DNA of 64,000 bases from Verrucomicrobiia bacterium (lineage in GTDB: Bacteria; Verrucomicrobiota; Verrucomicrobiia; Verrucomicrobiales; DEV007). Numbering within the stretch: the first letter of the stretch is position 1; every line of letters begins with the position of its first letter. Below are positions 1 to 64,000 of the stretch, one piece after another. The stretch covers positions 124,001 to 188,000 of the forward strand of contig JAUICH010000001.1 in assembly GCA_030427505.1 (NCBI GenBank), given 5' to 3'. The position numbers and the translations under genes are program-made. The notes under the pieces are model-generated. The model was not told the DNA's origin, ran no database searches, and saw nothing but the letters and a program-made list of their open reading frames with translations.

Positions 1-1
1 G

Positions 2-523
2 CGGGTGCTGCGTTTTTCCTACCAAGGCTGGGGAAAACCGCGAGCCGAGTCGCGGGACGTGGAGCCGCTGGGCCTCATCCACTACCTGGACCGGTGGCAC
101 CTCATCGCCTGGTGTCGCCTGCGGGAGGACTATCGCGATTTTCGGACGGACAGGATGAGCCGGGTGGAGCTATTGCCAGAGACCTTCGTCTCGCGTCCCG
201 ATTTCAGCCTGGGCGAGTATATCCGGCAAATGCCGAAACCGGAGCTGCGGGCAAAAGTACGGTTTGAGGAACGGTCCGTGGATCGCGTCTGGCGGGAATG
301 GTGGCTCGGGGTGAGCCAAGACGGCGTGACGGAAGGCGATGGACCGGCGGGTTTGGTACTGACCTTGGCGACGGTCGATTGGGACCGGCTGGCCGGTTGG
401 CTGTTGTCCTTTGGGGAGGGGGCCACCGTGTTGGAGCCTGAGGAATTGAGATCGCTGCTGGCTGGGAAAGCCGAAAGGGCGGCCATGCACCACGGAAAAA
501 AGCCTGAGAGCAAAGTCTCCTGA
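2..523 (+). CDS. WYL-domain transcriptional regulator, 3' part only
   Basis: The gene enters from the left edge. 173 residues are visible and the N-terminal helix-turn-helix part lies outside the window. The visible part has the WYL core: a strand ending in RFSYQG, then PLGLIHYLDRWHLIAWCRLREDYRDFRTDRM, in which the W-H-L replaces the W-Y-L signature, and a C-terminal alpha/beta region (residues about 80-160) typical of YafY-family regulators. These proteins usually bind DNA as regulators that sense nucleotides or other ligands through the WYL fold. The first visible GTG (position 5) is internal to the domain and is not the true start. Target genes cannot be inferred. Confidence 0.8.
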   Translation, partial: RVLRFSYQGWGKPRAESRDVEPLGLIHYLDRWHLIAWCRLREDYRDFRTDRMSRVELLPETFVSRPDFSLGEYIRQMPKPELRAKVRFEERSVDRVWREWWLGVSQDGVTEGDGPAGLVLTLATVDWDRLAGWLLSFGEGATVLEPEELRSLLAGKAERAAMHHGKKPESKVS

Positions 524-569
524 CACAGGGTTGTCAGTGGGAACGGAAGGCAGGGGTTAACCTGCCTTC

Positions 570-1016
570 ATGAAACAAAGATCTCTCTCTGACACAAAAC
601 GGCGGGTGCGTGGAACTGCGGCTTTGGTAACTGTGCTGGTAATAACCTGGCTGAGCGTAGGTTGCTCGGCAGTGCATCTCAACTCGAGCCCTTCGGCGGA
701 AACGGGAAAGCTGCATCACATCGGTTTCGTCTGGCTGAAGGACGCGGGCAGCGCGGCGGACCGCCAGAAGATCATCGACGCGGCGCACCGCTTCGCGGAA
801 GAGATACCCGAAGTGGAAGCCCTTTACGTCGGCCAACCCGCGGAGAGCATCAGTCCGCTTATCGACAGCAGCTATGACGTTGCCTTGACTATGGTGCTCA
901 AGGACGTGGAAGCGCTGAAACGTTATGGAGAACACCCCGTGCACCAGAAAGCGGCGGAGGAAATTTTCCTTCCGCTCTCCCGGAAGATCCTGTTCTACGA
1001 CTTTGTCAGCGAGTAA
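570..1016 (+). CDS. Dabb (stress-responsive A/B barrel) domain lipoprotein
   Basis: 148 residues. The N-terminus has a basic stretch, a hydrophobic segment (residues about 17-31) and a lipobox ending in SVGC, so it is predicted to be a lipid-anchored envelope protein. The mature part starts the Dabb fold at LHHIGFVWLKD and ends it near ILFYDF. It keeps the usual pattern of about 95 residues, with a middle stretch (EVEALYVGQPAES) and a VHQKAAEEIF helix. Dabb proteins form dimeric alpha/beta barrels. Functions vary and no substrate is known here. The gene lies 46 bp after the WYL regulator and is followed 31 bp later by an NTF2-like gene on the same strand, so the two may be co-transcribed. Confidence 0.8.
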   Translation: MKQRSLSDTKRRVRGTAALVTVLVITWLSVGCSAVHLNSSPSAETGKLHHIGFVWLKDAGSAADRQKIIDAAHRFAEEIPEVEALYVGQPAESISPLIDSSYDVALTMVLKDVEALKRYGEHPVHQKAAEEIFLPLSRKILFYDFVSE

Positions 1017-1047
1017 CTCAGACAATTACCTAATCCATAAACTAACT

Positions 1048-1374
1048 ATGAAAATTGACCCCACGATTCAATCCTTTGTGAATGCCATGAACGCTCAGAA
1101 CGCGTCCGCCGTGGCGGCCTGCTTTGCACCGGAAGCGACCGTCCAGGATGAAGGCAATGAGCACCGAGGAACCGAAGCCATCGAGGCGTGGTATTCCGAG
1201 GCCAGCCGGAAATACCAGCCCGTGATGAAGATCCAAGACATCGCCGAAACGGAAAAAGGAGAGGCCGTTCTAACCGGAGAAGTGTCAGGAGACTTTGAAG
1301 GCAGCCCCGCGACGCTACGTTATCGGATGTTGATCGAGGGAGACAAGATTGCGCGTTTGAAAATAGAGGCGTGA
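1048..1374 (+). CDS. SnoaL/NTF2-like protein, small
   Basis: 108 residues with the NTF2-like cone-fold pattern: an N-terminal helix (IQSFVNAMNAQNASAVAACFAPEATVQDEG), then HRGTEAIEAWYSE, then three strands ending ALRYRMLIEGDKIARLKIEA-like. The family includes isomerases, cyclases and ligand-binding proteins, so no reaction is assigned. I chose ATG 1048 because the residues after it match the fold start; an in-frame extension to 925 would overlap the Dabb gene. It has no signal peptide, so it is cytoplasmic. It is only distantly related to the other NTF2-like gene at 3828. Confidence 0.75.
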   Translation: MKIDPTIQSFVNAMNAQNASAVAACFAPEATVQDEGNEHRGTEAIEAWYSEASRKYQPVMKIQDIAETEKGEAVLTGEVSGDFEGSPATLRYRMLIEGDKIARLKIEA

Positions 1375-1447
1375 ACGTCTGGGGGAGAGAGTAGGAATTG
1401 ATTCGCGGAAGGATTTTCGGCATCCTCCAGGGGAACGGTTGCGCTAG

Positions 1448-1978
1448 ATGAAGGCGGTTCCCAGGGATCAACGAGTGACCACGGTCATGGATGTCGAGAT
1501 CGGGCTTGAGGAGTCTGCCGTGGTCTGGGTTGAGTCAGGTGAAGTGACAGGTTACCTGATTGCGAAAGGTTACACAATCGGCGAGCCGCCTTCGGAAATC
1601 GCGCTCGAACAGGTTCTCTACCTTGGCGCCGTTCCAGGGTGGCGCCAGGCGACGGTATTGGAAAAGGTCCTTGTCTCTGGTGCGAATGGTTGTTGGGCGG
1701 CGGTCGATCTCTCTACAGTTTCCCTCGTTCCCTGCCCATCCCGGAAGCCCTATCCCATCCTTTTCATTTCGAAACACGGATTTCACTGGATGGAAGAAAT
1801 GATTCACAAACGGTCCGCAGTACGGGTCCTGAATCATCTCCGGGAACAGTTTGCGGGTTTGAGTTTTCGAACGGACCGTCGCATTCTGGCTGAGGAAGAT
1901 TCGTCATTCAGAAATATCAGCTGTTTGGAAGCTGCCCTTTTTGAGCGAGCAGGCAGCAGAAAATCGCCTGACTCGTAG
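1448..1978 (+). CDS. Unrecognised ORF, 176 codons, doubtful
   Basis: I do not recognise this protein. It has no signal peptide, membrane segment or familiar motif. Its last third (from about 1725) matches the segment at 3530-3745 base for base without gaps at a constant offset of 1805 bp. There the frame is broken by a TGA just after the residues GSSL. Shared residues include a RVLN block and an FAGLSF block. Either this is a poorly known gene with a decayed second copy, or the shared stretch is a duplicated untranslated region upstream of the NTF2-like gene. Coding status is uncertain. Confidence 0.3.
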   Translation: MKAVPRDQRVTTVMDVEIGLEESAVVWVESGEVTGYLIAKGYTIGEPPSEIALEQVLYLGAVPGWRQATVLEKVLVSGANGCWAAVDLSTVSLVPCPSRKPYPILFISKHGFHWMEEMIHKRSAVRVLNHLREQFAGLSFRTDRRILAEEDSSFRNISCLEAALFERAGSRKSPDS

Positions 1979-2018
1979 CGAAGTCTCCCGTAACCCCGCC
2001 TAAGTCCACTCTAAGTAA

Positions 2019-2277
2019 ATGAAGAACGCCGCCCTCACCGCCGAAGAAATCGGAACCCGCTGGTTCCAGGAAGTTTGAAACGAGCGGGATGATTCCCGGA
2101 TTTCCGAGTTCATGCTACTCGGACCCGCCGATCGCCTCGAAGGGGGGCGCTGGCGACGGATTGGGATTCGCGTCCGCCGGAAAGTAGGTCGAGGTCGGGG
2201 ACCCTACCTGGATTTGCGTGAAGGACGGAAGAATTTTGAAAACCCGGAACTGCTGGAACCGGGTCAGCCGTGGATAG
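2019..2277 (+). pseudogene. Decayed copy of the SnoaL-like gene at 3828
   Basis: The first 18 codons repeat the start of the intact gene (TAEEIGTRWFQEV here, SAEEIGTRWFQEV there). A TGA at 2076-2078 replaces the Trp codon. The frame then still reads NERDDSRISEF against NGRDDSLISEL. After about 2155 the match jumps to the last third of the intact gene, in another frame: WICVKDGRILK against WIRVEDGKILE, then CWN. So about half of the middle is deleted, one further stop (TAG) interrupts GKEVE, and the frame has shifted. It ends at a TAG at 2275-2277. This is a clear pseudogene. Confidence 0.88.
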
Positions 2278-2522
2278 CACACTTTTCGCGATCTTGAGAG
2301 CGCATCACGAAAGGGATGCTTTCAAGACCTACCCCCAATAGAGAGAGCGGGAACAAAGCCAGGCGAAAAATGGGCCGCGTCTCCAGGTATTCGCCGCTTT
2401 GCGGCGCTGAGTTCACTTTCCCTTTCTTCATTTCCGGTCCGTTCTCTAATTTGTCCACGCTGCCTATAACGGAGAGGTGAAAAATGAACTACTAACGGCT
2501 GACCCGCTTAGCGGAGTTGTCA

Positions 2523-2549
2523 GGTCTCCTTTCGGAGGCCCCGCGGGGA
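2523..2549 (-). terminator. Hairpins just after the prepilin stop
   Basis: Read on the minus strand, the stop codon is followed by a CCCCGCGGGG palindrome and then a 7-bp stem (GGCCTCC / GGAGACC with one G-U pair, loop GAAA). There is no T-run, so it may stabilise the 3' end rather than terminate intrinsically. Confidence 0.4.
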
Positions 2550-2550
2550 A

Positions 2551-2949
2551 TTACCAGCTATCGGTACTGGAGGGGACATGCTCCGTAATGGAGCAGTAGA
2601 GAAACCGGGTGCCCGCGGGCGGGATTTTTTCATCCGAGCTATTGTAAATACCGCCGCTCGGGCAGGATGGATACGTTTCGATCATGAGGCCCGGTCCGGC
2701 AACCATGTTGAGCCTCATAAGATCGCCGATGTTCTTCTCGTAGAGATTCTGGTAGGAACGGACCGCCTTCTGGACCGTCGATTGGATGATGATGCACTTC
2801 GCGCGGTCCGAGCCCTTTTTGTAGGCGCTTACCCCGATGAAGAGGATCGAGATCAGCCCGAGAAGGACTGCGATGACCAGCGTGACCTCGATAAGGGTCA
2901 AGCCCGCTTGCTGTTTCGTTCTATTGTTCGGTCTCATCTTAACTATCAT
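2551..2949 (-). CDS. Type IV prepilin-like / pseudopilin protein
   Basis: 132 residues from the chosen ATG at 2949 (another ATG lies at 2937). It has a short basic leader, then the prepilin peptidase site and methylation motif AGLTLIEVTLVIAVLLGLIS, with Glu at position 5 of the mature protein. A long hydrophobic helix follows, and then a short globular part with three cysteines (CIII, YPSCPSG, YCSI). This pattern is that of class II pilins and type II secretion pseudopilins, which assemble in the inner membrane after processing by PilD. It is an orphan here: no PilB, PilC, PilD or secretin gene is near, so the assembly partners must be elsewhere. Confidence 0.82.
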   Translation of the reverse strand: MIVKMRPNNRTKQQAGLTLIEVTLVIAVLLGLISILFIGVSAYKKGSDRAKCIIIQSTVQKAVRSYQNLYEKNIGDLMRLNMVAGPGLMIETYPSCPSGGIYNSSDEKIPPAGTRFLYCSITEHVPSSTDSW

Positions 2950-3434
2950 TTTTTCTGTAGTTGTTTCTTTCTTGCCCTCATCCTGTCTTGGAGTGAGATG
3001 CAATAGGCTTGGTAGGCGCTGGCTGGCTTGAAGGTCGTTCGTGGCGTCTCATGGACTTTCAAGATCCCGGCTGGTCTTCCACCCGTTGTCAGCCCTGCAC
3101 TGTTCCCCGCGCCGGCCCTGAACGGGGCCGGCGAGTTTGGGAATGCCGCAGGACTAACGGGTTCAGGTATCCAGCCCGAATCCTAAGTGCGCGGAATATT
3201 ACTATGGTAATTATGGTAAATGCAATTTCTTTTTATGGGGTTCTGAAGTTTTTTTCCTTTTTTGTTGAGAATACCATGCCGTGGAGAGACCCCGGCGCAT
3301 CGGAAAGCAGCGGACGCGGTGATCGCTTTTCCAGGTTATGACAATCCAAAACGGGCAGGTGATTGGCAAGGGGGTGCGGCCGGGGACAGCTTGGGGGGGA
3401 GGCGGCCATGGGAGTCCTAACCGGCTAACAAGAA
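2950..3434. promoter_or_regulatory. Prepilin upstream region: AT-rich promoter area and GC hairpin in leader
   Basis: No convincing gene lies here. On the minus strand, toward the prepilin, an AT-rich island (about 3190-3270) carries ACCATAATTA (3208-3217) with a second ACCATA directly after it. Closer to the gene is a perfect 9-bp stem, CGCCGGCCC (3110-3118) with GGGCCGGCG (3125-3133), loop TGAACG. If the promoter is in the AT-rich island, the prepilin mRNA has a long structured leader. Confidence 0.4.
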
Positions 3435-3529
3435 GTGATGTCCCCCGTTAAAAAGACCGTGTGGCGTTCTCTTGCTCGCGGCTCCTTTTCCAGGCCAAGC
3501 ACCCGTCACTTCCGGTCTGTCGGAGCGGC

Positions 3530-3745
3530 GGAGTTCCCGGCTTTCACGGAAGCCTTGGGTTGTCCACTCTATTACAAGACAGAGGTGTCAATTGGAGGAG
3601 ACGATGATCCGGGAGCATTCCGTGAGGCGGGTCCTGAATCCTTTCCCGAAACCGTTTGCGGGCTTGAGTTTTCCCGCGGATCACCGCAATCTGGCTAAGG
3701 ATGGATCGTCACTCTGAAATGTGTCCTGGTTGGAAACTGCCTTTC
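3530..3745 (+). repeat. Second copy of the segment at 1725-1940 (broken frame)
   Basis: Collinear with 1725-1940 at an offset of 1805 bp. Blocks such as GGGTCCTGAATC and TTTGCGGG.TTGAGTTTT are shared. The reading frame that is open in the first copy hits a TGA near 3715 here. Together with the NTF2-like genes that follow (2019 and 3828, offset 1809), it shows that a segment of roughly 0.7 kb was duplicated. Confidence 0.75.
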
Positions 3746-3827
3746 TGAAGGCCTTGGAACGGGCGGACAGAGACAACCGGTGTGACGCTGTCCCTTGCAC
3801 GATTCATCACGCCAACGCATTACCACC

Positions 3828-4256
3828 ATGAACGCCACGCTCTCCGCTGAAGAAATTGGAACCCGCTGGTTCCAGGAAGTTTGGAATGGCCGGGATGATT
3901 CCCTGATTTCCGAGCTGATGCGTCCCGACGCGGTCGGTCACCTGGAGGGTGGGGAAACCATTCAGGGACCGGAAGGTTTTCTGGCCTACCGGGAAGCGAT
4001 CTTGGGAGCTTTCCCGGATATGGAAATTGAGATTCTTAACAAGTTGTCTGACGACACGCATGTCTGCCTGATGTGGCACGCCAAGGGGCATCACACTGGA
4101 GAAGGCATGGGCCTCGTGCCCACGGGAAAAGAGGTCGAGATCCGCGGCACCACCTGGATCCGGGTGGAAGACGGCAAAATCCTGGAAGGCTGGGACTGCT
4201 GGAACCAGGGCGGGCTGATGGCTAAGCTATTGGAAGAGTCCACCGTTGCCTCGTAA
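3828..4256 (+). CDS. SnoaL-like / ester-cyclase family protein
   Basis: 142 residues. It has the pattern of the SnoaL-like polyketide cyclase family: AEEIGTRWFQEVWNGRD, then LMRPDAVGHLEGGETIQGPEGFLAYREAILGAFPDMEIEI, then CLMWHAKGHHTGEGMGLVPTGKEVEIRGTTWIRVEDGKILEGWD with a final W. These conserved His and Asp positions line the family's pocket. Members act as cyclases, isomerases or ligand carriers, and the substrate cannot be told from sequence. It is cytoplasmic, with no signal peptide. I chose ATG 3828 because it aligns with ATG 2019 of the decayed copy. It is the surviving member of the duplicated pair. Confidence 0.83.
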   Translation: MNATLSAEEIGTRWFQEVWNGRDDSLISELMRPDAVGHLEGGETIQGPEGFLAYREAILGAFPDMEIEILNKLSDDTHVCLMWHAKGHHTGEGMGLVPTGKEVEIRGTTWIRVEDGKILEGWDCWNQGGLMAKLLEESTVAS

Positions 4257-4324
4257 GTTAGGAGCCGCGGCAGTACTTGTAGTACCAAAGCTGACCGCAC
4301 AAAGAAGCGCGTTCAGTTCGAACA

Positions 4325-4741
4325 ATGTGGGGGAGCCGGAGCGGAATAGTTCTAGAGGACGGACCGGTCAAGGCGCTCATAAGAATCTATAAGCAAGTCT
4401 GCCTGGCTATACCCGTGGCGCTATTGGCAGTGGCGGTGACTGTGCCGTTTGTGGATTGGCTTTTTCCATGGGGCGAAGGCGTGGATGCGCTTCATAACGT
4501 AGCCGGCGAAGGAATAAGGGTCTGCGTGGGAATAAGCGACAACCAACGGGCTTGGTTCGTTGTGCCTGGCGGAGGTTGGAAAGTCTATGCGGTTTCCTCA
4601 AACGGAGAGGGCGTCGAAGTCAAATCTTCGGCCCGCTGGCTTGCTTTCCTGGCAGGCATTTGGGCCGCATGCTTTTTCGTCAGCGTCAGCACTACGCTAC
4701 CTTGCTGGCGCAAAGCGTTATACGGAAGAAAGGGTTCATAG
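4325..4741 (+). CDS. Small membrane protein of unknown function
   Basis: 138 residues, not recognised. There are two predicted membrane helices, one at about residues 27-45 (CLAIPVALLAVAVTVPFV) and one at about 105-124 (RWLAFLAGIWAACFFVSVST). Between them is a domain of about 55 residues containing GEGIRVCVGISDNQ and WFVVPGGGWKVYAVSSNGEG, which looks like two beta hairpins and probably faces the periplasm. The ORF is isolated between an NTF2-like gene and a convergent DUF4279-like gene. The membrane topology and sensible composition make it likely to be real, but the start is not certain. Confidence 0.5.
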   Translation: MWGSRSGIVLEDGPVKALIRIYKQVCLAIPVALLAVAVTVPFVDWLFPWGEGVDALHNVAGEGIRVCVGISDNQRAWFVVPGGGWKVYAVSSNGEGVEVKSSARWLAFLAGIWAACFFVSVSTTLPCWRKALYGRKGS

Positions 4742-4838
4742 TCTGGCCTGGTGATGAGTTAGGAAGGAAATCCTCGAACTGGTGGATGCGCCACGGATGC
4801 TCGAATGCAAATTAATGGATCGAGGAAGTTGAAAGATA

Positions 4839-5243
4839 TCACTCCTCTTCCTCCTCGTCGGAGGCCGGATAGCCGCTGACAGTCAGCCTCACGCCAAGGT
4901 CTGAGAAAAGCTTCAAGTCCTCTGGTTCCCAACTGAGACTGGGCATGAGCTGCTCCGAGCAGCCCACGGAAATGCCGATGTCGATTTCCGCTTCGACATT
5001 TAAGTCTCGAAAATTGATCCCCTTTTCCTGACAGGCCGTCAGGAATTGAATGGTCTCTGTATAGAGATCTTCCAGGTTCGCGGCATCCACGATTGCCGCA
5101 TTGAAGCCGGAATGTTCGTGGATCCGGTTCCGGCGCGCGCGATCTCCCGCTTTCCAGCGGACATCGATCTTCAGGTCAAGGGCGTCTCGAATTCTGTCGA
5201 GGGCTTCGTCAGCGCCGTGGGCTCGGAGGCAGGCCAGTCTCAT
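4839..5243 (-). CDS. DUF4279-like protein
   Basis: 134 residues. The N-terminus (LRAHGADEALDRIRDALDL.. VRWKAGDRAR) and the C-terminal strands (VEAEIDIGISVGCSEQLMP, then SWEPEDLKLFSDLGVRLTVSGYP) follow the DUF4279 pattern, in which a WRKGE-like turn and a final 'lgvrlsvsiY'-like strand are typical. It ends in an acidic tail, SDEEEEE. The function of the family is unknown; members often occur near immunity or toxin genes, but no toxin is visible here. It lies 26 bp upstream of ispH on the same strand in the reading direction of neither operon partner, so it is probably transcribed separately. Confidence 0.6.
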   Translation of the reverse strand: MRLACLRAHGADEALDRIRDALDLKIDVRWKAGDRARRNRIHEHSGFNAAIVDAANLEDLYTETIQFLTACQEKGINFRDLNVEAEIDIGISVGCSEQLMPSLSWEPEDLKLFSDLGVRLTVSGYPASDEEEEE

Positions 5244-5269
5244 GGAAAATTGATGGCCTGACCCCGATG

Positions 5270-6538
5270 CTAGGCTGCCTCCACCTGCTCCCTGGGCACT
5301 CCTCGCAGTTCAAACACCCGGACAATCGTGTTCTCGATCAGGTTGTTCGGGCAGGAGGCGCCGGCGGTGACGCCGATGACGGCGGGGCGGTCGCCGAGGA
5401 GGTAGTCCGCGTAGGTGGTGACTTCGGACTTCTGGTGGAGATCGAAATGCGCGATCTCTTCCAGTTCCTTCAGACAGCGGGCGCCGCGGATGAAGAAAGT
5501 GGGCACGGTCTTTTCGCCGATCTCCACCAAGTGAGAGGTATTCGAACTGTTGTAGCCGCCGACCACGAGGAGAACGTCCAGATGGTGGTCCAGCATCTCG
5601 AACAGGGCGTCCTGCCGTTCCTGGGTGGCGCCGCAGATGGTGTCGAAAAACTGGAAGCTGGCCACCGCGCCTTCCTCGCCATCCCGGTCTTTCACGGCGG
5701 CGGCCAGGCGGCGCTGGAGTTCCTCCGTCTCGGACTTCAGCATGGTGGTTTGGTTGGCCACCCCAACGCGTTGAAGGTGAACGTCGGGATCGAAACCTTC
5801 GGAATACGCGCCCCGGAATCTTTCGAGGAATTCTTCGCGATTGCCCCCCTGGCGAATGTAGTCGCAAACATAGTCGCAGTCTTCCAGGGTCAGGATGACA
5901 AGGTAGTGGCCGCTGCCGTCGGGTCCGAGCGCCCGCGAGGCGGTGGCCCGGGTTTCTTCATGCACCGCTTTGCCGTGAATGATGGAGGTCATGCCGTCCT
6001 TGGCGTAGGCCCGAACGCGCTTCCATACGCTCATGACATCGCCGCAGGTGGTGTCGATGACGATGCAGTCCTGCGCCTTCAGTTGATCCATGATAGAGGT
6101 CTCCGCGCCAAAGGCGGGAACAATGAGCACGTCATTCTCGCCGAGGTCCGCGATCTCAGCGTCGGGGTTTGGGCCCGTGACGTTCATGATGCCCATCTCG
6201 TGGAGTTGGCGATTCACCTCCGGGTTGTGAATGATCTCCCCAATGAGGTAGATGTTCTTGTCTTCAAAGACCTTCCGCGCCGCGTACGCGAGGTCGATGG
6301 CGCGTTCCACCCCGTAGCAAAAGCCGAACTGCTTGGCCAACCGGATCGTGGTGTTCCCGATGGTCAGGACGCCGTTCCGGGCGCGTATTTTTTCAACAAT
6401 GCTGGAGCGGTAATGAGTTTCCACTTCCGCCTGCACCCGCTCCATCACTTCAGGAGTGCGCACATTCACGCGCCGCGGCTTTTTCGGAGGCGTGGAAGGG
6501 CGCTGGCTAGTGGGAGACGGTGTGGAGGGAGAGGCCAT
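5270..6538 (-). CDS. ispH: 4-hydroxy-3-methylbut-2-enyl diphosphate reductase, long form
   Basis: 422 residues. IspH makes IPP and DMAPP from HMBPP in the last step of the MEP isoprenoid pathway, using a [4Fe-4S] cluster. The three cluster cysteines are visible in GFCYGVERA, DTTCGDVMSVW and GASCPNNLIE. HNPEVN and the SNTSHLVEI block carry substrate-binding residues. Compared with the ~310-residue E. coli type it has an N-terminal extension of about 60 residues and insertions. The GFCxGVERA form and the length resemble the plant/cyanobacterial IspH type. It starts at the ATG at 6538. The low-complexity N-terminus, rich in Pro, Ser and Thr, may be unstructured. Confidence 0.95.
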   Translation of the reverse strand: MASPSTPSPTSQRPSTPPKKPRRVNVRTPEVMERVQAEVETHYRSSIVEKIRARNGVLTIGNTTIRLAKQFGFCYGVERAIDLAYAARKVFEDKNIYLIGEIIHNPEVNRQLHEMGIMNVTGPNPDAEIADLGENDVLIVPAFGAETSIMDQLKAQDCIVIDTTCGDVMSVWKRVRAYAKDGMTSIIHGKAVHEETRATASRALGPDGSGHYLVILTLEDCDYVCDYIRQGGNREEFLERFRGAYSEGFDPDVHLQRVGVANQTTMLKSETEELQRRLAAAVKDRDGEEGAVASFQFFDTICGATQERQDALFEMLDHHLDVLLVVGGYNSSNTSHLVEIGEKTVPTFFIRGARCLKELEEIAHFDLHQKSEVTTYADYLLGDRPAVIGVTAGASCPNNLIENTIVRVFELRGVPREQVEAA

Positions 6539-6675
6539 GAAGCTGACGGGTCTGTGCTTGCTCCCTTATACTATCACACCTGGCGGAAGGCGGAAGGGAG
6601 CACGAGCCGTAAAAGAACTGGAAGGAAGGGCGGTCCAGCGCCTGGCTGTCCGCCTCCTCGTCTCGACGCGCAGAG

Positions 6676-7371
6676 TCAGCGGCTCGCCACGGCGGCCGCG
6701 GCAGCCTTGTCTTCCTCAAAGAGGGGATAGGGCGGAGCGGGAAAGGCGCCAGACGAAATCATGACACCCACCGGCGGATCAGGATCCGCGTAGTCAGTGG
6801 GGCGAGGGATGTCTTTACCCAGAGTGGCGTCTTCCGGCTGCGTTTCTGCGATGTAAACGGGCGTCCCTTCTTTCACCAGGGCAAAGAACTTCGGCGCCAC
6901 GTTGGCGTGCAGCCGCAGGCAGCCATGGCTGCGCGGGATCGGCCAGACCGAGCCGGCATGGAAACCGTAGGCCGGCTTGAACTCCACCCAGTAGGGCATG
7001 GGATAACCCACATAGCGCCAGCCGGACGGCGTCTGGCTGCTCTTGCCGGGCTTTACCACGTTGTCCTTCACGAAGTAACCGTAGGTATTGGAGCGCTTCT
7101 TCTCGATCTTATTGTAGGCCCGGAAGGAACCCTTGGGCGTGGGGCTATCCGGTTTGCCGATGGCGGTGGGCGTGACCAGCAGGGCGCGGTTCCCCTCCAT
7201 CACGTACACCATGCGGTTTTGCAGGCTGACCTTGACCTTGATGTTGTCAGGATTCCGCGGGCGGTAGGCCGGGCTGTCATAGGGCTTGGCAATCTGACTG
7301 GCGCAGCTGGAAAGCAGCAGGCAGCCGAGAGCCGTCAGGGCGAGCAGGAAAGTGTGGAAGCGACGTTTCAT
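6676..7371 (-). CDS. L,D-transpeptidase (YkuD domain) lipoprotein
   Basis: 231 residues from the ATG at 7371, which places a signal peptide directly at the start (MKRRFHTFLLALTALGCLLLSSC) with lipobox LSSC. The YkuD catalytic motif is complete: YGFHAGSVWPIPRSHGCLRL, with catalytic Cys, His and Arg in SHGCLR. Upstream are the usual strands (VKVSLQNRMVYVMEGNRALLVTPTAIGKPDSPTPKGSFRA). L,D-transpeptidases make 3-3 peptidoglycan cross-links or attach proteins to peptidoglycan in the periplasm. The low-complexity C-terminal tail ends AAAAAVASR. It sits alone between ispH and an AT-rich intergenic stretch that probably holds its promoter. Confidence 0.92.
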   Translation of the reverse strand: MKRRFHTFLLALTALGCLLLSSCASQIAKPYDSPAYRPRNPDNIKVKVSLQNRMVYVMEGNRALLVTPTAIGKPDSPTPKGSFRAYNKIEKKRSNTYGYFVKDNVVKPGKSSQTPSGWRYVGYPMPYWVEFKPAYGFHAGSVWPIPRSHGCLRLHANVAPKFFALVKEGTPVYIAETQPEDATLGKDIPRPTDYADPDPPVGVMISSGAFPAPPYPLFEEDKAAAAAVASR

Positions 7372-7479
7372 GGCGGAAAAGGCTTCAACCAATACCATCC
7401 TTCGTGCCGTTTCGCCGAGATTTTTCGGAGCCCCCGGGAAACAGATAGGAAAGATTTTTTAATATTTTGATAAATTTAA

Positions 7480-7594
7480 TAGTTGCCAAAACTAAAAATT
7501 TGAGTATTCTTTCCTTGGTTACTCTCTCGGTAACTATTGTTTGTGTTTCAACGTTTCAAGGGTCGCCCAGCCCCGGGTGGGGCTGGGCTTTCTT
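7480..7594 (+). ncRNA. Candidate small RNA with strong intrinsic terminator
   Basis: Between two minus-strand genes is an AT-rich promoter-like stretch (about 7440-7500), a small stem GTTAC/GTAAC near 7520-7535, and a perfect 10-bp stem GCCCAGCCCC (7565-7574) with GGGGCTGGGC (7579-7588) followed by TTTCTT on the plus strand. The T-run is on the plus side only, yet no plus-strand gene ends here. A short transcript of about 100 nt is the simplest reading. The alternative is a hairpin that only protects the 3' end of the minus-strand M42 gene. Confidence 0.35.
7565..7594 (+). terminator. Intrinsic terminator, 10-bp stem, plus strand
   Basis: Perfect GC-rich 10-bp stem with a GGGT loop and a following TTTCTT. 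On the minus strand the hairpin has A's before it and no T-run after it. Confidence 0.65.
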
Positions 7595-7619
7595 GTGCCC
7601 TTGGAAAGGAAGCTGGAAC

Positions 7620-8657
7620 TCAGGCGCTCTGAGTTTCTTCACCCGCCGCCGGAGGGGAAAACCGGTCCCGGGTGACATCCATGTGCTCGCGGTATTTCCG
7701 GAAACGGGCGTCGAATTGCTCGCGCAGCCGCTGGTGAGAATCGCTGGCCAACTGCCCGTTTTCCGAAGCGGTGTGTTCCACCAGGTGGCGCAGCAGGCTG
7801 ACTTCCGCGCGGACATCGTCGAAGCTCACGTATTCGCTTTCGATCCGGTTTTCCGGGCCGCAGTTGTGGTAGTTCCCGAGAAGGATGGACAGTCCGGCGG
7901 AGGGGATGCCCATGGCCTGCATGGCGGTGGCTTCACAAGAGCCCCGGTCCAGCAGGCCGCGCTGGAAGGGCAGCTTGGACTCCGTGGCCACATGGACTAG
8001 GCCGGAAGTGACCATGTCGTCAAAGATGGAGAGGCGGTCGCCCACGCGGATGACGGGCCCCTGACCCATTTCCAGGCCGGGGACGGGAGCGCTGGTCTCC
8101 AGGGAAACGAAGCGGACTTCTTCCGGGTAGGGCCAGTTCTTGGCCAGTTCCACCGCGCCGACGAAGCCGACCTCTTCCGCGCGGGTGAAAATGCCGTGCA
8201 CGGTGGCCTCCACTTCGTTCATCTCCAGTTCGTGAAAGAGGGCCACAATGACCGAACAGCCCACAAGATCGTCGCAGGCGCGGGAATAAATTTTGCCGTC
8301 GCGAAACTCGAAGGCCGGCAGGTCCCACATGGCGAACTCGCCGAAAGGCACAATCTTCGGTTTTTCCAGGTAGGCCGCGGGCACGCCACCCAGGAATTCC
8401 CAGGCGATCTCTTCCTTTTTCGGCGCGGGCCGCACCCAGCCGGGATGGTCCATGTGGGCGGCAAAAGCATAGCGGGCGGGTTTCCGGCCCCGGCGATACG
8501 TGGCCAGCAGATTGCCAAACGCGTCGTGCTCCAGCTCCACGTGCGCATAAGCCTGGAGCAGCCGCGTCAGGGTATCGCGCATCAGGTACTCGTGAAACGG
8601 CGCCGTCGGGGTGTTGAGGATTTCCTCGAGGATGGGGAGGAGCTTTTGCTGAGACAT
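7620..8657 (-). CDS. M42-family metallo-aminopeptidase (tetrahedral aminopeptidase-like)
   Basis: 345 residues. Metal-binding and catalytic motifs are in the right order: AAHMDHPGWV (first His and Asp), SRACDDLVGCSVI (bridging Asp), FTRAEEVGFVGA (catalytic Glu pair), LETSAPVPG, and a late NYHNCG carrying a His. M42 enzymes are cytoplasmic, co-catalytic zinc or cobalt aminopeptidases that often form dodecamers and trim peptides. The C-terminal ~40 residues are charged and extend past the usual end. It runs on the minus strand, back-to-back with the LpxL-type gene with 76 bp between their starts, so divergent promoters lie there. Confidence 0.88.
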   Translation of the reverse strand: MSQQKLLPILEEILNTPTAPFHEYLMRDTLTRLLQAYAHVELEHDAFGNLLATYRRGRKPARYAFAAHMDHPGWVRPAPKKEEIAWEFLGGVPAAYLEKPKIVPFGEFAMWDLPAFEFRDGKIYSRACDDLVGCSVIVALFHELEMNEVEATVHGIFTRAEEVGFVGAVELAKNWPYPEEVRFVSLETSAPVPGLEMGQGPVIRVGDRLSIFDDMVTSGLVHVATESKLPFQRGLLDRGSCEATAMQAMGIPSAGLSILLGNYHNCGPENRIESEYVSFDDVRAEVSLLRHLVEHTASENGQLASDSHQRLREQFDARFRKYREHMDVTRDRFSPPAAGEETQSA

Positions 8658-8733
8658 GGTGGGAAAGAAGACGCTGGGCGCGTTGGGCCTGGGCAGGTTG
8701 ACCCAGTGTATCGCTTCGCCTATTTAAGACCCA

Positions 8734-9747
8734 ATGCCGAATACCTGGAAACGATTTCGCTACCGTCTGGAATGGTTGGGTGTGTGGTTGTTGTCCACCC
8801 TCATTCCCTTGCTGCCCCGCGCCATCACGCGGCGGGTGGCCAAGGCCCTGGGCACGGCGGCCTACTTTCTGGATGGGCGGGGACGAGAGACAGCGCTGGA
8901 AAACCTCCGCGTCGTGTTTGGCGAGAAGTATGGGGAAAAGGAACGGCGCCAGATCGCCTGCAAATCTTTTCAATGGTTCACCCAGACCATGGTGGATCAG
9001 TTCTGGAGCCCGCGTCTGAACTCCGGGAACGTCGACAAATACGTCAGGCTGGAACTGGAGAATCCGGAAGCGGTTGCCAATGCGAAAGACTCCGGCGCCA
9101 TCTGGATCACCCCGCACTATGGGAATTTCGAATGGACCAGCCTCATCATGGGCTTGCGCGGTTATTCGTTTCTGGTGCTGATGCAGGACTTCAAAAATCC
9201 GCACCTGTCAGCCATCTTCCGGCGCAACCGGGAGAAAAGCGGGCACGAGGTGATCTCTCAGGAAAAGTCCATGCTGCGCCTGTTCAAGCGCTTGAAGCAG
9301 GGCGGGCACGCCGCCTTTCTGCCCGACCTGACCGTGAAGCCGGGTGACGCCGCCACCGTCATTGACTGTCTGGGGCACAAGGCCTGTGTCACCGTCCTGC
9401 ACGCCACCCTCATGCGGAAGGCAAGGATGCCCGTTATTCCAGGTCTCTCCATTCCGCAGGAAGACGGTACCTACTTGATCAAGGGCTTTCACCCCCTGGA
9501 ACTGAAACCCGGCGCCACGGACCAGGAACTCGCCCAGGCCTGTTGGGACGTATTCGAACCCTATATCCGGGAAAACCCCGCGCCCTGGTTGTGGATGTAC
9601 AAGCACTGGCGTTTCCGGCCCCGGGAAGGCGGAGAGCGCTACCCTGCCTACGCGCAGTATTCCAAGAAGTTCGACAAGATGGAGAAGCGCCTCGCCAGGG
9701 AGGCCGCGGAGGCGGAAGCGGCGAGAGCCGGTCAGTCCTCTACTTAG
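8734..9747 (+). CDS. Lysophospholipid / lipid A acyltransferase (LpxL/HtrB family)
   Basis: 337 residues. There is an N-terminal membrane anchor (WLGVWLLSTLIPLLPRAI), then the family's catalytic motif ITPHYGNFEW, where the usual HxxxxD/E is H-YGNF-E. A late PAPWLWMYKHWRFRP block corresponds to the W-x-H-RWK region of LpxL/LpxM proteins. These inner-membrane enzymes add secondary acyl chains to Kdo-lipid A. Which position is acylated cannot be told. The start is the ATG at 8734. The gene ends in a 4-bp tail-to-tail overlap with the GxxExxY gene on the other strand. The C-terminal ~30 residues are charged, EAAEAEAARAG-like, beyond the family core. Confidence 0.88.
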   Translation: MPNTWKRFRYRLEWLGVWLLSTLIPLLPRAITRRVAKALGTAAYFLDGRGRETALENLRVVFGEKYGEKERRQIACKSFQWFTQTMVDQFWSPRLNSGNVDKYVRLELENPEAVANAKDSGAIWITPHYGNFEWTSLIMGLRGYSFLVLMQDFKNPHLSAIFRRNREKSGHEVISQEKSMLRLFKRLKQGGHAAFLPDLTVKPGDAATVIDCLGHKACVTVLHATLMRKARMPVIPGLSIPQEDGTYLIKGFHPLELKPGATDQELAQACWDVFEPYIRENPAPWLWMYKHWRFRPREGGERYPAYAQYSKKFDKMEKRLAREAAEAEAARAGQSST

Positions 9748-10154
9748 TGAGTCTGCTCCATATCGCCTGTAATCAAATCCAGGACAATCCGGATGAAGCC
9801 CATCCGCAGGTCAGCCACTTCGAAGTCCACCAGAAGGCCAAACTTCAGCCGCGCCAGGCGCAGGTAGTTCTGCAGTTGATCCCGTTCGTCCACCAGGGTT
9901 CTTTCTGGGGAACGGATATTCAGGAGGAGCGACTTTTCGATCAGGAAATCCGTTTTCACACTGCCTCGCAGACAGGCCCCCCGGTAGCGAATGGGCAGGG
10001 CCGCATTGCGTTTGAAGAAAAGTTCTCGCATGCGTAGTTCACGCGCCAGGCAGTCGCCATACACGGCCGTGGGAAGGCCGGGACCGAGGCGGCGGTGAAC
10101 TTCTAGGCAGGCAGAGTAAAGATGATGAGGCAGTTCGCGAGGATCAAGGTCCAT
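9744..10154 (-). CDS. GxxExxY family protein
   Basis: 136 residues. It matches the GxxExxY domain: LHRRLGPG-type start, CLARELRMRELFFKRNAALPIRYRG, KTDFLIEKSLLLNIRSPERTLVDERDQLQNYLRL, LKFGLLVDFEVADLRMGFIRIV. The fold is a predicted PD-(D/E)XK nuclease-like domain. The name-giving motif is altered: GLPTAVY has Thr where Glu is expected, and the usual 'vELKa' strand reads LLNIRS. The protein may therefore be catalytically inactive. The biological role of the family is unknown. The gene shares an AT-rich divergent promoter region with lgt. Confidence 0.85.
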   Translation of the reverse strand: MDLDPRELPHHLYSACLEVHRRLGPGLPTAVYGDCLARELRMRELFFKRNAALPIRYRGACLRGSVKTDFLIEKSLLLNIRSPERTLVDERDQLQNYLRLARLKFGLLVDFEVADLRMGFIRIVLDLITGDMEQTH

Positions 10155-10242
10155 GGGTCTGTTATAAAAACCATAATTATAACAAATATTTCAAGAAAGT
10201 CAGCTATCTTTTCTGATTCTTTTGCTCCCTTTCCGCGCTTGC
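10155..10242. promoter_or_regulatory. AT-rich divergent promoter region with palindrome
   Basis: Between the GxxExxY gene (minus) and lgt (plus). It holds an inverted repeat GTTATAA (10161-10167) / TTATAAC (10177-10183) and the decamer ACCATAATTA (10170-10179), which also occurs upstream of the genes at 2949 (minus) and 37969 (plus). It is a likely promoter or operator. I cannot assign -35 and -10 boxes with confidence. Confidence 0.45.
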
Positions 10243-11220
10243 ATGTTATCGCCCCCTGTTGTTGATCTTCTCACCGTGGCCGATCTCGCATACTACCTTC
10301 ACGATCTGGACCCCATCCTGATCCAGTTCACCGAGAAGATCGCCATCCGGTGGTACGGCCTTTCCTATGTCATGGGCTTCGTGGCCGGCATCTTCCTGCT
10401 GCGCTTCCTGGCCAAGCGGAACTACACCCAGCTCCGGCCCGATCAGGTGGCTGATTTCATCACCTATGCCGCCATCTTTGGCGTCATGTTAGGGGGACGC
10501 CTCGGCTACATGCTGTTTTACAACTCGGAGAGTTTCTTCCGGAATCCGCTCATCTTTTTCGATTTCCTGGGGGGCGGCATGTCCAGCCATGGCGGTATCC
10601 TGGGCTTGGTGGCCTTTACCTGGTTTTATGCAAAGCGGCACAAGATCTCCTGGCCTGGGCTGGGGGACAACCTGGTGACCGTCGCGCCCGTGGGGCTCTT
10701 CCTGGGGCGGATCGCAAACTTCATCAATGGCGAGCTATACGGACGGCCCACAAACGTGTCGTGGGCGATGCTGTTTCCCAACGAACTAAGAGAGCCGGGA
10801 GGCGCGCCCCTTTTGGCCGAAGCCGCTCAAAAGCTGGGTGATCCAGGGATCCATCCCGATCAACTCGTGGAAGCGGCCCGGCACGACGAGCAGGTGCGAG
10901 CCGTGCTGAGGGAGGTACTCACCCCACGCCACCCCTCTCAGCTCTACGAAGCGGCGGTGGAAGGGCTGTTTCTCTTCCTGGTGCTCTTCATCGTGCGGCT
11001 GCGCTTCAAGCATCTGCCGCATGGCATCCTGACAGGCATGTTCTTCATCCTGTACGCTATCGGCAGGATCTCGGTGGAAAATTTCCGGGAACCGGACGCG
11101 CCCTACATTGCCGCGATGACTCGGGGGCAGTTTTACTCCCTGTTTATGATCCTCATTGGGCTGGCGTTTTGGGTCTATGCCTTTTTGAAAGGCCGCGCCA
11201 AAGCTCAAGAAACGGCCTAG
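10243..11220 (+). CDS. lgt: Prolipoprotein diacylglyceryl transferase
   Basis: 325 residues from the ATG at 10243 (a TTG at 10222 is also possible). Lgt transfers diacylglycerol from phosphatidylglycerol to the lipobox Cys of prolipoproteins in the inner membrane. Seen: the start IAIRWYGLSYVMGF, GGRLGYMLFY, the essential His region MSSHGGILG, and the signature GRIANFINGELYGRPT. There are about seven hydrophobic segments. A ~45-residue soluble insertion (about residues 185-230, PGGAPLLAEAAQKLGDPGIHP...) sits between the signature and the HPSQLYEA block; such insertions occur in the family. Its product serves the several lipoproteins in this window. Confidence 0.95.
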   Translation: MLSPPVVDLLTVADLAYYLHDLDPILIQFTEKIAIRWYGLSYVMGFVAGIFLLRFLAKRNYTQLRPDQVADFITYAAIFGVMLGGRLGYMLFYNSESFFRNPLIFFDFLGGGMSSHGGILGLVAFTWFYAKRHKISWPGLGDNLVTVAPVGLFLGRIANFINGELYGRPTNVSWAMLFPNELREPGGAPLLAEAAQKLGDPGIHPDQLVEAARHDEQVRAVLREVLTPRHPSQLYEAAVEGLFLFLVLFIVRLRFKHLPHGILTGMFFILYAIGRISVENFREPDAPYIAAMTRGQFYSLFMILIGLAFWVYAFLKGRAKAQETA

Positions 11221-11286
11221 GAAACAGCCAGGCGGCATCCCGGTTTTCGACAGCCCGAAACTAACCAGTTAGCTAGGATTTAGAGA

Positions 11287-11304
11287 AATCAAAAAATCTT
11301 GATT
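11287..11304. promoter_or_regulatory. Small inverted repeat upstream of tolQ
   Basis: AATCAA (11287-11292) and TTGATT (11299-11304) lie in an AT-rich stretch (11265-11367) that is the only candidate promoter area for the tolQRAB operon. Confidence 0.3.
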
Positions 11305-11367
11305 CTTATGGAAAATAGAAGATGATGGCTGATATTTAGGAATTCTTAAATTTCTAGGGTCTCAGCT

Positions 11368-12795
11368 ATGCCTTTCTTGAATCCCGATTCCTTCTCCCCC
11401 GTTCTTCTCGCCGCCGGCGGTGGATTCCGATTCGCCATCGAACAAGCCCACGCCCCAGGGCTGGTCATCTGTGTCATTCTCTTCATTTTTTCGCTCTTCA
11501 GTTGGTCGGTCATGGTGGCGAAGGCCATGGCTCTGAAAAAGGCGGATACCCGCGACGCGGAGTTCCGCAAAGAGTTTCACAACAGCCGCGATCCCATGGA
11601 ACTTTTCGCGGAACATGGGCGGATTCCAGGCTCGCCCTTGTACGCGGTGTACCGGAACGGATCGGCGGAACTCGGAATGCTCATGACCGGCTCCGATGAG
11701 GTGGACGAAACCTTCCTGGCTCGCCTGCACCGGGCTGGCCGGATTCCCTTTGCCCAAACCCGCTCCGTCCAGCAGGCCATCGAAAACGCTAAGAGCGAAG
11801 CCGTATCCCACCTGGAAAGCCGCATGTCCTGGCTGGCTACCGCTGTCAGTGGGGCGCCCTTTCTCGGGCTGCTCGGCACGGTATGGGGGGTGATGGAAAC
11901 CTTCAGTGGCATCGCTGGCGGGGGTGGCTCCGCCAGTCTGCAATCCATGGCGCCCGGAGTCGCTTCCGCTTTGGTCACCACCGTTCTGGCGCTGCTGGTG
12001 GCCATTCCCGCCATGTTTGGCTACAACTACCTGGCCGCCGCCATCCGGAAGAAGATCCGGGCGATGGACCAGTTCGCCTCCGTGTTCATGAACGAGATCG
12101 AGCGCTACTACGTAGCCTTCGACAGTCCGGTCACCCCCTTCGATTTCGATCCCAAGCCGGAGTTCGATCAGGAGGAAGAATTCGAAAGCGAAGAGGAATT
12201 TGACACCGAGCTGGAGTTCGAAACCGGGGACGAAGCCGTGGGCGGCACCGCCCCAATCAAGCCTCCGGTGGCGCCTCCCGCTCCCGTCTTGAATCGCGAG
12301 GAAGCTCCCAAGCCAATCGAAAAAGAGACCCAGTCTCCGAACCCGCCCGCGTTGCGCCTGGAACCCATCCTGGAACTCGAAGAGGAGGAGACTCCGATCG
12401 AAGCGCCCGAACTGGCTAAAGCTCCGAAGCCCGAAATAACCTTCTTCGAGGAAGAGGAACCAGAGGAGGAGCCCGCCGTTGCCAAGTCCAACGAAGCTTC
12501 TCTGGAAGAGTCGAAACCGGCGCCCATACTGGAGGAAGAGGCAAAGGCGCCGGAAGAAAAGCCGCCCGCCCTTCCGGTGTCCTATCCTTCGCCTCCGGAC
12601 TTGGAGGAACTGGAACCGTGGGAGCCCAAGAGCACTCTTCAAGGGAAGACCGGAACCAAGACGGCGCCCATTGTCCGGGAGCCACTGCCGCTCCGCTACG
12701 AACGGGACGACGAAGACGAGTTTGAAATCAATCCCATCGCCCGTCACGCCGCCGCCCACAGGGAGGCTGCGATGGAGACCGCGCCCTTGCTCTAG
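11368..12795 (+). CDS. tolQ: TolQ/ExbB-family proton channel with long acidic tail
   Basis: 475 residues; the family is usually 220-250. The channel part shows one early membrane helix (about residues 31-52, LVICVILFIFSLFSWSVMVA), then a cytoplasmic region, then the two pore helices around GAPFLGLLGTVWGVMETF and APGVASALVTTVLALLVAIPA. These match the MotA/TolQ/ExbB signature. After about residue 250 there are some 225 residues of Glu/Pro-rich sequence (repeats like FDQEEEFESEEEFDTELEFE), with no predicted fold, which would be cytoplasmic. With TolR it forms the proton-driven inner-membrane motor that pulls on TolA. It is first in a four-gene operon. The tail is unusual and may recruit a partner. 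Confidence 0.88.
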   Translation: MPFLNPDSFSPVLLAAGGGFRFAIEQAHAPGLVICVILFIFSLFSWSVMVAKAMALKKADTRDAEFRKEFHNSRDPMELFAEHGRIPGSPLYAVYRNGSAELGMLMTGSDEVDETFLARLHRAGRIPFAQTRSVQQAIENAKSEAVSHLESRMSWLATAVSGAPFLGLLGTVWGVMETFSGIAGGGGSASLQSMAPGVASALVTTVLALLVAIPAMFGYNYLAAAIRKKIRAMDQFASVFMNEIERYYVAFDSPVTPFDFDPKPEFDQEEEFESEEEFDTELEFETGDEAVGGTAPIKPPVAPPAPVLNREEAPKPIEKETQSPNPPALRLEPILELEEEETPIEAPELAKAPKPEITFFEEEEPEEEPAVAKSNEASLEESKPAPILEEEAKAPEEKPPALPVSYPSPPDLEELEPWEPKSTLQGKTGTKTAPIVREPLPLRYERDDEDEFEINPIARHAAAHREAAMETAPLL

Positions 12796-12844
12796 CTTTC
12801 CTGCCGTCCGCTTTTGTTGACTGCCCACATTCCCTGCCTGCCAC

Positions 12845-13270
12845 ATGCGCCGTTTTGCCGAAACTGAGACGCCATCATCCGTGTCCACACTGGCGGAGAT
12901 TAATATGACTCCGCTGCTGGACTTGGCGTTCGTGCTGCTGGTGATCTTCATGATCACCGCGCCGTTTCTGGCCGAGAGCGCGGATCTCACGCTTCCCTCA
13001 TCCGACGCCAATCGGGAGGCGGTGGACCCGGCATCGGTCTCCATCATTTCCATCGACCGGGAAGGGCGTCTCCAACTGAATGCTCAAGACATCTCCGAGG
13101 CCGCGCTGGCGGAACGGCTGATCCAGGCGAAAGCGGAAGATCCCGGGCTGGCGGTGCTGATCCGGGCCGACCAACGGTTGTCCGTGCAGGACGTGGTCAA
13201 CGTGATGGATGTCTTGAAGACCTGCGAAATTACCAAAGTGGGTCTGGTGACCAAGCCCGCAGGGTCCTGA
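12845..13270 (+). CDS. tolR: TolR/ExbD-family motor subunit
   Basis: 141 residues. One N-terminal membrane helix (LDLAFVLLVIFMITAPF) is preceded by INMTPLLDLAFV, in which the Asp is the proton-carrying residue of the family. The periplasmic domain follows (LTLPSSDANREAV ... GRLQLNAQDISEAALAERL ... LAVLIRADQRLSVQDVVNVMDVLKTCEITKVGLVT). It couples proton flow through TolQ to mechanical work. It begins 49 bp after tolQ and is followed by tolA-like 24 bp later. Confidence 0.93.
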   Translation: MRRFAETETPSSVSTLAEINMTPLLDLAFVLLVIFMITAPFLAESADLTLPSSDANREAVDPASVSIISIDREGRLQLNAQDISEAALAERLIQAKAEDPGLAVLIRADQRLSVQDVVNVMDVLKTCEITKVGLVTKPAGS

Positions 13271-13294
13271 ACGTTCCTGCCGGCATGTCCGCGG

Positions 13295-14431
13295 ATGAGC
13301 ATCGATCAAAAACTCGACCGGGCGTTTCTAATGGCCCTGGTAGCCCACCTGCTGGTGGCGCTGGTCTTTATTCGCTGGCTCGATCTGGAGCCCGCGAACA
13401 AAAGCCTGGCGGACCCGGCTCTGGCTGAGGCTCTGGAAGAAACGATCTTTTTTGACCCGAGTGACCTGGCTGCCGCGGCCGCCTTGCCGGTTCCACCCGC
13501 GGAAGTTGCGGAGCCCAGCTTGCCCGCCCCGCCGCAAGAGGCGGTAGTGGAGCCAGCAGAAGCAGCTCCAGAAATGGAGACGCCGCCACCCGCGCCAGAA
13601 CCGGTTTCGGAGCCCGCCGCCGTGGTGGAGGAACCTTCCGTGGTGCTCCCAGAGCCGGAAGCAATGACGCCGGCGGAACCTCCGGCCCTTCCCGCCGTGG
13701 AACCCGCGATCTCACCGTTGCCGGATCCGCCAGCTCAGAATCAACCGCCACGGCTGGTTCGGCCCCTGACAGCACTGCCCGCGGTTCAAGCTCCGCCACC
13801 GGCCCCCGCGCCGCCGGAGGTAAAGCCGGCAGCCATGCCGGCGAGCAAGCCGCCCACACCAGATCGCGTGGTTCGTCCGGTGGAACAGCGGAGTCCGCCG
13901 CCGGTGAAACCCGTGCAGAAGCTGGAGAAGCCGGCTCCCACTCCGAAGCCCGTACCTGCTCCCGCAACCAAGCCCATTCGCGCCGTTGCGCCGCTGCCCT
14001 CCGGGCAAGAGGCAAGACCCCAGCCCCTGAAACCGGTCGCGACCGCGCCGGGGCCCGCTGCGGTCGCGCCAGCTCCGGCGTCTCCCCCGGTGGCCAGGCC
14101 GGTGGCCGCGGCTCCAGGTGGTGGGGCGCCCGCATCCAGCGTCGATCTCTCCTCTTATGGTCAGTATGTCTCCCAGGTCTTTAACAGCCATTGGCGGCAG
14201 CCGCTCTACATGGAGGGGCAGTCCGGGGTGGAAGTGGTGAAAGCCAGAATCCGGATCGGCCCCGATGGACGAATTCAGAATGCGGATCTGATCAATTCCT
14301 CCAGAAAGCAGACCTTGGATGCCTCTATACGGGAAGCTCTAACGGCGGTGTCCCAGGTGGAGCCGCCTCCGGCGGGTTACTCCGGCGATTGGATCGATCT
14401 GACCATTAACTTTAGATACGAACCCCTATGA
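13295..14431 (+). CDS. tolA: TolA/TonB-like energy transducer
   Basis: 378 residues. A single N-terminal membrane helix (FLMALVAHLLVALVFIRWL, about residues 10-28) is followed by a long Pro/Ala/Glu-rich span (about residues 60-280). This is a periplasm-spanning linker. A compact C-terminal domain (about 285-378: YVSQVFNSHWRQPLYMEGQSGVEVVKARIRIGPDGRIQNADLINSSRKQTLDASIREAL) is of the TonB/TolA type. It sits between tolR and tolB, so the Tol role (outer-membrane constriction and integrity) is favoured over TonB-type uptake. Its stop overlaps the tolB start (ATGA), suggesting translational coupling. Confidence 0.88.
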   Translation: MSIDQKLDRAFLMALVAHLLVALVFIRWLDLEPANKSLADPALAEALEETIFFDPSDLAAAAALPVPPAEVAEPSLPAPPQEAVVEPAEAAPEMETPPPAPEPVSEPAAVVEEPSVVLPEPEAMTPAEPPALPAVEPAISPLPDPPAQNQPPRLVRPLTALPAVQAPPPAPAPPEVKPAAMPASKPPTPDRVVRPVEQRSPPPVKPVQKLEKPAPTPKPVPAPATKPIRAVAPLPSGQEARPQPLKPVATAPGPAAVAPAPASPPVARPVAAAPGGGAPASSVDLSSYGQYVSQVFNSHWRQPLYMEGQSGVEVVKARIRIGPDGRIQNADLINSSRKQTLDASIREALTAVSQVEPPPAGYSGDWIDLTINFRYEPL

Positions 14432-15606
14432 TGACGAATATTTCAAAGTCCGGCAGGATCCGTCTGGCGGGTTGGTGCCTTCTTTGGCTGAGCTTGGTTC
14501 CCCGGCCCGGCGCGGCCCAGCAATCCATTGAGGCGACCGTGACTGGAGGAGCGGGGTATCCACTGGCCATCCGCCGTTTCGAAGGCCCGTCCGGCCCCAC
14601 GGCCGCCACCATGCTGCAAACCGACTTGCTGAAGTCCGGCTTCTTCCGTTTTCAGGCAGGCCCTGGGGGCGCTTTCGAAGTCAGCGCCATGACGGGAGCC
14701 GATCAGCTCGAAGGCCGGCTGCTCGGACCGGACGGACGGGAGTTGTTTACGCGAACCTACAAGCACGGCTCCCTGCGCCGGGACGTTCAGCAATTCGCGG
14801 ACGACATTGCTCTGACCGTCACGAAGAAGCCCGGCATCGCCACCAGCCAGATTGCCTTTGTCAGCAATAAGACGGGCCGGAAGGAACTGTATCTCTGCGA
14901 CTACGACGGGCAGAACGTGCGCCAGGTCACTCACGACAAGGCCCTGTCGGTTTCCCCCGCCATCAATTCGGATGGGTCCAAGCTGGCCTATACCGGTTAT
15001 CAAAGCGGTTATGCGGATATTTATGAAATTGACCTGATCAACGGCAAACGCCACCGCATCATCAACAAACCGGGCACGAACTCCGGGGCCGCCTATTCGC
15101 CGGACGGCCGCAAGCTCGCGCTGACCATGAGCTTTTCGGGGAATCCGGAGCTGTATGTCACCAATGCCTCGGGGGGCGGCGAAAAGCGGCTGACCACGTC
15201 CCTCGCGGTGGAGTCTTCGCCCACCTGGTCGCCGGACGGAAAGCGCCTGGCCTATACCTCGGACGCGTCCGGTTCGCCGAAGCTCTATATCATCTCCGCT
15301 GGCGGCGGAGCGCCCCGCGCCGTGAGTACCAGCTACAACTACTGCACGGAACCCAGCTGGTCGCCGGACGGGCGCCGCCTGGCCTTCGTGGGCCGGGGCG
15401 GGGGAAACCAGATCATCGTTCATGACCTGGCGGGCGGTGGCAGCTTTGCCGTGGCCAGCGGTGAAGATCCCGCCTGGGGCGCGAACTCGAAACACCTCCT
15501 ATACGTGAGCGGCGGCAATCTCTACATGGCGGACGTGGAACGGCGAACCTCCCTCCCTGTGGTCAGCGGTATGGGCACGATTTCGGAGCCGAGCTGGACG
15601 CGGTAG
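14428..15606 (+). CDS. tolB: TolB periplasmic beta-propeller protein
   Basis: 392 residues with a signal peptide (LAGWCLLWLSLVPRPGAAQ). The N-terminal domain (about residues 30-140) has the TolB pattern of FEGP..., DLLKSGFFRF and a YKHGSLRRDVQQFADDI helix. It is followed by repeated propeller blades, each with a SPDGRKLA-type turn (at least five copies). TolB links TolA, Pal and outer-membrane proteins in the periplasm. The canonical pal and cpoB genes are not in this window; the next gene is on the other strand. Start overlaps tolA by 4 bp. Confidence 0.95.
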   Translation: MMTNISKSGRIRLAGWCLLWLSLVPRPGAAQQSIEATVTGGAGYPLAIRRFEGPSGPTAATMLQTDLLKSGFFRFQAGPGGAFEVSAMTGADQLEGRLLGPDGRELFTRTYKHGSLRRDVQQFADDIALTVTKKPGIATSQIAFVSNKTGRKELYLCDYDGQNVRQVTHDKALSVSPAINSDGSKLAYTGYQSGYADIYEIDLINGKRHRIINKPGTNSGAAYSPDGRKLALTMSFSGNPELYVTNASGGGEKRLTTSLAVESSPTWSPDGKRLAYTSDASGSPKLYIISAGGGAPRAVSTSYNYCTEPSWSPDGRRLAFVGRGGGNQIIVHDLAGGGSFAVASGEDPAWGANSKHLLYVSGGNLYMADVERRTSLPVVSGMGTISEPSWTR

Positions 15607-15627
15607 GAGAGACCGGAAAGGGGAGGG

Positions 15628-16545
15628 TTAGGGGTTCTTGGCTTTCTGAACTTCAGGCAAGATTCGTTGGGCTCCACTTTCCACCCGGGAAAGGATCATC
15701 GTGGTGTCGTTGGTGGAAAGAACCGTGGATTCCTCACTGAGTTCCCGCCCTTCGCTTTGGCAGCGCATCTTTACCACGCCAAATGGGGCCTCTTCGTGGA
15801 GCCAGATGGTGAAGGTGGAAGAGAAATCCCACAGTCCATCCGCCAGGAGGGCTCCGGCGAAATTGGTTGTGCCCGTGACAACCCGGCATCCGGAAAAGGT
15901 CTTCACGGGGGTTTCGACATCTTCCCGTGCCAGTTCCCTTTCGTTCGTCAGTGGTGGCGGAAAAATAGGCCGGAGCCTTTCCAGTTCATAGCGGATCCGG
16001 TCGAATCCTGGAGGTTGGACAATGGCGCCGTTGGCACGGTCGGCATCCTTCCAATTGAAGAAGGTCTTGATGGAACCCATGAGCGGATCTTTGCCCCGGA
16101 CACAGAGATTTTTGGGAACCAGGGTCTCCAGCGTTACCGGAGGCGAAGGGGACTCCCCGTCCCGGACCTGGTATTGCAGCCACCGGCAGGGCTGCTGGGA
16201 GACGGTTTCCTTTCCCACGGTGGCGACGGACACCTCGCGATTCAGTTTCATCTCCTGTCTTGCGAGCATGGCTTTGGTGGAGTCGTCGAGCAGGCTCACA
16301 TCGATCTTTTCCGAAAGCTGAAGCTGCATCGTCGCGTCACTCGTGACGGAAAAGACCGCCAGGGTGCCGTCTCCCTCCGGCAGTTGAAAGACCAGACCGT
16401 CAGCGTGGGCCGCCGGAAGCGCGGAAAACACCAGCAGACAGAGTGAAACGGTTACCAGCCACCGCCGGGAGATCCGCTTTCCTTGGGAATGTTGCCGGAC
16501 TCTCTTCGCCAGCCTGGAGGAGAGGGATAGATGGGGGGCGTTCAT
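15628..16545 (-). CDS. Exported protein of unknown function
   Basis: 305 residues from the chosen ATG at 16545 (an upstream in-frame start is possible). The N-terminus is basic with a hydrophobic stretch and an Ala-x-Ala cleavage site (LVTVSLCLLVFSALPAAHA), so it is exported. The mature protein is not recognised. It contains LQLSEKIDVSLLDDSTKAML, a pair of probable disulfide cysteines, and a final all-beta part (DFSSTFTIWLHEEAPFGVVKMRCQSEG). A periplasmic or outer-membrane-associated role is likely but unproven. It is convergent with tolB (22 bp between stops). Confidence 0.6.
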   Translation of the reverse strand: MNAPHLSLSSRLAKRVRQHSQGKRISRRWLVTVSLCLLVFSALPAAHADGLVFQLPEGDGTLAVFSVTSDATMQLQLSEKIDVSLLDDSTKAMLARQEMKLNREVSVATVGKETVSQQPCRWLQYQVRDGESPSPPVTLETLVPKNLCVRGKDPLMGSIKTFFNWKDADRANGAIVQPPGFDRIRYELERLRPIFPPPLTNERELAREDVETPVKTFSGCRVVTGTTNFAGALLADGLWDFSSTFTIWLHEEAPFGVVKMRCQSEGRELSEESTVLSTNDTTMILSRVESGAQRILPEVQKAKNP

Positions 16546-16645
16546 TCTGGCTGGCGAGAGTGCCACGCCTATGCCCCCGAATACAAGACTGTACCTAACC
16601 GTTTCCACGGGGCGCTCGAAGGTTCGCCCGCAGGGCTGGAACGCC

Positions 16646-16687
16646 AAAAAAATCCCGGTCCCGCGAAGCGGAACCGGGATTTTCCAA
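16646..16687 (-). terminator. Intrinsic terminator of the Gfo/Idh/MocA gene
   Basis: 13-bp stem, 16652-16664 with 16668-16680, loop of three bases. Read on the minus strand it has one G-U pair and is followed by seven T's (plus-strand A-run 16646-16652). It lies 30-70 bp past the stop at 16719. Confidence 0.85.
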
Positions 16688-16718
16688 ATGACTTTGGCTG
16701 TAAAAGCCAGCCTCTGGC

Positions 16719-18152
16719 TCAGGCTTTCTTACCGGCCTTGCCTTTGCCCTTGTCTTCCTTCCACGGCAGCAGCCACTCGCCGGGTTTGGCGGTGGGGTAG
16801 TTGCCATCCGCGTCCGGCAGGATCGGCGGCTCGGCGTCGAAACTGTAGTCTTCCGGCATGATGCTGAAATTGGAAGCGATGGCTTCGTCCCAATTGACCT
16901 CCACGCCAGAGTAGGTGGCCAAGCGGCCAAACACGGAGGTAAAGCTGCTCTTCGCGCCATAGTAGGCGTTGTTGATGGGCTTATCTTCGCGGATGTGCTC
17001 GTGCAGTTTGACGTGCTCCACGTCGTAGGGGTTTTCCGGCTCGCGGTTCCGGTAGGTCCAGATTTCGTTGCCCTTGCGGTCCGTGATGTAGGTCTTGCCC
17101 TTGTTGCCCATGTAGATGCTGCCTTCCGTGCCGTGGATTTCTTCTTCCACTTTGTTCAGGCAACCTGGCTGGTGGCGGCACTGGCTGTTCATGATGACGC
17201 CGTTGTCGTAACGGAATTCGACGTAGTGGTGGTCGAAGATTTCGCCAGTGTCCGGACCGGTGCGCACTTCGCGGCCGCCCATGCCCTGGGCGATGGTGGG
17301 GTGTCCGCCTTTTTCAGAGTCGCCGCTGACGAACCAGTTGATGACGTCGATGTTGTGGATGTGCTGTTCGGTGATGTGGTCGCCGCAGAGCCAGTTGAAG
17401 TAGTACCAGTTACGCATCTGGTATTCCATTTCCGACCAGCCGGGCTGGCGGGCGATCTTCCACACGCCGCCGCTGTTCCACCAGCACTGGGCGGAAACAA
17501 TGTCGCCGATGAGGCCTTCCTTCATCTTCTCGAAGGCCTGGAGGTAGCTCTCCTGGTAGTGGCGTTGCAGTCCCACCACGACCTTCAGGTTCTTCTCGTC
17601 CGCCACCTTGGCGGCTTCGATGACCCGGTTGAAACCGGCGGCATCGACGCAGACCGGTTTTTCCATGAAGACGTGTTTTCCGGCCTGCACCGCGTACTCG
17701 AAGTGGATGGGGCGGAATCCCGGAGGCGTGGCGATGACGACGACATCGACTTGGTCGATGACCTGCTTGTAGGCGTCGAAGCCGGTGTAGCGGCGGCTTT
17801 CCGGCACGTCGAAGGCTTCAGGGCGGCCATTCTTTTCCAGCTCTTTCTGGATCGATTCCACGCCGCCTGCCTGGCGCTGTTTGAAGGTGCCCATCAGGCG
17901 GTCTTCAAACGCGTCCGCCATGGCTACCAGCCGGGTACCGTCCACTTTCAGGTCCTGGACGATGGCGCCGCTACCGCGGCCGCCGCATCCAACCATACCG
18001 ATCTTCAGTTCGTCGCTGCCGGCGACCTGGGCATAAGATTCCACTGGCAGAGCAGACGTCGCTGCCGCGGCCGCCGCGGTGCCAGCGATGAACTTTCGGC
18101 GAGTGGTCGTGTCCTGAGGTTTCAGGGAGGAGGGTGGGTTTTCGTCGCTCAT
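16719..18152 (-). CDS. Tat-exported Gfo/Idh/MocA-family oxidoreductase
   Basis: 477 residues from the ATG at 18152. The N-terminus carries a twin-arginine signal, TRRKFIAGTAAAAAATSALP. The Rossmann start is LKIGMVGCGGRGSGAI, and the C-terminal domain contains EKPVCVDAAGF, the family's Lys-Pro motif. Members oxidise sugars or related polyols with NAD(P); the exported, Tat-linked members are typical of Planctomycetes and Verrucomicrobia. A Lys/Gly-rich tail ends KGKGKAGKKA. It is the third gene of an epimerase / DUF1080-ThuA / oxidoreductase set and has its own terminator. A role in oxidising glycosides to 3-keto sugars is plausible by context, not shown. Confidence 0.9.
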   Translation of the reverse strand: MSDENPPSSLKPQDTTTRRKFIAGTAAAAAATSALPVESYAQVAGSDELKIGMVGCGGRGSGAIVQDLKVDGTRLVAMADAFEDRLMGTFKQRQAGGVESIQKELEKNGRPEAFDVPESRRYTGFDAYKQVIDQVDVVVIATPPGFRPIHFEYAVQAGKHVFMEKPVCVDAAGFNRVIEAAKVADEKNLKVVVGLQRHYQESYLQAFEKMKEGLIGDIVSAQCWWNSGGVWKIARQPGWSEMEYQMRNWYYFNWLCGDHITEQHIHNIDVINWFVSGDSEKGGHPTIAQGMGGREVRTGPDTGEIFDHHYVEFRYDNGVIMNSQCRHQPGCLNKVEEEIHGTEGSIYMGNKGKTYITDRKGNEIWTYRNREPENPYDVEHVKLHEHIREDKPINNAYYGAKSSFTSVFGRLATYSGVEVNWDEAIASNFSIMPEDYSFDAEPPILPDADGNYPTAKPGEWLLPWKEDKGKGKAGKKA

Positions 18153-18239
18153 GGTATTTTTCGTTATTTCTGGTAAAAAGAGCCTAAGGGCCGGGGTCAT
18201 GGGGCCGCAAACGCTTTTCCATGGCTAATTCGCGCCATG

Positions 18240-18272
18240 AAAAACGCCGGCGATTTTGTTTCCGGCGTTTTC
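18240..18272 (-). terminator. Bidirectional hairpin between DUF1080-ThuA and Gfo/Idh
   Basis: Stem AAAACGCCGG (18241-18250) with CCGGCGTTTT (18262-18271), loop of 11 bases. On the minus strand it ends in a T-run after the stop at 18278, so it can end transcription of the upstream gene and separate it from the oxidoreductase gene. Confidence 0.7.
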
Positions 18273-18277
18273 AGGGG

Positions 18278-19852
18278 TTATTTGGGTTTCTTTTCCGGCT
18301 TGGGATCGAGATTTGCGTTCATCTCTTCTTCGGTGGGTGTCGGGGTCTCTACTCCGTTTTCCGGCACCTCTGCCTTGGAGATCCAGCAAATGGCGTTCAT
18401 GAGAACCTTGCGGAAGTTATCGTTCCGCCAGTTTTCGTGGAAGTGGGTGCCGGTAAAGCCAAATCCCCGGCCACCGTCTTCCCGGTCATACACCCAGCAG
18501 ACGTGCTGCGGTTGTTTCTCCGCCACCATCTTGCGCACCTCCGGGTTGCCGGAGTGGTGGCCGTCGGGACGGTCCATGGTGCTGTCCGGCGGGACAGCGG
18601 TCAGGATGGGGGTCACGCCCTCCATGTCTGGCGCGAAGCGCATGTTGAAGTACCACTCGTCTTCGATGGAGAAAGGGGCCACGCCGTTTGCCACGGGATG
18701 ATTGGGCAGCTCCTTGAACTCGGCGGTCCAGTGGGGATTGACCGAGTAGTTCACTTCGAACGCACCGCCAATCCAGGAGATCAACGCCTGGTTGCTCTCG
18801 TCGGGGAGCATTTCCACGGCGTAGTGAATGGCGCCGATGCCCACGCCCTGCTTGGCGAGGTGGGTGACCTGCCGGCGGTGCCAGTAGCCCACGTGCCGCG
18901 TCTGGCCATCGGAAAACATCACCAGAGCATCCACGTTCTGAAACGCGGTCGGGTCTGACGGCCATCCGTTAAGGTAGGGGGTGGCGAGCACCCTGTCGCT
19001 CAGGTTCTCATTCAGCAGGCGGGAGGCCAGCAGACAGCCCGCGTTGTGTTCGTGCTGACCGGGACCATGGCTGGGCGGGCCAGCCACGAAGATGACTTTC
19101 TTCAGATCTTCCAGGGGCAGGCGCTTCAGCTCGATGTTCCGGAACTCCACCTTCATGGCGGGTCCTTTGTGAAGCTGAAAGGCCAGCAAACCGGAGCGGC
19201 GGCGGGTGTCCGTGTCTTCGTCCGTGAGTTCGGACATCACCACGTCGTTAATCTTGTAGGTGAAGTGGTTGCCCTTGGCGATGATGTGGTAGGAGTTCCA
19301 GCCGTCCTTGTTGATGTGGGACGCCAGCTCCTCCGGATCTCCGAGCGAGCCGGTCACCTCGGGCTTCCCTTCCTCATTCACGACCGCTTTCTGGCCGCGC
19401 CGGGCCAGGATGCCGCGGAACTTTTCCCCGTAGTTGAGGCCGGTGTGAACCAGATCGGCGTCGATGTCCGCCTGGTAACCGCCAACGGCGTAGGGTTGCT
19501 CCAAGTCGAAGCTGCGAATCTGAACGCCGGAATTTCCGCTGGTGATACGGTATTCCAGCTTCAGTTCGAAGTCATCCACCTCTCCCAGGGTCCATTTCAG
19601 GAAGGTGTTGTATTCGATGGGGTCTTCATCGCTGGTTTGCCCGACGATGACGCCGTCCTGAACGGACCAGAGTTTCGGATCGCCCTCCCAGCCTTTCAGG
19701 TCGCTGCCGTTGAAGATGGGCACAAAGCCCTGCTGAGTCACGGCGTCGTCCCCATTCTCCGTGGTGGGGGCGTCCTTGGCAAAGGCGATGACGGCGAAGA
19801 CCAAGGCGACGGCGGGAACCAGCGCCACGGTGGAGATCCACGTGCGTTTCAT
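18278..19852 (-). CDS. DUF1080 (3-keto-disaccharide hydrolase type) fused to ThuA domain
   Basis: 524 residues from the ATG at 19852, with a signal peptide (VALVPAVALVFAVIAFA). Residues about 45-220 are a DUF1080 jelly-roll: FVPIFNGSDLKGWEG, SGNSGVQIRSF, GWNSYHIIAKGNHFTYKINDVV, LLAFQLHKGPAMKVEFRNIELKRL. Residues about 230-490 are a ThuA domain (class I glutamine amidotransferase-like): VIFVAGPPSHGPGQHEHNAG, VDALVMFSDGQTRH, GIGAIHYAVEM, then WYFNMRF and TGTHFHENW. DUF1080 proteins include hydrolases of 3-keto glycosides, and ThuA is linked to trehalose catabolism. Both fit with the adjoining oxidoreductase. The C-terminus is Glu/Lys/Pro-rich. Confidence 0.88.
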   Translation of the reverse strand: MKRTWISTVALVPAVALVFAVIAFAKDAPTTENGDDAVTQQGFVPIFNGSDLKGWEGDPKLWSVQDGVIVGQTSDEDPIEYNTFLKWTLGEVDDFELKLEYRITSGNSGVQIRSFDLEQPYAVGGYQADIDADLVHTGLNYGEKFRGILARRGQKAVVNEEGKPEVTGSLGDPEELASHINKDGWNSYHIIAKGNHFTYKINDVVMSELTDEDTDTRRRSGLLAFQLHKGPAMKVEFRNIELKRLPLEDLKKVIFVAGPPSHGPGQHEHNAGCLLASRLLNENLSDRVLATPYLNGWPSDPTAFQNVDALVMFSDGQTRHVGYWHRRQVTHLAKQGVGIGAIHYAVEMLPDESNQALISWIGGAFEVNYSVNPHWTAEFKELPNHPVANGVAPFSIEDEWYFNMRFAPDMEGVTPILTAVPPDSTMDRPDGHHSGNPEVRKMVAEKQPQHVCWVYDREDGGRGFGFTGTHFHENWRNDNFRKVLMNAICWISKAEVPENGVETPTPTEEEMNANLDPKPEKKPK

Positions 19853-19904
19853 GATGCTTTCGGGGTTTGAATGAAATTCGGGGGGAAATTGAGCCGGCGC
19901 GGGA

Positions 19905-20756
19905 TCAGGCCTGATCCCACGCGTCACGGATGTAACTATAGCCGAATTCGTAGACTTCTTCAGGATTCGGGAAGAAATCTCTCCAAACGCAGGTAGCGGC
20001 GGCCAGAGCCGGAAGGGCGCGGCCGAAGGCTTCGATGGTAAACCAGTTGTCGTAGCCGTTCTTTTTGAAGATAGCGATGGTCTCCTTGATGGGCGTGTGA
20101 TCTTTGCCCGGAGTGCCGCGGTCGTTGGCCGAAATGTGGACGTGCTTGATGACGTCGAGGTTCGGTTCGATCACGCCCAGGGGGTCCTTCTCTTCGATGT
20201 TGGCGTGGAAGGTGTCATACATCGTGTGAAAGTTCGGGTGGTTGACCTGCTTCACGTAGGCGGAGGCTTGGTCGAGCGTGTTCAGGAAGTGCGCTTCGAA
20301 GCGGTTCAGGGACTCCACGGTCAGGCGGATGCCGGCTTCCTGAGCGAAGTCCGCAATGACCCGGTGTCCTTCGGCGGCGTGGGCGCGCTCCGTATCCGTC
20401 GGAGGTTCGCCCGTGAAATTGCCCAGCATTTGGTAGAAAGGACCGCAGAAGTTCTCGATGCCGGCATTGTGGCCGCACTCGAGCACTTTCTTCATGTGGT
20501 CGATGGCGCCCTGGCGGTGGGAAGCTTCCGGGCTGATGAAGCTGTGTTCCTGATCCGGGCAGACGCCCACGGCGGTGGATTCCAGGCCATTGTCCTTCAG
20601 CGCCTGACCCATTTTCTTGAAATGGTCCGGGTTGCTGGTGTCAAAAATGGGCAACTCGGCGCCGTCGTAGCCGGTGGCTTTTAGTTTTTCGAGAATGGGG
20701 AATTCTTTCTCTTCGAAATGCGTCGTCCAGAGCAGGAGGTTAAAACCGATCTTCAT
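19905..20756 (-). CDS. Sugar-phosphate isomerase/epimerase (D-tagatose/psicose 3-epimerase-like)
   Basis: 283 residues, a TIM-barrel of the xylose-isomerase-like family. The start MKIGFNLLLWTTHFEEKEFPILEKLKATGYDGAELP is typical. Metal-binding residues of the ketose 3-epimerase subgroup are visible in order: TVESLNRFE (Glu), MYDTFHANIEE (Asp, His), HVHISANDRGTPG (His), and IEAFG (Glu). The reaction is likely C3 epimerisation of a ketose or a 3-keto sugar derivative. It is the first gene of the minus-strand catabolic set, 52 bp before the DUF1080-ThuA start. No signal peptide, so cytoplasmic, unlike the next two genes. Confidence 0.88.
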   Translation of the reverse strand: MKIGFNLLLWTTHFEEKEFPILEKLKATGYDGAELPIFDTSNPDHFKKMGQALKDNGLESTAVGVCPDQEHSFISPEASHRQGAIDHMKKVLECGHNAGIENFCGPFYQMLGNFTGEPPTDTERAHAAEGHRVIADFAQEAGIRLTVESLNRFEAHFLNTLDQASAYVKQVNHPNFHTMYDTFHANIEEKDPLGVIEPNLDVIKHVHISANDRGTPGKDHTPIKETIAIFKKNGYDNWFTIEAFGRALPALAAATCVWRDFFPNPEEVYEFGYSYIRDAWDQA

Positions 20757-20989
20757 TGGCGTTTTTTACAGAGGCTTTGCCAGCGGATCAAGCGAGAGTA
20801 ACGGAAATGTCCCAGCGCAAATGCGGGAGCGATTGAAGCCGCCCGGGGGCAGGCTCCCTGCTGCGGCGGGAAAAAAGGAAGTCAAAGAGAGGCGAACCGG
20901 ACGCGGTTCGCGAAGGCGGTCCGGCTCGGGACAGAGAGATTCGCCTGGCCGGTACCGGTGGGAGGAAAGGTGGAAACCTTCCCTCTTCG
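20757..20989. other. Intergenic region with 7-bp hairpin
   Basis: A perfect stem GCGAACC (20892-20898) / GGTTCGC (20905-20911), loop GGACGC, lies past the stop of the SHD1-type gene on the minus strand. I see no gene here. The hairpin may end that gene; there is no T-run, so this is uncertain. Confidence 0.35.
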
Positions 20990-21724
20990 TCACCATTTGG
21001 CGCTTTGGAGGGCCTGACCGGAGGACTTGTACTCGTGCACCATCTTTCCGTTGTGCATGATGCGGACCCACAGTCCTTCAATGTCATCGTGCTTTTCGTC
21101 CTTGGAGCCGTTGGCGTAGTACCAGCCAGGTAGGAGTTCGCTGTGCGCGATCTGAAAAGGCGTCGTGGAAAAATTGACGCTGCGGAGCCGCTCAATTTTC
21201 GGAATCGCCGCTTTGCCCGACAGGACCCGGTATTTTCCTTCAGACTTCAGAGGCTGCTTGGCGCGTTTGTCCGCGTTGGCGGCAAAGGACAGGTAGACCT
21301 TGTATTGCGCCTCCACGTTGCTCAGGTCCGTTTGGGTCGCGTTTTCGACGCTGACGTCAAAGTACCATTCCTCGTAAACCACTTCGGTGCTGCCGCCTTC
21401 CTGAACCTTGTCCCGCTTGTTCCGTTTCTTTGTGAAGTCTACTTCAAAGCGATAGTCGAAGTTGGCTTCCCGCCACTTGTTGATGAAAGCCTGGTCGGAG
21501 TCTGAGAAAAAGGAGATCCCGCCGTTGATTTCCCGCCCGTCTTCCATGCGAAGTTTGACCTCGGTTTCCGAGGCGGAGACGATTTCCGCGCGGATGGTCT
21601 TTCCGTCGTGGCTGGTAAATTCCCGGAAATCGGCAAAGACGGAACAGGCCGTGCCGAGGGAGATGAGAAAGACCGCCGCCGCGAGGGCGCCACGGATCGA
21701 AGAAGTATATGGGCCGGCAAACAT
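20990..21724 (-). CDS. Exported SHD1-domain protein
   Basis: 244 residues from the ATG at 21724, with a signal peptide (ALAAAVFLISLGTACSVFA). Right after it is an SLA1-homology domain 1 (SHD1)-like repeat: FREFTSHDGKTIRAEIVSASETEVKLRMEDGREINGGISFFSDSDQAFINKW. This domain is abundant in Planctomycetes and Verrucomicrobia exported proteins. The rest is an all-beta domain of about 150 residues, with YEEWYFDVSVENATQTDLSNVEAQYKVYLSF, and ends VRIMHNGKMVHEYKSSG. The function of the bacterial SHD1 proteins is unknown. It lies between the epimerase set and an SDR, all on the minus strand, but with a gap, so separate transcription is likely. Confidence 0.75.
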   Translation of the reverse strand: MFAGPYTSSIRGALAAAVFLISLGTACSVFADFREFTSHDGKTIRAEIVSASETEVKLRMEDGREINGGISFFSDSDQAFINKWREANFDYRFEVDFTKKRNKRDKVQEGGSTEVVYEEWYFDVSVENATQTDLSNVEAQYKVYLSFAANADKRAKQPLKSEGKYRVLSGKAAIPKIERLRSVNFSTTPFQIAHSELLPGWYYANGSKDEKHDDIEGLWVRIMHNGKMVHEYKSSGQALQSAKW

Positions 21725-21846
21725 CGTGATTATGGGTTCGGGTTTGCGATTCAAAAGTGTCAAAGGCTGGCGTTAGCTTGTCAAGCCTACAAGCCACCCC
21801 GCCGGAACTGTGACAAAATTATCAGGAAGAAACGTTGATTCAGGCC

Positions 21847-22536
21847 TCAGGGAGCTGTCAGCGCCCGGCCGTTGTCTCTGGGACCGAGCCCAGCCAGATA
21901 CGGCACGGCGGTTTTGGCCCACTCGGTGGGCGAGGGATAGCTCGATGCGCTTTCCCCAAAACAGCTCCGCAGCATTTCCGTATCGATGATGCCGGGATTC
22001 AGGGCCACGGCGGCCAGTCCACTGGGTAGCTCCTGGGCCAGCGCGGAGGTGAGGCCTTCTATCGCCCATTTGGTCGCGCAGTAGGGGGCCACTTCGGGGG
22101 AAGTGGAGCGGCCCCATCCGGAGCTGAAATTCACAATCACACCCCGGCCCGCCGCGATCATGGCCGGGACGAAATGGCGGATCACGTTGGTAACGCCCTT
22201 GATGTTTACGTCAATGACTTGGGAAAATTCCTCCGCCGGTACTTCCCAGAGGGGAGCGTTCTGGTTGATGGTGGCGGCGTTGTTGATTATCAAATCCGGC
22301 GGGCCCACCTCGGGGATCAGCTTGTTTGCCAGAGCCTCCACGGCTTTGTCATCCACCACGTCCAATGGCAAAAAACGATGCGGGTCCCCGAACTGGCTTT
22401 CCAGATCTTTCAGCGCTTCCGCGTTCCTGCCGCAGCCCATCACCACCGTATTTTCAAGCGACGCGAAGCCTTCGGCCATGGCCCGGCCCAGTCCACGGGT
22501 GCATCCGGTAATGATGATGGTCTTTGGTTTGCTCAT
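21847..22536 (-). CDS. Short-chain dehydrogenase/reductase
   Basis: 229 residues. Classical SDR motifs: cofactor-binding TGCTRGLG at the N-terminus, NNAA (about residue 87), active-site Ser in VNFSSGWG, and YCATK with the catalytic Tyr and Lys. The pattern GRN after the second strand suggests NADPH use. The substrate is unknown; the C-terminus (GLGPRDNGRALTAP) is short, as in the fungal/plant-like small SDRs of the SDR-A type. It is separated by 284 bp from the divergent peptidase gene at 22821. Confidence 0.9.
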   Translation of the reverse strand: MSKPKTIIITGCTRGLGRAMAEGFASLENTVVMGCGRNAEALKDLESQFGDPHRFLPLDVVDDKAVEALANKLIPEVGPPDLIINNAATINQNAPLWEVPAEEFSQVIDVNIKGVTNVIRHFVPAMIAAGRGVIVNFSSGWGRSTSPEVAPYCATKWAIEGLTSALAQELPSGLAAVALNPGIIDTEMLRSCFGESASSYPSPTEWAKTAVPYLAGLGPRDNGRALTAP

Positions 22537-22820
22537 TGGAAGGGTGGGGTAGAGCCTGCGCTCGTGCTGTGGGAGCGAGCCATTATTCTAGACACGTCCA
22601 GGTGATGAGAGGGGGCGTAACGGGTTGGGCTTGGTTGCTGAGGCAGGCCGGTCTAGGTTTTGTGTAAATATTGGCCCGAAAATCTTCACCCCAACACGGC
22701 CGCCACTTAAACACTGTTTATCTTGCCGAAAGGTTTGCAACGGCGGAAACGACTAGACTTCGTTTCCGTCTTGAAAGAACTGGCGTGTGCAGGCGTCATT
22801 CACTAAAACCAACTCAAATC
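22537..22820. other. Intergenic region upstream of the M29-like gene
   Basis: Divergent promoter space between the SDR (minus) and the peptidase (plus). It contains a modest AT-rich stretch (TTTTGTGTAAATATTGG near 22655-22675). I see no gene, hairpin or operator that I would call. Confidence 0.35.
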
Positions 22821-24011
22821 ATGTCATCCGTAGCCCTCCTAGACCGCGACGTTATTCTCCACCCCGAACGGCGTCAGTTTCCCGAGTTCAGCCTGGCGCG
22901 CCTGTTGGGCACGGTGTTCGAGCCCACGCGGGGCTGCCGCGTGTGTATCTTGATCGACCTCGAAGATGAGACCCTGATGAAAGGCTTTGGCTTTCTGAAC
23001 ACGGAAGGGCACGCGGTGCAGAAGAAAGCGTATGAGCAGTTTTTCCTGGGCCTGAAAGATGGCGGTCTCCAGGAATTGGGGATGACGGGTGGAGAGATGT
23101 TCGCCTACAAGATGACCCACGGGTCAAACCTGGATTTGAAAGACGAATGCTGGGACGTGGAAGGCCAGCAGCTCAGCCTGGACCGGGACATTTATCCGAA
23201 CTACGACATCATTCTCTGCATCTCCACCTTCTCCGCCACCGCTCCGCTGACGGCGAAGTGCAAGGTCTTCGGCTTTCGTGGGGCCACGATGCACGGCCTG
23301 AATGACGTGATTCTGAGCACCGGACTGGCGGTGAGCTACGACGATGTGAGCGCGGACGCTGAAAAACTGCGCGTTGCCCTTACCAAGGCGGACGAAATCG
23401 AAATCGACTTCGGCCTGGAAGACGGCCGGGTGTTGACGGCCTGCCTGGTGCTGAACGGGCAGGAAGCGCAAAAGTCTCACGGGCTCTGCAAAGGCGAAAA
23501 GCCGGACATCGCCAACCTGCCCGCCGGGGAGGTGTATTTCGTGCCGGTGGACGCCAATGGACAGTTCCCCATGAAGTACGCGGATGGCACGCTGGGCGTG
23601 CTGGACGTGAAAGACCGCAACATCATCAAATCCACGCTTATCGAAGGAAACCAGGCCACCATCGACGAACACAATGCCCGGCTGGCGGACGACCCGATGA
23701 CCGGCACGCTGGGCGAGCTGGGCTTTGGCACTCAGGTCCTGCCTGTTTCCGGAGCGGACATCCAGGACGAAAAGGTTCTTGGCACTTGCCACCTGGCTAC
23801 CGGGCGGGACGATCACCTGGGCGGCGACATCGTGCCGGACATGTTTAAGAAGCACGAGAACTCGACCCACGACGACATCCTCTTCGCGCCGCACAAGACG
23901 CCGAACTTCGACATCCAGCAGGTGCGGATGAAACGGGGCAGCCAGCAGGAGATTCTGATCGAACACTTCCGTCCTTCCGAGTATCTCCTGAAAGCTTTGG
24001 CGGGAGCCTGA
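22821..24011 (+). CDS. M29-like metallopeptidase (aminopeptidase T-like)
   Basis: 396 residues from the ATG at 22821. The C-terminal half matches the M29 (thermophilic aminopeptidase) catalytic region: AGEVYFVPVDANG (first Glu ligand), GELGFG (second Glu), DEKVLGTCHLATGRDDHLGG (His ligand) and STHDDILF (His and Asp). The N-terminal half is less like known M29 members and contains a GFRGATMHGLNDVIL block. It is cytoplasmic and probably metal-dependent. Members cut amino-terminal residues, but the specificity here is unknown. It is followed after 63 bp by the OvoA-type methyltransferase on the same strand, so a shared transcript is possible. Confidence 0.7.
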   Translation: MSSVALLDRDVILHPERRQFPEFSLARLLGTVFEPTRGCRVCILIDLEDETLMKGFGFLNTEGHAVQKKAYEQFFLGLKDGGLQELGMTGGEMFAYKMTHGSNLDLKDECWDVEGQQLSLDRDIYPNYDIILCISTFSATAPLTAKCKVFGFRGATMHGLNDVILSTGLAVSYDDVSADAEKLRVALTKADEIEIDFGLEDGRVLTACLVLNGQEAQKSHGLCKGEKPDIANLPAGEVYFVPVDANGQFPMKYADGTLGVLDVKDRNIIKSTLIEGNQATIDEHNARLADDPMTGTLGELGFGTQVLPVSGADIQDEKVLGTCHLATGRDDHLGGDIVPDMFKKHENSTHDDILFAPHKTPNFDIQQVRMKRGSQQEILIEHFRPSEYLLKALAGA

Positions 24012-24074
24012 GCCGGACCGTTTGATTCTTAAAGGATTGCGTATGGCCTTGGGCCGCTGGAAGGCTTTGTCCCC

Positions 24075-24815
24075 GTGAGTTCTTACGAGAGCGAAAGACT
24101 TCTCCACCTCTATCTTCTGTTTCACTACGGGACGCCGGAAGAGGTGGTGGCGGGCAGTTCCTTCACGGTTCCGGACCTGAAAGGGTTCGACTTTCTCGTG
24201 GCCACGGTGACCCGGGGTTTTGATCTGGAGGGGGCGCCTTTTGGAAGGGCCCTGGACGTGGGCTGCGCGGTGGGCCGGTCCAGCTTTGAGCTGTCGCGCC
24301 ACGCGAGCGAAGTCCTGGGCATCGATTTTTCCCAGAGTTTCGTCCAAACCGCGCAGCGCATTCAGGCTGGCGAGGCCGTGGACTACCTGCGGTACGGGGA
24401 AGCCCACCAGGGCAGTCCCCTCGCCGCCCGCCTGCCGGAAGGCGTCCACCCGGAGCGAGTGACCTTTCAGGTGGGCGACGCCATGGCGCTGCCGGAAAGT
24501 CTCGGCACTTTTGACTTGGTCCACGCGGCCAACCTGCTGTGCCGCCTCCCGGAACCGGCCAGATTTCTCCACCGCTTGCCTTCCCTGGTAAACCCAGGCG
24601 GTCAGGTGGTGCTGGCGACTCCCTGCACTTGGCTGGAAGAGTACACTCCATTGGAGAACCAGCCCAGCGGGGACACCCTGAGCTTCGTGAAGGAGCACCT
24701 GGAAGCGGACTTCGCGCTGATTCGCGTGACCGAGCTGCCCTTTCTCATCCGCGAACATTCCCGGAAGTTTCAGGTCAGCCACTCGCAGACCTCACTCTGG
24801 CGGCGGCGTGTCTGA
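24075..24815 (+). CDS. Putative 4-mercaptohistidine N1-methyltransferase (OvoA C-terminal type), stand-alone
   Basis: 246 residues from the GTG at 24075 (a GGAAGG box lies 12 bp upstream). It is a class I SAM methyltransferase with ALDVGCAVGRSSFELSRHA (motif I), VLGIDFSQSFVQTA, and FDLVHAANLLCRLPEP. It also shows features of the OvoA C-terminal domain: the start YESERLLHLYLLFHYG, the late TPCTWLEEYTP, and PFLIREHSRKFQVSHSQTSLW. OvoA uses this domain to make ovothiol from 4-mercaptohistidine after an N-terminal sulfoxide-synthase step. Here only the methyltransferase is present; no sulfoxide synthase is adjacent, so it must be encoded elsewhere or is absent. Confidence 0.82.
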   Translation: MSSYESERLLHLYLLFHYGTPEEVVAGSSFTVPDLKGFDFLVATVTRGFDLEGAPFGRALDVGCAVGRSSFELSRHASEVLGIDFSQSFVQTAQRIQAGEAVDYLRYGEAHQGSPLAARLPEGVHPERVTFQVGDAMALPESLGTFDLVHAANLLCRLPEPARFLHRLPSLVNPGGQVVLATPCTWLEEYTPLENQPSGDTLSFVKEHLEADFALIRVTELPFLIREHSRKFQVSHSQTSLWRRRV

Positions 24816-25078
24816 GTCCTGACCACGGATGGCGGGAACAGAATCTCAGAGCGCGGGCTCCGCCCTTTCTCACCACAGATGACGCAGATTTTGGAATTCA
24901 GGCTCACGCCGGCTCTTTCTCAATCAGTACTATCGGCGTCATTTGACTTCGCTTGGCTCCGTCTTTGTCCGCTTCGCTCCCATTGTGGTCAAAAACTGAG
25001 AACCGCGTTCGTTTTCTCTGGGCTCTTTCCCATTGGAATCGGTTGCTGAAACCGCCGAACCGGATTTGTATTCGCTTT
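24816..25078. repeat. Intergenic stretch with a degenerate ACCACAGATGACGCAG-type repeat
   Basis: Around 24875-24895 the sequence ACCACAGATGACGCAGATTT resembles the dispersed 'CCACAGAT..CACAGATTT' repeats found between genes in many PVC and proteobacterial genomes. A second weaker match, GACCACGGATGG, is near 24818. No gene is seen. Confidence 0.35.
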
Positions 25079-27175
25079 ATGGATCACCCCTTTCTCGACG
25101 AAGACTTTCACATCAAATGGTCCGCCCTGGTTCCGGCGGCGATTCAGCCGGACATCGAAGCGGCCCTGGCGGCGGCGGAAGCCGCGATTGCCGACCTGGC
25201 GACGTTTGGGGAGAGCGCGGAGCTGACTTTCGACAACACCATCCTCGGGATGGAGCGGGCCACGGAAAACCTGAGCGAGGCCTGGGGAAGAGTGAATCAC
25301 TTGGACTCCGTGTGTAACAGCGATGAACTGCGCGAAGCCTTCAACGCCATGCTGCCAAAGGTGACGGATTTTTACTCCGGCATTCACCTGAACGAAGGGC
25401 TCTGGAACCGGCTCAAGGCCTATTCCGAGACGGAAGAAGCGAAAGCCCTGACCGGAGTGTCCAAACGCTTGCTGGAAGAAACCCTGCTGGATTTCAAAGA
25501 AAGCGGCGCGGACCTGCCGGAAGATCAGAAAGCCCGGCTGCGGGAAGTGGAGAAAGAGCTTTCCCAGAAGACGCAGAAGTTTTCCGAGAATGTGTTGGAT
25601 TCCACCAACGCCTGGGAACTCATCGTGGAAGACGAAGCCCGGTTGAAAGGACTGCCGCCCACTGCCAAGGAAACCGCCCAGGCCGATGCCCTGAAGAAAG
25701 GTCACGGCACGGAGCAGGAACCCAAGTGGCGTTTCACTCTCCATGCGCCATCTCTGATTCCTGTCCTGGAATACGTGGAAGATGACAGCCTGCGGAAAGA
25801 GGTCTGGGAAGCCAGCAGCAAGGTGGGCCGGACGGGAGATTACGATAACACGGAACTGGTCTGGGAGATCCTGCGGCTTCGCCACGAGAAGGCCGAGTTG
25901 CTCGGCGAGAAGCACTTTGCCGACCACGTTCTGAAGCGCCGCATGGCCGAAGATGGCTCCAAAGCCCTGAAATTTGTGGAAGACCTGCACGCCCGGATCT
26001 CGGACGTGTTTCAGGGCGAGGTGAGGGACTTGGAAGCTTATCGCGCGGAGAAGACGGGCGAGCCCGCCGGCCCCCTGGAGCCCTGGGAAACCGCCTACTG
26101 GGCGGAAAAGCGGCGGAAGGAAAAGTTCGACTTCGATGACGAAGACCTGCGTCCCTACTTTGCTATCGATCAGGTGCTCTCCGGCATGTTCGAGATCGCC
26201 CAGCGGATCTACGGCATCCGCATTCTGGAGGTGGAAAGCGTGTATCGCGAACCGGGCGAGACCGCTCCGGCTCAGGCGGTCGAGGTCTGGCACCCGGAGG
26301 TGAAGTTTTACGAACTGCACGACTCCTCGGGGGAACACCTGGGCTCATTCTATGCCGACTGGCACCCGCGCGAGAGCAAGCGGGCCGGCGCCTGGATGAA
26401 CTACCTGAAGACAGGCCTGCCTCCGGAATCCGAACGGTCGCGCCATCCGCACCTGGGCCTGATCTGCGGAAACATGACGCCTTCCGTTAATGGTAAGCCG
26501 GCTCTCCTGACCCACGACGAGGTGCAGACCGTCTTTCACGAGTTCGGCCACCTCCTGCATCACCTCCTGGGCAACGTGGAGTTCAAGTCCCTGAACGGAG
26601 TGAACGTGGTGTGGGACTTCGTGGAACTGCCGTCCCAAATCATGGAAAACTACTGCTGGGAGCGGGAGAGCCTGGACCTCTTTGCCCGGCACCACGAAAC
26701 GGGCGACCCCATCCCGGAAGCGCTCTTCCAGAAGATGCTGGCGGCCCGGAACTATCTCTCCGCCATGGCCACCATGCGGCAATTGTCCTTCGGCAAGATG
26801 GACCTGGAATTGCACATCCATTACGAGAAGTACCAAGGCCGTGACCTGGAGGAAGTGGTGGACGAAATCCTGGATGGCTACCTGGCCAAGCTGAAGACTA
26901 AACCGCCAACAATGGCGCGGCGCTTTAACCACCTCTTTGCCAGTTCCACCGGTTATGCCGCCGGTTACTACTCCTACAAGTGGGCCGAAGTTTTGGACGC
27001 GGACGCCTTTACCCGCTTCCAGGAAGAAGGCATCCTGAATCCCCAGGTCGGCCGCGATTTTCGCGACAAGATTCTCAGCCGCGGCAACGCGGAAGACGCC
27101 GCCACCCTGTTCCGCAATTTCATGGGCCGCGACCCGGAACTCACGCCCCTGCTGGTGCGGAGCGGATTGGCATAG
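25079..27175 (+). CDS. M3-family oligopeptidase (oligopeptidase A type)
   Basis: 698 residues from the ATG at 25079. It cuts peptides in the cytoplasm with one zinc ion. Seen: the zinc-binding helix [19 protein letters not shown] with HEFGH, the third ligand and helix in [17 protein letters not shown], and the C-terminal [20 protein letters not shown]. The N-terminal region ([22 protein letters not shown]) is that of OpdA/PrlC proteins. Length matches the family (about 680). It has no signal peptide. It is convergent with the esterase-like gene (34 bp between stops), with a small hairpin in the gap. Confidence 0.93.
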
Positions 27176-27189
27176 GCAATCTGGAAAGC

Positions 27190-27208
27190 GACCGGTCCAC
27201 CGGTCCGG
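27190..27208. terminator. Hairpin between convergent genes
   Basis: Stem GACCGG (27190-27195) / CCGGTC (27200-27205), loop TCCA. Shares GGTCCAsCGGTCCGG with the element at 34518. It lies between the stops at 27175 (plus) and 27210 (minus). Confidence 0.4.
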
Positions 27209-27209
27209 C

Positions 27210-28304
27210 TCAGTTGCCGGAGTCGGTGGCCTGGCGGAATTCCGAAAGGTCGCCCACCTTTTCCACCTTCCACACCGCGGGCTGGCCTTTACGCTGGGCG
27301 GCCAACCAGTTGAGGGCGGCTTCGTGGATGATTTCGTGGCGGCCTTTGAAGATGGTCAGCCGCGTGTTCCCGGAAACGGCGCGGAATACCGGGGGTTTGT
27401 CAAAATAGAGCGGATCGTCCAGAGGCGCGAGTTGGGGCGTGTCTTTGGACAGCGGCGGCGGGGTCCGCGTTTCGTAGAACGCTTGAATCCACTCCTCGGG
27501 AAGCCGGTCCGGCTCTGGGACCACGGCGTTCCAGGCATGAAGACTGTGCACGAAGGGTACGCTGCCGTCCCGGCCATCGTTGACGCCGTGGTTGATGTCC
27601 AGATTCACGCCGCGGGCCTGTGACAGCCAGGAGACCGGCGAGCGGTGAAGCGCGTCTTCCATCCGGGCGGGATCGGTCGTGGGGTCGCCACCCAGGGCGG
27701 CTTCGATGTTTAGGACGTACTTGGATTGTTTTCGGATCGCGGCGTGATACTCGTGCCAGGCGGCGATGTCGGAGATGCCGCACCACGCGGAGACCCCGGC
27801 CCAGAGATCGGGCGCGCGGCCCGCCATGAGTTGGGAGGCATGCCCGCCCCCGGAAACGCCCACGCAGTAGATTCTGTCAGGATCCACTTTGGCGTGGCCG
27901 CGGGCATAGTCCACCGCGTCCAGAATGTCGGCAACCATCAGGTCCGAACCCATGGCTTCCGGTTGCTGGTTTGGGCCGCGAAAGTGAGGGTGCACGAAGA
28001 CCCAGTTCTGCTGGAGGCACCAGTGGGCATAGACGATTTCGCCTCCCCCTTGAAGGTAGTCGCCGGACCAGGTATGCAGCGCGACCAGGAGGGGCGCCGG
28101 TTCCGCTTCGCTCTCCGGAGCGTAAAAGAGCGCCGGCTGCTTCGTGTGATCGGCGGAGGAAAGGTACTCAATCTTCCGGACATCGTCCGGATAGCCCTTG
28201 GGCTTTTCGTCTCCAAAGACGCGGCGGAGATTCCCAAACAACATGAGGAACCCTATCAATACCACCAAAAGGGAGCGGTGCGGAAGATGGACCGGGAGAG
28301 CCAT
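27210..28304 (-). CDS. Exported alpha/beta hydrolase, S9/dienelactone type
   Basis: 364 residues with an N-terminal hydrophobic signal (LLVVLIGFLMLFGNL). The fold is an alpha/beta hydrolase: oxyanion region LLVALHTWSGDY, the nucleophile elbow GVSGGGHAS (Ser) and a late His in FKGRHEIIHEAAL. A catalytic Asp may lie in GVNDGRDGSVP. It resembles prolyl oligopeptidase-like or sugar esterase-like proteins that are common in verrucomicrobial polysaccharide loci. Specificity is unknown. It is minus-strand and opens a run of four exported-protein genes to 31227. Confidence 0.75.
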   Translation of the reverse strand: MALPVHLPHRSLLVVLIGFLMLFGNLRRVFGDEKPKGYPDDVRKIEYLSSADHTKQPALFYAPESEAEPAPLLVALHTWSGDYLQGGGEIVYAHWCLQQNWVFVHPHFRGPNQQPEAMGSDLMVADILDAVDYARGHAKVDPDRIYCVGVSGGGHASQLMAGRAPDLWAGVSAWCGISDIAAWHEYHAAIRKQSKYVLNIEAALGGDPTTDPARMEDALHRSPVSWLSQARGVNLDINHGVNDGRDGSVPFVHSLHAWNAVVPEPDRLPEEWIQAFYETRTPPPLSKDTPQLAPLDDPLYFDKPPVFRAVSGNTRLTIFKGRHEIIHEAALNWLAAQRKGQPAVWKVEKVGDLSEFRQATDSGN

Positions 28305-28358
28305 GAACTGGGGGTGTAAGGGTTTTGCGCGAGGGGCGCGGTCTGGACAGATCTCACT

Positions 28359-29411
28359 TCAAAAAGTGCCGGCGATCAGTTGGATAAACCGGGACCCAGA
28401 GGAAGTGAGAGAAGCGCTTTCGCCGACCCCGGTGATGCGGCCGGCGGTCAGGTAGGAATGGTTGATGGAAGAGTTCCGCACCCAGGATACGTAGGGATTG
28501 GAGACGTCTTTGTCTGAAGGAGAGGCGCTCAGCGGAATGCCGACATTGCTGAAGGCGATCTCCCAGGAGTGCGCTCCCAGACCCGAGCCGGTCTTGAGCC
28601 AGGGATACAGATCCAGAATGTCCAGCTTGCTGGATTTTGGCACCATGACTTTGTAGTAAGGCGCCGTATAGCGAATAAAGTCTGGCATGGTGGTGTGGGG
28701 CTGAGCCTTCAGGGTATGAAAGACCGCGGCCACATCGACACCGACCAAGTTGAGTCCATTGTAAATGCCGTGGTGATTGGGAGTGGTGTAGTGCCGGTCG
28801 TGCCAGCGTTCGAAGCCTTTGCTGAGCATCATGTTCAACTCCACGTGGACGTGGGCGCGTTCGCGGTTGATGCCGGCGCCCGTGTAACCGAGGCGCCCCA
28901 GCGGCGTGCCGGCGCTGACGGACTGTCCCGGCTTTACGAAAATGGTGTTGAGGTGCGCATATAGACTGTAGAAAGGACCCGCGTCCCAATCATGCCGCAC
29001 CACCACATAGCGGCCGTAATTGGAGTGGCTGGAATTAGGGCTGGTATGCACCACTTTCCCGTCTGAAATACTGCGCACGTCATCCAGAGGTTCGCCCGCG
29101 CTGTCCCGCCGGACTGGCTTGATATCGATGCCCTCGTGAAACCGGGTCATGAGGATGTTTCCACCGAAGCGCTTGGGGTTCCGGGCAAAGCCGTAACAGC
29201 CGCCGTTCCAGGGCTTGGAGCGCACGCCTTCGAAGTTACGGTCCGTGTACATGTAGAAGGCGGACGGGTCGTCGGAATAGATGGCCTCGTTGTCCGTGGG
29301 CAAGACCAGCCGCAAGTCGCCGGCCCAGAGACTGGCCGCCGCCGAAAGGAGGAGAACTCCAAAGGTAATGAGAGAAGAGAAAACGCGAGCGGACCGGGTG
29401 GCTGGGAACAT
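28359..29411 (-). CDS. Exported M23-type peptidase (LytM domain)
   Basis: 350 residues from the ATG at 29411, with signal peptide SSLITFGVLLLSAAASLWA. The M23 zinc-ligand pattern is present: RFHEGIDIKP (H-x3-D), and AHVHVELN (H-x-H). Between them are SISDGKVVHTSPNSSHSNYGRYVVVRHDW and GQSVSAGTPLGRLGYTGAG. M23 peptidases cut peptidoglycan stems, so this is a likely periplasmic amidase/endopeptidase. The C-terminal ~150 residues (from about 200, FIRYTAPYYKVMVPKS...) are not recognised and seem to be a separate beta-rich domain. The unknown exported gene upstream (29462-29968) is 50 bp away. Confidence 0.85.
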   Translation of the reverse strand: MFPATRSARVFSSLITFGVLLLSAAASLWAGDLRLVLPTDNEAIYSDDPSAFYMYTDRNFEGVRSKPWNGGCYGFARNPKRFGGNILMTRFHEGIDIKPVRRDSAGEPLDDVRSISDGKVVHTSPNSSHSNYGRYVVVRHDWDAGPFYSLYAHLNTIFVKPGQSVSAGTPLGRLGYTGAGINRERAHVHVELNMMLSKGFERWHDRHYTTPNHHGIYNGLNLVGVDVAAVFHTLKAQPHTTMPDFIRYTAPYYKVMVPKSSKLDILDLYPWLKTGSGLGAHSWEIAFSNVGIPLSASPSDKDVSNPYVSWVRNSSINHSYLTAGRITGVGESASLTSSGSRFIQLIAGTF

Positions 29412-29461
29412 AGCGAATGGAACAGTCGAAAAGAAGGGAGGCGGACACTTCCGGCCAGTCA

Positions 29462-29968
29462 TCATGGAGCCGCCGCGGCGCCGCCGGCCGCCTGCTGGAA
29501 TTGTCCGGCGTGGGGAAACCGCTTGGAAAGCTCCTGAATGTGTTCCTTGGCCAGGCCATCCCAGATGACAATTATGCCGTCACTCACGGCGCGGTCGATA
29601 TACACCGCGGAGTAGTGATTCGGCTGAAGGCGAAAGCCGAGCAGCCGGCCCACGTTGGCCTGACTGAGTCCCCGCAGGTGGTCCGCCGCCGTGGGGCGCA
29701 ATTTAAAAGCGGCACCGTAGGAAAGGCCGTCCTTGGAGGTAAAGGGATAGAAGTAAGTCACATGAGTGTCGTTAAACTCAGGGACCTTCTTGAAATAGTA
29801 TTGCCGGTTTTCCGGGCCCAGTTTGACCGGGGTGGCGAACTTGGGCGCTTCATTTTCGCTGGCTTCCAGGTGGACCGTCAGGAGGTAGAGGTCGCTCGGT
29901 GTTTTCTTTCCGGCGCTCGTCAAAGAGAGCGAAACGAGGGCTAAGAGGAAGAAGGTCCAACGGGGCAT
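29462..29968 (-). CDS. Exported protein of unknown function
   Basis: 168 residues from the ATG at 29968, with a signal peptide (WTFFLLALVSLSLTSAG). I do not recognise the mature part. It contains LYLLTVHLEASENEAPKFATPVKL, YFKKVPEFNDTHVTYFYPF, a long GLSYGAAFKLRPTAADHLRGLSQ stretch and ends in an Ala-rich tail. The pattern of short strands suggests a beta-sandwich. It lies directly upstream of the M23 gene in the same direction, so it may work at the cell wall. This is context only. Confidence 0.65.
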   Translation of the reverse strand: MPRWTFFLLALVSLSLTSAGKKTPSDLYLLTVHLEASENEAPKFATPVKLGPENRQYYFKKVPEFNDTHVTYFYPFTSKDGLSYGAAFKLRPTAADHLRGLSQANVGRLLGFRLQPNHYSAVYIDRAVSDGIIVIWDGLAKEHIQELSKRFPHAGQFQQAAGGAAAAP

Positions 29969-30015
29969 GGTGGGGTAAGTGTAGAACGGAAACACCCCCA
30001 GACGCAACCGGGGAC

Positions 30016-31227
30016 TTACTCTCCCGGCTCAGAGCTGAAATACGTGGCGAAGGTTTCCACCACGTAGTCGATCTGTTCGTCGCTCAGTTCCGGGTAGATG
30101 GGCAGAGCCAGGGTTTCGCGGGCGGCGGCTTCCGAATGGGGCAGGTCGCCCTCTTGGTAGCCCAGGCCACTGAAACACTCCTGAAGGTGCAGAGGCACGG
30201 GATAGTAGATCTCCGTTCCGATCTCCCGGGCAGTCAGGAAATCGCGCAGTTCGTCCCGGTTACCTGCTTTCAGGCGCACGATGAACTGGTGGAAAATGTG
30301 GTGGTTTTCCGCGCCCTTTCCGGCCCAGGGCTGAGGCGGCATTTCGAGAATGGAGCCCGTCAGGCCTGCCTTGGTGAAACCTTCCACATACCGCTTGGCC
30401 CGGTCACGACGGCGGGCGGACCAATCGTCCAAGTGCCGCAGTTTCACGTTCAAAGCTCCGGCCTGCAACGCGTCCAGGCGGAAATTTCCGCCCACCATGG
30501 AGTGGTAGTAGCGCTTCGTCATTCCGTGGTTGCGCAGCGCCCGGATTTTCTCCGCCAGGGCGGCGTCACGGCAGACGGCCAGTCCGCCATCGCCAAAGCC
30601 ACCCAGGTTTTTTGAGGGATAGAAACTGTAAAAGCCCGCCTCGCCGATCGTCCCGGCAAAGGGGAACGAAGGGTCGCCGGCAAACTGAGTGCCGAAGGCC
30701 TGGGCGGCGTCTTCCAGGAGGGGCAGGCCGTACTCCTCAGCGACGGCACGCAGGGCCGTCATGTCCGCGCAAGTGCCATAGAGGTGCACCGGCATGATGG
30801 CGCGGACGTGCAGGCCATTGGGATCGCGAAGGGCGCCGTTGCTGTCCCGGCTGCATTTCGTTTCCAGAAAAGCGCGAAGCTGGACCGGGCAGAGCTGGTA
30901 GGTTTCGGGATCGATATCCGTAAATACCGGCCGGGCACCCGTGCGGTAGATAGAGCCCGCCGTGGCGAAGAATGTGTAGGGCGTGGTCAGCACGGCGTCG
31001 CCGGGGCCATACTCCAGAGCCATCAGGAGAACCAGTTCGGCATCCGTGCCGGAAGAAACGCCGATGGCATGCGGAGCCCCCAGATAGTCACAACAGGCAG
31101 CCTCGAATGACTCCACCGCGGGACCCAGGATAAACCGCTGTGACGCGATGATTTCGTTAACGGTAGTGGATATCTCCTCCTGGATGGATTCGAACTGAGC
31201 CTGTAAATCAAGCAGCGGGACCCGCAT
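30016..31227 (-). CDS. DegT/DnrJ/EryC1/StrS-family aminotransferase
   Basis: 403 residues from the ATG at 31227 (MRVPLLDLQAQ), which fits the family's start 'iPfldL..q'. The PLP lysine lies in FYPSKNLGGFGDGG, and substrate-phosphate and PLP contacts are in VSSGTDAELVLLMAL, EDAAQAFG and LPLLEDAAQ. Members are cytoplasmic and make amino sugars from keto sugars for O-antigen, glycan or antibiotic synthesis. No other sugar-nucleotide genes flank it. It is followed (in its direction) by the exported protein at 29968 after 48 bp. Confidence 0.92.
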   Translation of the reverse strand: MRVPLLDLQAQFESIQEEISTTVNEIIASQRFILGPAVESFEAACCDYLGAPHAIGVSSGTDAELVLLMALEYGPGDAVLTTPYTFFATAGSIYRTGARPVFTDIDPETYQLCPVQLRAFLETKCSRDSNGALRDPNGLHVRAIMPVHLYGTCADMTALRAVAEEYGLPLLEDAAQAFGTQFAGDPSFPFAGTIGEAGFYSFYPSKNLGGFGDGGLAVCRDAALAEKIRALRNHGMTKRYYHSMVGGNFRLDALQAGALNVKLRHLDDWSARRRDRAKRYVEGFTKAGLTGSILEMPPQPWAGKGAENHHIFHQFIVRLKAGNRDELRDFLTAREIGTEIYYPVPLHLQECFSGLGYQEGDLPHSEAAARETLALPIYPELSDEQIDYVVETFATYFSSEPGE

Positions 31228-31438
31228 GGCGTGCGCACTGTGGATGTGGTCGGTGAAGCTTGCAACGGCAAGATTGAGATGGGTGTCGTGGCACAATTTG
31301 ATTGCCGTAAAACGTAACATCCACTAGACGGGAAGCCCTTTTGCGGGATATGGTGTTCATTGGCCCCTGTGCCTGACACCCCTCCCAATAATCCCCAGGG
31401 AAAGCATCGAGGTCCCAAATTTTAATCATCTGTGAAAC
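31228..31438. other. Intergenic region between DegT and TPR genes
   Basis: 211 bp between divergent starts (31227 minus, 31439 plus). No hairpin or operator that I can call. It should contain both promoters. Confidence 0.3.
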
Positions 31439-32857
31439 ATGACGGACGAAGTGACGACGGCAGCAATGAATGAGGAAATGACGGAAAACGAACTTCCGCC
31501 GAAGCTGAAGAAGCTCTACCTCAAGGGCGTTAGCGCGCTGGAAGTGCGAAACTACGGTTACGCCATCAGCCTCATTCAGGCGGTTGTGAAGGAACAACCC
31601 GATTTCCTGGTGGGCCGCAAACGGCTGCGCTTCGCGGCGGTCAAGCAGAAGGAAGGCGCTAAGAAGCAGATCAAGCTGGGCGCGGAGTCTCTCAAGGTTC
31701 TCAAGATGCAGAGCCAGGCCAAAAAAGATCCCATGGGCGTGATCGCCGTGGTGGAAAAAGAAGTGCTGGGGGAAGACCCCTACAATCCTCAGGCCAATCT
31801 GCTCTTGTTTGAAGCGGCCCAGGCGGCGGACCTGACCATGACGGCGGGCTTTGCGCTCCAGACCCTGACGGAAGGCCACCCTAACAATACCAAGTACCTT
31901 CACCAGTTGGGCGAGTACTACCTGGAAAAAGAGAAATTCGAAAACGCGGCCGAGGTCTACACCCGGATCAAGAAGATCGATCCTTCCGACCTGGTGGCCA
32001 TCAAGATGGAGAAAGACGCCACGGCCCGGCAGTCCATGAGGTCCCAGAAGTGGGAGTCCGGTTCTTTCCGGGATCTGATCAAAGATCAGGACGAGGCCAA
32101 AGACCTGGAAGGCCAGAGCCGCGCGGCCATGACGCCCGAAATGCTCCGGGAGCGCCTGGCGCAGCTCGTCGAGGAATACAATGCCGACCAGAACAACATC
32201 AAGGTCGTCAAGAACATGGCGGACACCTACGAGCAGCTCGAAGAGTGGGAAAACGCCATGAACTTCTACAGCTGGGCGCTTCAGCTCAGCGGTGGCGATC
32301 CGTCTCTGGAAACCAAGATGGCCCTCATGAAAGAGCGGCTCGGGGTCAGCCACATTCGCGATCTGGAGCGGGCGCTGGCCGAGAACCCGGGACGCGAGGA
32401 CGCGGAACAGATCAAACAGCAGATCCAGGAACTGAAGTCCGCCCAGAGCAACACGCTCATCCAGGAAGCTCAGCAGCGGGTGGACCGGAACCCCACCGAC
32501 ATGGAGTTGCGCTACAAGCTGGGCGAGCACCTGTTTAACGCCGGCAATTTCACCGATGCCATTCCTCAGCTCCAGCAAGCCCGCCGCAGCCCGAACCTGC
32601 GTATCAAGGCGCTGCTTCTGCTCGGGAAGTGTTACGAAGCGAAGAACATGAACGACTTGGCCGCCCAGGGCTTCCAGGAAGCGCTGGCCGAGATCCCCGG
32701 CATGGACGACACCAAGAAGGATCTGCTCTACAACGTGGGCCTGCTCTACGAAAAGATGGGCAACGCGGAAGAGTCCCTGAACGCCTTCAAGCAAATCTAC
32801 GCCGCCGACTACGGATACAAAGACGTGGCCAAGCGGGTGGAGCAATCCTACCAGTAA
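31439..32857 (+). CDS. Tetratricopeptide-repeat protein
   Basis: 472 residues, mostly helical with recurring TPR-like pairs (for example NTKYLHQLGEYYLEKEKFENAAEVYTRIKKIDP, and ELRYKLGEHLFNAGNFTDAIPQLQQA). A conserved region of about 30 residues (RSMRSQKWESGSFRDLIKDQDEAKDLEGQSRA) between the repeats is typical of verrucomicrobial TPR proteins of this length. No signal peptide or membrane segment, so cytoplasmic and probably a scaffold. The start could be ATG 31439 or ATG 31466. It is followed by a strong hairpin and then rex, so it is probably transcribed alone. Confidence 0.8.
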   Translation: MTDEVTTAAMNEEMTENELPPKLKKLYLKGVSALEVRNYGYAISLIQAVVKEQPDFLVGRKRLRFAAVKQKEGAKKQIKLGAESLKVLKMQSQAKKDPMGVIAVVEKEVLGEDPYNPQANLLLFEAAQAADLTMTAGFALQTLTEGHPNNTKYLHQLGEYYLEKEKFENAAEVYTRIKKIDPSDLVAIKMEKDATARQSMRSQKWESGSFRDLIKDQDEAKDLEGQSRAAMTPEMLRERLAQLVEEYNADQNNIKVVKNMADTYEQLEEWENAMNFYSWALQLSGGDPSLETKMALMKERLGVSHIRDLERALAENPGREDAEQIKQQIQELKSAQSNTLIQEAQQRVDRNPTDMELRYKLGEHLFNAGNFTDAIPQLQQARRSPNLRIKALLLLGKCYEAKNMNDLAAQGFQEALAEIPGMDDTKKDLLYNVGLLYEKMGNAEESLNAFKQIYAADYGYKDVAKRVEQSYQ

Positions 32858-32906
32858 GAAGGCCGCCCTTTCGGCGTCCTGCGGAAGTGATGCCGGGAGC
32901 CGAAAA

Positions 32907-32930
32907 GAGAGAGACCGCACGGTCTCTCTC
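32907..32930. terminator. Strong hairpin between the TPR gene and rex
   Basis: Perfect 11-bp inverted repeat: GAGAGAGACCG (32907-32917) and CGGTCTCTCTC (32920-32930). There is no T-run on the plus strand; on the minus strand TTTT follows. It is probably the transcription end of the TPR gene. Confidence 0.5.
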
Positions 32931-32962
32931 GCCATTCCTAACATAGTGGCTGAAATTCCGGA

Positions 32963-32996
32963 TTGACTTTGTGAAATAGGTTGCGAAATTTCACAA
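32963..32996 (+). promoter_or_regulatory. rex promoter with Rex-type operator
   Basis: TTGACT (32963-32968) is a good -35 element. Directly after it are half-sites TTGTGAAAT (32969-32977) and ATTTCACAA (32988-32996), a perfect 9-bp inverted repeat. They match the half-sites of the Rex operator consensus TTGTGAAATATTTCACAA. Here ten extra bases separate the halves. The repeat ends directly before the GTG of rex. A weak -10 (AAATTT) would lie at 32986-32991, which would place the transcript start at or near the start codon. Confidence 0.7.
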
Positions 32997-33617
32997 GTGC
33001 AGAAGCTTGAAATCCCCCGCAAGGCAGTCTACCGGCTGTCGATCTATCAGCGCTGTCTCCAGCGGCTGCGGGACAATGACGTAGAGACGGTTTCCTCTGA
33101 CGCCTTGGCCAAGGCCGCTGGCGTGAAATCGACCCAACTTCGCAAAGACCTGGGTTACGTGGGGCAATTCGGAACCCGCGGGTTGGGCTACAGCGTGGTG
33201 ACGCTGTCTGACGCCATCACCAAAGCCCTGGGGATGACCCAGTTGCAACCCGTCATCCTGGTCGGGGTAGGGAACCTTGGCTCCGCGCTGCTGCACTACA
33301 GTGGCTTCCGCCGGGAGGGTTTCGAGATTGTGGCGGCCTTCGACCAGTTTCCCGAGAACGCCCGGGCCCGCAATGGCGCGACTCCGGTTTACGGGGTATC
33401 CCGAATGGAGGAGTTCATCCTCGATAAGGGGGTCAAGATGGCGATTCTCGCGGTCCCGGCCAGCCATGCCCAGGCCGTGGCGAACGACTTGGTGGAGTAC
33501 GGCATCCAGGCCATTCTGAATTTTTCCCCCACGGCTTTGCAGGTGCCCGACTACGTGGTGGTGAACAGCGTGGACCTGGCGGCGGAGTTGGAGAGCCTCA
33601 GCTATTTTATCCGGTAA
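32997..33617 (+). CDS. rex: Redox-sensing transcriptional repressor Rex
   Basis: 206 residues from the GTG at 32997. Rex senses NADH/NAD+ and represses fermentation and respiration genes when NADH is low. Seen: winged-helix N-terminus (SSDALAKAAGVKSTQLRKDLGYVGQFGTRGLGY), then the NAD-binding Rossmann motif VILVGVGNLGSALL, and the C-terminal swapped helix near LESLSYFIR. An in-frame TGA at 32964-32966 limits upstream starts. The start codon abuts the operator, with no room for a ribosome binding site; an autoregulated, possibly leaderless mRNA is likely. The next gene starts 7 bp after the stop. Confidence 0.93.
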   Translation: MQKLEIPRKAVYRLSIYQRCLQRLRDNDVETVSSDALAKAAGVKSTQLRKDLGYVGQFGTRGLGYSVVTLSDAITKALGMTQLQPVILVGVGNLGSALLHYSGFRREGFEIVAAFDQFPENARARNGATPVYGVSRMEEFILDKGVKMAILAVPASHAQAVANDLVEYGIQAILNFSPTALQVPDYVVVNSVDLAAELESLSYFIR

Positions 33618-33624
33618 GACATCC

Positions 33625-34506
33625 GTGCCCGGAGCTGGTTCCAAAGCCCTTTTCCCGAAAAGCAGCACCATCCAGGTCGAGTCCTTCGATCTGCGGGAGA
33701 CCCTCCATTCCGGTCAGGTGTTTCACTGGCAGGAAGACGGCAACGGCGGATGGATCGGTTGCCTCGGGGAACAGCCCGTCTGGCTGGCCCAGCCGGATGC
33801 GGGGACGCTCCTGGTCAGTGCCGGTTCGGAGGATGCCGCTGTTTGTTACCTGGGCCTTGACCAGCCCCTGAGCGCCATTCACGAAACGTTTCCGGAGGGA
33901 GACGCGGTGTTGGCGGAGGCCATGGCCTATTCTCCCGGACTGCGCATTTTGCGGCAGCCGGTGTGGGAATGTCTCGCCACCTTTATCACGTCCTCTCTGA
34001 AGCAGGTCGCGCACATCCGGCGGATATCCTTGCTCATCAGGAGCCGTTTTGGCGTGGAGCACACCTTCCAGGGAAACCGTCTGTTTGCCTATCCGGGTCC
34101 TGAAGCCCTGGCGGACGCGGGCGAGGCGGCCCTCCGGCAGTGTGGCCTGGGCTACCGGGCGAAGAGCCTGGCCTTGACCGCCGGGGCGGTGGCCTCCGGG
34201 CGGGTGGACCTGAACGGACTGGAGAACCTGGACGACGCGCTGGCCCGGGAAGCGCTCATGGAACTGCACGGCGTGGGTGAGAAGATCGCCAACTGTGTTC
34301 TTCTATTTGGCTGTGGGCGCTACGGGGCCTTTCCGATCGACGTCTGGATGGACCGGATTCTCCGCTCCAAGTATCTGAGTCCGGCCCAGTCCCGGAAGAT
34401 GAATGCCCGGGCGCTCCAGGCCTGGGCGGAGGCAAGATTTGGCCCCTATGCCGGGTATGCTCAGCAATACCTCTTTCATTACGCCCGGAACGCGTTAAAT
34501 AAGTAG
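33625..34506 (+). CDS. ogg: 8-oxoguanine DNA glycosylase, OGG1-type
   Basis: 293 residues. It removes 8-oxoguanine from DNA. The helix-hairpin-helix and catalytic residues are in LHGVGEKIANCVLLFGCGRYGAFPIDVWMDRILRSKY: the catalytic Lys in GVGEK and the Asp in IDVWMD. The N-terminal beta domain begins at IQVESFDLRETLHSGQVFHW, matching the OGG1 FxLxxtLxxGQxFxW start. The region equivalent to SSNNNIARI of human OGG1, which includes the opposite-C-contacting Asn, reads SSLKQVAHI here. It starts with GTG, 7 bp after rex, and so is probably in the rex operon. Confidence 0.88.
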   Translation: MPGAGSKALFPKSSTIQVESFDLRETLHSGQVFHWQEDGNGGWIGCLGEQPVWLAQPDAGTLLVSAGSEDAAVCYLGLDQPLSAIHETFPEGDAVLAEAMAYSPGLRILRQPVWECLATFITSSLKQVAHIRRISLLIRSRFGVEHTFQGNRLFAYPGPEALADAGEAALRQCGLGYRAKSLALTAGAVASGRVDLNGLENLDDALAREALMELHGVGEKIANCVLLFGCGRYGAFPIDVWMDRILRSKYLSPAQSRKMNARALQAWAEARFGPYAGYAQQYLFHYARNALNK

Positions 34507-34513
34507 GGCGGGA

Positions 34514-34538
34514 GACTGGTCCAGCGGTCCGGTTTTTT
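34514..34538 (+). terminator. Weak stem followed by T-run
   Basis: GACTG (34514-34518) / CGGTC (34525-34529) with six T's at 34533-34538. It would end the rex-ogg transcript before the tonB-like gene at 34556. Confidence 0.4.
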
Positions 34539-34555
34539 GGGACGCGGAAGCTGTT

Positions 34556-35872
34556 ATGACGGAGAGACAGAAAGTCTTGTTCTCAATCGCGGGCGCATTG
34601 GTGTTGCACCTCTTGCTCCTGCTGGCGCTTACCATTTTTCTGCCCATTGCGAACGCGCTGACGCCCACCCTGCCGAAACCGGCTCCGCCGGACGAGCCGG
34701 AGGAAATTACCATTCTCCTGGAAGATGTGATTCCGGAGCCCGAACCGGAACCGGAATTCGAGCAGCAATACGCCCGGACTTTCCCGGACCAAGAGTCCGA
34801 TATCCAGCCGGAGAACGCGCCCTTCCATTCCGACCGGAATACCCTGGCCGCCAGCGAACTGCCCCCGGATCCCAATGGCGAGAAATTCCTGCCCACCGTG
34901 GATGGGATGAAAGAAGTGCCGTGGATCGAGCTGCGGGATCAGGACTTCCAGGACGGAGATTTCTCCGACCGGCCCATGGCGGCGCCTTCCCAGCCTTCGC
35001 CCCCCATGACGCCGCAAATGCGCCCGCCGTCCATAACGCCGGACAGCATTTTCGCCAATACGGACCCGTCCCCAGCGGACAAACCATCGCCTGAAGAGTC
35101 TCAAGATCAGCCGGACAAGCCCGTAGAAGAACAGGGCGAGGCCGACAAGCAGCCCGAAAATCCGTCCCAGGAGAAGCCGCTGGAAAACATTACGGACTCA
35201 GCCGAAAAGCTGATCCTGCCCAGTCCGGATGAAACCGGTCCCGCTCAGATGGAGGAATTCAAGGAAACGATCGAGGAGGGCAGGGACGATCCCGATGGGC
35301 CTCAGGTGGGCCGCAAAACGGCGGAGGAAGACATGGCCTCCCGCGCGGAGAAGGAGACCGAGGAAATTGGCCGCCCCGCGCAACCGGACCCGGCGCCGAA
35401 GCGGGTCCGGATTGGGCCTATCTCCGCCTCCGCGCTTTCGCCCGCCGCCAACATGCCTCAGCCGCCGCTGCCGCAACCTTCCGAGAAGCCGGCCTTCATG
35501 ACGGAGACCCGGGCGAGTTCCGTCAGCGGTTCCATTTCCAACAAGGGAAGCCGCGCCCTGAACGTGGAAAACAACGCCTTGGGCCGTTACAAGAAAGCGC
35601 TGGCCCAGGCCTTCGAGCGGCAGTGGCATCGCTACCGCATGGATAACGCGGGCAGTGTGGAGTTTGGAAATATTAAGATCCGTTTTCGGGTGGACCGCCA
35701 GGGGTATCCCCGCAATCTGGAGATCATCCGGAGTTCTGAAGGAGCCACCGTCATGAAGGATTTCAGTCTTCGCGCGGTGCAGGACGCGGATTATCCGCCG
35801 ATGCCGGCCGAGATTGCCGCCGAGTATGGGGCCAGCGGCCTGGAAATCACCTACGACATCATTATCTACTGA
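34556..35872 (+). CDS. TonB-like energy transducer, cluster B
   Basis: 438 residues. A membrane helix (FSIAGALVLHLLLLLALTIFLPIANAL, about residues 9-35) is followed by an acidic, Pro-rich linker (about 40-330, EPEPEPEFEQQY; many Asp/Glu). A C-terminal TonB-type domain lies at about residues 345-438 (NALGRYKKALAQAFERQWHRYRMDNAGSVEFGNIKIRFRVDRQGYPRNLEIIRSSEG). It is the first gene of a set with exbB and exbD immediately downstream, so it carries the proton-motive force to outer-membrane partners. The client receptor is not in this window. A T-run-type terminator precedes it. Confidence 0.85.
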   Translation: MTERQKVLFSIAGALVLHLLLLLALTIFLPIANALTPTLPKPAPPDEPEEITILLEDVIPEPEPEPEFEQQYARTFPDQESDIQPENAPFHSDRNTLAASELPPDPNGEKFLPTVDGMKEVPWIELRDQDFQDGDFSDRPMAAPSQPSPPMTPQMRPPSITPDSIFANTDPSPADKPSPEESQDQPDKPVEEQGEADKQPENPSQEKPLENITDSAEKLILPSPDETGPAQMEEFKETIEEGRDDPDGPQVGRKTAEEDMASRAEKETEEIGRPAQPDPAPKRVRIGPISASALSPAANMPQPPLPQPSEKPAFMTETRASSVSGSISNKGSRALNVENNALGRYKKALAQAFERQWHRYRMDNAGSVEFGNIKIRFRVDRQGYPRNLEIIRSSEGATVMKDFSLRAVQDADYPPMPAEIAAEYGASGLEITYDIIIY

Positions 35873-35921
35873 GACTGGCATTCTTGCGGTTTCAAAGATA
35901 AGAGTATGGCCCTCAACTGAT

Positions 35922-36620
35922 ATGCAGGTTCTAGACTTTTTGTTATCTGGCGGCGTCTTCATGTGGATGATCGTCCTGTGTTCCCAGGCCGCCGCGGGCA
36001 TTGCGATTCACCGGTTCGTGTCCCTGCGCCGGGAAACTGTGATGCCGCGAAAGGTGGAGGCCGCCCTGGAGCGGGCGGATGAGCTGATTGTCCAAGGGGA
36101 CTACAGCGGGGTACAGTCCATCGTTTCGCGGAGCCAGACGCCCCTGGGACGGATCGGGCGGGTGGCGCTTTCGCCGACCCACCGGACCCGGGAAGAAGCC
36201 GCTGTCGCGGTGGAGGCGATTGCGCGGGAAGAGGTGGTGAAACTGCAGACCGGTCTGGCCGCCTTGGAAGTGATCATCACCATCGCTCCGCTGCTGGGCC
36301 TGCTGGGAACGGTGAGCGGGCTGGTGAACGTGTTCGATACTCTTGGCCAGGAAGGGGCGGATGCCTCGGACCCCACCGCCATCGCGGCGGGAATCGCCAT
36401 GGCGCTGAACACCACCATTGCCGGTCTGGCGGTGGCGGTGCCCGTGGTGATCGTGCACAGCTATTTCAGTAAACGCATCGAATCCATGGCAGTCCGGATG
36501 GAAGTGCTAATGGCCAAGGTCCTTCACGCTTTCCACCGCCACGGAGGGTCGGAACTGGAGGAGAAAGAAAAAACTCCGGACGATTTCCTGGCCAGCCGGA
36601 AGTCTGACCTCTTTTCGTAA
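35922..36620 (+). CDS. exbB: ExbB-family proton channel, cluster B
   Basis: 232 residues from the ATG at 35922. The early helix is FLLSGGVFMWMIVLCSQAAAGIAI, and the pore helices are around ITIAPLLGLLGTVSGLVNVFDTL and AIAAGIAMALNTTIAGLAVAVPVVIVHSYF. The family signature GLLGTV...F is complete. Its stop codon overlaps the exbD start by one base (TAATG), so translation is coupled. Length is typical (no long tail, unlike the TolQ at 11368). Confidence 0.93.
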   Translation: MQVLDFLLSGGVFMWMIVLCSQAAAGIAIHRFVSLRRETVMPRKVEAALERADELIVQGDYSGVQSIVSRSQTPLGRIGRVALSPTHRTREEAAVAVEAIAREEVVKLQTGLAALEVIITIAPLLGLLGTVSGLVNVFDTLGQEGADASDPTAIAAGIAMALNTTIAGLAVAVPVVIVHSYFSKRIESMAVRMEVLMAKVLHAFHRHGGSELEEKEKTPDDFLASRKSDLFS

Positions 36621-37045
36621 TGAAGTTTTTCGTCCGGAAAAAGGCCAATCCTGCGGTGCCGATCGTCTCCCTGATCGACATTCTCGCCATTCTGCTGATT
36701 TTCTTCATCGCCACCACCACGTTCAAGCAGCGCAAGTCCCTGGTGAACGTGGCGCTGCCGACCTCCTCCCAGATGCCCTCCGCGCGGGACCCGGTGCAGC
36801 GGGTCACTTTGGCCGTGACCAAGGAGGAGACCATCGCGCTGAACGAGCAGCCGGTGGAACTGTCCGAATTACCCGCCATTTTACGCGATTTGAAGGCGTC
36901 GAACCCCGAGGCCGTCCTGGAGTTGAAAGCGGACAAGGATGTCTCGCTGGGATTTCTCGTAAAAGTGTGGGACTCCGCCAGTCAGGCGGGGCTGAAAGCG
37001 GGGGAGATCCCCCTGAGGATTCAACTTAAGCAGGGACAGCCATAA
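36620..37045 (+). CDS. exbD: ExbD-family motor subunit, cluster B
   Basis: 141 residues. One membrane helix (IVSLIDILAILLIFFIATTTF) with the proton-carrying Asp in SLIDILA. The periplasmic part follows (QRVTLAVTKEETIALNEQPVELSELPAILRDLKASNPEAVLELKADKDVSLGFLVKVWDSASQAGLKAGEIPLRI). Together with ExbB it energises the TonB-like protein at 34556. Confidence 0.93.
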   Translation: MKFFVRKKANPAVPIVSLIDILAILLIFFIATTTFKQRKSLVNVALPTSSQMPSARDPVQRVTLAVTKEETIALNEQPVELSELPAILRDLKASNPEAVLELKADKDVSLGFLVKVWDSASQAGLKAGEIPLRIQLKQGQP

Positions 37046-37107
37046 GTTTCCGCTGGCGCCCACGTCTGAAAGATAGCAGGTAAGAGATTCGAAAATTCGT
37101 CAGGGAA

Positions 37108-37671
37108 ATGGTCAGGGAAATCATCATGTTTGGCGATCCCGTGCTGCGGAAAAAGGGCGCCGCGGTAGAGGAAGTGACGCCGGAGATCCGCCAGCTGGCC
37201 GAGGACATGCTGGAAACCATGCGGGAAGCCCAGGGCGTTGGGCTGGCCGCGCCTCAAGTAGGCGAGTCGCTGCAACTGGCGGTGGTGGACGTTTCTCACG
37301 ATCCGGAGTGCGTCAGCTTTCTGAGGGTCAATGGCGAGGACGCCTCGATGGACGACATCATGCCCCTGGTGTTCATCAATCCCGTTGTGGAAGGCAGCGA
37401 CGAAAAGGACACCGACGTGGAGGGCTGTCTCTCCTTCCCGGATTTGCGCGCTGATATTACCCGTCCCGCGGAGGTCAATGCCAAGCTCACTACCTTGGAT
37501 GGCGAGGTCTTGGAAATCGAGACGGACGGACTGCTGGCCCGCGCCATTCAGCATGAGGTCGATCACCTCTTTGGCGTGCTGTTCATCGACCGGATGAGCA
37601 CGGCGCGAAAGCTTGCGATCAAGAAGACGCTGAAAGAGCTCCAGCGTACCTACAGCCAAAGTCAGAGCTAG
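37108..37671 (+). CDS. def: Peptide deformylase
   Basis: 187 residues. It removes the formyl group from nascent proteins using a metal ion. All three motifs are present: motif 1 GVGLAAPQVGES (residues about 41-52), motif 2 EGCLSFP with the Cys ligand, and motif 3 QHEVDHLFGVLF with HEVDH. A ~20-residue insertion (VNGEDASMDDIMPLVFINPVVEG) is slightly longer than the E. coli form. It starts with an ATG at 37108, 62 bp after exbD. Confidence 0.95.
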   Translation: MVREIIMFGDPVLRKKGAAVEEVTPEIRQLAEDMLETMREAQGVGLAAPQVGESLQLAVVDVSHDPECVSFLRVNGEDASMDDIMPLVFINPVVEGSDEKDTDVEGCLSFPDLRADITRPAEVNAKLTTLDGEVLEIETDGLLARAIQHEVDHLFGVLFIDRMSTARKLAIKKTLKELQRTYSQSQS

Positions 37672-37968
37672 GGCTGGTTCAAGAGGCAGGCGGGGCGGCG
37701 TCAGGAGGTTGCCAGCCGTTTCCTGGCCTTTGGGGTCAAAATCCTCAAATTCGAGAAAAAGTGTCTCAAAATTAAGGCTTGACCTTGATTAGTTAAGATA
37801 GCTAAACAATATAAGGTGGCTAATCTTATAAGGGGAATAATTACGCCATTTCCCGAAATAGCGTTTGTAGCTACCATAATTACAATATAAACTATAAACC
37901 GTGACGGGCTAGTCTCGCGGATTTTGCCTGTTTGCTTTTAAGAGCCTGTCTACCCTCTGCCGTTTCTC
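37672..37968. promoter_or_regulatory. AT-rich leader region of the NPF-repeat operon
   Basis: 297 bp, much richer in A+T than its surroundings between 37740 and 37910. It contains TTGACC (37779-37784), a near-perfect inverted repeat pairing GATTAG with CTAATC (about 37787 and 37820), a TATAAG stretch, and ACCATAATTA (37873-37882). It is the promoter area for the 38-42 kb genes. I cannot pick a single -10. Confidence 0.5.
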
Positions 37969-40900
37969 ATGGGTTTCTCATTCCGCAATCTCTTTGCACA
38001 AGGCAAAGAACCAGGCGATTTCCGTTCCGATTCGTCTGATGTGGCGGAGTTTGATTCCGAAGCTGAAAACATGGAGGAAGCGCCCTTTTTCTCTCCCAAT
38101 CCGCTGCCTTCAGACCGGGGAAATTTTGAAGCTTTGTTCCAATCCAATCAAGGCGGAGTCAATCCAGAAAATCCTTTCGGTAAAGCGGGCGGAGGCGCCC
38201 AGCGCACTTTCAAGGCCGCGGACCTGGAGCGGTTGATTCCTCCCGCGCTGGTGGCGCGGGGCGGGGTGCCGGGCGAACAGTCCGTGGTGGTGAATCTGCC
38301 ATACGAAGGTTGCTTGGACGTAAAGCTGTCCACCATTTACCGGGCTTGCCCGCAGTTGTTTGCCGCCGATATCACACCGCTGAATGACGCGGACTTCACT
38401 CTGCCCGAGCCCAATACGCAGATTCCGGGCGGCTCCGCTCCCAACAATCCCTTCGAGTCGTCTTCTGCGGCGAAAAAGCACACCGGCCTGCCGCCGGTGA
38501 GGCAGGCGGGCCAGGCTCCACCGCCGTTGACGGGGGGCGGGCATAAGTCAGAGAACGGGCAACAGGCCTCCGCTCCGTCCGTCTCCGATCCCTTTGCTTC
38601 GGCGCCCGGCATGGACTCGCCATTCCAATCGCCTTTCTCGGCCTTGGCCTCGGAACAGCAGGGGCCTCCTCCGTCGGGAAGTTCCGCGCTTGGAGGTTCC
38701 GTGCCTCTTAAAAAAGAATCCGCGCCGCCTTCGAGCGCGGGGCAGCCTCCCTTCCAACAGCCTTCGGGGCCTCCGCCAAAGAATCCTTTCTCAGAAGCGT
38801 CTCCCGCCGGACAAGCGGGGCCGCCCGCGTCCATGCCGCCACTGCGGCCTCCACAGACGCCTTCCCGCGAGCCGGAGTGGAAGCAAGGTTCGCCGCCAGC
38901 GGGCCACCTGCCGGGTAAAGCGCCGGAAAGCGGCAATCCTTCAGGAGATCCCTTTGCCTCTTTTAAGTCTCCATTCGGTTCTCCTTTGTCTAACAATCCC
39001 TTTTCCAAGGGGGAGGCTCAGCCAAAAAAGGGAGCGCCTTCGGAAGTCGAAGCTCCGCCCGCCTCCCGTGTTTCCGGGGGGAACCCCTTCGGTCATGCGT
39101 CATCGAGTGCTCCCGCCTCGTTGAAATCGGCTCCGGCGGGCAAGCCCCTATTTGGCGCGCCGCCGATCCAAGCTCCCGCTCAGGCGAAACAAGCCCCAGC
39201 GTCACCCCCGCCGTTGGCATCGTCCCCGGCGGCTGGGCCTGCCCCGGGAAGGCAGGATTCTCCGCCATGGCTTTCCGGTCCTTCGGCTCAGGCGCCCGTG
39301 TCTTCTCCCGCGGTGGCGGCTCCGCCGTTGAAAAAGCCGGAAGCCGAGTCCCAAGTCTCCCCTGAGTCCTCGAAGGACCAGCAGCAGATTAAGTTGAGCC
39401 TGTCTCCCTTGCTATCTGGCCTGCGTGCCCTGGACTTGGGCGGGGTCAGTCCCGAAGCGATCCCTGAGTCTTCGATCACCTTCGTGCCGCTGTCCAAAGT
39501 CGAGAGCCAATTGGGGAGCGAGAACCTCACCCTTCCGCTGGCGGATTTGATCGACGGAAGCGAATCCGGGGTGCGCAGCCTGCTGGCGCGCGCCAATCGC
39601 GGACTCAGGGTGCCCGTTCCGCAGAACCTCATTTTTCATCAGTTACCGGAAAGTCCCGGTAACAGCCCGGACTCCCCCGCCAAAACCCCCGCGCCACTTT
39701 CCTGGCCGCCCGCCGCCAGTTCGGAAGACAGTCCTCCTGTCTTCGGCACGCCATTTTCCGAGCCGGCCTCAACGCCGTGGTATGAAAAGAAACCCGCTCC
39801 GGCGCCGGAAGAAGCCACGCCGCGGCCTTCCAAGCCGGCTGAGGAGCCACGGCGGGATGCCTCTCAGCCCTTCCCGTTTTTGAAACCAATGGGGGGCGGC
39901 GACACATCCGGCTCCCCAGCCGGGCAGGCTCCGGTAGCGGCCGCGCCGTCTTCAACCGAGCTGCCTAACAACCCCTTTGCCGCCGCGATTGAGAAGTCGG
40001 CTCCGGCGAAAGAGGTGGCGAAGAATCCGTTCGCCGATTCTTCTTCCGGTTCCGCGCCGGTCACGCAAGAGCCCGCTGGCCCCGAGGCGAAGATGGGAGA
40101 ACCGGCCGCGCCCAAGCTCTCGGCGTTTCCCGCCGCCGGGTTTCCCAAAGGTAAGAAGGAAGAGCCGCAGGCTTCTCCCGCGCGGGAAGAGAGAAACGGA
40201 AGCGGGGACGAATATCCGCTGAAAGACCTGCCGGCGTTTCAGAATCTGGGGCCGATCGAAAACCCCTTCGCCGACTTCTCGGATCCCACGCCGCTTGAGG
40301 AGGAGAACGATGAAGAGCCCGCCGCCAGGGAAAGCAAAGAAGCCAAGGCTCCGGAACCGCTGAAAGAAACACAGCCGGAAGCGCCCAGAGAGCCGGAGGC
40401 GAAAAAGGAGTCCCAAGCCGCCGAACCCCAGTCCAGTTCCGCTCCGGTAGCCGCGGAGCACAAGGACCTTTCCAAACCCGCTCCCGGATTTAGCGCTTCT
40501 TCGTGGGCCAAGGCCGCGAAGGCCAAGCAGGGCTCCTTCTTTGACGAGTTGGAGTCCGAAGACAAACCGGAATCGCCGGCTCCGGAGAGCAAGGCGCCCG
40601 CCGCCGCTCCTCTTCCGGCAATGCCGGTGGTCCCGGCAAACGGAGGGCAGGGAAGCGATCAGGTCCGCGACGTGGAGTTGCGGGCGATTTTCGGCACCAA
40701 TGAATCTTTCGATCTTCAAGGCGTGGCCGACCGGACGCTGGAACTGCCCGGCGTGGCTTCCTGCGTCATCGTCAATCAGCGGGGCGACATCCGGGCGGGA
40801 CGGCCCCGGAGCGGCAACGGCGAAGCCACCAGCGAGCTGCTGAAACAGGCCGCCGCGATGTTCGAGCGGGTCCGCGAACTTTCGCAGTTCATCGGCGCGG

Positions 40901-41064
40901 ACAACGCGGAAACCTTTACCATCCACACCGACCGTGGCGTCGTCAGCTTTTTCATGAGCGGCGAGCGCTGTCTGACCGTCCGGCACAAACCCGGCGGGTT
41001 CGACCCCGGAGTCCGGGAAAAACTCATTCTCGTCGCGCGCGGCATGGCGCGGCTTGCTGGCTGA
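37969..41064 (+). CDS. Low-complexity NPF-repeat protein with C-terminal roadblock-like domain
   Basis: 1031 residues. It has no signal peptide, so it is cytoplasmic. Most of it is Pro/Ser/Ala-rich and disordered, with eight NPF tripeptides (in ENPFGK, NNPFES, KNPFSE, NNPFSK, GNPFGH, NNPFAA, KNPFAD, ENPFAD contexts), two DPF and three SPF. Two short blocks look structured (about residues 84-150 and 480-570) with VVNLPYEGCLDVKLSTIY and LTLPLADLIDG. The last ~125 residues (VELRAIFGTNESFDLQGVADRTLELPGVASCVIVNQRGDI to the end) have the strand-helix pattern of roadblock/LC7 proteins. It is first in a likely operon with an MglA-type GTPase, whose ATG is 1 bp past its stop. Confidence 0.75.
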   Translation: MGFSFRNLFAQGKEPGDFRSDSSDVAEFDSEAENMEEAPFFSPNPLPSDRGNFEALFQSNQGGVNPENPFGKAGGGAQRTFKAADLERLIPPALVARGGVPGEQSVVVNLPYEGCLDVKLSTIYRACPQLFAADITPLNDADFTLPEPNTQIPGGSAPNNPFESSSAAKKHTGLPPVRQAGQAPPPLTGGGHKSENGQQASAPSVSDPFASAPGMDSPFQSPFSALASEQQGPPPSGSSALGGSVPLKKESAPPSSAGQPPFQQPSGPPPKNPFSEASPAGQAGPPASMPPLRPPQTPSREPEWKQGSPPAGHLPGKAPESGNPSGDPFASFKSPFGSPLSNNPFSKGEAQPKKGAPSEVEAPPASRVSGGNPFGHASSSAPASLKSAPAGKPLFGAPPIQAPAQAKQAPASPPPLASSPAAGPAPGRQDSPPWLSGPSAQAPVSSPAVAAPPLKKPEAESQVSPESSKDQQQIKLSLSPLLSGLRALDLGGVSPEAIPESSITFVPLSKVESQLGSENLTLPLADLIDGSESGVRSLLARANRGLRVPVPQNLIFHQLPESPGNSPDSPAKTPAPLSWPPAASSEDSPPVFGTPFSEPASTPWYEKKPAPAPEEATPRPSKPAEEPRRDASQPFPFLKPMGGGDTSGSPAGQAPVAAAPSSTELPNNPFAAAIEKSAPAKEVAKNPFADSSSGSAPVTQEPAGPEAKMGEPAAPKLSAFPAAGFPKGKKEEPQASPAREERNGSGDEYPLKDLPAFQNLGPIENPFADFSDPTPLEEENDEEPAARESKEAKAPEPLKETQPEAPREPEAKKESQAAEPQSSSAPVAAEHKDLSKPAPGFSASSWAKAAKAKQGSFFDELESEDKPESPAPESKAPAAAPLPAMPVVPANGGQGSDQVRDVELRAIFGTNESFDLQGVADRTLELPGVASCVIVNQRGDIRAGRPRSGNGEATSELLKQAAAMFERVRELSQFIGADNAETFTIHTDRGVVSFFMSGERCLTVRHKPGGFDPGVREKLILVARGMARLAG

Positions 41065-41065
41065 C

Positions 41066-41716
41066 ATGGCGCTCGTCAATCACTTCACCAAAGAAGTCCA
41101 GTTCAAGATCGTTTATTGCGGAACGCCCTTGGGCGGAAAGACGAGTAATCTGATCTACGTCCATTCCCGGCTCCGCTCCGACTTGAGGGGAGACCTCGTC
41201 TCTCTGGCCACGGCGTCAAACCGCACGCTGTTCTTCGACTTTCTCCAGGTGGAGGCCACCACCATCGCTTCCTACCAGACGCGCTTTCAGCTTTACACCG
41301 TGCCAGGGCAGGAAGTGTACGATCACACCCGGGAGATTGTGCTGAAAGGGGCCGACGGCATTGTGTTCGTGGCGGACTCGGAGGCTTACCGGTTGGAGGA
41401 AAATGTCCAGGCCCTGCAAACGGTGCGTGAAGTTCTGGAGCGCTTGAACCGGGATCCGGATACCCTGCCCTGGGTGTTTCAGTTTAACAAACGGGACCTG
41501 CCGGACGCGATCCCGGTGACCACGCTGGCCGAGACCTTGGAAACCGGGGAGCGCTATTGCTTTGAAGCCGTGGCCACGGAGGGCCTGAATGTGTTTGCCA
41601 CTCTGGAAGCCCTGACTCAGGAAATTTTACGCCAGTTTCACTACACCCAGGTGGGCGAGACCGAGGCCGGTCCGGAATCTCACCGGACCTCTCCGGAAAC
41701 CGTGGAGGCGACTTGA
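41066..41716 (+). CDS. MglA-type Ras-like small GTPase
   Basis: 216 residues from the ATG at 41066. P-loop GTPLGGKTSN (residues about 19-28); the switch region with FFDF; the atypical TVPGQE where Ras has DTAGQ, which is a hallmark of MglA; and NKRDLP for guanine recognition. The last ~20 residues are charged. MglA is a cytoplasmic GTPase that sets the leading pole in gliding and twitching bacteria and is controlled by an MglB roadblock protein. A roadblock-like protein is encoded both before (fused to the NPF protein) and after it. The start is 1 bp downstream of the previous stop. Confidence 0.92.
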   Translation: MALVNHFTKEVQFKIVYCGTPLGGKTSNLIYVHSRLRSDLRGDLVSLATASNRTLFFDFLQVEATTIASYQTRFQLYTVPGQEVYDHTREIVLKGADGIVFVADSEAYRLEENVQALQTVREVLERLNRDPDTLPWVFQFNKRDLPDAIPVTTLAETLETGERYCFEAVATEGLNVFATLEALTQEILRQFHYTQVGETEAGPESHRTSPETVEAT

Positions 41717-41761
41717 CTCGTAATTTCAGGACCTGGCCAGCCAAGCTGGCACTGAGAAAAC

Positions 41762-42322
41762 ATGACGGGTGACTATCATCTGGAATTGTCCGAAGAAACC
41801 GTGGGCATATTGAACGGCATCCTGGACCGTCTGCTCCGGGACGCCGAACTGCAATATGTGGCGTTAATGGACGAGGGCGGCACGGTCCTGGCCGGCCGTC
41901 ATGAAGCGGCGGGACGTTCCGGCTCGCTGCCGGCGGAAGCGGCGGGCGCGCTGGCCGCCGGAGCGCTTCGCGCCTCCCAGGCTCTGGCAGGCATGTTGGG
42001 CGAGACCGCGTTTCAAGACCAGATCCTGCACGGAGATCGGCTGTTGATTTACCTCAGGGGGATGGGAGAGTTGGGAGTATTGTTGGCTGTGGCTCACGCG
42101 GAGATGCCTGTCGGGGTGGTTCGCCAATGCGTCGTGAAACATTCGGAAGGGATTGGAACTTTCCTTGCTTCCATCCGGACAAACACGCCGCCGGAGTTGC
42201 CGCCTAAAATGCCAGCTCCGAAGGAGCCAGAGCCGGAACCGGCGCCAGGAATGGAACCGGAAAGATCCGCCGAAACGCCCGCTTTTAGAGAATCGCCCAA
42301 ATACGTCTTTCAGCTTGGATAA
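41762..42322 (+). CDS. MglB-like roadblock/LC7 protein with Pro-rich tail
   Basis: 186 residues. A roadblock/LC7 fold is seen at about residues 10-135: VGILNGILDRLLRDAELQYVALMDEGGTVLAGRHE, then LQAG-type GALRASQALAGMLGE, FQDQILHGDRLLIYLRGMGELGVLLAVAHAEMPVGVVRQ. The C-terminal tail is Pro/Glu-rich and short. MglB dimers act as the GTPase-activating partner of MglA. This one is divergent from the canonical MglB but is placed directly after the GTPase (45 bp). Its partner in the operon is the roadblock domain at the end of the NPF protein. Confidence 0.78.
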   Translation: MTGDYHLELSEETVGILNGILDRLLRDAELQYVALMDEGGTVLAGRHEAAGRSGSLPAEAAGALAAGALRASQALAGMLGETAFQDQILHGDRLLIYLRGMGELGVLLAVAHAEMPVGVVRQCVVKHSEGIGTFLASIRTNTPPELPPKMPAPKEPEPEPAPGMEPERSAETPAFRESPKYVFQLG

Positions 42323-42494
42323 TGCAGACCTTCTGGGAATTCCGATTTTTTCAAAAAGAAACCGTGTTTGGATCGGGGAGTTTTTCAATTTTCCGCATTT
42401 CTCCCTTTCCCGCGTTTCGGCAATGTGATACTCGAACTTGCAGCGGTCTGGGAAGGGACCCTTCAGTTCAGCCAGTCCAGGTTAATACGGGGAT
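42323..42494. other. Intergenic region between the MglB-like gene and cluster C
   Basis: 172 bp, mildly AT-rich (about 42340-42420). No hairpin or clear promoter box seen. All genes on either side run on the plus strand. Confidence 0.3.
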
Positions 42495-43235
42495 ATGATA
42501 CTGATTTCGAAAGGCGGACCACTGATGTGGATCCTACTGGGGTGCAGCATTCTCGCCATCGCCATCGCTCTTGAGCGGTACTTCCATTTCCACCGCGCCC
42601 GTATTGATGTGGGCGATTTGCTTCACGGCCTGCGGAACCTGATCCGCAACCGGAACTACGCCGAAGCGCTTCACGAATGTGCCGGGACCCCTGGTCCCGC
42701 CGCCCGGGTCATTCACTCCGCCATCATCCGGCACGACGCGCCGCGGCGGGAATTGAAGGACATCGTCCAGGAAAGCGGTCAGTTGGAGGTGCCCAAGCTG
42801 GAGAAGTACCTGGCCGTAATGCTCTCCATTGCCTACGTGGCCCCATTGATAGGACTCTTGGGTACCGTACTCGGGCTCCTGAATACCTTCATGCAGGTGA
42901 CCGCCAAAGGGGGGTATGCCACGGCCACGGAAATTTCCGAGGGGGTATACGAGAGCCTGATCAGTTCCGCCACCGGGCTGGTGGTGGCCATTCCGACCTT
43001 CATCCTTTATTCCTTCCTGCTCGCTTACACCAAGACCCTGCTTCACGACATGGAGCGTGCCGGGATTGAGATTGTGAACATCATCGTGGACAGCCGCGAG
43101 CGGACCTCGGAAATCATCGAGTTCCGCCGGGATCCGGAGGATACCGGCCCAAAGCGTGAAAGCGGCGGGAAGGGTAGCGAGAGGAAGGGCGCCGGTGGCT
43201 CAGCCGGCGATAGGCCGGCGGGTATTTCCGGATGA
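42495..43235 (+). CDS. exbB: ExbB/TolQ-family proton channel, cluster C
   Basis: 246 residues. First helix PLMWILLGCSILAIAIALERYFHF, then a cytoplasmic helix pair, then pore helices VMLSIAYVAPLIGLLGTVLGLLNTFM and YESLISSATGLVVAIPTFILYSFLLAY. All signature residues are present. The C-terminal ~30 residues are Gly/Lys-rich. Its stop overlaps the start of exbD by 4 bp (ATGA). It follows the MglA module on the same strand, 172 bp after it. Confidence 0.92.
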   Translation: MILISKGGPLMWILLGCSILAIAIALERYFHFHRARIDVGDLLHGLRNLIRNRNYAEALHECAGTPGPAARVIHSAIIRHDAPRRELKDIVQESGQLEVPKLEKYLAVMLSIAYVAPLIGLLGTVLGLLNTFMQVTAKGGYATATEISEGVYESLISSATGLVVAIPTFILYSFLLAYTKTLLHDMERAGIEIVNIIVDSRERTSEIIEFRRDPEDTGPKRESGGKGSERKGAGGSAGDRPAGISG

Positions 43236-43639
43236 AGCTGCAGCTGTCTCTGCCAGAGCGTGCCGGGTTGATCTACACGGCGCCCGTCTTGGACGTGGTC
43301 ATCTTGCTGATGATCTTTTTCCTTCTGGCGTCCAATTTCGTGATCCGCTCCGGCATCGCGGTGGAGGAGCCGTTCTCCAGTTCCAACCTTCCAGCCGTTG
43401 CGCAGTCCCACCTCGTGACCCTGACGCCGGGGCCGACTGGAAAGATCTTCTTCAATGAAGACCAAGTGGATCTGGCGGAACTGACCGAACGGCTGCGGGC
43501 TTCTCCCGAAGAGATCCGCGCCGTCATTTTCCGCGCGGACCGGAACGCGGCGTTTGGCTCCGTGGTGGAAATTTCCAATCTGATCCTGGAGGAAGGGTTT
43601 GACCTCTACTATTCCGCCGGAGGGGATTCGGCGAACTGA
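43232..43639 (+). CDS. exbD: ExbD/TolR-family motor subunit, cluster C
   Basis: 135 residues. One membrane helix (PVLDVVILLMIFFLLASNFVI) with the Asp in APVLDVVILL. The periplasmic domain has VTLTPGPTGKIFFNEDQVDLAELTERLRASPEEIRAVIFRADRNAAFGSVVEISNLILEEGFDLYYS. Overlaps exbB by 4 bp and precedes the TonB-like gene by 12 bp. Confidence 0.92.
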   Translation: MKLQLSLPERAGLIYTAPVLDVVILLMIFFLLASNFVIRSGIAVEEPFSSSNLPAVAQSHLVTLTPGPTGKIFFNEDQVDLAELTERLRASPEEIRAVIFRADRNAAFGSVVEISNLILEEGFDLYYSAGGDSAN

Positions 43640-43651
43640 CGGCCGGCAGGT

Positions 43652-44410
43652 ATGGCGCGGGAAACACAGGAGCGAGAAGGACTCATTTTCCAGTGGCCCA
43701 AGGGAAAGAAAGTTCCGGGAGGCAAACTGGGGGGCTTCGTCTTTCTTTCCTTCGCTGGGCATGCCTTTGCCTTTTACCTGTTCCAGGTGGGATATCCACC
43801 TGTCGAGCGTGTGGAGCCGCTGCCGGACCGGGTTTTTGTTTTCAATCCCGCCGAACCCGCCACCCAGTCCCTGAACCGCGAAATCAACGATCGTCTCGCG
43901 TTTCTCCGGGCCCCGGGAGAAAGCACGGACACGCGAATCGAGATGCGGGATTTTTCCTCGTTGTTCCTGTTCCGGCCTTCCTTTCTCGACCGGGAGGTTG
44001 CGTTCCGGTCGCCGCCGCTGCCTCCCGTGGAGGCTCCGGAAGATGCCGTGCCCAGTCTTTCCGAGCCCCTGGCGTTTTTCCCGCCCGTTTCGAAAGCCGG
44101 GACCCTTCCGGTGGAGGAAGAGATGCCCACGCTTCAGACCATTTATTGGGAAATTGGTGGCGACTTGATGAGGAGAAAAATTCAGGGAGTGGAAACCCTG
44201 GAGAAGCATCTGGACGGCCTGGTTCCGGAGACACCGCTTCGTCTGCGAGTGGCTGTGGAAGCGAGTGGCGCCGTCCGTCAGGTGGAGCCAGTGACGGAAA
44301 CTTCCCTTCCCGATATCGAGTCCATTTTGGAGGCCGTTACCGAGTACCTGCGTTTCGAACCCGTGAGGGCGGAAGGACTGACCTGGGGATGGTTTGAAAT
44401 CCGCTCCTGA
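43652..44410 (+). CDS. TonB-like single-span protein, cluster C
   Basis: 252 residues. One membrane helix (about residues 29-47, GFVFLSFAGHAFAFYLFQV) preceded by a basic N-terminus, then about 200 periplasmic residues. It has no long Pro-rich linker. The last ~90 residues (LEKHLDGLVPETPLRLRVAVEASGAVRQVEPVTETSLPDIESILEAVTEYLRFEPVRAEGLTWGWFEI) follow the TonB C-terminal pattern loosely. The gene order exbB-exbD-TonB-like supports a transducer role. It is the most divergent of the three transducers in this window. Confidence 0.65.
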   Translation: MARETQEREGLIFQWPKGKKVPGGKLGGFVFLSFAGHAFAFYLFQVGYPPVERVEPLPDRVFVFNPAEPATQSLNREINDRLAFLRAPGESTDTRIEMRDFSSLFLFRPSFLDREVAFRSPPLPPVEAPEDAVPSLSEPLAFFPPVSKAGTLPVEEEMPTLQTIYWEIGGDLMRRKIQGVETLEKHLDGLVPETPLRLRVAVEASGAVRQVEPVTETSLPDIESILEAVTEYLRFEPVRAEGLTWGWFEIRS

Positions 44411-44432
44411 GCCGTGATAGACTGTTTCCGGA

Positions 44433-44672
44433 ATGATTCACCTGACCCTCACCCACCTCATCCTGGTTTACCTGGTGTTGATCTTGGGGGTTCTGTTTTG
44501 CGTCTGGGTCAGCGGAGAAATTTTGCGGAGCCGGCGGGAACGCCAAATGCGTAAGAACTACGTCATCTGCGGAATCTGCGATCACATCTACGAAGACCGG
44601 ACGGGCAAAACCCTTCTCACTTGCCCGCGCTGCGGGGCGCTCAACGAGCGCGGTAAGGTCCGGGAAATCTGA
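44433..44672 (+). CDS. Small membrane protein with a zinc-ribbon tail
   Basis: 79 residues. One membrane helix (THLILVYLVLILGVLFCVWVSGEIL), then a basic linker (RSRRERQMRKN) and a cytoplasmic zinc ribbon: CGICDHIYEDRTGKTLLTCPRCG, four cysteines in CxxC pairs. It is likely to be real because the ribbon is intact and the composition is sensible. The role is unknown. It follows the TonB-like gene by 22 bp on the same strand and may belong to cluster C. Short membrane-plus-ribbon proteins are often accessory factors of envelope complexes. Confidence 0.7.
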   Translation: MIHLTLTHLILVYLVLILGVLFCVWVSGEILRSRRERQMRKNYVICGICDHIYEDRTGKTLLTCPRCGALNERGKVREI

Positions 44673-44768
44673 ATCGTCAGCCGGTCTTGGCAAGGCGTTG
44701 ATTATGGCCTTGCAAAGCGATACAAGCACGGTGAGTTTAGCGCCTTTATCCGGCAACTTGCATAGAGA

Positions 44769-46016
44769 ATGGAGCGAAGAGTCGTCATAACGGGGATGGG
44801 AATCCTCTCTCCGATCGGGAATGATCTGGAGACGTTTTGGTCAAATTTGGTCGCGGGAAAGAGTGGCATCAGGAAGATTGCCTCTTTCGATACCACCGAT
44901 TACGACTGCAAGATCGGGGGGGAAGTCCTCGATTTTGAACCTGTCCAGTACTTCAAAAATCCTAAGGATGCCCGGCGCACGGATCGCTTCGTGCAGATGG
45001 GCATGGCCGCTTCCAAGATGGCCCTGGAAGACTCCGGCATGGATTTGGAGACGGAAGACCGGGACCGGATCGGGGTCATGGTCGGCAGCGGCATCGGGGG
45101 CCTGCACACCTTGGAAGCCCAGCACGGCACCTTGGTGAAGCGCGGTCCTTCCCGGGTCTCGCCTTTCACGATCCCGATGATGATCAGCAACATCGCCAGC
45201 GGGATCATTTCCATGGAGTTCGACCTTCGCGGACCGAACATGTGCATCGTGACCGCCTGCGCCACGGCGAATCAGAACATCGGGGAAGCCTGGCGGATGA
45301 TTAAGTTTGGCGACGCGGATGCCTTTATCGCCGGCGGCGCGGAAGCTTCGATCGCGCCGATGGGGCTTTCCGGTTTCGGAAACATGAAAGCGCTCAGTCT
45401 GCGCAATGACGAACCGGAGCGAGCCTCGCGTCCCTTCGACACGGGCCGGGACGGTTTTGTCATGGGCGAAGGCGCGGGCGTGGTCGTGATTGAGGAACTG
45501 GAGCACGCCCGCAAACGGGGCGCGCATATCTATTGTGAACTGACGGGTTACGGCGCCACGGCGGATGCCCATCACCTGACCGCGCCGCACCCGGAAGGCA
45601 TTGGCGCGGCTCGCTGCATGGCCATCTCCATGAAGCACGCCAAGGTGAATCCGGAGGACGTGGATTACGTGAACGCTCACGCCACCTCCACGGGTCTGGG
45701 AGACATCTGTGAGACCAAAGCCATCAAGAGCGCGCTGGGCGACCGGGCGAAAAACGGCCTGGTGGTCAGCTCCACGAAGTCCATGACGGGTCACCTCCTG
45801 GGCGCCGCCGGTGGGGTGGAACTGGCGGCTTCGGTGAAAGCCATTACCGACAGCGTGGTGCCGCCGACCATTAACCTGGAAGATCCCGATCCGCAATGCG
45901 ACCTGGACTACGTGCCCAACGAGGCGCGGGAAATGAAAGTCCGGCACGCCATGAGCAACTCCTTCGGCTTCGGCGGGCACAACGCCTGCCTGCTCGTCAG
46001 CCGCTTCGACGATTGA
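44769..46016 (+). CDS. fabF: 3-oxoacyl-ACP synthase II
   Basis: 415 residues. It elongates fatty acids by condensing malonyl-ACP with acyl-ACP. The catalytic triad Cys-His-His is visible: VTACATANQNIG (Cys), VNAHATSTGLGD (first His) and KSMTGHLLGAAGG (second His). The start RRVVITGMGILSPIGND is typical. No acpP or fabG is adjacent, so it is a stand-alone gene. It ends 25 bp before the stop of the convergent apt gene. Confidence 0.96.
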   Translation: MERRVVITGMGILSPIGNDLETFWSNLVAGKSGIRKIASFDTTDYDCKIGGEVLDFEPVQYFKNPKDARRTDRFVQMGMAASKMALEDSGMDLETEDRDRIGVMVGSGIGGLHTLEAQHGTLVKRGPSRVSPFTIPMMISNIASGIISMEFDLRGPNMCIVTACATANQNIGEAWRMIKFGDADAFIAGGAEASIAPMGLSGFGNMKALSLRNDEPERASRPFDTGRDGFVMGEGAGVVVIEELEHARKRGAHIYCELTGYGATADAHHLTAPHPEGIGAARCMAISMKHAKVNPEDVDYVNAHATSTGLGDICETKAIKSALGDRAKNGLVVSSTKSMTGHLLGAAGGVELAASVKAITDSVVPPTINLEDPDPQCDLDYVPNEAREMKVRHAMSNSFGFGGHNACLLVSRFDD

Positions 46017-46041
46017 AGCGGCTCAGCCGCTCCCGGCTGGC

Positions 46042-46635
46042 TCAGTACTTAAGAATTGAAGTGACCGGAATGCCCGAGTTCAGGGCTTTCCGGCCATCCA
46101 GGAAGGACAGTTCGATCAGGAAGGCGGCGCCGATGATGTTGCCGCCCAGTTTCTGGATCAAGTGGATCGCCGCCGCGGCCGTGCCGCCCGTGGCCAGGAG
46201 ATCGTCCACCAGCAGGATATTTTCGCCATCGGCAATGGCGTCGTCGTGAATCTGTATTTCCGCTTCGCCGTACTCCAGCGCGTAGCGGACGCTCTCCGTG
46301 GTGTGCGGCAGCTTGCCCGCCTTGCGGATGGGGATGAAGCCCGCGCCCAGCCGGTCCGCCACGGCGGCTCCGAAGATAAACCCGCGGGCGTCGATGCCTG
46401 CCACCTTGTCCACCTTTTGGCCCTGCGCGGTTTCTGACAGGGCCTCCAGGGCCAGTTTCAGAAGAGGTCCGTCCGAGAGTATGGGCGTGATGTCTTTGAA
46501 AATGATGCCCGGCTTGGGGAAATCCGGAATATCCCGGACCGCGCCATAGAGTTTCTGGATGGATTCTTCGTGCACGGTTTGGAATCTGGGCGCATCGCCG
46601 GGGAGGGTCAACCCGTTCTGAAAGGCGCGCGCCAT
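46042..46635 (-). CDS. apt: Adenine phosphoribosyltransferase
   Basis: 197 residues from the ATG at 46635 (an upstream in-frame start at 46686 is unlikely to be used). It makes AMP from adenine and PRPP. Seen: the start VRDIPDFPKPGIIFKDITPIL, the DARGFIFG adenine-side motif, and the PRPP motif ILLVDDLLATGGTAAAA. The N-terminal 25 residues are a slight extension. Convergent with fabF. Confidence 0.96.
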   Translation of the reverse strand: MARAFQNGLTLPGDAPRFQTVHEESIQKLYGAVRDIPDFPKPGIIFKDITPILSDGPLLKLALEALSETAQGQKVDKVAGIDARGFIFGAAVADRLGAGFIPIRKAGKLPHTTESVRYALEYGEAEIQIHDDAIADGENILLVDDLLATGGTAAAAIHLIQKLGGNIIGAAFLIELSFLDGRKALNSGIPVTSILKY

Positions 46636-46712
46636 TTGAAATAAGGCCCTACGTCCCGTAAGATAGCCGTTCCCACCGCGGTCCATTCCATGGAGAGCGC
46701 CGCGCTAATCAC

Positions 46713-47504
46713 ATGGACAAGGTATTACTGACGTTTTCGACCCTCTGCTTTCTGGGCGGCTTTATCTATGCCGTCCTGATTTTGCGGTCGGAAAAACACC
46801 AGCCTTCCCTTGCGAACCTGGCGGTGATTGCGCTGGGCTTCTTTTTGCAGTCGTGGGCGCTTTTCATTCGGGGCGAACTGCACGGGCGCTGCCCGATCAC
46901 GAATTTCTGGGAGATCCTGGTGTTCTTTTGCTGGTGCATGGTGCTGCTCTACCTGCTCCTGGGCCGGGCGTTCCGTCTTTCGCTACTGGGCGTCTTTACG
47001 TCGCCTATTGTCTTCATCGTCCAGACCTTGGCCACGCTGGGGCTCTGGATGGGGAATGACGTGCCCAAGCCCAAAGCTCACGTCGACCCTTGGTTCGAGT
47101 TGCACGCCTCGGTTTCCTTTCTCGCCTACGGCGCCTTCGCCCTGGCCTGCGTGGCGGGATGCATGTACCTGGTGCAGGATCGCCTCCTTAAGGAGCACCA
47201 TCTGAACACGCTTTTTTACAACCTGCCACCTATTCAAAACCTCTCGATGGCGATCTTCCGTCTCATCGCCATTGGCGTGGTCTTGCTGACCGTGGGAATG
47301 GCGGCGGCCTTTTTGATGGAAGAACGCCCCACCATGGTGCATACCGGCCTTTCTTTTCTGGTTTGGATCGCTTACCTGGCCCTCGCCGTGGTTCATCTCA
47401 CGCGCGGGCTCGGTTCGAAAAAGCTGGCCGGGAGCGCCGTCGCTGCTTTTCTGCTGCCCTTGATTACCCTGCTGATTTTCGCCAGTTACAAACAACCCCA
47501 GTAG
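46713..47504 (+). CDS. hemX: HemX / CcsA-like cytochrome c assembly protein
   Basis: 263 residues with about seven or eight hydrophobic segments. It has the CcsA/HemX pattern: GRCPITNFWEILVFFCW (with a WEIL motif), VDPWFELHASVSFLAYGAFALACVAG, and a later FLMEERPTM. Key His residues in the WFELHAS stretch would bind haem. It lies 25 bp before hemA in the haem operon, where HemX homologues are thought to control HemA levels or haem delivery to cytochromes. Function by position and family. Confidence 0.85.
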   Translation: MDKVLLTFSTLCFLGGFIYAVLILRSEKHQPSLANLAVIALGFFLQSWALFIRGELHGRCPITNFWEILVFFCWCMVLLYLLLGRAFRLSLLGVFTSPIVFIVQTLATLGLWMGNDVPKPKAHVDPWFELHASVSFLAYGAFALACVAGCMYLVQDRLLKEHHLNTLFYNLPPIQNLSMAIFRLIAIGVVLLTVGMAAAFLMEERPTMVHTGLSFLVWIAYLALAVVHLTRGLGSKKLAGSAVAAFLLPLITLLIFASYKQPQ

Positions 47505-47528
47505 ATAACCCCTTTTGGAATTCGTCAG

Positions 47529-48620
47529 GTGAGTCTGGTCTGCCTTGGCATCAATCATACGACGGCGCCCGTGGAGGTGCGGGAACGTTTTGCGTTCGCG
47601 CCTCACGAGTTGCGCTTGGCCTTGCAGGAAGTCCGCGACCTGGAAGCCATCGATGAAACCGTCATCCTTTCCACCTGCAACCGGGTGGAGATCTACGCCA
47701 AGGCCAAGGGGCCGGAGAGCGCCTTTTCCGCGCTGTCGGACTACCTGGCCCGGCACTTCAAGCTGGAGAAGATCGATGACGTGGACTTTTACCACCTGGT
47801 GGGAGAAGAGGCGGCCCGTCACCTCTTCCGCGTGGCGAGCGGCCTGGACTCCATGGTGCTGGGGGAGACGGAAATTTTTGGGCAGGTCAAGAAAGCCTAC
47901 TCGGAGTCCCATCAGGCGGGCGTCACTTCGCGGGTGTTGAACAAGCTGTTTCAACATTCCTTCCAGATCGCGAAGCTGGTGCGGACGAATACCCACATCA
48001 CGCGGGGTTCCACTTCCGTGGGTTCCGTGGCGGTGGATCTGGCGGGTAAGATCTTTGGCGACTTGAGTGGCTGCCAGGTGATGATCGTCGGCGCGGGGGA
48101 AATGAGCCGCACCACGGCCAAGAGCCTGCTCTCCCGCGGGGCGCACAGCATCATTGTTTCCAATCGCTCCTACGACAAAGCGCTGGAGCTGGCCCAGGAA
48201 ATGGACGGCCGGGCCGTAACGTTCGACCAATGGGAGAGCGCCATCCGCGAGGTCGATATCATCATCACTTCCACCTCCGCGCCTCATACCATCATGCACC
48301 GGGATATGATCGGAGGCGCCATGAAGAAACGCCGGGGCCGGCCGCTTTTCCTGATCGACATCGCCGTGCCCCGGGACGTGGATGCCAACGTCAACGACTT
48401 GGACAGCGTGTATCTCTACGACATCGATGCGCTTCAAAAAATCGCGGACGATGCCCGGGAAGAGCGGGAAAAGCAGATTGCCATTTGCGATCAGGTCATC
48501 AGTGAGTTTATCGAAGAGCGCGGTATCGGCGTGTTGCAGCCTGAGTCCGGTCTCAAACCGGAAAAGGAAAAGGCCCCGGAATTTCCCGGCAAACCGTCCA
48601 AGCCGCTGACCAATCCATGA
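47529..48620 (+). CDS. hemA: Glutamyl-tRNA reductase
   Basis: 363 residues from a GTG at 47529 (MSLVCLGINHTTAPV...). It starts tetrapyrrole synthesis by reducing glutamyl-tRNA to glutamate-1-semialdehyde. Seen: the catalytic Cys in ILSTCNRVEIYA, the tRNA-binding helix HLFRVASGLDSMVLGETEIFGQVK, and the NADPH motif VMIVGAGEMSRTTAK. It is shorter than the ~420-residue E. coli enzyme mostly at the C-terminal dimer part. The stop overlaps hemC by 4 bp (ATGA). Confidence 0.96.
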   Translation: MSLVCLGINHTTAPVEVRERFAFAPHELRLALQEVRDLEAIDETVILSTCNRVEIYAKAKGPESAFSALSDYLARHFKLEKIDDVDFYHLVGEEAARHLFRVASGLDSMVLGETEIFGQVKKAYSESHQAGVTSRVLNKLFQHSFQIAKLVRTNTHITRGSTSVGSVAVDLAGKIFGDLSGCQVMIVGAGEMSRTTAKSLLSRGAHSIIVSNRSYDKALELAQEMDGRAVTFDQWESAIREVDIIITSTSAPHTIMHRDMIGGAMKKRRGRPLFLIDIAVPRDVDANVNDLDSVYLYDIDALQKIADDAREEREKQIAICDQVISEFIEERGIGVLQPESGLKPEKEKAPEFPGKPSKPLTNP

Positions 48621-49606
48621 TCCGTCCCCAGAACCCAACCCCTCTCGTCCTGGGGACGCGCGGCTCAGACTTGGCGCTGGCGCAGGCCCATACCGTCCGG
48701 GACCGTCTGCTCGAAGCCGTTGAGGGCCTTGAGGTGGAAATCCACATCATCAAGACCGCCGGGGACAAGCGCCCGGACTTGAAGTTGTCGGAATTCAGCC
48801 AGGCGGATACCCCTGGCGGACCGGTCGTGGACAAAGGCATCTTCACCAAGGAACTGGAAGAAGCCCTGGCGCGGAAGGAGATAGACTTCGCCGTCCACAG
48901 CCTGAAAGACGTGCCTACGGAACTGGCGCCCGAATTCCAGATTGCCGCGACCCTGGAGCGGGCGCCGATTGAGGATGTGCTGCTTACTAGGGATGAGGCC
49001 ATTTCCAGCATTGCCGATCTGCCGGAGGGCGCCTGCGTGGCGACCAGCAGCGTGCGCCGGGCCAGCCTGCTGCGGTGGCTGCGGCCGGACCTGCGGGTGG
49101 AAGATATCCGGGGCAACGTGCCGACGCGGATCGGAAAGCTCGTCCAGCGGGAGGACTGGCACGCCATCATTCTGGCCCGGGCCGGCTTGCTTCGCCTGGG
49201 CTATTTGGACGCGGGAATACGCAAAGGTATTCTGAACCACCAGGGCCAGACGGTGTTCTTCAGCACGCTGGATCCGGAAACCTTCCTGCCCGCCTCCGGC
49301 CAGGGCGCCATTGCACTGGAAGCCCGCGGCGATGACGAGGAAACGCTCGGGGTGATATCCCAAGTCAGTCACGAACCGACTTTTCAAAGGGTGTCCGCTG
49401 AGCGGGCCCTGCTGGACCTCCTGGATGCGGGCTGCCAGACCCCCATTGGCGTCTTGACTTGGCACGAGGGCGAAGCGCTTCACATGAAAGCCCTGGTTTT
49501 TGACGAAACCGATTTGGGCGCGCCCCCGAAAAAAGGACAGGTCAGCGGAAAGGCCGCCGAACCCCGGTCCGTGGCGGAAGCAATGATGAAGGAACTTTAT
49601 GGCTGA
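48617..49606 (+). CDS. hemC: Porphobilinogen deaminase (hydroxymethylbilane synthase)
   Basis: 329 residues. It links four porphobilinogens using a dipyrromethane cofactor on Cys in LDAGCQTPIGV. Seen: LVLGTRGSDLALAQA, the DKGIFTKELEEAL and HSLKDVPTE motifs (substrate Asp), and ATSSVRRASLLRWLRPDLRVEDIRGNVPTRI. Typical length. It overlaps hemA by 4 bp and cobA-hemD by 8 bp. Confidence 0.96.
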   Translation: MIRPQNPTPLVLGTRGSDLALAQAHTVRDRLLEAVEGLEVEIHIIKTAGDKRPDLKLSEFSQADTPGGPVVDKGIFTKELEEALARKEIDFAVHSLKDVPTELAPEFQIAATLERAPIEDVLLTRDEAISSIADLPEGACVATSSVRRASLLRWLRPDLRVEDIRGNVPTRIGKLVQREDWHAIILARAGLLRLGYLDAGIRKGILNHQGQTVFFSTLDPETFLPASGQGAIALEARGDDEETLGVISQVSHEPTFQRVSAERALLDLLDAGCQTPIGVLTWHEGEALHMKALVFDETDLGAPPKKGQVSGKAAEPRSVAEAMMKELYG

Positions 49607-51152
49607 GAAGAAAGAGAAACCCAAGACCGCCACGGGCCGGGTCTATTTGGTCGGCGCCGGACCGGGCGACCCCGGATTGCTCACCGTTCGGGGCCGCGAG
49701 TGTCTGGAAGTCGCGGACGTGGTGGTTTACGACTACCTCTCGAACAATCAGCTGCTGACGTACGCGCGTCCGGACGCCGAGCGAATATACGCGGGCAAGA
49801 AGTCCAAGGACCACACCCTGACCCAGGACCAGATCAACCAGCTCCTGATCGACAAAGCGCGGGAAGGCAAGATCGTGACCCGCCTGAAGGGGGGCGACCC
49901 GATGATCTTCGGACGGGGCGGAGAGGAAGCCGAGCGCCTGGAGGCCGCTGGTGTGCCCTATGAGATGGTTCCCGGCATCAGTTCCGCCATCGCGGGTCCG
50001 GCCTACGCGGGCATTCCCGTCACGCACCGGGAGTTCAATTCCCAGCTCACGATTTTTACCGGTCACGAAGATCCCACCAAGGGCGAGTCCTCCATCGACT
50101 ACCAGAAGCTGGCGCAGACCGACGGCGTCAAAGTCATGCTTATGGGCGTGGAGCGGTTGCGCGTGATCCGCGACCAGTTGCTGAAACATGGGGCCACCGC
50201 GGACCTGCCCGTGGCGCTGGTGCGCTGGGCGACCACGGGCAACCAGGAAACCCTGGTGGGCACCCTGGACGACATAGCGGAAAAAGTGGCGGAAACCGGT
50301 TTCAAAGCTCCCGCCGTGGCGGTCTTTGGCGGGGTCGTAAAACTCCGCGACCGTCTGAACTGGTTCGAGCGCCGGCCTCTGTTCGGAAAACGCATCGTGG
50401 TCACCCGTACCCGCCAGCAGGCCGGGGTGCTAAGCCGTCAGCTCCGCGATCTGGGCGCGGATGTGTATGAACTTCCCACCATCCGCATAGCGCCGCCGGA
50501 AAACGAGATGGCTTTCGCGCAACTAGTCCAAGACGCGCATCGCTATGACTGGCTGATCTTTACCTCACCCAACGGCGTGGACCGGTTTTTCGAGGTGTTC
50601 TTCAAGCTGTACAGCGACCTGCGGGAGATCGGCGGAGTGAAAGTCGCCGCCATTGGTCCGGGTACGGCCCAGAAGGTGAAGGAATATCACTTGGGCGTCG
50701 ACCTCATGCCAAAGGTGTCGGTGGCGGAGTCATTGGCCGAAGCGATAAAGGATGAGGTGGGCAGCGTGGATAACTTGACCATGCTCTGGGTGCGGGCGGA
50801 ATCCGCCCGCCGGGTGCTGGCGGATACCCTGAACTCCGCCGGGGCCATTCTGGACGAAGCAGTGGCTTACCGCACTATTCCGGAAACCGAAGACCTGACC
50901 GGAGCGGTGGAACGCTTCCGCACGGAAGGCGCGGATGTCATTACCTTTACCAGTTCCTCCACCGTGGAGTGTTTCCTGGATTTGGGATTGCCTCTGCCGG
51001 AGGGACTTAAAATCGCGAGCATCGGACCGATTACTTCAGCCACGCTGAAGGAACGGGGCCTGCCGATCCACATCGAAGCCCGGGAACACAACATTCCTGG
51101 CTTGGTGGAAGCCATCCGGGAGCACTTCGAGGCGGCTCCCAAGTCCCGTTAG
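49599..51152 (+). CDS. Uroporphyrinogen-III C-methyltransferase fused to uroporphyrinogen-III synthase
   Basis: 517 residues. Residues about 15-255 are CobA/SUMT (SAM methyltransferase): GRVYLVGAGPGDPGLLT, VVVYDYLSNNQLL, RLKGGDPMIFGRGGEEAE, and MLMGVERL. Residues about 265-515 are HemD: RIVVTRTRQQAGVLSRQLRDLGADVYELPTIRI, then IFTSPNGVDRFFEVFF, and a final VITFTSSSTVECFLD...IGPITSATLKERG. The fusion joins the ring-closing step to the first step toward sirohaem and cobalamin. Overlaps hemC by 8 bp. Confidence 0.95.
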   Translation: MAEKKEKPKTATGRVYLVGAGPGDPGLLTVRGRECLEVADVVVYDYLSNNQLLTYARPDAERIYAGKKSKDHTLTQDQINQLLIDKAREGKIVTRLKGGDPMIFGRGGEEAERLEAAGVPYEMVPGISSAIAGPAYAGIPVTHREFNSQLTIFTGHEDPTKGESSIDYQKLAQTDGVKVMLMGVERLRVIRDQLLKHGATADLPVALVRWATTGNQETLVGTLDDIAEKVAETGFKAPAVAVFGGVVKLRDRLNWFERRPLFGKRIVVTRTRQQAGVLSRQLRDLGADVYELPTIRIAPPENEMAFAQLVQDAHRYDWLIFTSPNGVDRFFEVFFKLYSDLREIGGVKVAAIGPGTAQKVKEYHLGVDLMPKVSVAESLAEAIKDEVGSVDNLTMLWVRAESARRVLADTLNSAGAILDEAVAYRTIPETEDLTGAVERFRTEGADVITFTSSSTVECFLDLGLPLPEGLKIASIGPITSATLKERGLPIHIEAREHNIPGLVEAIREHFEAAPKSR

Positions 51153-51179
51153 CCGCCAAGACCGGACAGCCTTAAAATA

Positions 51180-51209
51180 AGAACGCCGCCCGGTGAGGAG
51201 CGGCGTTTC
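51180..51209. terminator. Bidirectional terminator between cobA-hemD and rpsU
   Basis: Stem AACGCCGC (51182-51189) / GCGGCGTT (51200-51207), loop of ten. On the plus strand it ends in TTT; on the minus strand it ends in TTCTTATTTT. It separates the converging genes at 51152 and 51266. Confidence 0.75.
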
Positions 51210-51265
51210 ACTTTCCGGAGAAAGTTGGAAAGGGGGGAATATTGGGGAAAACGGAGCGCCTGAAC

Positions 51266-51493
51266 TCAGGCGTTGGATTCTTCCGTTTTGGGGTCTTCCT
51301 GCAGGGTGAAGCGGAACTTCATGCGGTTGCGCTTTGCGGCGGCGCGGGCCTTGCGCTTGGTGCGCTGGGTTGGCGTCTCGAAAGAACGCAAGCGGCGCAT
51401 TTCTTCCAAAATTCCTTCGGACTCCAGCTTGTTCTTCAGACGCTTCAGGGCGCGGTCGATGGACTCGCCTTTTTTTACGGTTACCTCCGGCAT
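51266..51493 (-). CDS. rpsU: 30S ribosomal protein S21
   Basis: 75 residues. bS21 pattern: PEVTVKKGESIDRALKRLKNKLESEGILEEMRRLRSFETPTQRTKRKARAAAKRNRM. It helps start translation on the 30S subunit. The acidic C-terminal end (EDPKTEESNA) is a little longer than in E. coli. It is monocistronic, in the 5.4-kb gap between convergent hem genes and the sec operon, with an AT-rich promoter upstream. Confidence 0.97.
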   Translation of the reverse strand: MPEVTVKKGESIDRALKRLKNKLESEGILEEMRRLRSFETPTQRTKRKARAAAKRNRMKFRFTLQEDPKTEESNA

Positions 51494-51656
51494 ACCTTCT
51501 TAACTTACCTTTCCGATTTATTTTTCCGTTAAATCCTTCCAAACCCTATGGAAGGGGCGGGAAGTTAGACGCACTTTGCCGGTGCGTCAACCGGGACTGG
51601 GATCAATTCTGAGAGCCCTGAAATGGGGGAATACGAATATTTCTCCCTATCTTCCC

Positions 51657-53999
51657 TTAGCTTGGGCTCTGGACGCTGGGTGGCGCGACTTTGGCCTGAT
51701 CCGCGTCCAGGATTTCCCGGCGCAGGTTGGTTTTCGTCCGCTTGGCCCACCACAGCACGATCGGGGAAGCGACGAAAATCGAAGAATACGTCCCGACCAG
51801 AATACCGATGATGATGGTGACGGAGAAATTGCTCAGGGCCGGGCCTCCGAAAAGGAACAGCGTGACAGCCGTGATCAAGGTGGTGATACTGGTCAGCATC
51901 GTCCGGCTCAAGGTGGCGTTGATGCAGTAGTTCATGACGTCCGCCACTTCGCCCCGCTTGCTGCGCAGGCCTTCCCGCACGCGGTCGAACACCACGATGG
52001 TGTCGTTGATGGAATAGCCCGCGATGGTCAGCAATGCGCCCACGGTGATGAGGGAGATGTCCCGTCCGAACAGGGACAGGAAGCCAACGACAATGATCAA
52101 GTCGTGAATCAACGCGGCCAGGGCTCCCAGGGCGAAGGCAAACTCGAAGCGGATGGTGACGTAAATCATGATGGCCAACAGGCCGATGCCGAGGGCGAGG
52201 GTGGAGGTCTTCAACATTTCCCCACCCACTTGGGATCCCACCTGCTCCGTTTCCGTATCGTCCAGGTTGATGCCGAGGTCTTTTTGCAGTTCGGCCTTAA
52301 TGGCGTCTCCCGAGCCGCTTTCACCCCGGATGATGTAGAAGGTGTCCGGCTGCCCGGCGGGGCTTTGCTCCTGCACAATGGGGTGGCTCTGGATGGAGGC
52401 GTCTTTCAGGGACTCTTTGATGGAGGCCGTGGTGACGTTTTCCGCGTGAGTCTTGATCGTGATCAGGTCTCCACCTTTCAGTTCCACGCCCCGGGGGTCC
52501 CGAAGCGGCGTGACAATCAGCGACATCACCACCAGGGCGGCGGAGATAATGATGTGCATGCGGTGGCCCTTGAGGAAGTTGATATTCCGCTCGGGGATCA
52601 GGTTCATGAAATTCAGCCCCTTGAGGAACTTCGCGGCCATGATCCAGGAGAAGCAGACTCGCGTGACCAGGAGGGCGGAGAACAGCGAAGCGATAATCCC
52701 GATGGTGAGCGTGATGGCGAAGCCCTTGATGGTACCGGTCGCCACCACGTAGAGAATGATCGACGTGATCAGGGTGGTCAGGTTGGCGTCCAGGATGGCC
52801 GAGAGGGCCTTGTCGTAGGCGGCATCGATGGCGTTTGCCAGAGACTTACCCGCGGCTCGCTCCTCCCGCAGGCGTTCGAAGATCAGCACGTTTGCATCGA
52901 TGGACATCCCGATGGTCAGGATGATCCCGGCGATCCCCGGCAGGGTGAGGGTGAACTTGAACAGGGACATGGCCCCAAAGATCACCGCGAGGTTGATGAT
53001 CAGCCCCAAGACGGACAGGATGCCGCCCACGCGGTAGTAGAGAAGCATGAAAATCAGGGTGATCGCCAGGCCGGAAATACCGGCCAGCAGGCCCTGATTG
53101 ACCGTGTCTTTCCCCAGGGTGGGGGAGATCTGGTTTACCGAGAGGATTTTGAGTTCGTTCGAAAGCGGGTTCTGCAGGGCGCTGGCCAGGGCCAGGACTT
53201 CGCGTTCGCTAAAATCGCCACTGATTTCGCAGGTGCCGTAGATGGGTTTGCCGCTGTTGAACCCGGGAGCGGAAATGACTTCGCCATCCAGGATAATGGC
53301 CAACTGGCGGCCGTAATTTTTGGAAAGCTCGCCGAATTGGGAAGAGCCTTCGCTGTCGAAGTCCACCAGCACGACGCGCTGGCCGGCGTTGTCGTAGCTG
53401 ACTCGGGCGCTGGTGACATGCTCCCCACTCATGTCCGGGCGCACTTCCACCAGGTACTGCGGAACGGGAGAGCCTTCGGGCGCCTTGTCATCCGGTTTGC
53501 CGGGTAGAACGTGCCAGCCGGGCACGACTTCCTCCTCCGCCGCGACCAAGGGCGCCAACGTGCGGTTTTGCTCGTGGACCAAGGAAAATTCCAGCTTGGC
53601 GTTCTTGGTGGCATCATTCAGGACTTTCTCCGCCTCTTCCGAGGTGATGCCGGGAAACTGCATGAAGATCCGGTCCCGGCCTTGGGGCACCAGGATGATT
53701 TCTTTCGTGCCCTGGGCATTCAGGCGCTTTTGCAGCACGCCGATGACGTGATCCTGAGCACTATCGGAAACCTGACGGTCTTCTCCGGGTTGGATTTGCA
53801 GGATGGCGGAAATCCCGCCCCGCAGTTCGATGCCTTTTTCGATTCCGATCTGTCTGAAAAACAGCAGGGCCAGAGCCGTCACGCCGACCGCCAGGACCGA
53901 ACCGATAATCCGTTTCCGCCGGACGGATTCCGTGGCGAAATACCAGATAAAAATAATCAACAGCGCTAAGCCGATAAAGAAATCAAAGGTGCTGTTCAT
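51657..53999 (-). CDS. secDF: SecD-SecF fusion, protein translocase accessory subunits
   Basis: 780 residues. SecD part (about 1-470): first helix FFIGLALLIIFIWYFATE, the P1 domain with GIELRGGISAILQIQPGED, TSEEAEKVLNDATKNAKLEF, then six helices with the SecD DANVLIFERLREE motif. SecF part (about 480-780): GVELKGGDLITIKTHAE, then VGYSINDTIVVFDRVRE and HDLIIVVGFLSLFGRDIS. It uses the proton gradient to pull exported proteins through SecYEG. It is the third gene of the tgt-yajC-secDF operon. Confidence 0.95.
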   Translation of the reverse strand: MNSTFDFFIGLALLIIFIWYFATESVRRKRIIGSVLAVGVTALALLFFRQIGIEKGIELRGGISAILQIQPGEDRQVSDSAQDHVIGVLQKRLNAQGTKEIILVPQGRDRIFMQFPGITSEEAEKVLNDATKNAKLEFSLVHEQNRTLAPLVAAEEEVVPGWHVLPGKPDDKAPEGSPVPQYLVEVRPDMSGEHVTSARVSYDNAGQRVVLVDFDSEGSSQFGELSKNYGRQLAIILDGEVISAPGFNSGKPIYGTCEISGDFSEREVLALASALQNPLSNELKILSVNQISPTLGKDTVNQGLLAGISGLAITLIFMLLYYRVGGILSVLGLIINLAVIFGAMSLFKFTLTLPGIAGIILTIGMSIDANVLIFERLREERAAGKSLANAIDAAYDKALSAILDANLTTLITSIILYVVATGTIKGFAITLTIGIIASLFSALLVTRVCFSWIMAAKFLKGLNFMNLIPERNINFLKGHRMHIIISAALVVMSLIVTPLRDPRGVELKGGDLITIKTHAENVTTASIKESLKDASIQSHPIVQEQSPAGQPDTFYIIRGESGSGDAIKAELQKDLGINLDDTETEQVGSQVGGEMLKTSTLALGIGLLAIMIYVTIRFEFAFALGALAALIHDLIIVVGFLSLFGRDISLITVGALLTIAGYSINDTIVVFDRVREGLRSKRGEVADVMNYCINATLSRTMLTSITTLITAVTLFLFGGPALSNFSVTIIIGILVGTYSSIFVASPIVLWWAKRTKTNLRREILDADQAKVAPPSVQSPS

Positions 54000-54021
54000 C
54001 GTTCAAATGGGGGGGCGTACG

Positions 54022-54059
54022 AAAAAGAGCCGGACCCCCGGGGAATGGGGCCGTCCGGC
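54022..54059 (-). terminator. Terminator-like hairpin between yajC and secDF
   Basis: Stem GCCGGAC / GTCCGGC (54029-54035 with 54053-54059), inside which the CCCC/GGGG runs may pair too. On the minus strand it is followed by TCTTTTT. A full terminator inside an operon would make secDF expression lower than yajC, or act as an attenuator. Confidence 0.7.
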
Positions 54060-54088
54060 GGGGTGGGGTGCTGTGTTTTGAAATAAAA

Positions 54089-54487
54089 TTACTTGGATTT
54101 GGCCGTCTCTGCTTCGGTAGTCTCGATGGCGGGAGCTTCCGCGCCGCCTTCGTCTTCCTTCTTCTTCACGACTTTGCCGATCGAGGACTTGTCAAATTTC
54201 ATCTTGGTATTGTCGGCTACTTTCAGGGTCACGGTGCCGTCGCCGAAGTTGGTAACCATGCCGTGAATCCCGCCGATGGTTACCACCAGGTCGCCGGACT
54301 TCAGGCTCTCGATCATGTTTTGGAGCTCCTTCTGCTTCTTCCGCTGGGGACGGATCATCATGAAATAAACCATCACGAACATCAGAATGATGAAGGGGAA
54401 CCCCCCAAGGCCGAATCCGCCAGGTCCCTCGGCGGGCGCGGGAGCCGCGTCTTGAGCGAGAATGAAATGCAGGTGTGAATAGTTCAT
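54089..54487 (-). CDS. yajC: Preprotein translocase subunit YajC
   Basis: 132 residues. One membrane helix (FPFIILMFVMVYFMMI) preceded by a Gly/Pro-rich loop, then the conserved MIRPQRKKQKELQNMIESLKSGDLVVTIGGIHGMVTNFGDGTVTLKVADNTKMKFDKSSIGKV. YajC joins SecDF in the inner membrane. The C-terminal tail is acidic and short. Order tgt-yajC-secDF matches many bacteria. Confidence 0.95.
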   Translation of the reverse strand: MNYSHLHFILAQDAAPAPAEGPGGFGLGGFPFIILMFVMVYFMMIRPQRKKQKELQNMIESLKSGDLVVTIGGIHGMVTNFGDGTVTLKVADNTKMKFDKSSIGKVVKKKEDEGGAEAPAIETTEAETAKSK

Positions 54488-54522
54488 TATGTTTTGTCCC
54501 TTAGTGAGTTGTATCGGCAGAT

Positions 54523-55629
54523 TTAACCCTGATAGCGACGGATGAAACCGGCCTTGAACGGGGCAAAAGTGCCGGTTTCGATAGCATATCTCGCTTGCGC
54601 CATCAAGTTGAGATAGAAATGGAGGTTGTGCAGGGTCAGGAGACGCAGTCCGAGGATTTCGTCATTCTTGATCAGGTGCCGGATGTAACCGCGGCTGAAG
54701 CCCTGGCAAAGAGGGTGGGTGTCTTCGGAAAGGGGGCGCGTGTCTTTCTCGAACTTCTGGTTCTTCAAGTTCAACGTGCCGTCCGCCGTGTAGGCGGTGC
54801 CGTTGCGCGCCACACGGGTGGGCAGCACACAGTCGAACATGTCGATGCCGCGCGCGATGAGTTCCAGCAACTGCGGTGGCTGGCCCAGGCCCATGGCGTA
54901 GCGGGCCTTGGTCGCGGGCAGGTGTGGCTCGGCGGTTTCCACGGCTTCGAACAGCTCGCTGTCCGTTTCACCCACGCTCAGCCCGCCGACGGCGTAGCCG
55001 TCAAAGTCCAGATCGACCAACTCCTTGGCGCACCGTTCCCGCAGGCCGGCATAGGTGGAGCCCTGCACGATGGCGAAGTAGTGCTGGCCCTCCTTCCGGT
55101 GGGACTCGATCCATTTCCGGGAGCGTTCCGCCCAGTGAACGGTCAGTTCCAGGCTGTTCTCCGCGTAAGACCGTTCGCAGGGGTAGGGGGGACATTCGTC
55201 CAGCAGCATGGCGATGTCCGACCCGATGACCGCCTGGGTTTCGAGGACGGATTCAGGGCTGAGGAAAAGGGCCGCCCCGTCGATGTGACTGCGGAAATGA
55301 ACGCCTTCCCGTTTCAGCTCGCGCAGTTTGGCCAGGGAGAAGACCTGATAACCGCCTGAGTCCGTCAGGATGGGCCGGTCCCACTGCATGAAGGGGTGCA
55401 GGCCGCCGAACTCCCGCAGGATCTCCGTGCCCGGCCGGAGGAAAAGGTGGTAGGTATTTCCCAGGATGATTTGGGCCTCCAGCGCGTGCAACTCCGCCGG
55501 GCTCACGGACTTCACCGTGCCGCGGGTGCCCACCGGCATGAAGATGGGTGTCTCCACCGTGCCGTGTGCCAGGTGCAGGCGGCCGCGCCGGGCTTTAGTC
55601 TCCGGATCGGTCTGGAGCAGTTCGAACAT
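54523..55629 (-). CDS. tgt: Queuine tRNA-ribosyltransferase
   Basis: 368 residues from the ATG at 55629. It swaps guanine for preQ1 at the wobble position of tRNAs. Seen: ARRGRLHLAHGTVETPIFMPVGTRGTVK, active-site Asp regions in LTDSGGYQVFSL and GIDMFDCVLPTRVARNGTAYT. The zinc-ligand cluster at the C-terminus is weak (the CxCxxC pattern of the E. coli type is not obvious: only CQGFSRGYIRHL and a late HNLHFYL are seen), so its zinc site may be altered. It starts the yajC-secDF operon; queA is not adjacent. Confidence 0.93.
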   Translation of the reverse strand: MFELLQTDPETKARRGRLHLAHGTVETPIFMPVGTRGTVKSVSPAELHALEAQIILGNTYHLFLRPGTEILREFGGLHPFMQWDRPILTDSGGYQVFSLAKLRELKREGVHFRSHIDGAALFLSPESVLETQAVIGSDIAMLLDECPPYPCERSYAENSLELTVHWAERSRKWIESHRKEGQHYFAIVQGSTYAGLRERCAKELVDLDFDGYAVGGLSVGETDSELFEAVETAEPHLPATKARYAMGLGQPPQLLELIARGIDMFDCVLPTRVARNGTAYTADGTLNLKNQKFEKDTRPLSEDTHPLCQGFSRGYIRHLIKNDEILGLRLLTLHNLHFYLNLMAQARYAIETGTFAPFKAGFIRRYQG

Positions 55630-55741
55630 GCGTTTCTTCGTTTCCTCCGGGAAAACCCGGCAGGGGGGCACACCGGTAGCGTGTGGGAAGCGTGGTGGCG
55701 AGCGCTTTTCGTCTGTTTGCGGCGGGTAAATTTCAGCGGGG

Positions 55742-57586
55742 CTACGACTCCGCGCTGGGGGCCGTCATTTGGGCTTCGAGGGCCTGAGCCATGGCTTTTT
55801 CCACCAGCAGGGCGGCCAGGGGTTCGGTCGCTTCGTCCAACTGTTGGTTGGCTTGCTTGAGTTTTTGGGCGTCGGGCGGTTCCGTATTGAGGGCTTCCCG
55901 GACGGCCTTTTCAGCGGAGAGAACCGTGGCCTTTTCTTCTTCCGGGAGGGCTTCGCCGAGGGCGGCGCGGGCCATGTCCAGGGCGGCCAGCATTTCCTCG
56001 CTCTTCATCTTCGCCTCCGTCCAGATCCGTTCGTTCATGTCGCTGAAGGCGTGCTCGACGGATTCGGAGATCATGGCCTCCACTTGTTCGTCTTCCACAT
56101 CCACGGCGGAATTTTCAATCTTCAGCACCGTGTCCTGGTTCGTTTTCGTATCGCGAGCCAGCACTTTCAAAATTCCGTTTTCGTCGATTTCAAACTGCAC
56201 GCCCACGCGGGCGCTACCCTTGGGGCCCGGCTCGAAGGCCAAGGTGAAGTAGCCCAGTTCCCAGTTGTCCCGCGCCATCTCGCGTTCGCCCTGGAGCACG
56301 CGGATGGACATGCCTTCCTGGTTGGCCACGGGGTTGGTGAACAGCTCGCCGGCCTTGGCGGGAATGGTGGTGTTGCGCGGCAGGATGACGTTCATCAGTC
56401 CGCCGTAGGTTTCGATGCCCAGGGACAGGGGCGTCACGTCCAGTAGCACGACCTGCCGCACGCGGCCGCACAGCACGCCGGCCTGGATGGCCGCACCCAG
56501 CGCCACGGCTTCGTCCGGATGCTGGGTGGTGTTTGGCTCCTGGCCAAAGATCTCCGCCACCATCCGGCGGACCAGCGGCATGCGGGTGCTGCCGCCCACC
56601 AGGATGACTTGGTCCAGTTGCTCCGCCGCATCGCCGATTTTCGCGTCGGCCAGGGCACGGAGGCAGGGTTTCCGGACGCGGTCCAGGATGGGCTGGGCGG
56701 CGCGTTCCAGTTCGTCACGGCTGACTTCGCAGGTCAGGCTCTGATCGCCCTGGAAGAAGGGCAGCTGGACGGTGAAGGTCTCTTCCGTGCTCAGCGCTTC
56801 CTTGGCCCGGCGGGCCATTTCCAGCAGGGTGGCCGATTGCTCGCCGGACAGATCGCTCAAGCTGAGCTTTTCGGTTAGCAAAGAAAGCAGGGCGCGGTCC
56901 ACATCATCGCCGCCCAGCCGGGTATCGCCATTGGTGGCGACGACTTCGAAGACGCCTTCCCGAAGCTCCAGGAGGGAAATGTCGAAGGTGCCGCCCCCCA
57001 GGTCGAACACCGCGACGCGGGACTGTTCGCCGAGTTTGTCGAGGCCGTAGGCCAGCGCGGCGGCGGTGGGTTCGTTCAGGATGCGGACGACTTCCAGCCC
57101 GGCCAGTTCCCCAGCGCGTTTGGTGGCGTTGCGCTGGCCGTCGTTGAAATACGCGGGAACCGTAATGACCGCTTTCTTCACTGGCTCCTCCAGAGCGGCT
57201 TCAGCCGTGGCCTTGAGCCGTTTCAGGATAAGGGCGGAGATTTCTTCGGGCCGGAAAAATTGATCCTGAATGGAAACTTCGGCGAAACCATCACTGCCGG
57301 AGCGGATCTCGTAGGAGAGGTCTTCGTTTTCCACCTCGGCGGGGCGCCGGCCCATGAGGCGTTTCACCGAGGTGATTGTGGTCTTGGGGAGAAGGGAACG
57401 ATTGCGCAGGGCAGGTTCGCCCACCAGGGGTTCGCCGCCTTCCGGGAAGCTGACGGCGGAAGGCAGGAGGCGCCGACCGCTTTCGTCCGCCAGCAGGATG
57501 GGAAAGCCGGAATCGACCACGCCCACCAGGGAGTTGGTGGTGCCGAGATCGATGCCGACGATCAGTTCCGTTTCGCTTTCGCTCAT
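55742..57586 (-). CDS. hscA: HscA-like Hsp70 chaperone for Fe-S assembly
   Basis: 614 residues. Hsp70 ATPase motifs: [59 protein letters not shown], and [14 protein letters not shown]. The substrate-binding part starts at [16 protein letters not shown]. It is shorter and lid-poor compared with DnaK, and it lies 25 bp past an HscB-like J-protein gene and an A-type Fe-S protein gene, so a role in Fe-S cluster transfer is favoured over a general DnaK role. Confidence 0.9.
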
Positions 57587-57610
57587 GGGGTGCTTCGTTT
57601 TCCGGGGTCC

Positions 57611-58192
57611 TCAGGCCAGTTGGCTGCTCATCAGGGCGAGCAGTTTTTCGTTGATCTGACTTTGCCACTTTTCCAGGAAGCTCAGCCGTGCGGCCAGAGC
57701 CTTGGCGGGTTTCCGGTCCTGATCCCTGGCCGCATCCACTTCGGGAAGGGCGGCCAACGCGGTCTGACTGAGGGCTGTAACGTCTCGCAGCGCGGCCTGG
57801 AGTCCGGCCTGGGCGCGGAGTTCCTTTTCCATCAGCAAGGCCCGGCCCAGGGCGGAGGTGGCGGCTTCCTTTTGTTTCAGGATTTGTTCGGCGGCCTGAA
57901 CCGCCTGGCCGACTTTTGCAAAGAGGTCCATCAGCTCCGGGCTCAGGGAAGAGGTGGCTTCCACCGATTCTCCCTCCAGTTCCAGCAGGTGCTTCAGCCG
58001 CCGTGCCGGGGACAGCAAGGTATCTCGCGCCTGGTTGATGGCGGCCGAGCGTTCTCCGAACTCTGCTTTCTCTTCAGCGCTGGCCGCCGCGTCGGGATGG
58101 TATTTCCGGCTCAGTTCGTGATAGGCGGCGCGAATCGTTTCCTCCTCCAGGTTGGCCTTTCGCGGCAGGCCCAGCGTGGCAAAGCAGTCCAT
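57611..58192 (-). CDS. hscB: HscB-like J-domain co-chaperone
   Basis: 193 residues from the ATG at 58192. J-domain: LGLPRKANLEEETIRAAYHELSRKYHPDAAASAEEKAEFGERSAAINQARDTLLSPARRLKHLLEL, with the HPD motif that stimulates Hsp70. The C-terminal helical domain (LSPELMDLFAKVGQAV...) resembles the IscU-binding domain of HscB. No zinc fingers, unlike DnaJ. It is between iscA and hscA on the minus strand. Confidence 0.9.
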   Translation of the reverse strand: MDCFATLGLPRKANLEEETIRAAYHELSRKYHPDAAASAEEKAEFGERSAAINQARDTLLSPARRLKHLLELEGESVEATSSLSPELMDLFAKVGQAVQAAEQILKQKEAATSALGRALLMEKELRAQAGLQAALRDVTALSQTALAALPEVDAARDQDRKPAKALAARLSFLEKWQSQINEKLLALMSSQLA

Positions 58193-58209
58193 CAAAAAGC
58201 GTTGGCCGT

Positions 58210-58572
58210 TCAGGCCGCGAAACTTTCTCCACAGGAACAGGTGACCACGGCGTTTGGGTTGGTGACCTTGAATCCGCCGCTCTGGAGGTCGTCGCTGAAG
58301 TCCAGTTCCGAGCCCGTCACGAAGAGCGCGCTTTTGGGATCGATCACGACGCGCACGGCGTTGGACTCCACCAGGATGTCGCGGTTGGCGGGGCCATCGA
58401 CCAAGTCCATTTTGTATTGCAGGCCGGAACAGCCGCCGCCCACCACGGCCACGCGCAGGGCTCCCGATTCGAGCCGCCCCTGCTTTTTCAGGAGTGACGT
58501 CAAACGCTTGGAAGCGCCGTCCAGCACCTTGATGAGGGTCTCGTTGCCCAGTTTGTAAGTGACTTCCGCCAT
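58210..58572 (-). CDS. iscA: A-type Fe-S carrier protein (IscA/ErpA family)
   Basis: 120 residues from the ATG at 58572. A-type pattern: LRVAVVGGGCSGLQYKM and a C-terminal CSCGESF, together the three conserved cysteines. It carries or delivers Fe-S clusters. It is first in the iscA-hscB-hscA set; iscS and iscU are not next to it, so this set must work with a cysteine desulfurase and scaffold from elsewhere. Confidence 0.92.
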   Translation of the reverse strand: MAEVTYKLGNETLIKVLDGASKRLTSLLKKQGRLESGALRVAVVGGGCSGLQYKMDLVDGPANRDILVESNAVRVVIDPKSALFVTGSELDFSDDLQSGGFKVTNPNAVVTCSCGESFAA

Positions 58573-58963
58573 GGTCCTTCGTTGTCCGGAGTCACCATCC
58601 GGCGAGCGTTGGGGCTCGTCAAGGGGGTGGTGGTAACGGGAGACCAACCACTGAGGGCACGGAGGACACAGAGAATGGAGAAAGGCGTTGGTAGGTGAAG
58701 ATGGTCCTCGACCTCCGGGCGAGGAACTCGCGAACCGGGCGATCAAAGAAATCGCGGCGGCGAGTCCTTGGAGGGCAGCGAAAGAGACTGGAGCGAAGCA
58801 CGAAAAGGTGGCGGGATTCGGAGGCGAGGTCCTAATCTGTGAACAAGCGTGGCTCTGGAGGCCATTCGCGAACGCGCTCGGAGATCACGTTCCACCTTGG
58901 CGTGGCGGGTGCCGATGAGCAGTTCGGCCGGGAAGAGTTTGAGCGTTTCCCCAAGAAAGCCGG
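58573..58963. other. 391-bp intergenic stretch with CACTGAGG..ACACAGAG-type repeat
   Basis: Between the start of iscA and the stop of the helicase gene. Near 58645-58680 (CCACTGAGGGCACGGAGGACACAGAG-type) it resembles dispersed environmental-genome repeats like those at 24816. An ORF overlapping the helicase end reads through on the minus strand, but it has no recognised domain. I see no gene I can defend. Confidence 0.4.
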
Positions 58964-60979
58964 TCAGCCCTTCCCAAGGCTCTCCCTCAGGCTGGCGAAG
59001 TAGCTCTTGGCGGACTCCTTGGAAGCCGGTTGGCTGGCCAGGTCTTCGTAGGTGACGTGCTCGAAGAGGCCTTCGCCGAATTCCTTCAGGAAAGAGCTGA
59101 CCTGGCAGGGCATTTTTTCGCCCCAGCGCTTCCGGCTGTGGCAATAGGTCAGGGTCAGTTTTTCCATCGCCCGGGTGATGCCCACGTAGAGGAGCCGCCG
59201 TTCCTCGTCCCGGCTGCCTTCTTCCACGGAGCGGCTGTGGGGGAGCAGCCCTTCCTCAAAACCCGCCAGGAAAACCCAGGGAAACTCGAGCCCCTTCGCT
59301 GCGTGCATGGTGATGAGGGAAACCCCCGTGCCCGCGTCTTTTTCTTCGTCCTTTTCCTCGCGGTCCTGCATGAGGGAGACGTTGTCCAGAAAGCCGCGTA
59401 GTCCGGTGGAACTGCGGGCCCGGTGCTGGTACATCCCTTCGATGAGTTCCTTGACGTTCTGGCGGCGGTTGTTCGCTTCGTCCGTGGTTTTGCAGGAGCG
59501 GTTCAGATAGTCGTAGAAGCCGATCTCTTCCAGGAGCGCTTCCGTCATGGCCGCGTAGTTGCCCGATTCCGTGTGGGCGGAGTCCGAATAGCGGTCGACC
59601 AGGTCCACGAACTTCTGGAGAGCGTTCTGCGCCCGGGTGGACAGGTTGCTGAGAAACTCGAGGTCCGACAGCGTCTCGAAAATGCTCTGCTTGGCCGCGA
59701 TGCTGGAGTCCGTGGCCTGAGCCACCACGGGGTTTCCGATGCCGCGCGGAGGATTGTTAATGACGCGCAGGAGGCTGATGTCGTCATCTTGATTCAGGAG
59801 GAGGCAGAGGTAGGCCAGCACGTCCTTCACTTCCCGCCTCTCGTAGAAGCTCTGGCCGCCGACCACGCGGTAGGGAACGCTCCGCTTCCGGAGCTGCTCT
59901 TCAAACACGCGGGTCTGCGTGTTCATCCGGAAAAGCACGGCAAAGTCTTCCCACTTTTTCCCGTGCATACGCTGGGCTTCCGTGATCTCGGTGACCACGG
60001 CTTCCGCCTCCACGTCCGCGTCGGGCATGGCGATGACGCGCACGCCTTCCTTCCCTTCCCGAGTGGTTCGCAGCGTCTTTTCGCGGCGCTGGCTTCCGTG
60101 GCGGATCAGGCTGTTGGCCAGGTCCAGCACCTGGCGGGTGGAGCGGTAGTTTTCCTCCAGCTTCACCACCCGGGGATCGGGGAAGAAGCGTTCGAATTCC
60201 AGGATGTTGGAGATTTCCGCGCCGCGCCAGCCATAGATGCTCTGGTCGTCATCGCCCACCACGCAGACGTTGCGCTCTTTGCCGACCAAAAGGCGCAGCA
60301 GGCTCATCTGGAGGCGGTTGGTGTCCTGAAACTCGTCCACCATCAGGTAGCGGAACCGGCGGCGCCACTCGTCCCGGACCACGGCGTGTTCGTCCAAGAG
60401 TTGCTCGGCCAAGATAAGCAGGTCATCGAAGTCCACCGCGTTCAGTTGCTTCAGTTCCTGCTGATAGGCGCGGTAGATGTCGGCGACGAGGCTCTGATTG
60501 GTGGCTTCGGGTGGAATGCCGCGGTTTTTCGCCTGGCTGATGAGGGACTGGGCGGCCTTGGGCTCCAGGTTTTCATCCTTTGCCGCGAGGCGGACGATGA
60601 TCTTCCGGATCAACCCGATCTGGTCGGAACCCGTGTAGATGGTAAAATTCTTCTTATACCCCAGGCGCTCGATGCCACTCCGCAGAATCCGCACGCAGAG
60701 GGAGTGGAAGGTGCTGATAGTCAGCTTCTTAGCCTCCTCCTTTTCCACCATGCCGGACACGCGTTCGCGCATCTCATTGGCGGCTTTGTTGGTGAAGGTG
60801 ACGGCCAGGATGCTGGCGGGCGAAATGCCGTTCGCCACCATGTAGGCGATGCGGGTGGTAATGACCCGCGTCTTGCCCGTGCCGGCGCCCGCCAGAATCA
60901 GCACGGGGCCGTCGATTTGTTCGACGGCTTCGCGCTGAGCGGGGTTGAGTCCTAAAATTCCCGGTCCGGATGGTGGCAT
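58964..60979 (-). CDS. UvrD/Rep/PcrA-type DNA helicase
   Basis: 671 residues. Superfamily 1A motifs in order: LNPAQREAVEQIDGPVLILAGAGTGKTRVIT (Walker A), TFTNKAANEMRERV, ISTFHSLCVRILR, VDFDDLLILAEQLL, YLMVDEFQDTNRLQ (Walker B), VGDDDQSIYGWRGAE, LEENYRSTRQVLDLAN, FAVLFRMNTQTRVFEE, GVSLITMHAAKGLEFPWVFLAGFEEGLLPH and EERRLLYVGITRAMEKLTLTYC. It unwinds DNA in repair or replication. The C-terminal tail is short, which fits PcrA/Rep better than UvrD. Confidence 0.95.
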   Translation of the reverse strand: MPPSGPGILGLNPAQREAVEQIDGPVLILAGAGTGKTRVITTRIAYMVANGISPASILAVTFTNKAANEMRERVSGMVEKEEAKKLTISTFHSLCVRILRSGIERLGYKKNFTIYTGSDQIGLIRKIIVRLAAKDENLEPKAAQSLISQAKNRGIPPEATNQSLVADIYRAYQQELKQLNAVDFDDLLILAEQLLDEHAVVRDEWRRRFRYLMVDEFQDTNRLQMSLLRLLVGKERNVCVVGDDDQSIYGWRGAEISNILEFERFFPDPRVVKLEENYRSTRQVLDLANSLIRHGSQRREKTLRTTREGKEGVRVIAMPDADVEAEAVVTEITEAQRMHGKKWEDFAVLFRMNTQTRVFEEQLRKRSVPYRVVGGQSFYERREVKDVLAYLCLLLNQDDDISLLRVINNPPRGIGNPVVAQATDSSIAAKQSIFETLSDLEFLSNLSTRAQNALQKFVDLVDRYSDSAHTESGNYAAMTEALLEEIGFYDYLNRSCKTTDEANNRRQNVKELIEGMYQHRARSSTGLRGFLDNVSLMQDREEKDEEKDAGTGVSLITMHAAKGLEFPWVFLAGFEEGLLPHSRSVEEGSRDEERRLLYVGITRAMEKLTLTYCHSRKRWGEKMPCQVSSFLKEFGEGLFEHVTYEDLASQPASKESAKSYFASLRESLGKG

Positions 60980-61057
60980 GGCGCGCCTAGAAAACGCTCA
61001 TTCCGGGAGCGGTCAAGTAACGCCCGCCACGATCGGCTGCTTTTTCCGGTGAGACCG

Positions 61058-61543
61058 TTATTTGACCAGCCGGACAGCGAAGGGATAGCGGTAGGTCTTG
61101 CCTTCGTTGGCCGCGATGGAGCCGATGATGGAGAAGATCAGCGCCGCGATGCCAACGGCTATACCCGCGAGCGAGATCACACAGCCAATCCCGATCGGCG
61201 CCAGCAAGCCCGACAGCACGAAGATGATGCCGTAACCAATCAAGACCGTGATCTGAAAGTTCAGGGCTTCTTTGGACTGGTCCGCCACAAAGGCGTTTTC
61301 CTCTTTCTTCACCGCCCAGATAATGAGGGGGCCAACGAAACAGGTAAAAATGCCCAAAAGGTGGGAAAGCATGGCGAACAAGCGCGCATCTTTGTCCGAC
61401 ATGGGCCCCCCGAATCCGGCTCCTCCCGCGGGCGGCGGGTTGTCCAAAGGCGGCGGTCCGGCAGGCGGGGAATCGTGAGAAAGCGGCGGCGGAGGGGGAT
61501 CAGAATGGTCTCCTGAGGGTGTATTACCGGGTTCGTCTACCAT
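61058..61543 (-). CDS. DUF4870 (Tic20-like) membrane protein
   Basis: 161 residues. A cytoplasmic Pro-rich N-terminus (about 1-48) is followed by DUF4870: DKDARLFAMLSHLLGIFTCFVGPLIIWAVKKEENAFVADQSKEALNFQITVLIGYGIIFVLSGLLAPIGIGCVISLAGIAVGIAALIFSIIGSIAANEGKTYRYPF. The HExxN-like contact is in QSKEALNFQ. Three to four membrane helices. The function is unknown. It is followed in the same direction by the PurN fusion after 21 bp. Confidence 0.85.
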   Translation of the reverse strand: MVDEPGNTPSGDHSDPPPPPLSHDSPPAGPPPLDNPPPAGGAGFGGPMSDKDARLFAMLSHLLGIFTCFVGPLIIWAVKKEENAFVADQSKEALNFQITVLIGYGIIFVLSGLLAPIGIGCVISLAGIAVGIAALIFSIIGSIAANEGKTYRYPFAVRLVK

Positions 61544-61564
61544 GGCATTTTTTGGATAATTGAA

Positions 61565-62656
61565 TTACGGCTCACCGGCAAGTAACTTTGCGGCGTAGCC
61601 AGCGATGACGCGGGGATATAGGGAATGTTCCTGACGTTGGATACGCGCGTGCAGGGTGGCTGGGGTGTCGTCTTCCAAGATTGGGACACTGGCCTGCGCC
61701 AGAACGCTTCCCGTGTCCATCCCGGCGTCCACCACATGCACCGTGCAGCCGCTTTCTTTTTCGCCGGCTTCGAGCGCTTTTTTCCAGGCATCCAGCCCCC
61801 GGTACTTCGGCAACAAAGAGGGGTGAATATTCAGAATGCGGCCGGCGAATGAGGAGAGCAGGGGTTCTTTCACGATGCGCATGAACCCGGCGAGGGCTAT
61901 CAGGTCCACCTGAGCGCCCCGAAGACGGTCTAATATCTCCTTCTGGGCCGCCGCGGACAGGCCCGCGCCGGAATTGCCGGGGTCGATCCAAAGTGCCGGA
62001 ATGTTATGGTTCTTCGCCACGGTCAGGATGCGGGCGTCCGCCACATCGGAGATCACCAGAGCGACGCGGGCATCCAAGACCTGTTCGTCGATGGCATGCA
62101 GGATGGCCTCCAGGTTCGAGCCATAGCCGGAGCCCAGCACGGCCAGGCGGAGTTTTCCGTCAGGGTCCGGGTCCTCGCCACTCTGAACTTTTCGAAGGAG
62201 ACTGCTGGTGGATCTCCCCTCCACCAGGGAGAGGATGTGGATCTCCGCTCCCACGTCTTCCAGGGCGGAGCGTTCTTCGGGATTGAGGGTTTCCACGGTG
62301 TAGTCCCCGCCTTTGGCGTAAACGTGGGGGCGGATTGTCCGGATCAAACCCGTCACGCGGGGCTCATCAAAGACCGTGACCCGGTCCACCGCCTCCAGAG
62401 CGCATAGGATTTCCGCCCGGTCCCCGGCAGTATTCACCGGGCGGCCCGGTCCTTTGAGCTGATGCACGGAGTCGTCGCCGTTCAGGGCCACGATGAGGGC
62501 GTCCCCCAGGGAGCGCGCTTCCGCCAGATAGCGAACGTGCCCGGCGTGCAGGAGGTCGAAGCAGCCATTGGTAAATACGACCCGTTTACCTTGGGCATCC
62601 AAGGCATCCCGCCAAGCGGCGGCTTCCTGTGGCGTGGAGGCAAAACTCTCTGACAT
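61565..62656 (-). CDS. RfaE2-type nucleotidyltransferase fused to PurN
   Basis: 363 residues from the ATG at 62656. Residues about 24-158 are an RfaE2/HldE nucleotidyltransferase: VVFTNGCFDLLHAGHVRYLAEARSLGDALIVALNGDDSVHQLKGPGRPV, VYAKGGDYT, ERSALEDVGAEIHILSLVEGRSTSSLL. It would make ADP-heptose from heptose-1-phosphate for LPS. Residues about 170-363 are PurN: LRLAVLGSGYGSNLEAI, DLIALAGFMRIVKEP, ILNIHPSLLPKYRGLDAWKKALEAGEKESGCTVHVVDAGMDTGSVLAQ, with the Asn, His and Asp of the catalytic site. The fusion of a heptose enzyme with a purine enzyme is unusual; both motifs are intact. Confidence 0.9.
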   Translation of the reverse strand: MSESFASTPQEAAAWRDALDAQGKRVVFTNGCFDLLHAGHVRYLAEARSLGDALIVALNGDDSVHQLKGPGRPVNTAGDRAEILCALEAVDRVTVFDEPRVTGLIRTIRPHVYAKGGDYTVETLNPEERSALEDVGAEIHILSLVEGRSTSSLLRKVQSGEDPDPDGKLRLAVLGSGYGSNLEAILHAIDEQVLDARVALVISDVADARILTVAKNHNIPALWIDPGNSGAGLSAAAQKEILDRLRGAQVDLIALAGFMRIVKEPLLSSFAGRILNIHPSLLPKYRGLDAWKKALEAGEKESGCTVHVVDAGMDTGSVLAQASVPILEDDTPATLHARIQRQEHSLYPRVIAGYAAKLLAGEP

Positions 62657-62732
62657 GGGCACGAAAATCCCACAGTTTGCACGAGAATAGCCTTTTGCGC
62701 ACCGCGAAAACGGCGAGAATTTAGAGGTTGCC

Positions 62733-62747
62733 GATTCTGGCAGAATC
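62733..62747. promoter_or_regulatory. Small inverted repeat upstream of the 44-residue ORF
   Basis: GATTCTG (62733-62739) / CAGAATC (62741-62747), with one base between. It is in the divergent promoter region between the fusion gene and the crcB operon. No fluoride riboswitch consensus is seen. Confidence 0.35.
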
Positions 62748-62783
62748 CCGGAAGTAACCTTTGTAATGCCGATAAGGACCTGA

Positions 62784-62918
62784 ATGTGTGATTTCCGTAT
62801 CGATCAACCCGAAGGCGAACTCTGCTACGTAACGGAAGACATGGGCAACCTCTCGCGGAACCCAATGTTGTCTTGCGGCGAACACCGTGATCTCAACGAA
62901 ACGGCTTTTGCGTCATGA
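62784..62918 (+). CDS. Possible 44-residue peptide upstream of crcB
   Basis: ATG at 62784, five bases after an AAGGA ribosome-binding box (62774-62778). The stop TGA (62916-62918) overlaps the crcB start (ATGA). 44 residues, acidic (rich in Glu and Asp), with three Cys (residues 2, 14, 31). I do not recognise it. The good ribosome-binding site and the 4-bp overlap are signs that it is translated and coupled to crcB. It is too short to be certain. Confidence 0.5.
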   Translation: MCDFRIDQPEGELCYVTEDMGNLSRNPMLSCGEHRDLNETAFAS

Positions 62919-63298
62919 AAGTAGCCCTGCTGGTAGCGATGGGAGGCGCGGCCGGCGCTTTAAGCCGCTGGCTGGTGGTGGGCTGGGTGGACAAATTGCT
63001 CAGCCATACCAAGTTTCCCGGTGGGCTGCTGCTGGTCAACGTGCTCGGCAGTTTTGTCCTGGGTTTGGTATACGGCATTCTGGAGTCGCGCGACATTTTG
63101 AGCGACTATCTCCGCTTTTTCCTGGCCCTCGGTTTTCTCGGGAGCTTTACCACGTATTCAAGCTTCAGCTACGCGACCCTGGATTTGATCCGTCATCAAC
63201 AGATGGGGATAGCCGTTGCCAATGTTGTCATTCATGTCATTTTGGGTCTGTTAGCGGCTTGGTTAGGATTTAGGTTATGTGTGAGCCCGGGAGAATGA
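62915..63298 (+). CDS. crcB: Fluoride-ion channel CrcB/Fluc
   Basis: 127 residues with four membrane helices. Family motifs: GGAAGALSRWLVVG at the start, NVLGSFVLGLVYG (Asn and Ser of helix 2), and GFLGSFTTYSSFSY (with the Phe, Thr and Ser of the pore). It exports fluoride. It is translated by ATGA overlap from the 44-residue ORF and overlaps the next lipoprotein by 4 bp. I see no fluoride riboswitch upstream. Confidence 0.95.
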   Translation: MKVALLVAMGGAAGALSRWLVVGWVDKLLSHTKFPGGLLLVNVLGSFVLGLVYGILESRDILSDYLRFFLALGFLGSFTTYSSFSYATLDLIRHQQMGIAVANVVIHVILGLLAAWLGFRLCVSPGE

Positions 63299-64000
63299 GG
63301 AGGAACGACAGCTTGTCTTACCTGGCCGGAGTGCTGATCGCCGCGCTCGGCTTGGCGGGGTGTGGCCAGGACGAGGTTCCGGTCAGCGAGGCAGAGAAAG
63401 GTCAAGTACCGGTGGCGGAAGCGGCTGAACCCTTGAAGACCGTTACCGCGGATGAAGCGAACGAACCTCCCGCCGGGACCCCGGTTGCCGGTCCGGCGGA
63501 GATCGCCTTCAGTGATGACGCGGAATTGATCGAGGCGGAAGTGATCATTCTACAGGCCTCCGAACCACCGGATCCGGAAACCGCGCCCTATAAAGACTGT
63601 TTGATTCACCTGCTGGCCAAGGAGATTTCCCGCAACAGCCTGCCGGTGGATGACGGACGGACGTTGAACCTGGTGGTCTATGCGTTTAAGGACCGGAAGT
63701 GGGAGCGGAGCGTGCTTATTCAAAAAGGTGTCCGGCTCAACATTGTGGCGCAGGATTTCTTCACCACTCCCCAGACGCTCCAAACCCTGCAGCGCGTGGA
63801 CGAAACCGGAGATTTTATTTCGCCCGTGATGTGGGTTCGGGACTGGACGCTGCGGGAAGGCGCGCTGGATGCCTTTCCCGAACCTCCGGACGAAGATCTG
63901 GTTCCCCGGCAGTTGGCGCTCATTAAGAAGATTCTGCCGCTCTATGACGACCTCGTGATTGGCGGGGTGAAGAACGGCTGGTTTTTCGATCTGAAAAGCA
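63295..64000 (+). CDS. Lipoprotein, 3' end outside the window
   Basis: 235 residues visible, running off the right edge. It begins with a signal and lipobox (YLAGVLIAALGLAGCGQD). The central part contains IILQASEPPDPETAPYKDCLIHLLAKE and LNLVVYAFKDRKWERSVLIQKGVRLNI, then DFISPVMWVRDWTLREG. This pattern resembles proteins encoded with alginate-type O-acetyltransferases (AlgJ/AlgX-like neighbours), but I cannot confirm it without the rest. It follows crcB by ATGA overlap. Confidence 0.6.
   Translation, partial: MRRNDSLSYLAGVLIAALGLAGCGQDEVPVSEAEKGQVPVAEAAEPLKTVTADEANEPPAGTPVAGPAEIAFSDDAELIEAEVIILQASEPPDPETAPYKDCLIHLLAKEISRNSLPVDDGRTLNLVVYAFKDRKWERSVLIQKGVRLNIVAQDFFTTPQTLQTLQRVDETGDFISPVMWVRDWTLREGALDAFPEPPDEDLVPRQLALIKKILPLYDDLVIGGVKNGWFFDLKS

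Follow-up and report, generated by a model that had tools for sequence, protein, structure and literature searches.

Gene Content of the Locus

The window, the whole 64,000-nucleotide stretch that we analyzed (G000:C6:124001-188000), comes from a 6.4 Mb genome. A sequence-only reading of this DNA had listed seven genes on one strand: an NPF-repeat protein with a roadblock-like end, an MglA-type GTPase, an MglB-like protein, ExbB, ExbD, a TonB-like protein, and a membrane zinc-ribbon protein. All seven were confirmed from the sequence of the window, on the forward strand and at their coordinates (Table 1). Below, unit A denotes the adaptor (the NPF protein), mglA, and the MglB-like gene, and unit B denotes exbB, exbD, the tonB-like gene, and the zinc-ribbon gene, which the earlier reading had named cluster C. 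The best MglA start is the ATG at 41066, directly behind the end of the NPF gene at 41064, and translational coupling of the two genes is likely. The window itself has exbB-exbD-def upstream of the adaptor, which places the adaptor between two ExbBD clusters.

Table 1. Features of the locus and its flanks, with positions in the window
Feature	Position	Strand	Basis
Roadblock adaptor (NPF protein)	37969..41064	+	N-terminal MGFSFRNLF, Pro-rich linker with 11 [NS]PF, C-terminal roadblock/LC7 domain
Adaptor roadblock/LC7 domain	about 40700-41061	+	MglB fold in model
MglA-type small GTPase	41066..41716	+	Intact Group 1 motifs
MglB-like roadblock protein, likely GAP partner	41762..42322	+	Robl_LC7; NCBIfam MglB below cut-off; position after mglA
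ExbB/TolQ-type motor subunit	42495..43235	+	PF01618, 1.1e-24
ExbD/TolR-type subunit, transmembrane Asp present (PVLDVV)	43232..43639	+	PF02472, 9.3e-16; Asp column of alignment
TonB/TolA-type transducer	43652..44410	+	Alignment, model, fold search, TonB_C in homologues
79-aa membrane-anchored zinc-ribbon protein (C46, C49, C64, C67)	44433..44672	+	Alignment; weak zinc-ribbon family matches
fabF (KAS II), flank of motor operon kept in many families	44769..46016	+	
def (peptide deformylase), conserved upstream flank	37108..37671	+	Adaptor follows def in f2 relatives
Second TonB-ExbB-ExbD cluster, adjoins def and adaptor	34556..37045	+	Pfam; exbB-exbD-def-adaptor order in five f2 loci

Canonical MglA with Two Roadblock Proteins

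The GTPase matched the structure of Thermus MglA with an E-value of 1.8e-49 and that of Myxococcus MglA with 3.4e-49. In the alignment, it carries the P-loop GTPLGGKTSN, the Arg-finger segment NRTLFFDF before the G2 Thr, the G3 motif TVPGQ, and the G4 motif NKRDLP. Group 1 MglA proteins are marked by a P-loop GKT, an Arg finger before the G2 Thr, a TVPGQ G3, and an NKRD G4 (PMC4316618). Judged from its sequence, the window protein is a canonical Group 1 MglA, which bears out the earlier label of an MglA-type GTPase. Group 1 motifs were present in nearly all of the 84 verrucomicrobial MglA sequences aligned; for Verrucomicrobiota, a survey of 2014 had listed Group 5 MglA and no other group (PMC4316618).

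An MglB-type roadblock partner in the MglA neighborhood, a feature of Group 1 membership, was present. The MglB-like protein matched Pfam Robl_LC7 with 1.4e-5, which supports the earlier claim at the level of a roadblock protein; its NCBIfam MglB match (57 bits, 2.1e-15) fell under the cut-off of that family. It is likely the GAP partner of MglA. A second roadblock protein, a feature of RomR/MglC/MglB systems, was found in the C-terminal end of the adaptor. AlphaFold modeled this end with a pLDDT of 88.8 as a roadblock fold nearest MglB, Foldseek returned M. xanthus MglB as top match (E 3.7e-5, probability 1.00), VIA gave a Z of 13 to Thermus MglB, and profile comparison with the MglB-like family gave an E of 5e-6. 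The roadblock-like end proposed for the NPF protein is thereby upheld, and with the MglB-like protein, MglA would have two roadblock partners here.

The adaptor linker holds 11 [NS]PF motifs versus 1.1 expected, a count reached in none of 500 shuffles. Within the order, most tested adaptors of families f1 (the family of the window), f2 (probably Akkermansiaceae), f3, and f4 showed the enrichment, L039 and L048 being among the exceptions; other orders did not show it. A start consensus is shared by many members of f1 and f4: M-[SGAT]-F-[STN]-F-[RK]-x-[LIM]-[FY]. The repeats were considered as a mark of MglA dependence and rejected: f2 adaptors carry them without intact MglA, while the adaptors tested from other orders had none or one xPF repeat, whether MglA was present or not.

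An ExbB-ExbD Motor with a TonB/TolA-Class Transducer

Pfam bore out the ExbB and ExbD claims (Table 1). For the 252-aa TonB-like protein, neither FHA nor any other Pfam family was found in the window copy; its homologues matched TonB_C with 3.6e-5. Its transmembrane helix carries an SxxxH motif (S33, H37), and residues 165-252 form a TonB_C-like C-domain. In the alignment, SxxxH was found in members of f1 and of f10 (Chthoniobacterales, Spartobacteria), and an FxW near the N-terminus was conserved. When the modeled C-terminus was compared with known structures, TonB/TolA C-domains filled the top of the VIA list with Z from 6.5 (BtuB-bound TonB) to 5.0, and Foldseek matched it to 1u07 with a probability of 0.99 but an E of 0.05. 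With homologues, modeled fold, and helix motif in agreement with the earlier TonB-like label, the third gene of B is a TonB/TolA-class transducer. The membrane zinc-ribbon assignment also held: the 79-aa protein has a single N-terminal hydrophobic segment and four cysteines that are invariant among relatives, and zinc-ribbon families match it weakly.

The E. coli variants ExbD(D25N) and TonB(H20A) are inactive (PMC11658791), and the window copies retain the equivalent residues. Asn takes the place of the proton-site Asp of ExbD in f3, f4, f5, and several f2 genomes; in G142 and G336 the residue is Ser or Cys. Because the Asp is replaced in these sister families, B cannot work as a standard proton-driven motor in all lineages; the description "proton-driven" fits the window copy and not the sister families. 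Asn also occurs in f4 loci where A and B are linked (G085, G025), which counts against a coupling of GTPase and motor. A proposal that loss of the Asp tracks absence of MglA was rejected, as Asp or Asn follows lineage rather than linkage.

G142, a reduced genome of 0.9 Mb without MglA, retains the core of B. No TonB-dependent receptor barrel was found in that genome by PF00593; the genome of the window has three. Because G142 keeps the core without a receptor barrel being found there, the role of B probably extends beyond receptor energization alone.

The sequence-only reading had raised a possible Agl/Glt-like machine for gliding or surface transport, and the ingredient classes are indeed the same: MglA, ExbB/ExbD, a TonB domain, and a zinc ribbon. 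AglRQS consists of one TolQ homologue (AglR) and two TolR homologues (AglQ, AglS), and GltG, the TonB-domain partner of AglR, combines FHA and TonB domains (PMC3169522). Cluster C has one ExbD in place of the two TolR-type subunits of AglRQS, the transducer resembles TonB only in its C-domain so that a GltG-type FHA and TonB protein is missing from the locus, and no TPR protein of the GltD/GltE type is encoded there. TPR proteins do flank two other loci of this genome that each hold ExbB and two ExbD (C51 near 246 kb and C6 near 824 kb), neither with MglA beside it. The locus is not Agl/Glt, and a gliding machine of that kind is very improbable. A motility role is not indicated either: the motor half is housekeeping-like, since almost every genome of the order has it, as does the reduced genome that lacks MglA.

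Conservation of Gene Order

The named relatives of the operon are Verrucomicrobiales. Most relatives are draft metagenome assemblies, in which gene absence is less certain than presence, and families were sampled rather than exhaustively covered. MglA was detected in 71 of the 113 genomes of the order and an exbB orthologue in 109 of the 113. Among 61 mglA loci, the adaptor lay immediately upstream of mglA in 60, and in 49 the MglB-like gene came immediately after it. A and B were adjacent in 17 of 23 scorable f1 loci, in 3/21 of f4, in 0/7 of f3, and in 0/1 of f6. They were apart in 6/23 f1, 18/21 f4, and all 7 scorable f3 loci, and much of the class has B but lacks A; both observations count against coupling. 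The gene-order conservation that had been suggested as a test thus had a mixed outcome: the GTPase unit is near-invariant, the motor is near-universal with or without MglA, and the adjacency of the two varies by family.

Outside the order, A and B are collinear in f18 (G336), and A is inverted beside B-fabF in f10 (G124, G263, G514) and in L194 and L205, two loci from Spartobacteria. In G072, the sole exbB orthologue lies beside A, and exbD, the tonB-like gene, and the zinc-ribbon gene are on another contig. Among sense-strand neighbors of A, only the adaptor, the MglB-like gene, and motor genes recurred in more than half of a family. The earlier caveat that the two halves could be unrelated neighbors is weakened by their adjacency in several families and orders, by the two arrangements, and by the persistence of the adaptor beside the motor without MglA.

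Shared promoters or ancestral order could account for part of the linkage; def and fabF, too, are retained in the window. One rival account makes the motor operon an ordinary TonB/Tol-like energizer, with which the adaptor and GTPase genes share only a transcript or promoter, along with def and fabF. Several observations fit: exbB-exbD-tonB-Zn with fabF nearby is kept across the class, the core survives in the reduced genome in which no receptor barrel was found, and the forward strand carries no terminator-like site in the 172-base gap that separates exbB from the MglB-like gene. The f10 loci argue the other way, as A there is on the strand opposite B-fabF, which excludes a shared promoter while the units are still neighbors. 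The inversion disfavors a common promoter in f10 and leaves shared ancestry unaffected. We regard the ordinary-energizer account as unlikely.

A stronger alternative is that MglA and the two roadblock proteins control the polarity or activity of type IV pili, as in Myxococcus and Thermus, with ExbBD an independent housekeeping system and the adjacency an ancestral relic. The intact Group 1 motifs, the distance between A and B in most f3 and f4 loci, and the presence of B without A all agree with it. A PilT family was over its cut-off in 113/113 genomes of the order; it is found equally in MglA-less genomes, and type IV pilus co-occurrence was dropped as a discriminator. Among the recurrent neighbors of A, which were read from sequence and annotated in part, no pilus gene family was noticed. 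Pilus control is the main rival and in our judgment somewhat less probable than a coupling of GTPase and motor.

The Adaptor in Lineages without Intact MglA

In 14 genomes of three families in which MglA was not detected, the adaptor still precedes the motor operon closely. It stands right before exbB, with no MglA match genome-wide, in f1 (G007, G061, G027, G093), f15 (G222, G554, G557, G574, G577), and f19 (G571, G539, G528, G445). In G074, mglA is absent and the order adaptor-robl (MglB-like)-B remains; its relative G079 carries mglA as a pseudogene. Erosion was also seen in the GTPase itself, with MglA lacking the G3 Gln in G102 and L172 and lacking G2/G3 in G023. In the ExbB tree, the adaptor-motor loci without mglA fell into at least four distinct positions, with some branches long. 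The adaptor roadblock domain had a dN/dS of 0.14-0.28 in three pairs from lineages without mglA beside the adaptor, and in each pair genome-wide absence of mglA was checked for at least one member. As estimated by these ratios, the domain is under purifying selection in these lineages. An ancestral relic alone does not predict an adaptor that stays upstream of exbB after mglA loss in three families with its domain under such selection.

There are exceptions that count against coupling. The mglA-less genomes G409 and G523 have the adaptor away from exbB and B, and G568 was unscorable for this position. In f2, where the MglA-like gene is degenerate or missing, the adaptor follows def in 8/8 loci and exbB-exbD stands just before def in five; the tightest bond there is between adaptor and def rather than between adaptor and exbB.

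A Possible GTPase Switch on an Envelope Motor

The adaptor accompanies MglA where MglA is present and an ExbBD operon where MglA is missing, as would be expected of a protein that joins the switch to the motor. This pattern of gene order suggests that the MglA switch and the motor are functionally connected. Our main reading, to which we assign a probability of roughly 45%, is that the MglA/MglB switch acts through the roadblock adaptor on ExbB-ExbD-TonB-type envelope motors. A narrower version, in which the GTPase positions or gates TonB/Tol-class ExbBD via the xPF adaptor and the adaptor works alone where MglA has been lost, is put forward more tentatively. M. xanthus offers precedents: MglA targets GltJ as well as AglR, the gliding-motor subunit of the ExbB/TolQ type (PMC12288465, review), and MglC is a second roadblock protein that links MglB to a scaffold (PMC10329633).

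In the proposed mechanism, MglA-GTP and the MglB-like GAP would set where or when the adaptor roadblock dimer binds. The MGFSFRNLF N-terminus and xPF linker of the adaptor would then recruit or gate ExbB/ExbD at its cytoplasmic face, a step in which the zinc-ribbon protein may take part. Once energized, the ExbD/TonB-like pair would transmit force across the periplasm. In lineages without MglA, the adaptor would serve the motor without the switch. The sequences show the parts and their folds, the intact MglA motifs, the ExbD Asp and transducer SxxxH of the window copies, the conserved gene order, and the adaptor beside exbB operons that lack mglA; in this scheme we infer the physical contact, the direction of control, the localization, and the envelope process served.

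To our knowledge, no TonB or Tol system under small-GTPase control has been described. If the main reading is true, a polarity GTPase controls the motor class that energizes the outer membrane beyond the sole known case, Myxococcus gliding, and the reading would be the first hypothesis for a role of MglA in Verrucomicrobiota. Lineages that keep the adaptor and motor with a lost or degraded MglA make such coupling testable by comparison.

Comparison with Known Systems

Herein, the locus shares parts with three described systems and differs from each. The window copy resembles TonB-ExbB-ExbD and Tol systems in its ExbB and ExbD families, the transmembrane Asp, the SxxxH motif, and the TonB/TolA-like C-domain. 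It differs from them in the extra membrane zinc-ribbon protein, the fabF flank, the loss of the Asp in sister families, and an operon core kept in a genome without a detected TonB-dependent receptor barrel. AglRQS-Glt likewise combines MglA with a motor of the ExbB/TolQ type and with TonB-domain and zinc-binding proteins; unlike that machine, the motor here is near-universal and independent of MglA. The GTPase half resembles the M. xanthus MglA/MglB(/MglC-RomR) module, with a Group 1 MglA that has the Arg finger and TVPGQ, an MglB-like protein, and a second roadblock protein in the manner of MglC (PMC10329633). In contrast to that module, the second roadblock domain here is the C-terminus of a long Pro-rich xPF protein with a conserved MGFSFRNLF start, and the GTPase unit adjoins ExbBD-TonB operons.

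Results and Discussion

All 15 loci examined from outside the class have mglA side by side with the MglB-like gene. At five of these (L220, L225, L228, L230 and L232), a weak match to the adaptor domain adjoins mglA on the opposite strand. Within genome G072, the motor operon is in two pieces (loci L086 and L219); exbB still adjoins the adaptor, mglA and MglB-like genes, and exbD, the tonB-like gene and the zinc-ribbon gene are on a separate contig.

The adaptor homologues of family f2, which is probably Akkermansiaceae, are short and positioned after def (L264-L271), and most are SPF/NPF-rich. At five of these eight loci, exbB and exbD are ahead of def. Neighbouring MglA-like proteins, where present, are pseudo-GTPases in which the P-loop Ser/Thr and TVPGQ have been lost; elsewhere the gene is missing.

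The transmembrane Asp of the motor operon ExbD, its proton site, was compared across the window copy (43232-43639) and L119, L120, L122, L123, L125-L131, L135, L138 and L113. In families f3, f4 and f5, and in several genomes of f2, the residue is Asn instead, whereas G142 and G336 have Ser or Cys at this position; the operon is retained despite these substitutions. G142 is a strongly reduced verrucomicrobial genome of 0.9 Mb, where exbB, exbD and the zinc-ribbon gene are kept close to fabF (L138), with a weak match for the tonB-like gene. One further ExbB-ExbD pair was observed there. No TonB-dependent receptor barrel was found in G142, and the ExbB-ExbD genes are kept nonetheless.

Further ExbB-ExbD loci in the window and its genome, G000
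Locus	Position	Content
Third pair	window 11713-13258	ExbB, ExbD
L239	G000:C51, near 246 kb	one ExbB, two ExbD, large TPR proteins
L240	G000:C6, near 824 kb	one ExbB, two ExbD, large TPR proteins

A Ser/Thr kinase gene adjoins one of L239 and L240. Within G000, these two loci have the layout nearest to an Agl/Glt core, with no MglA beside them.
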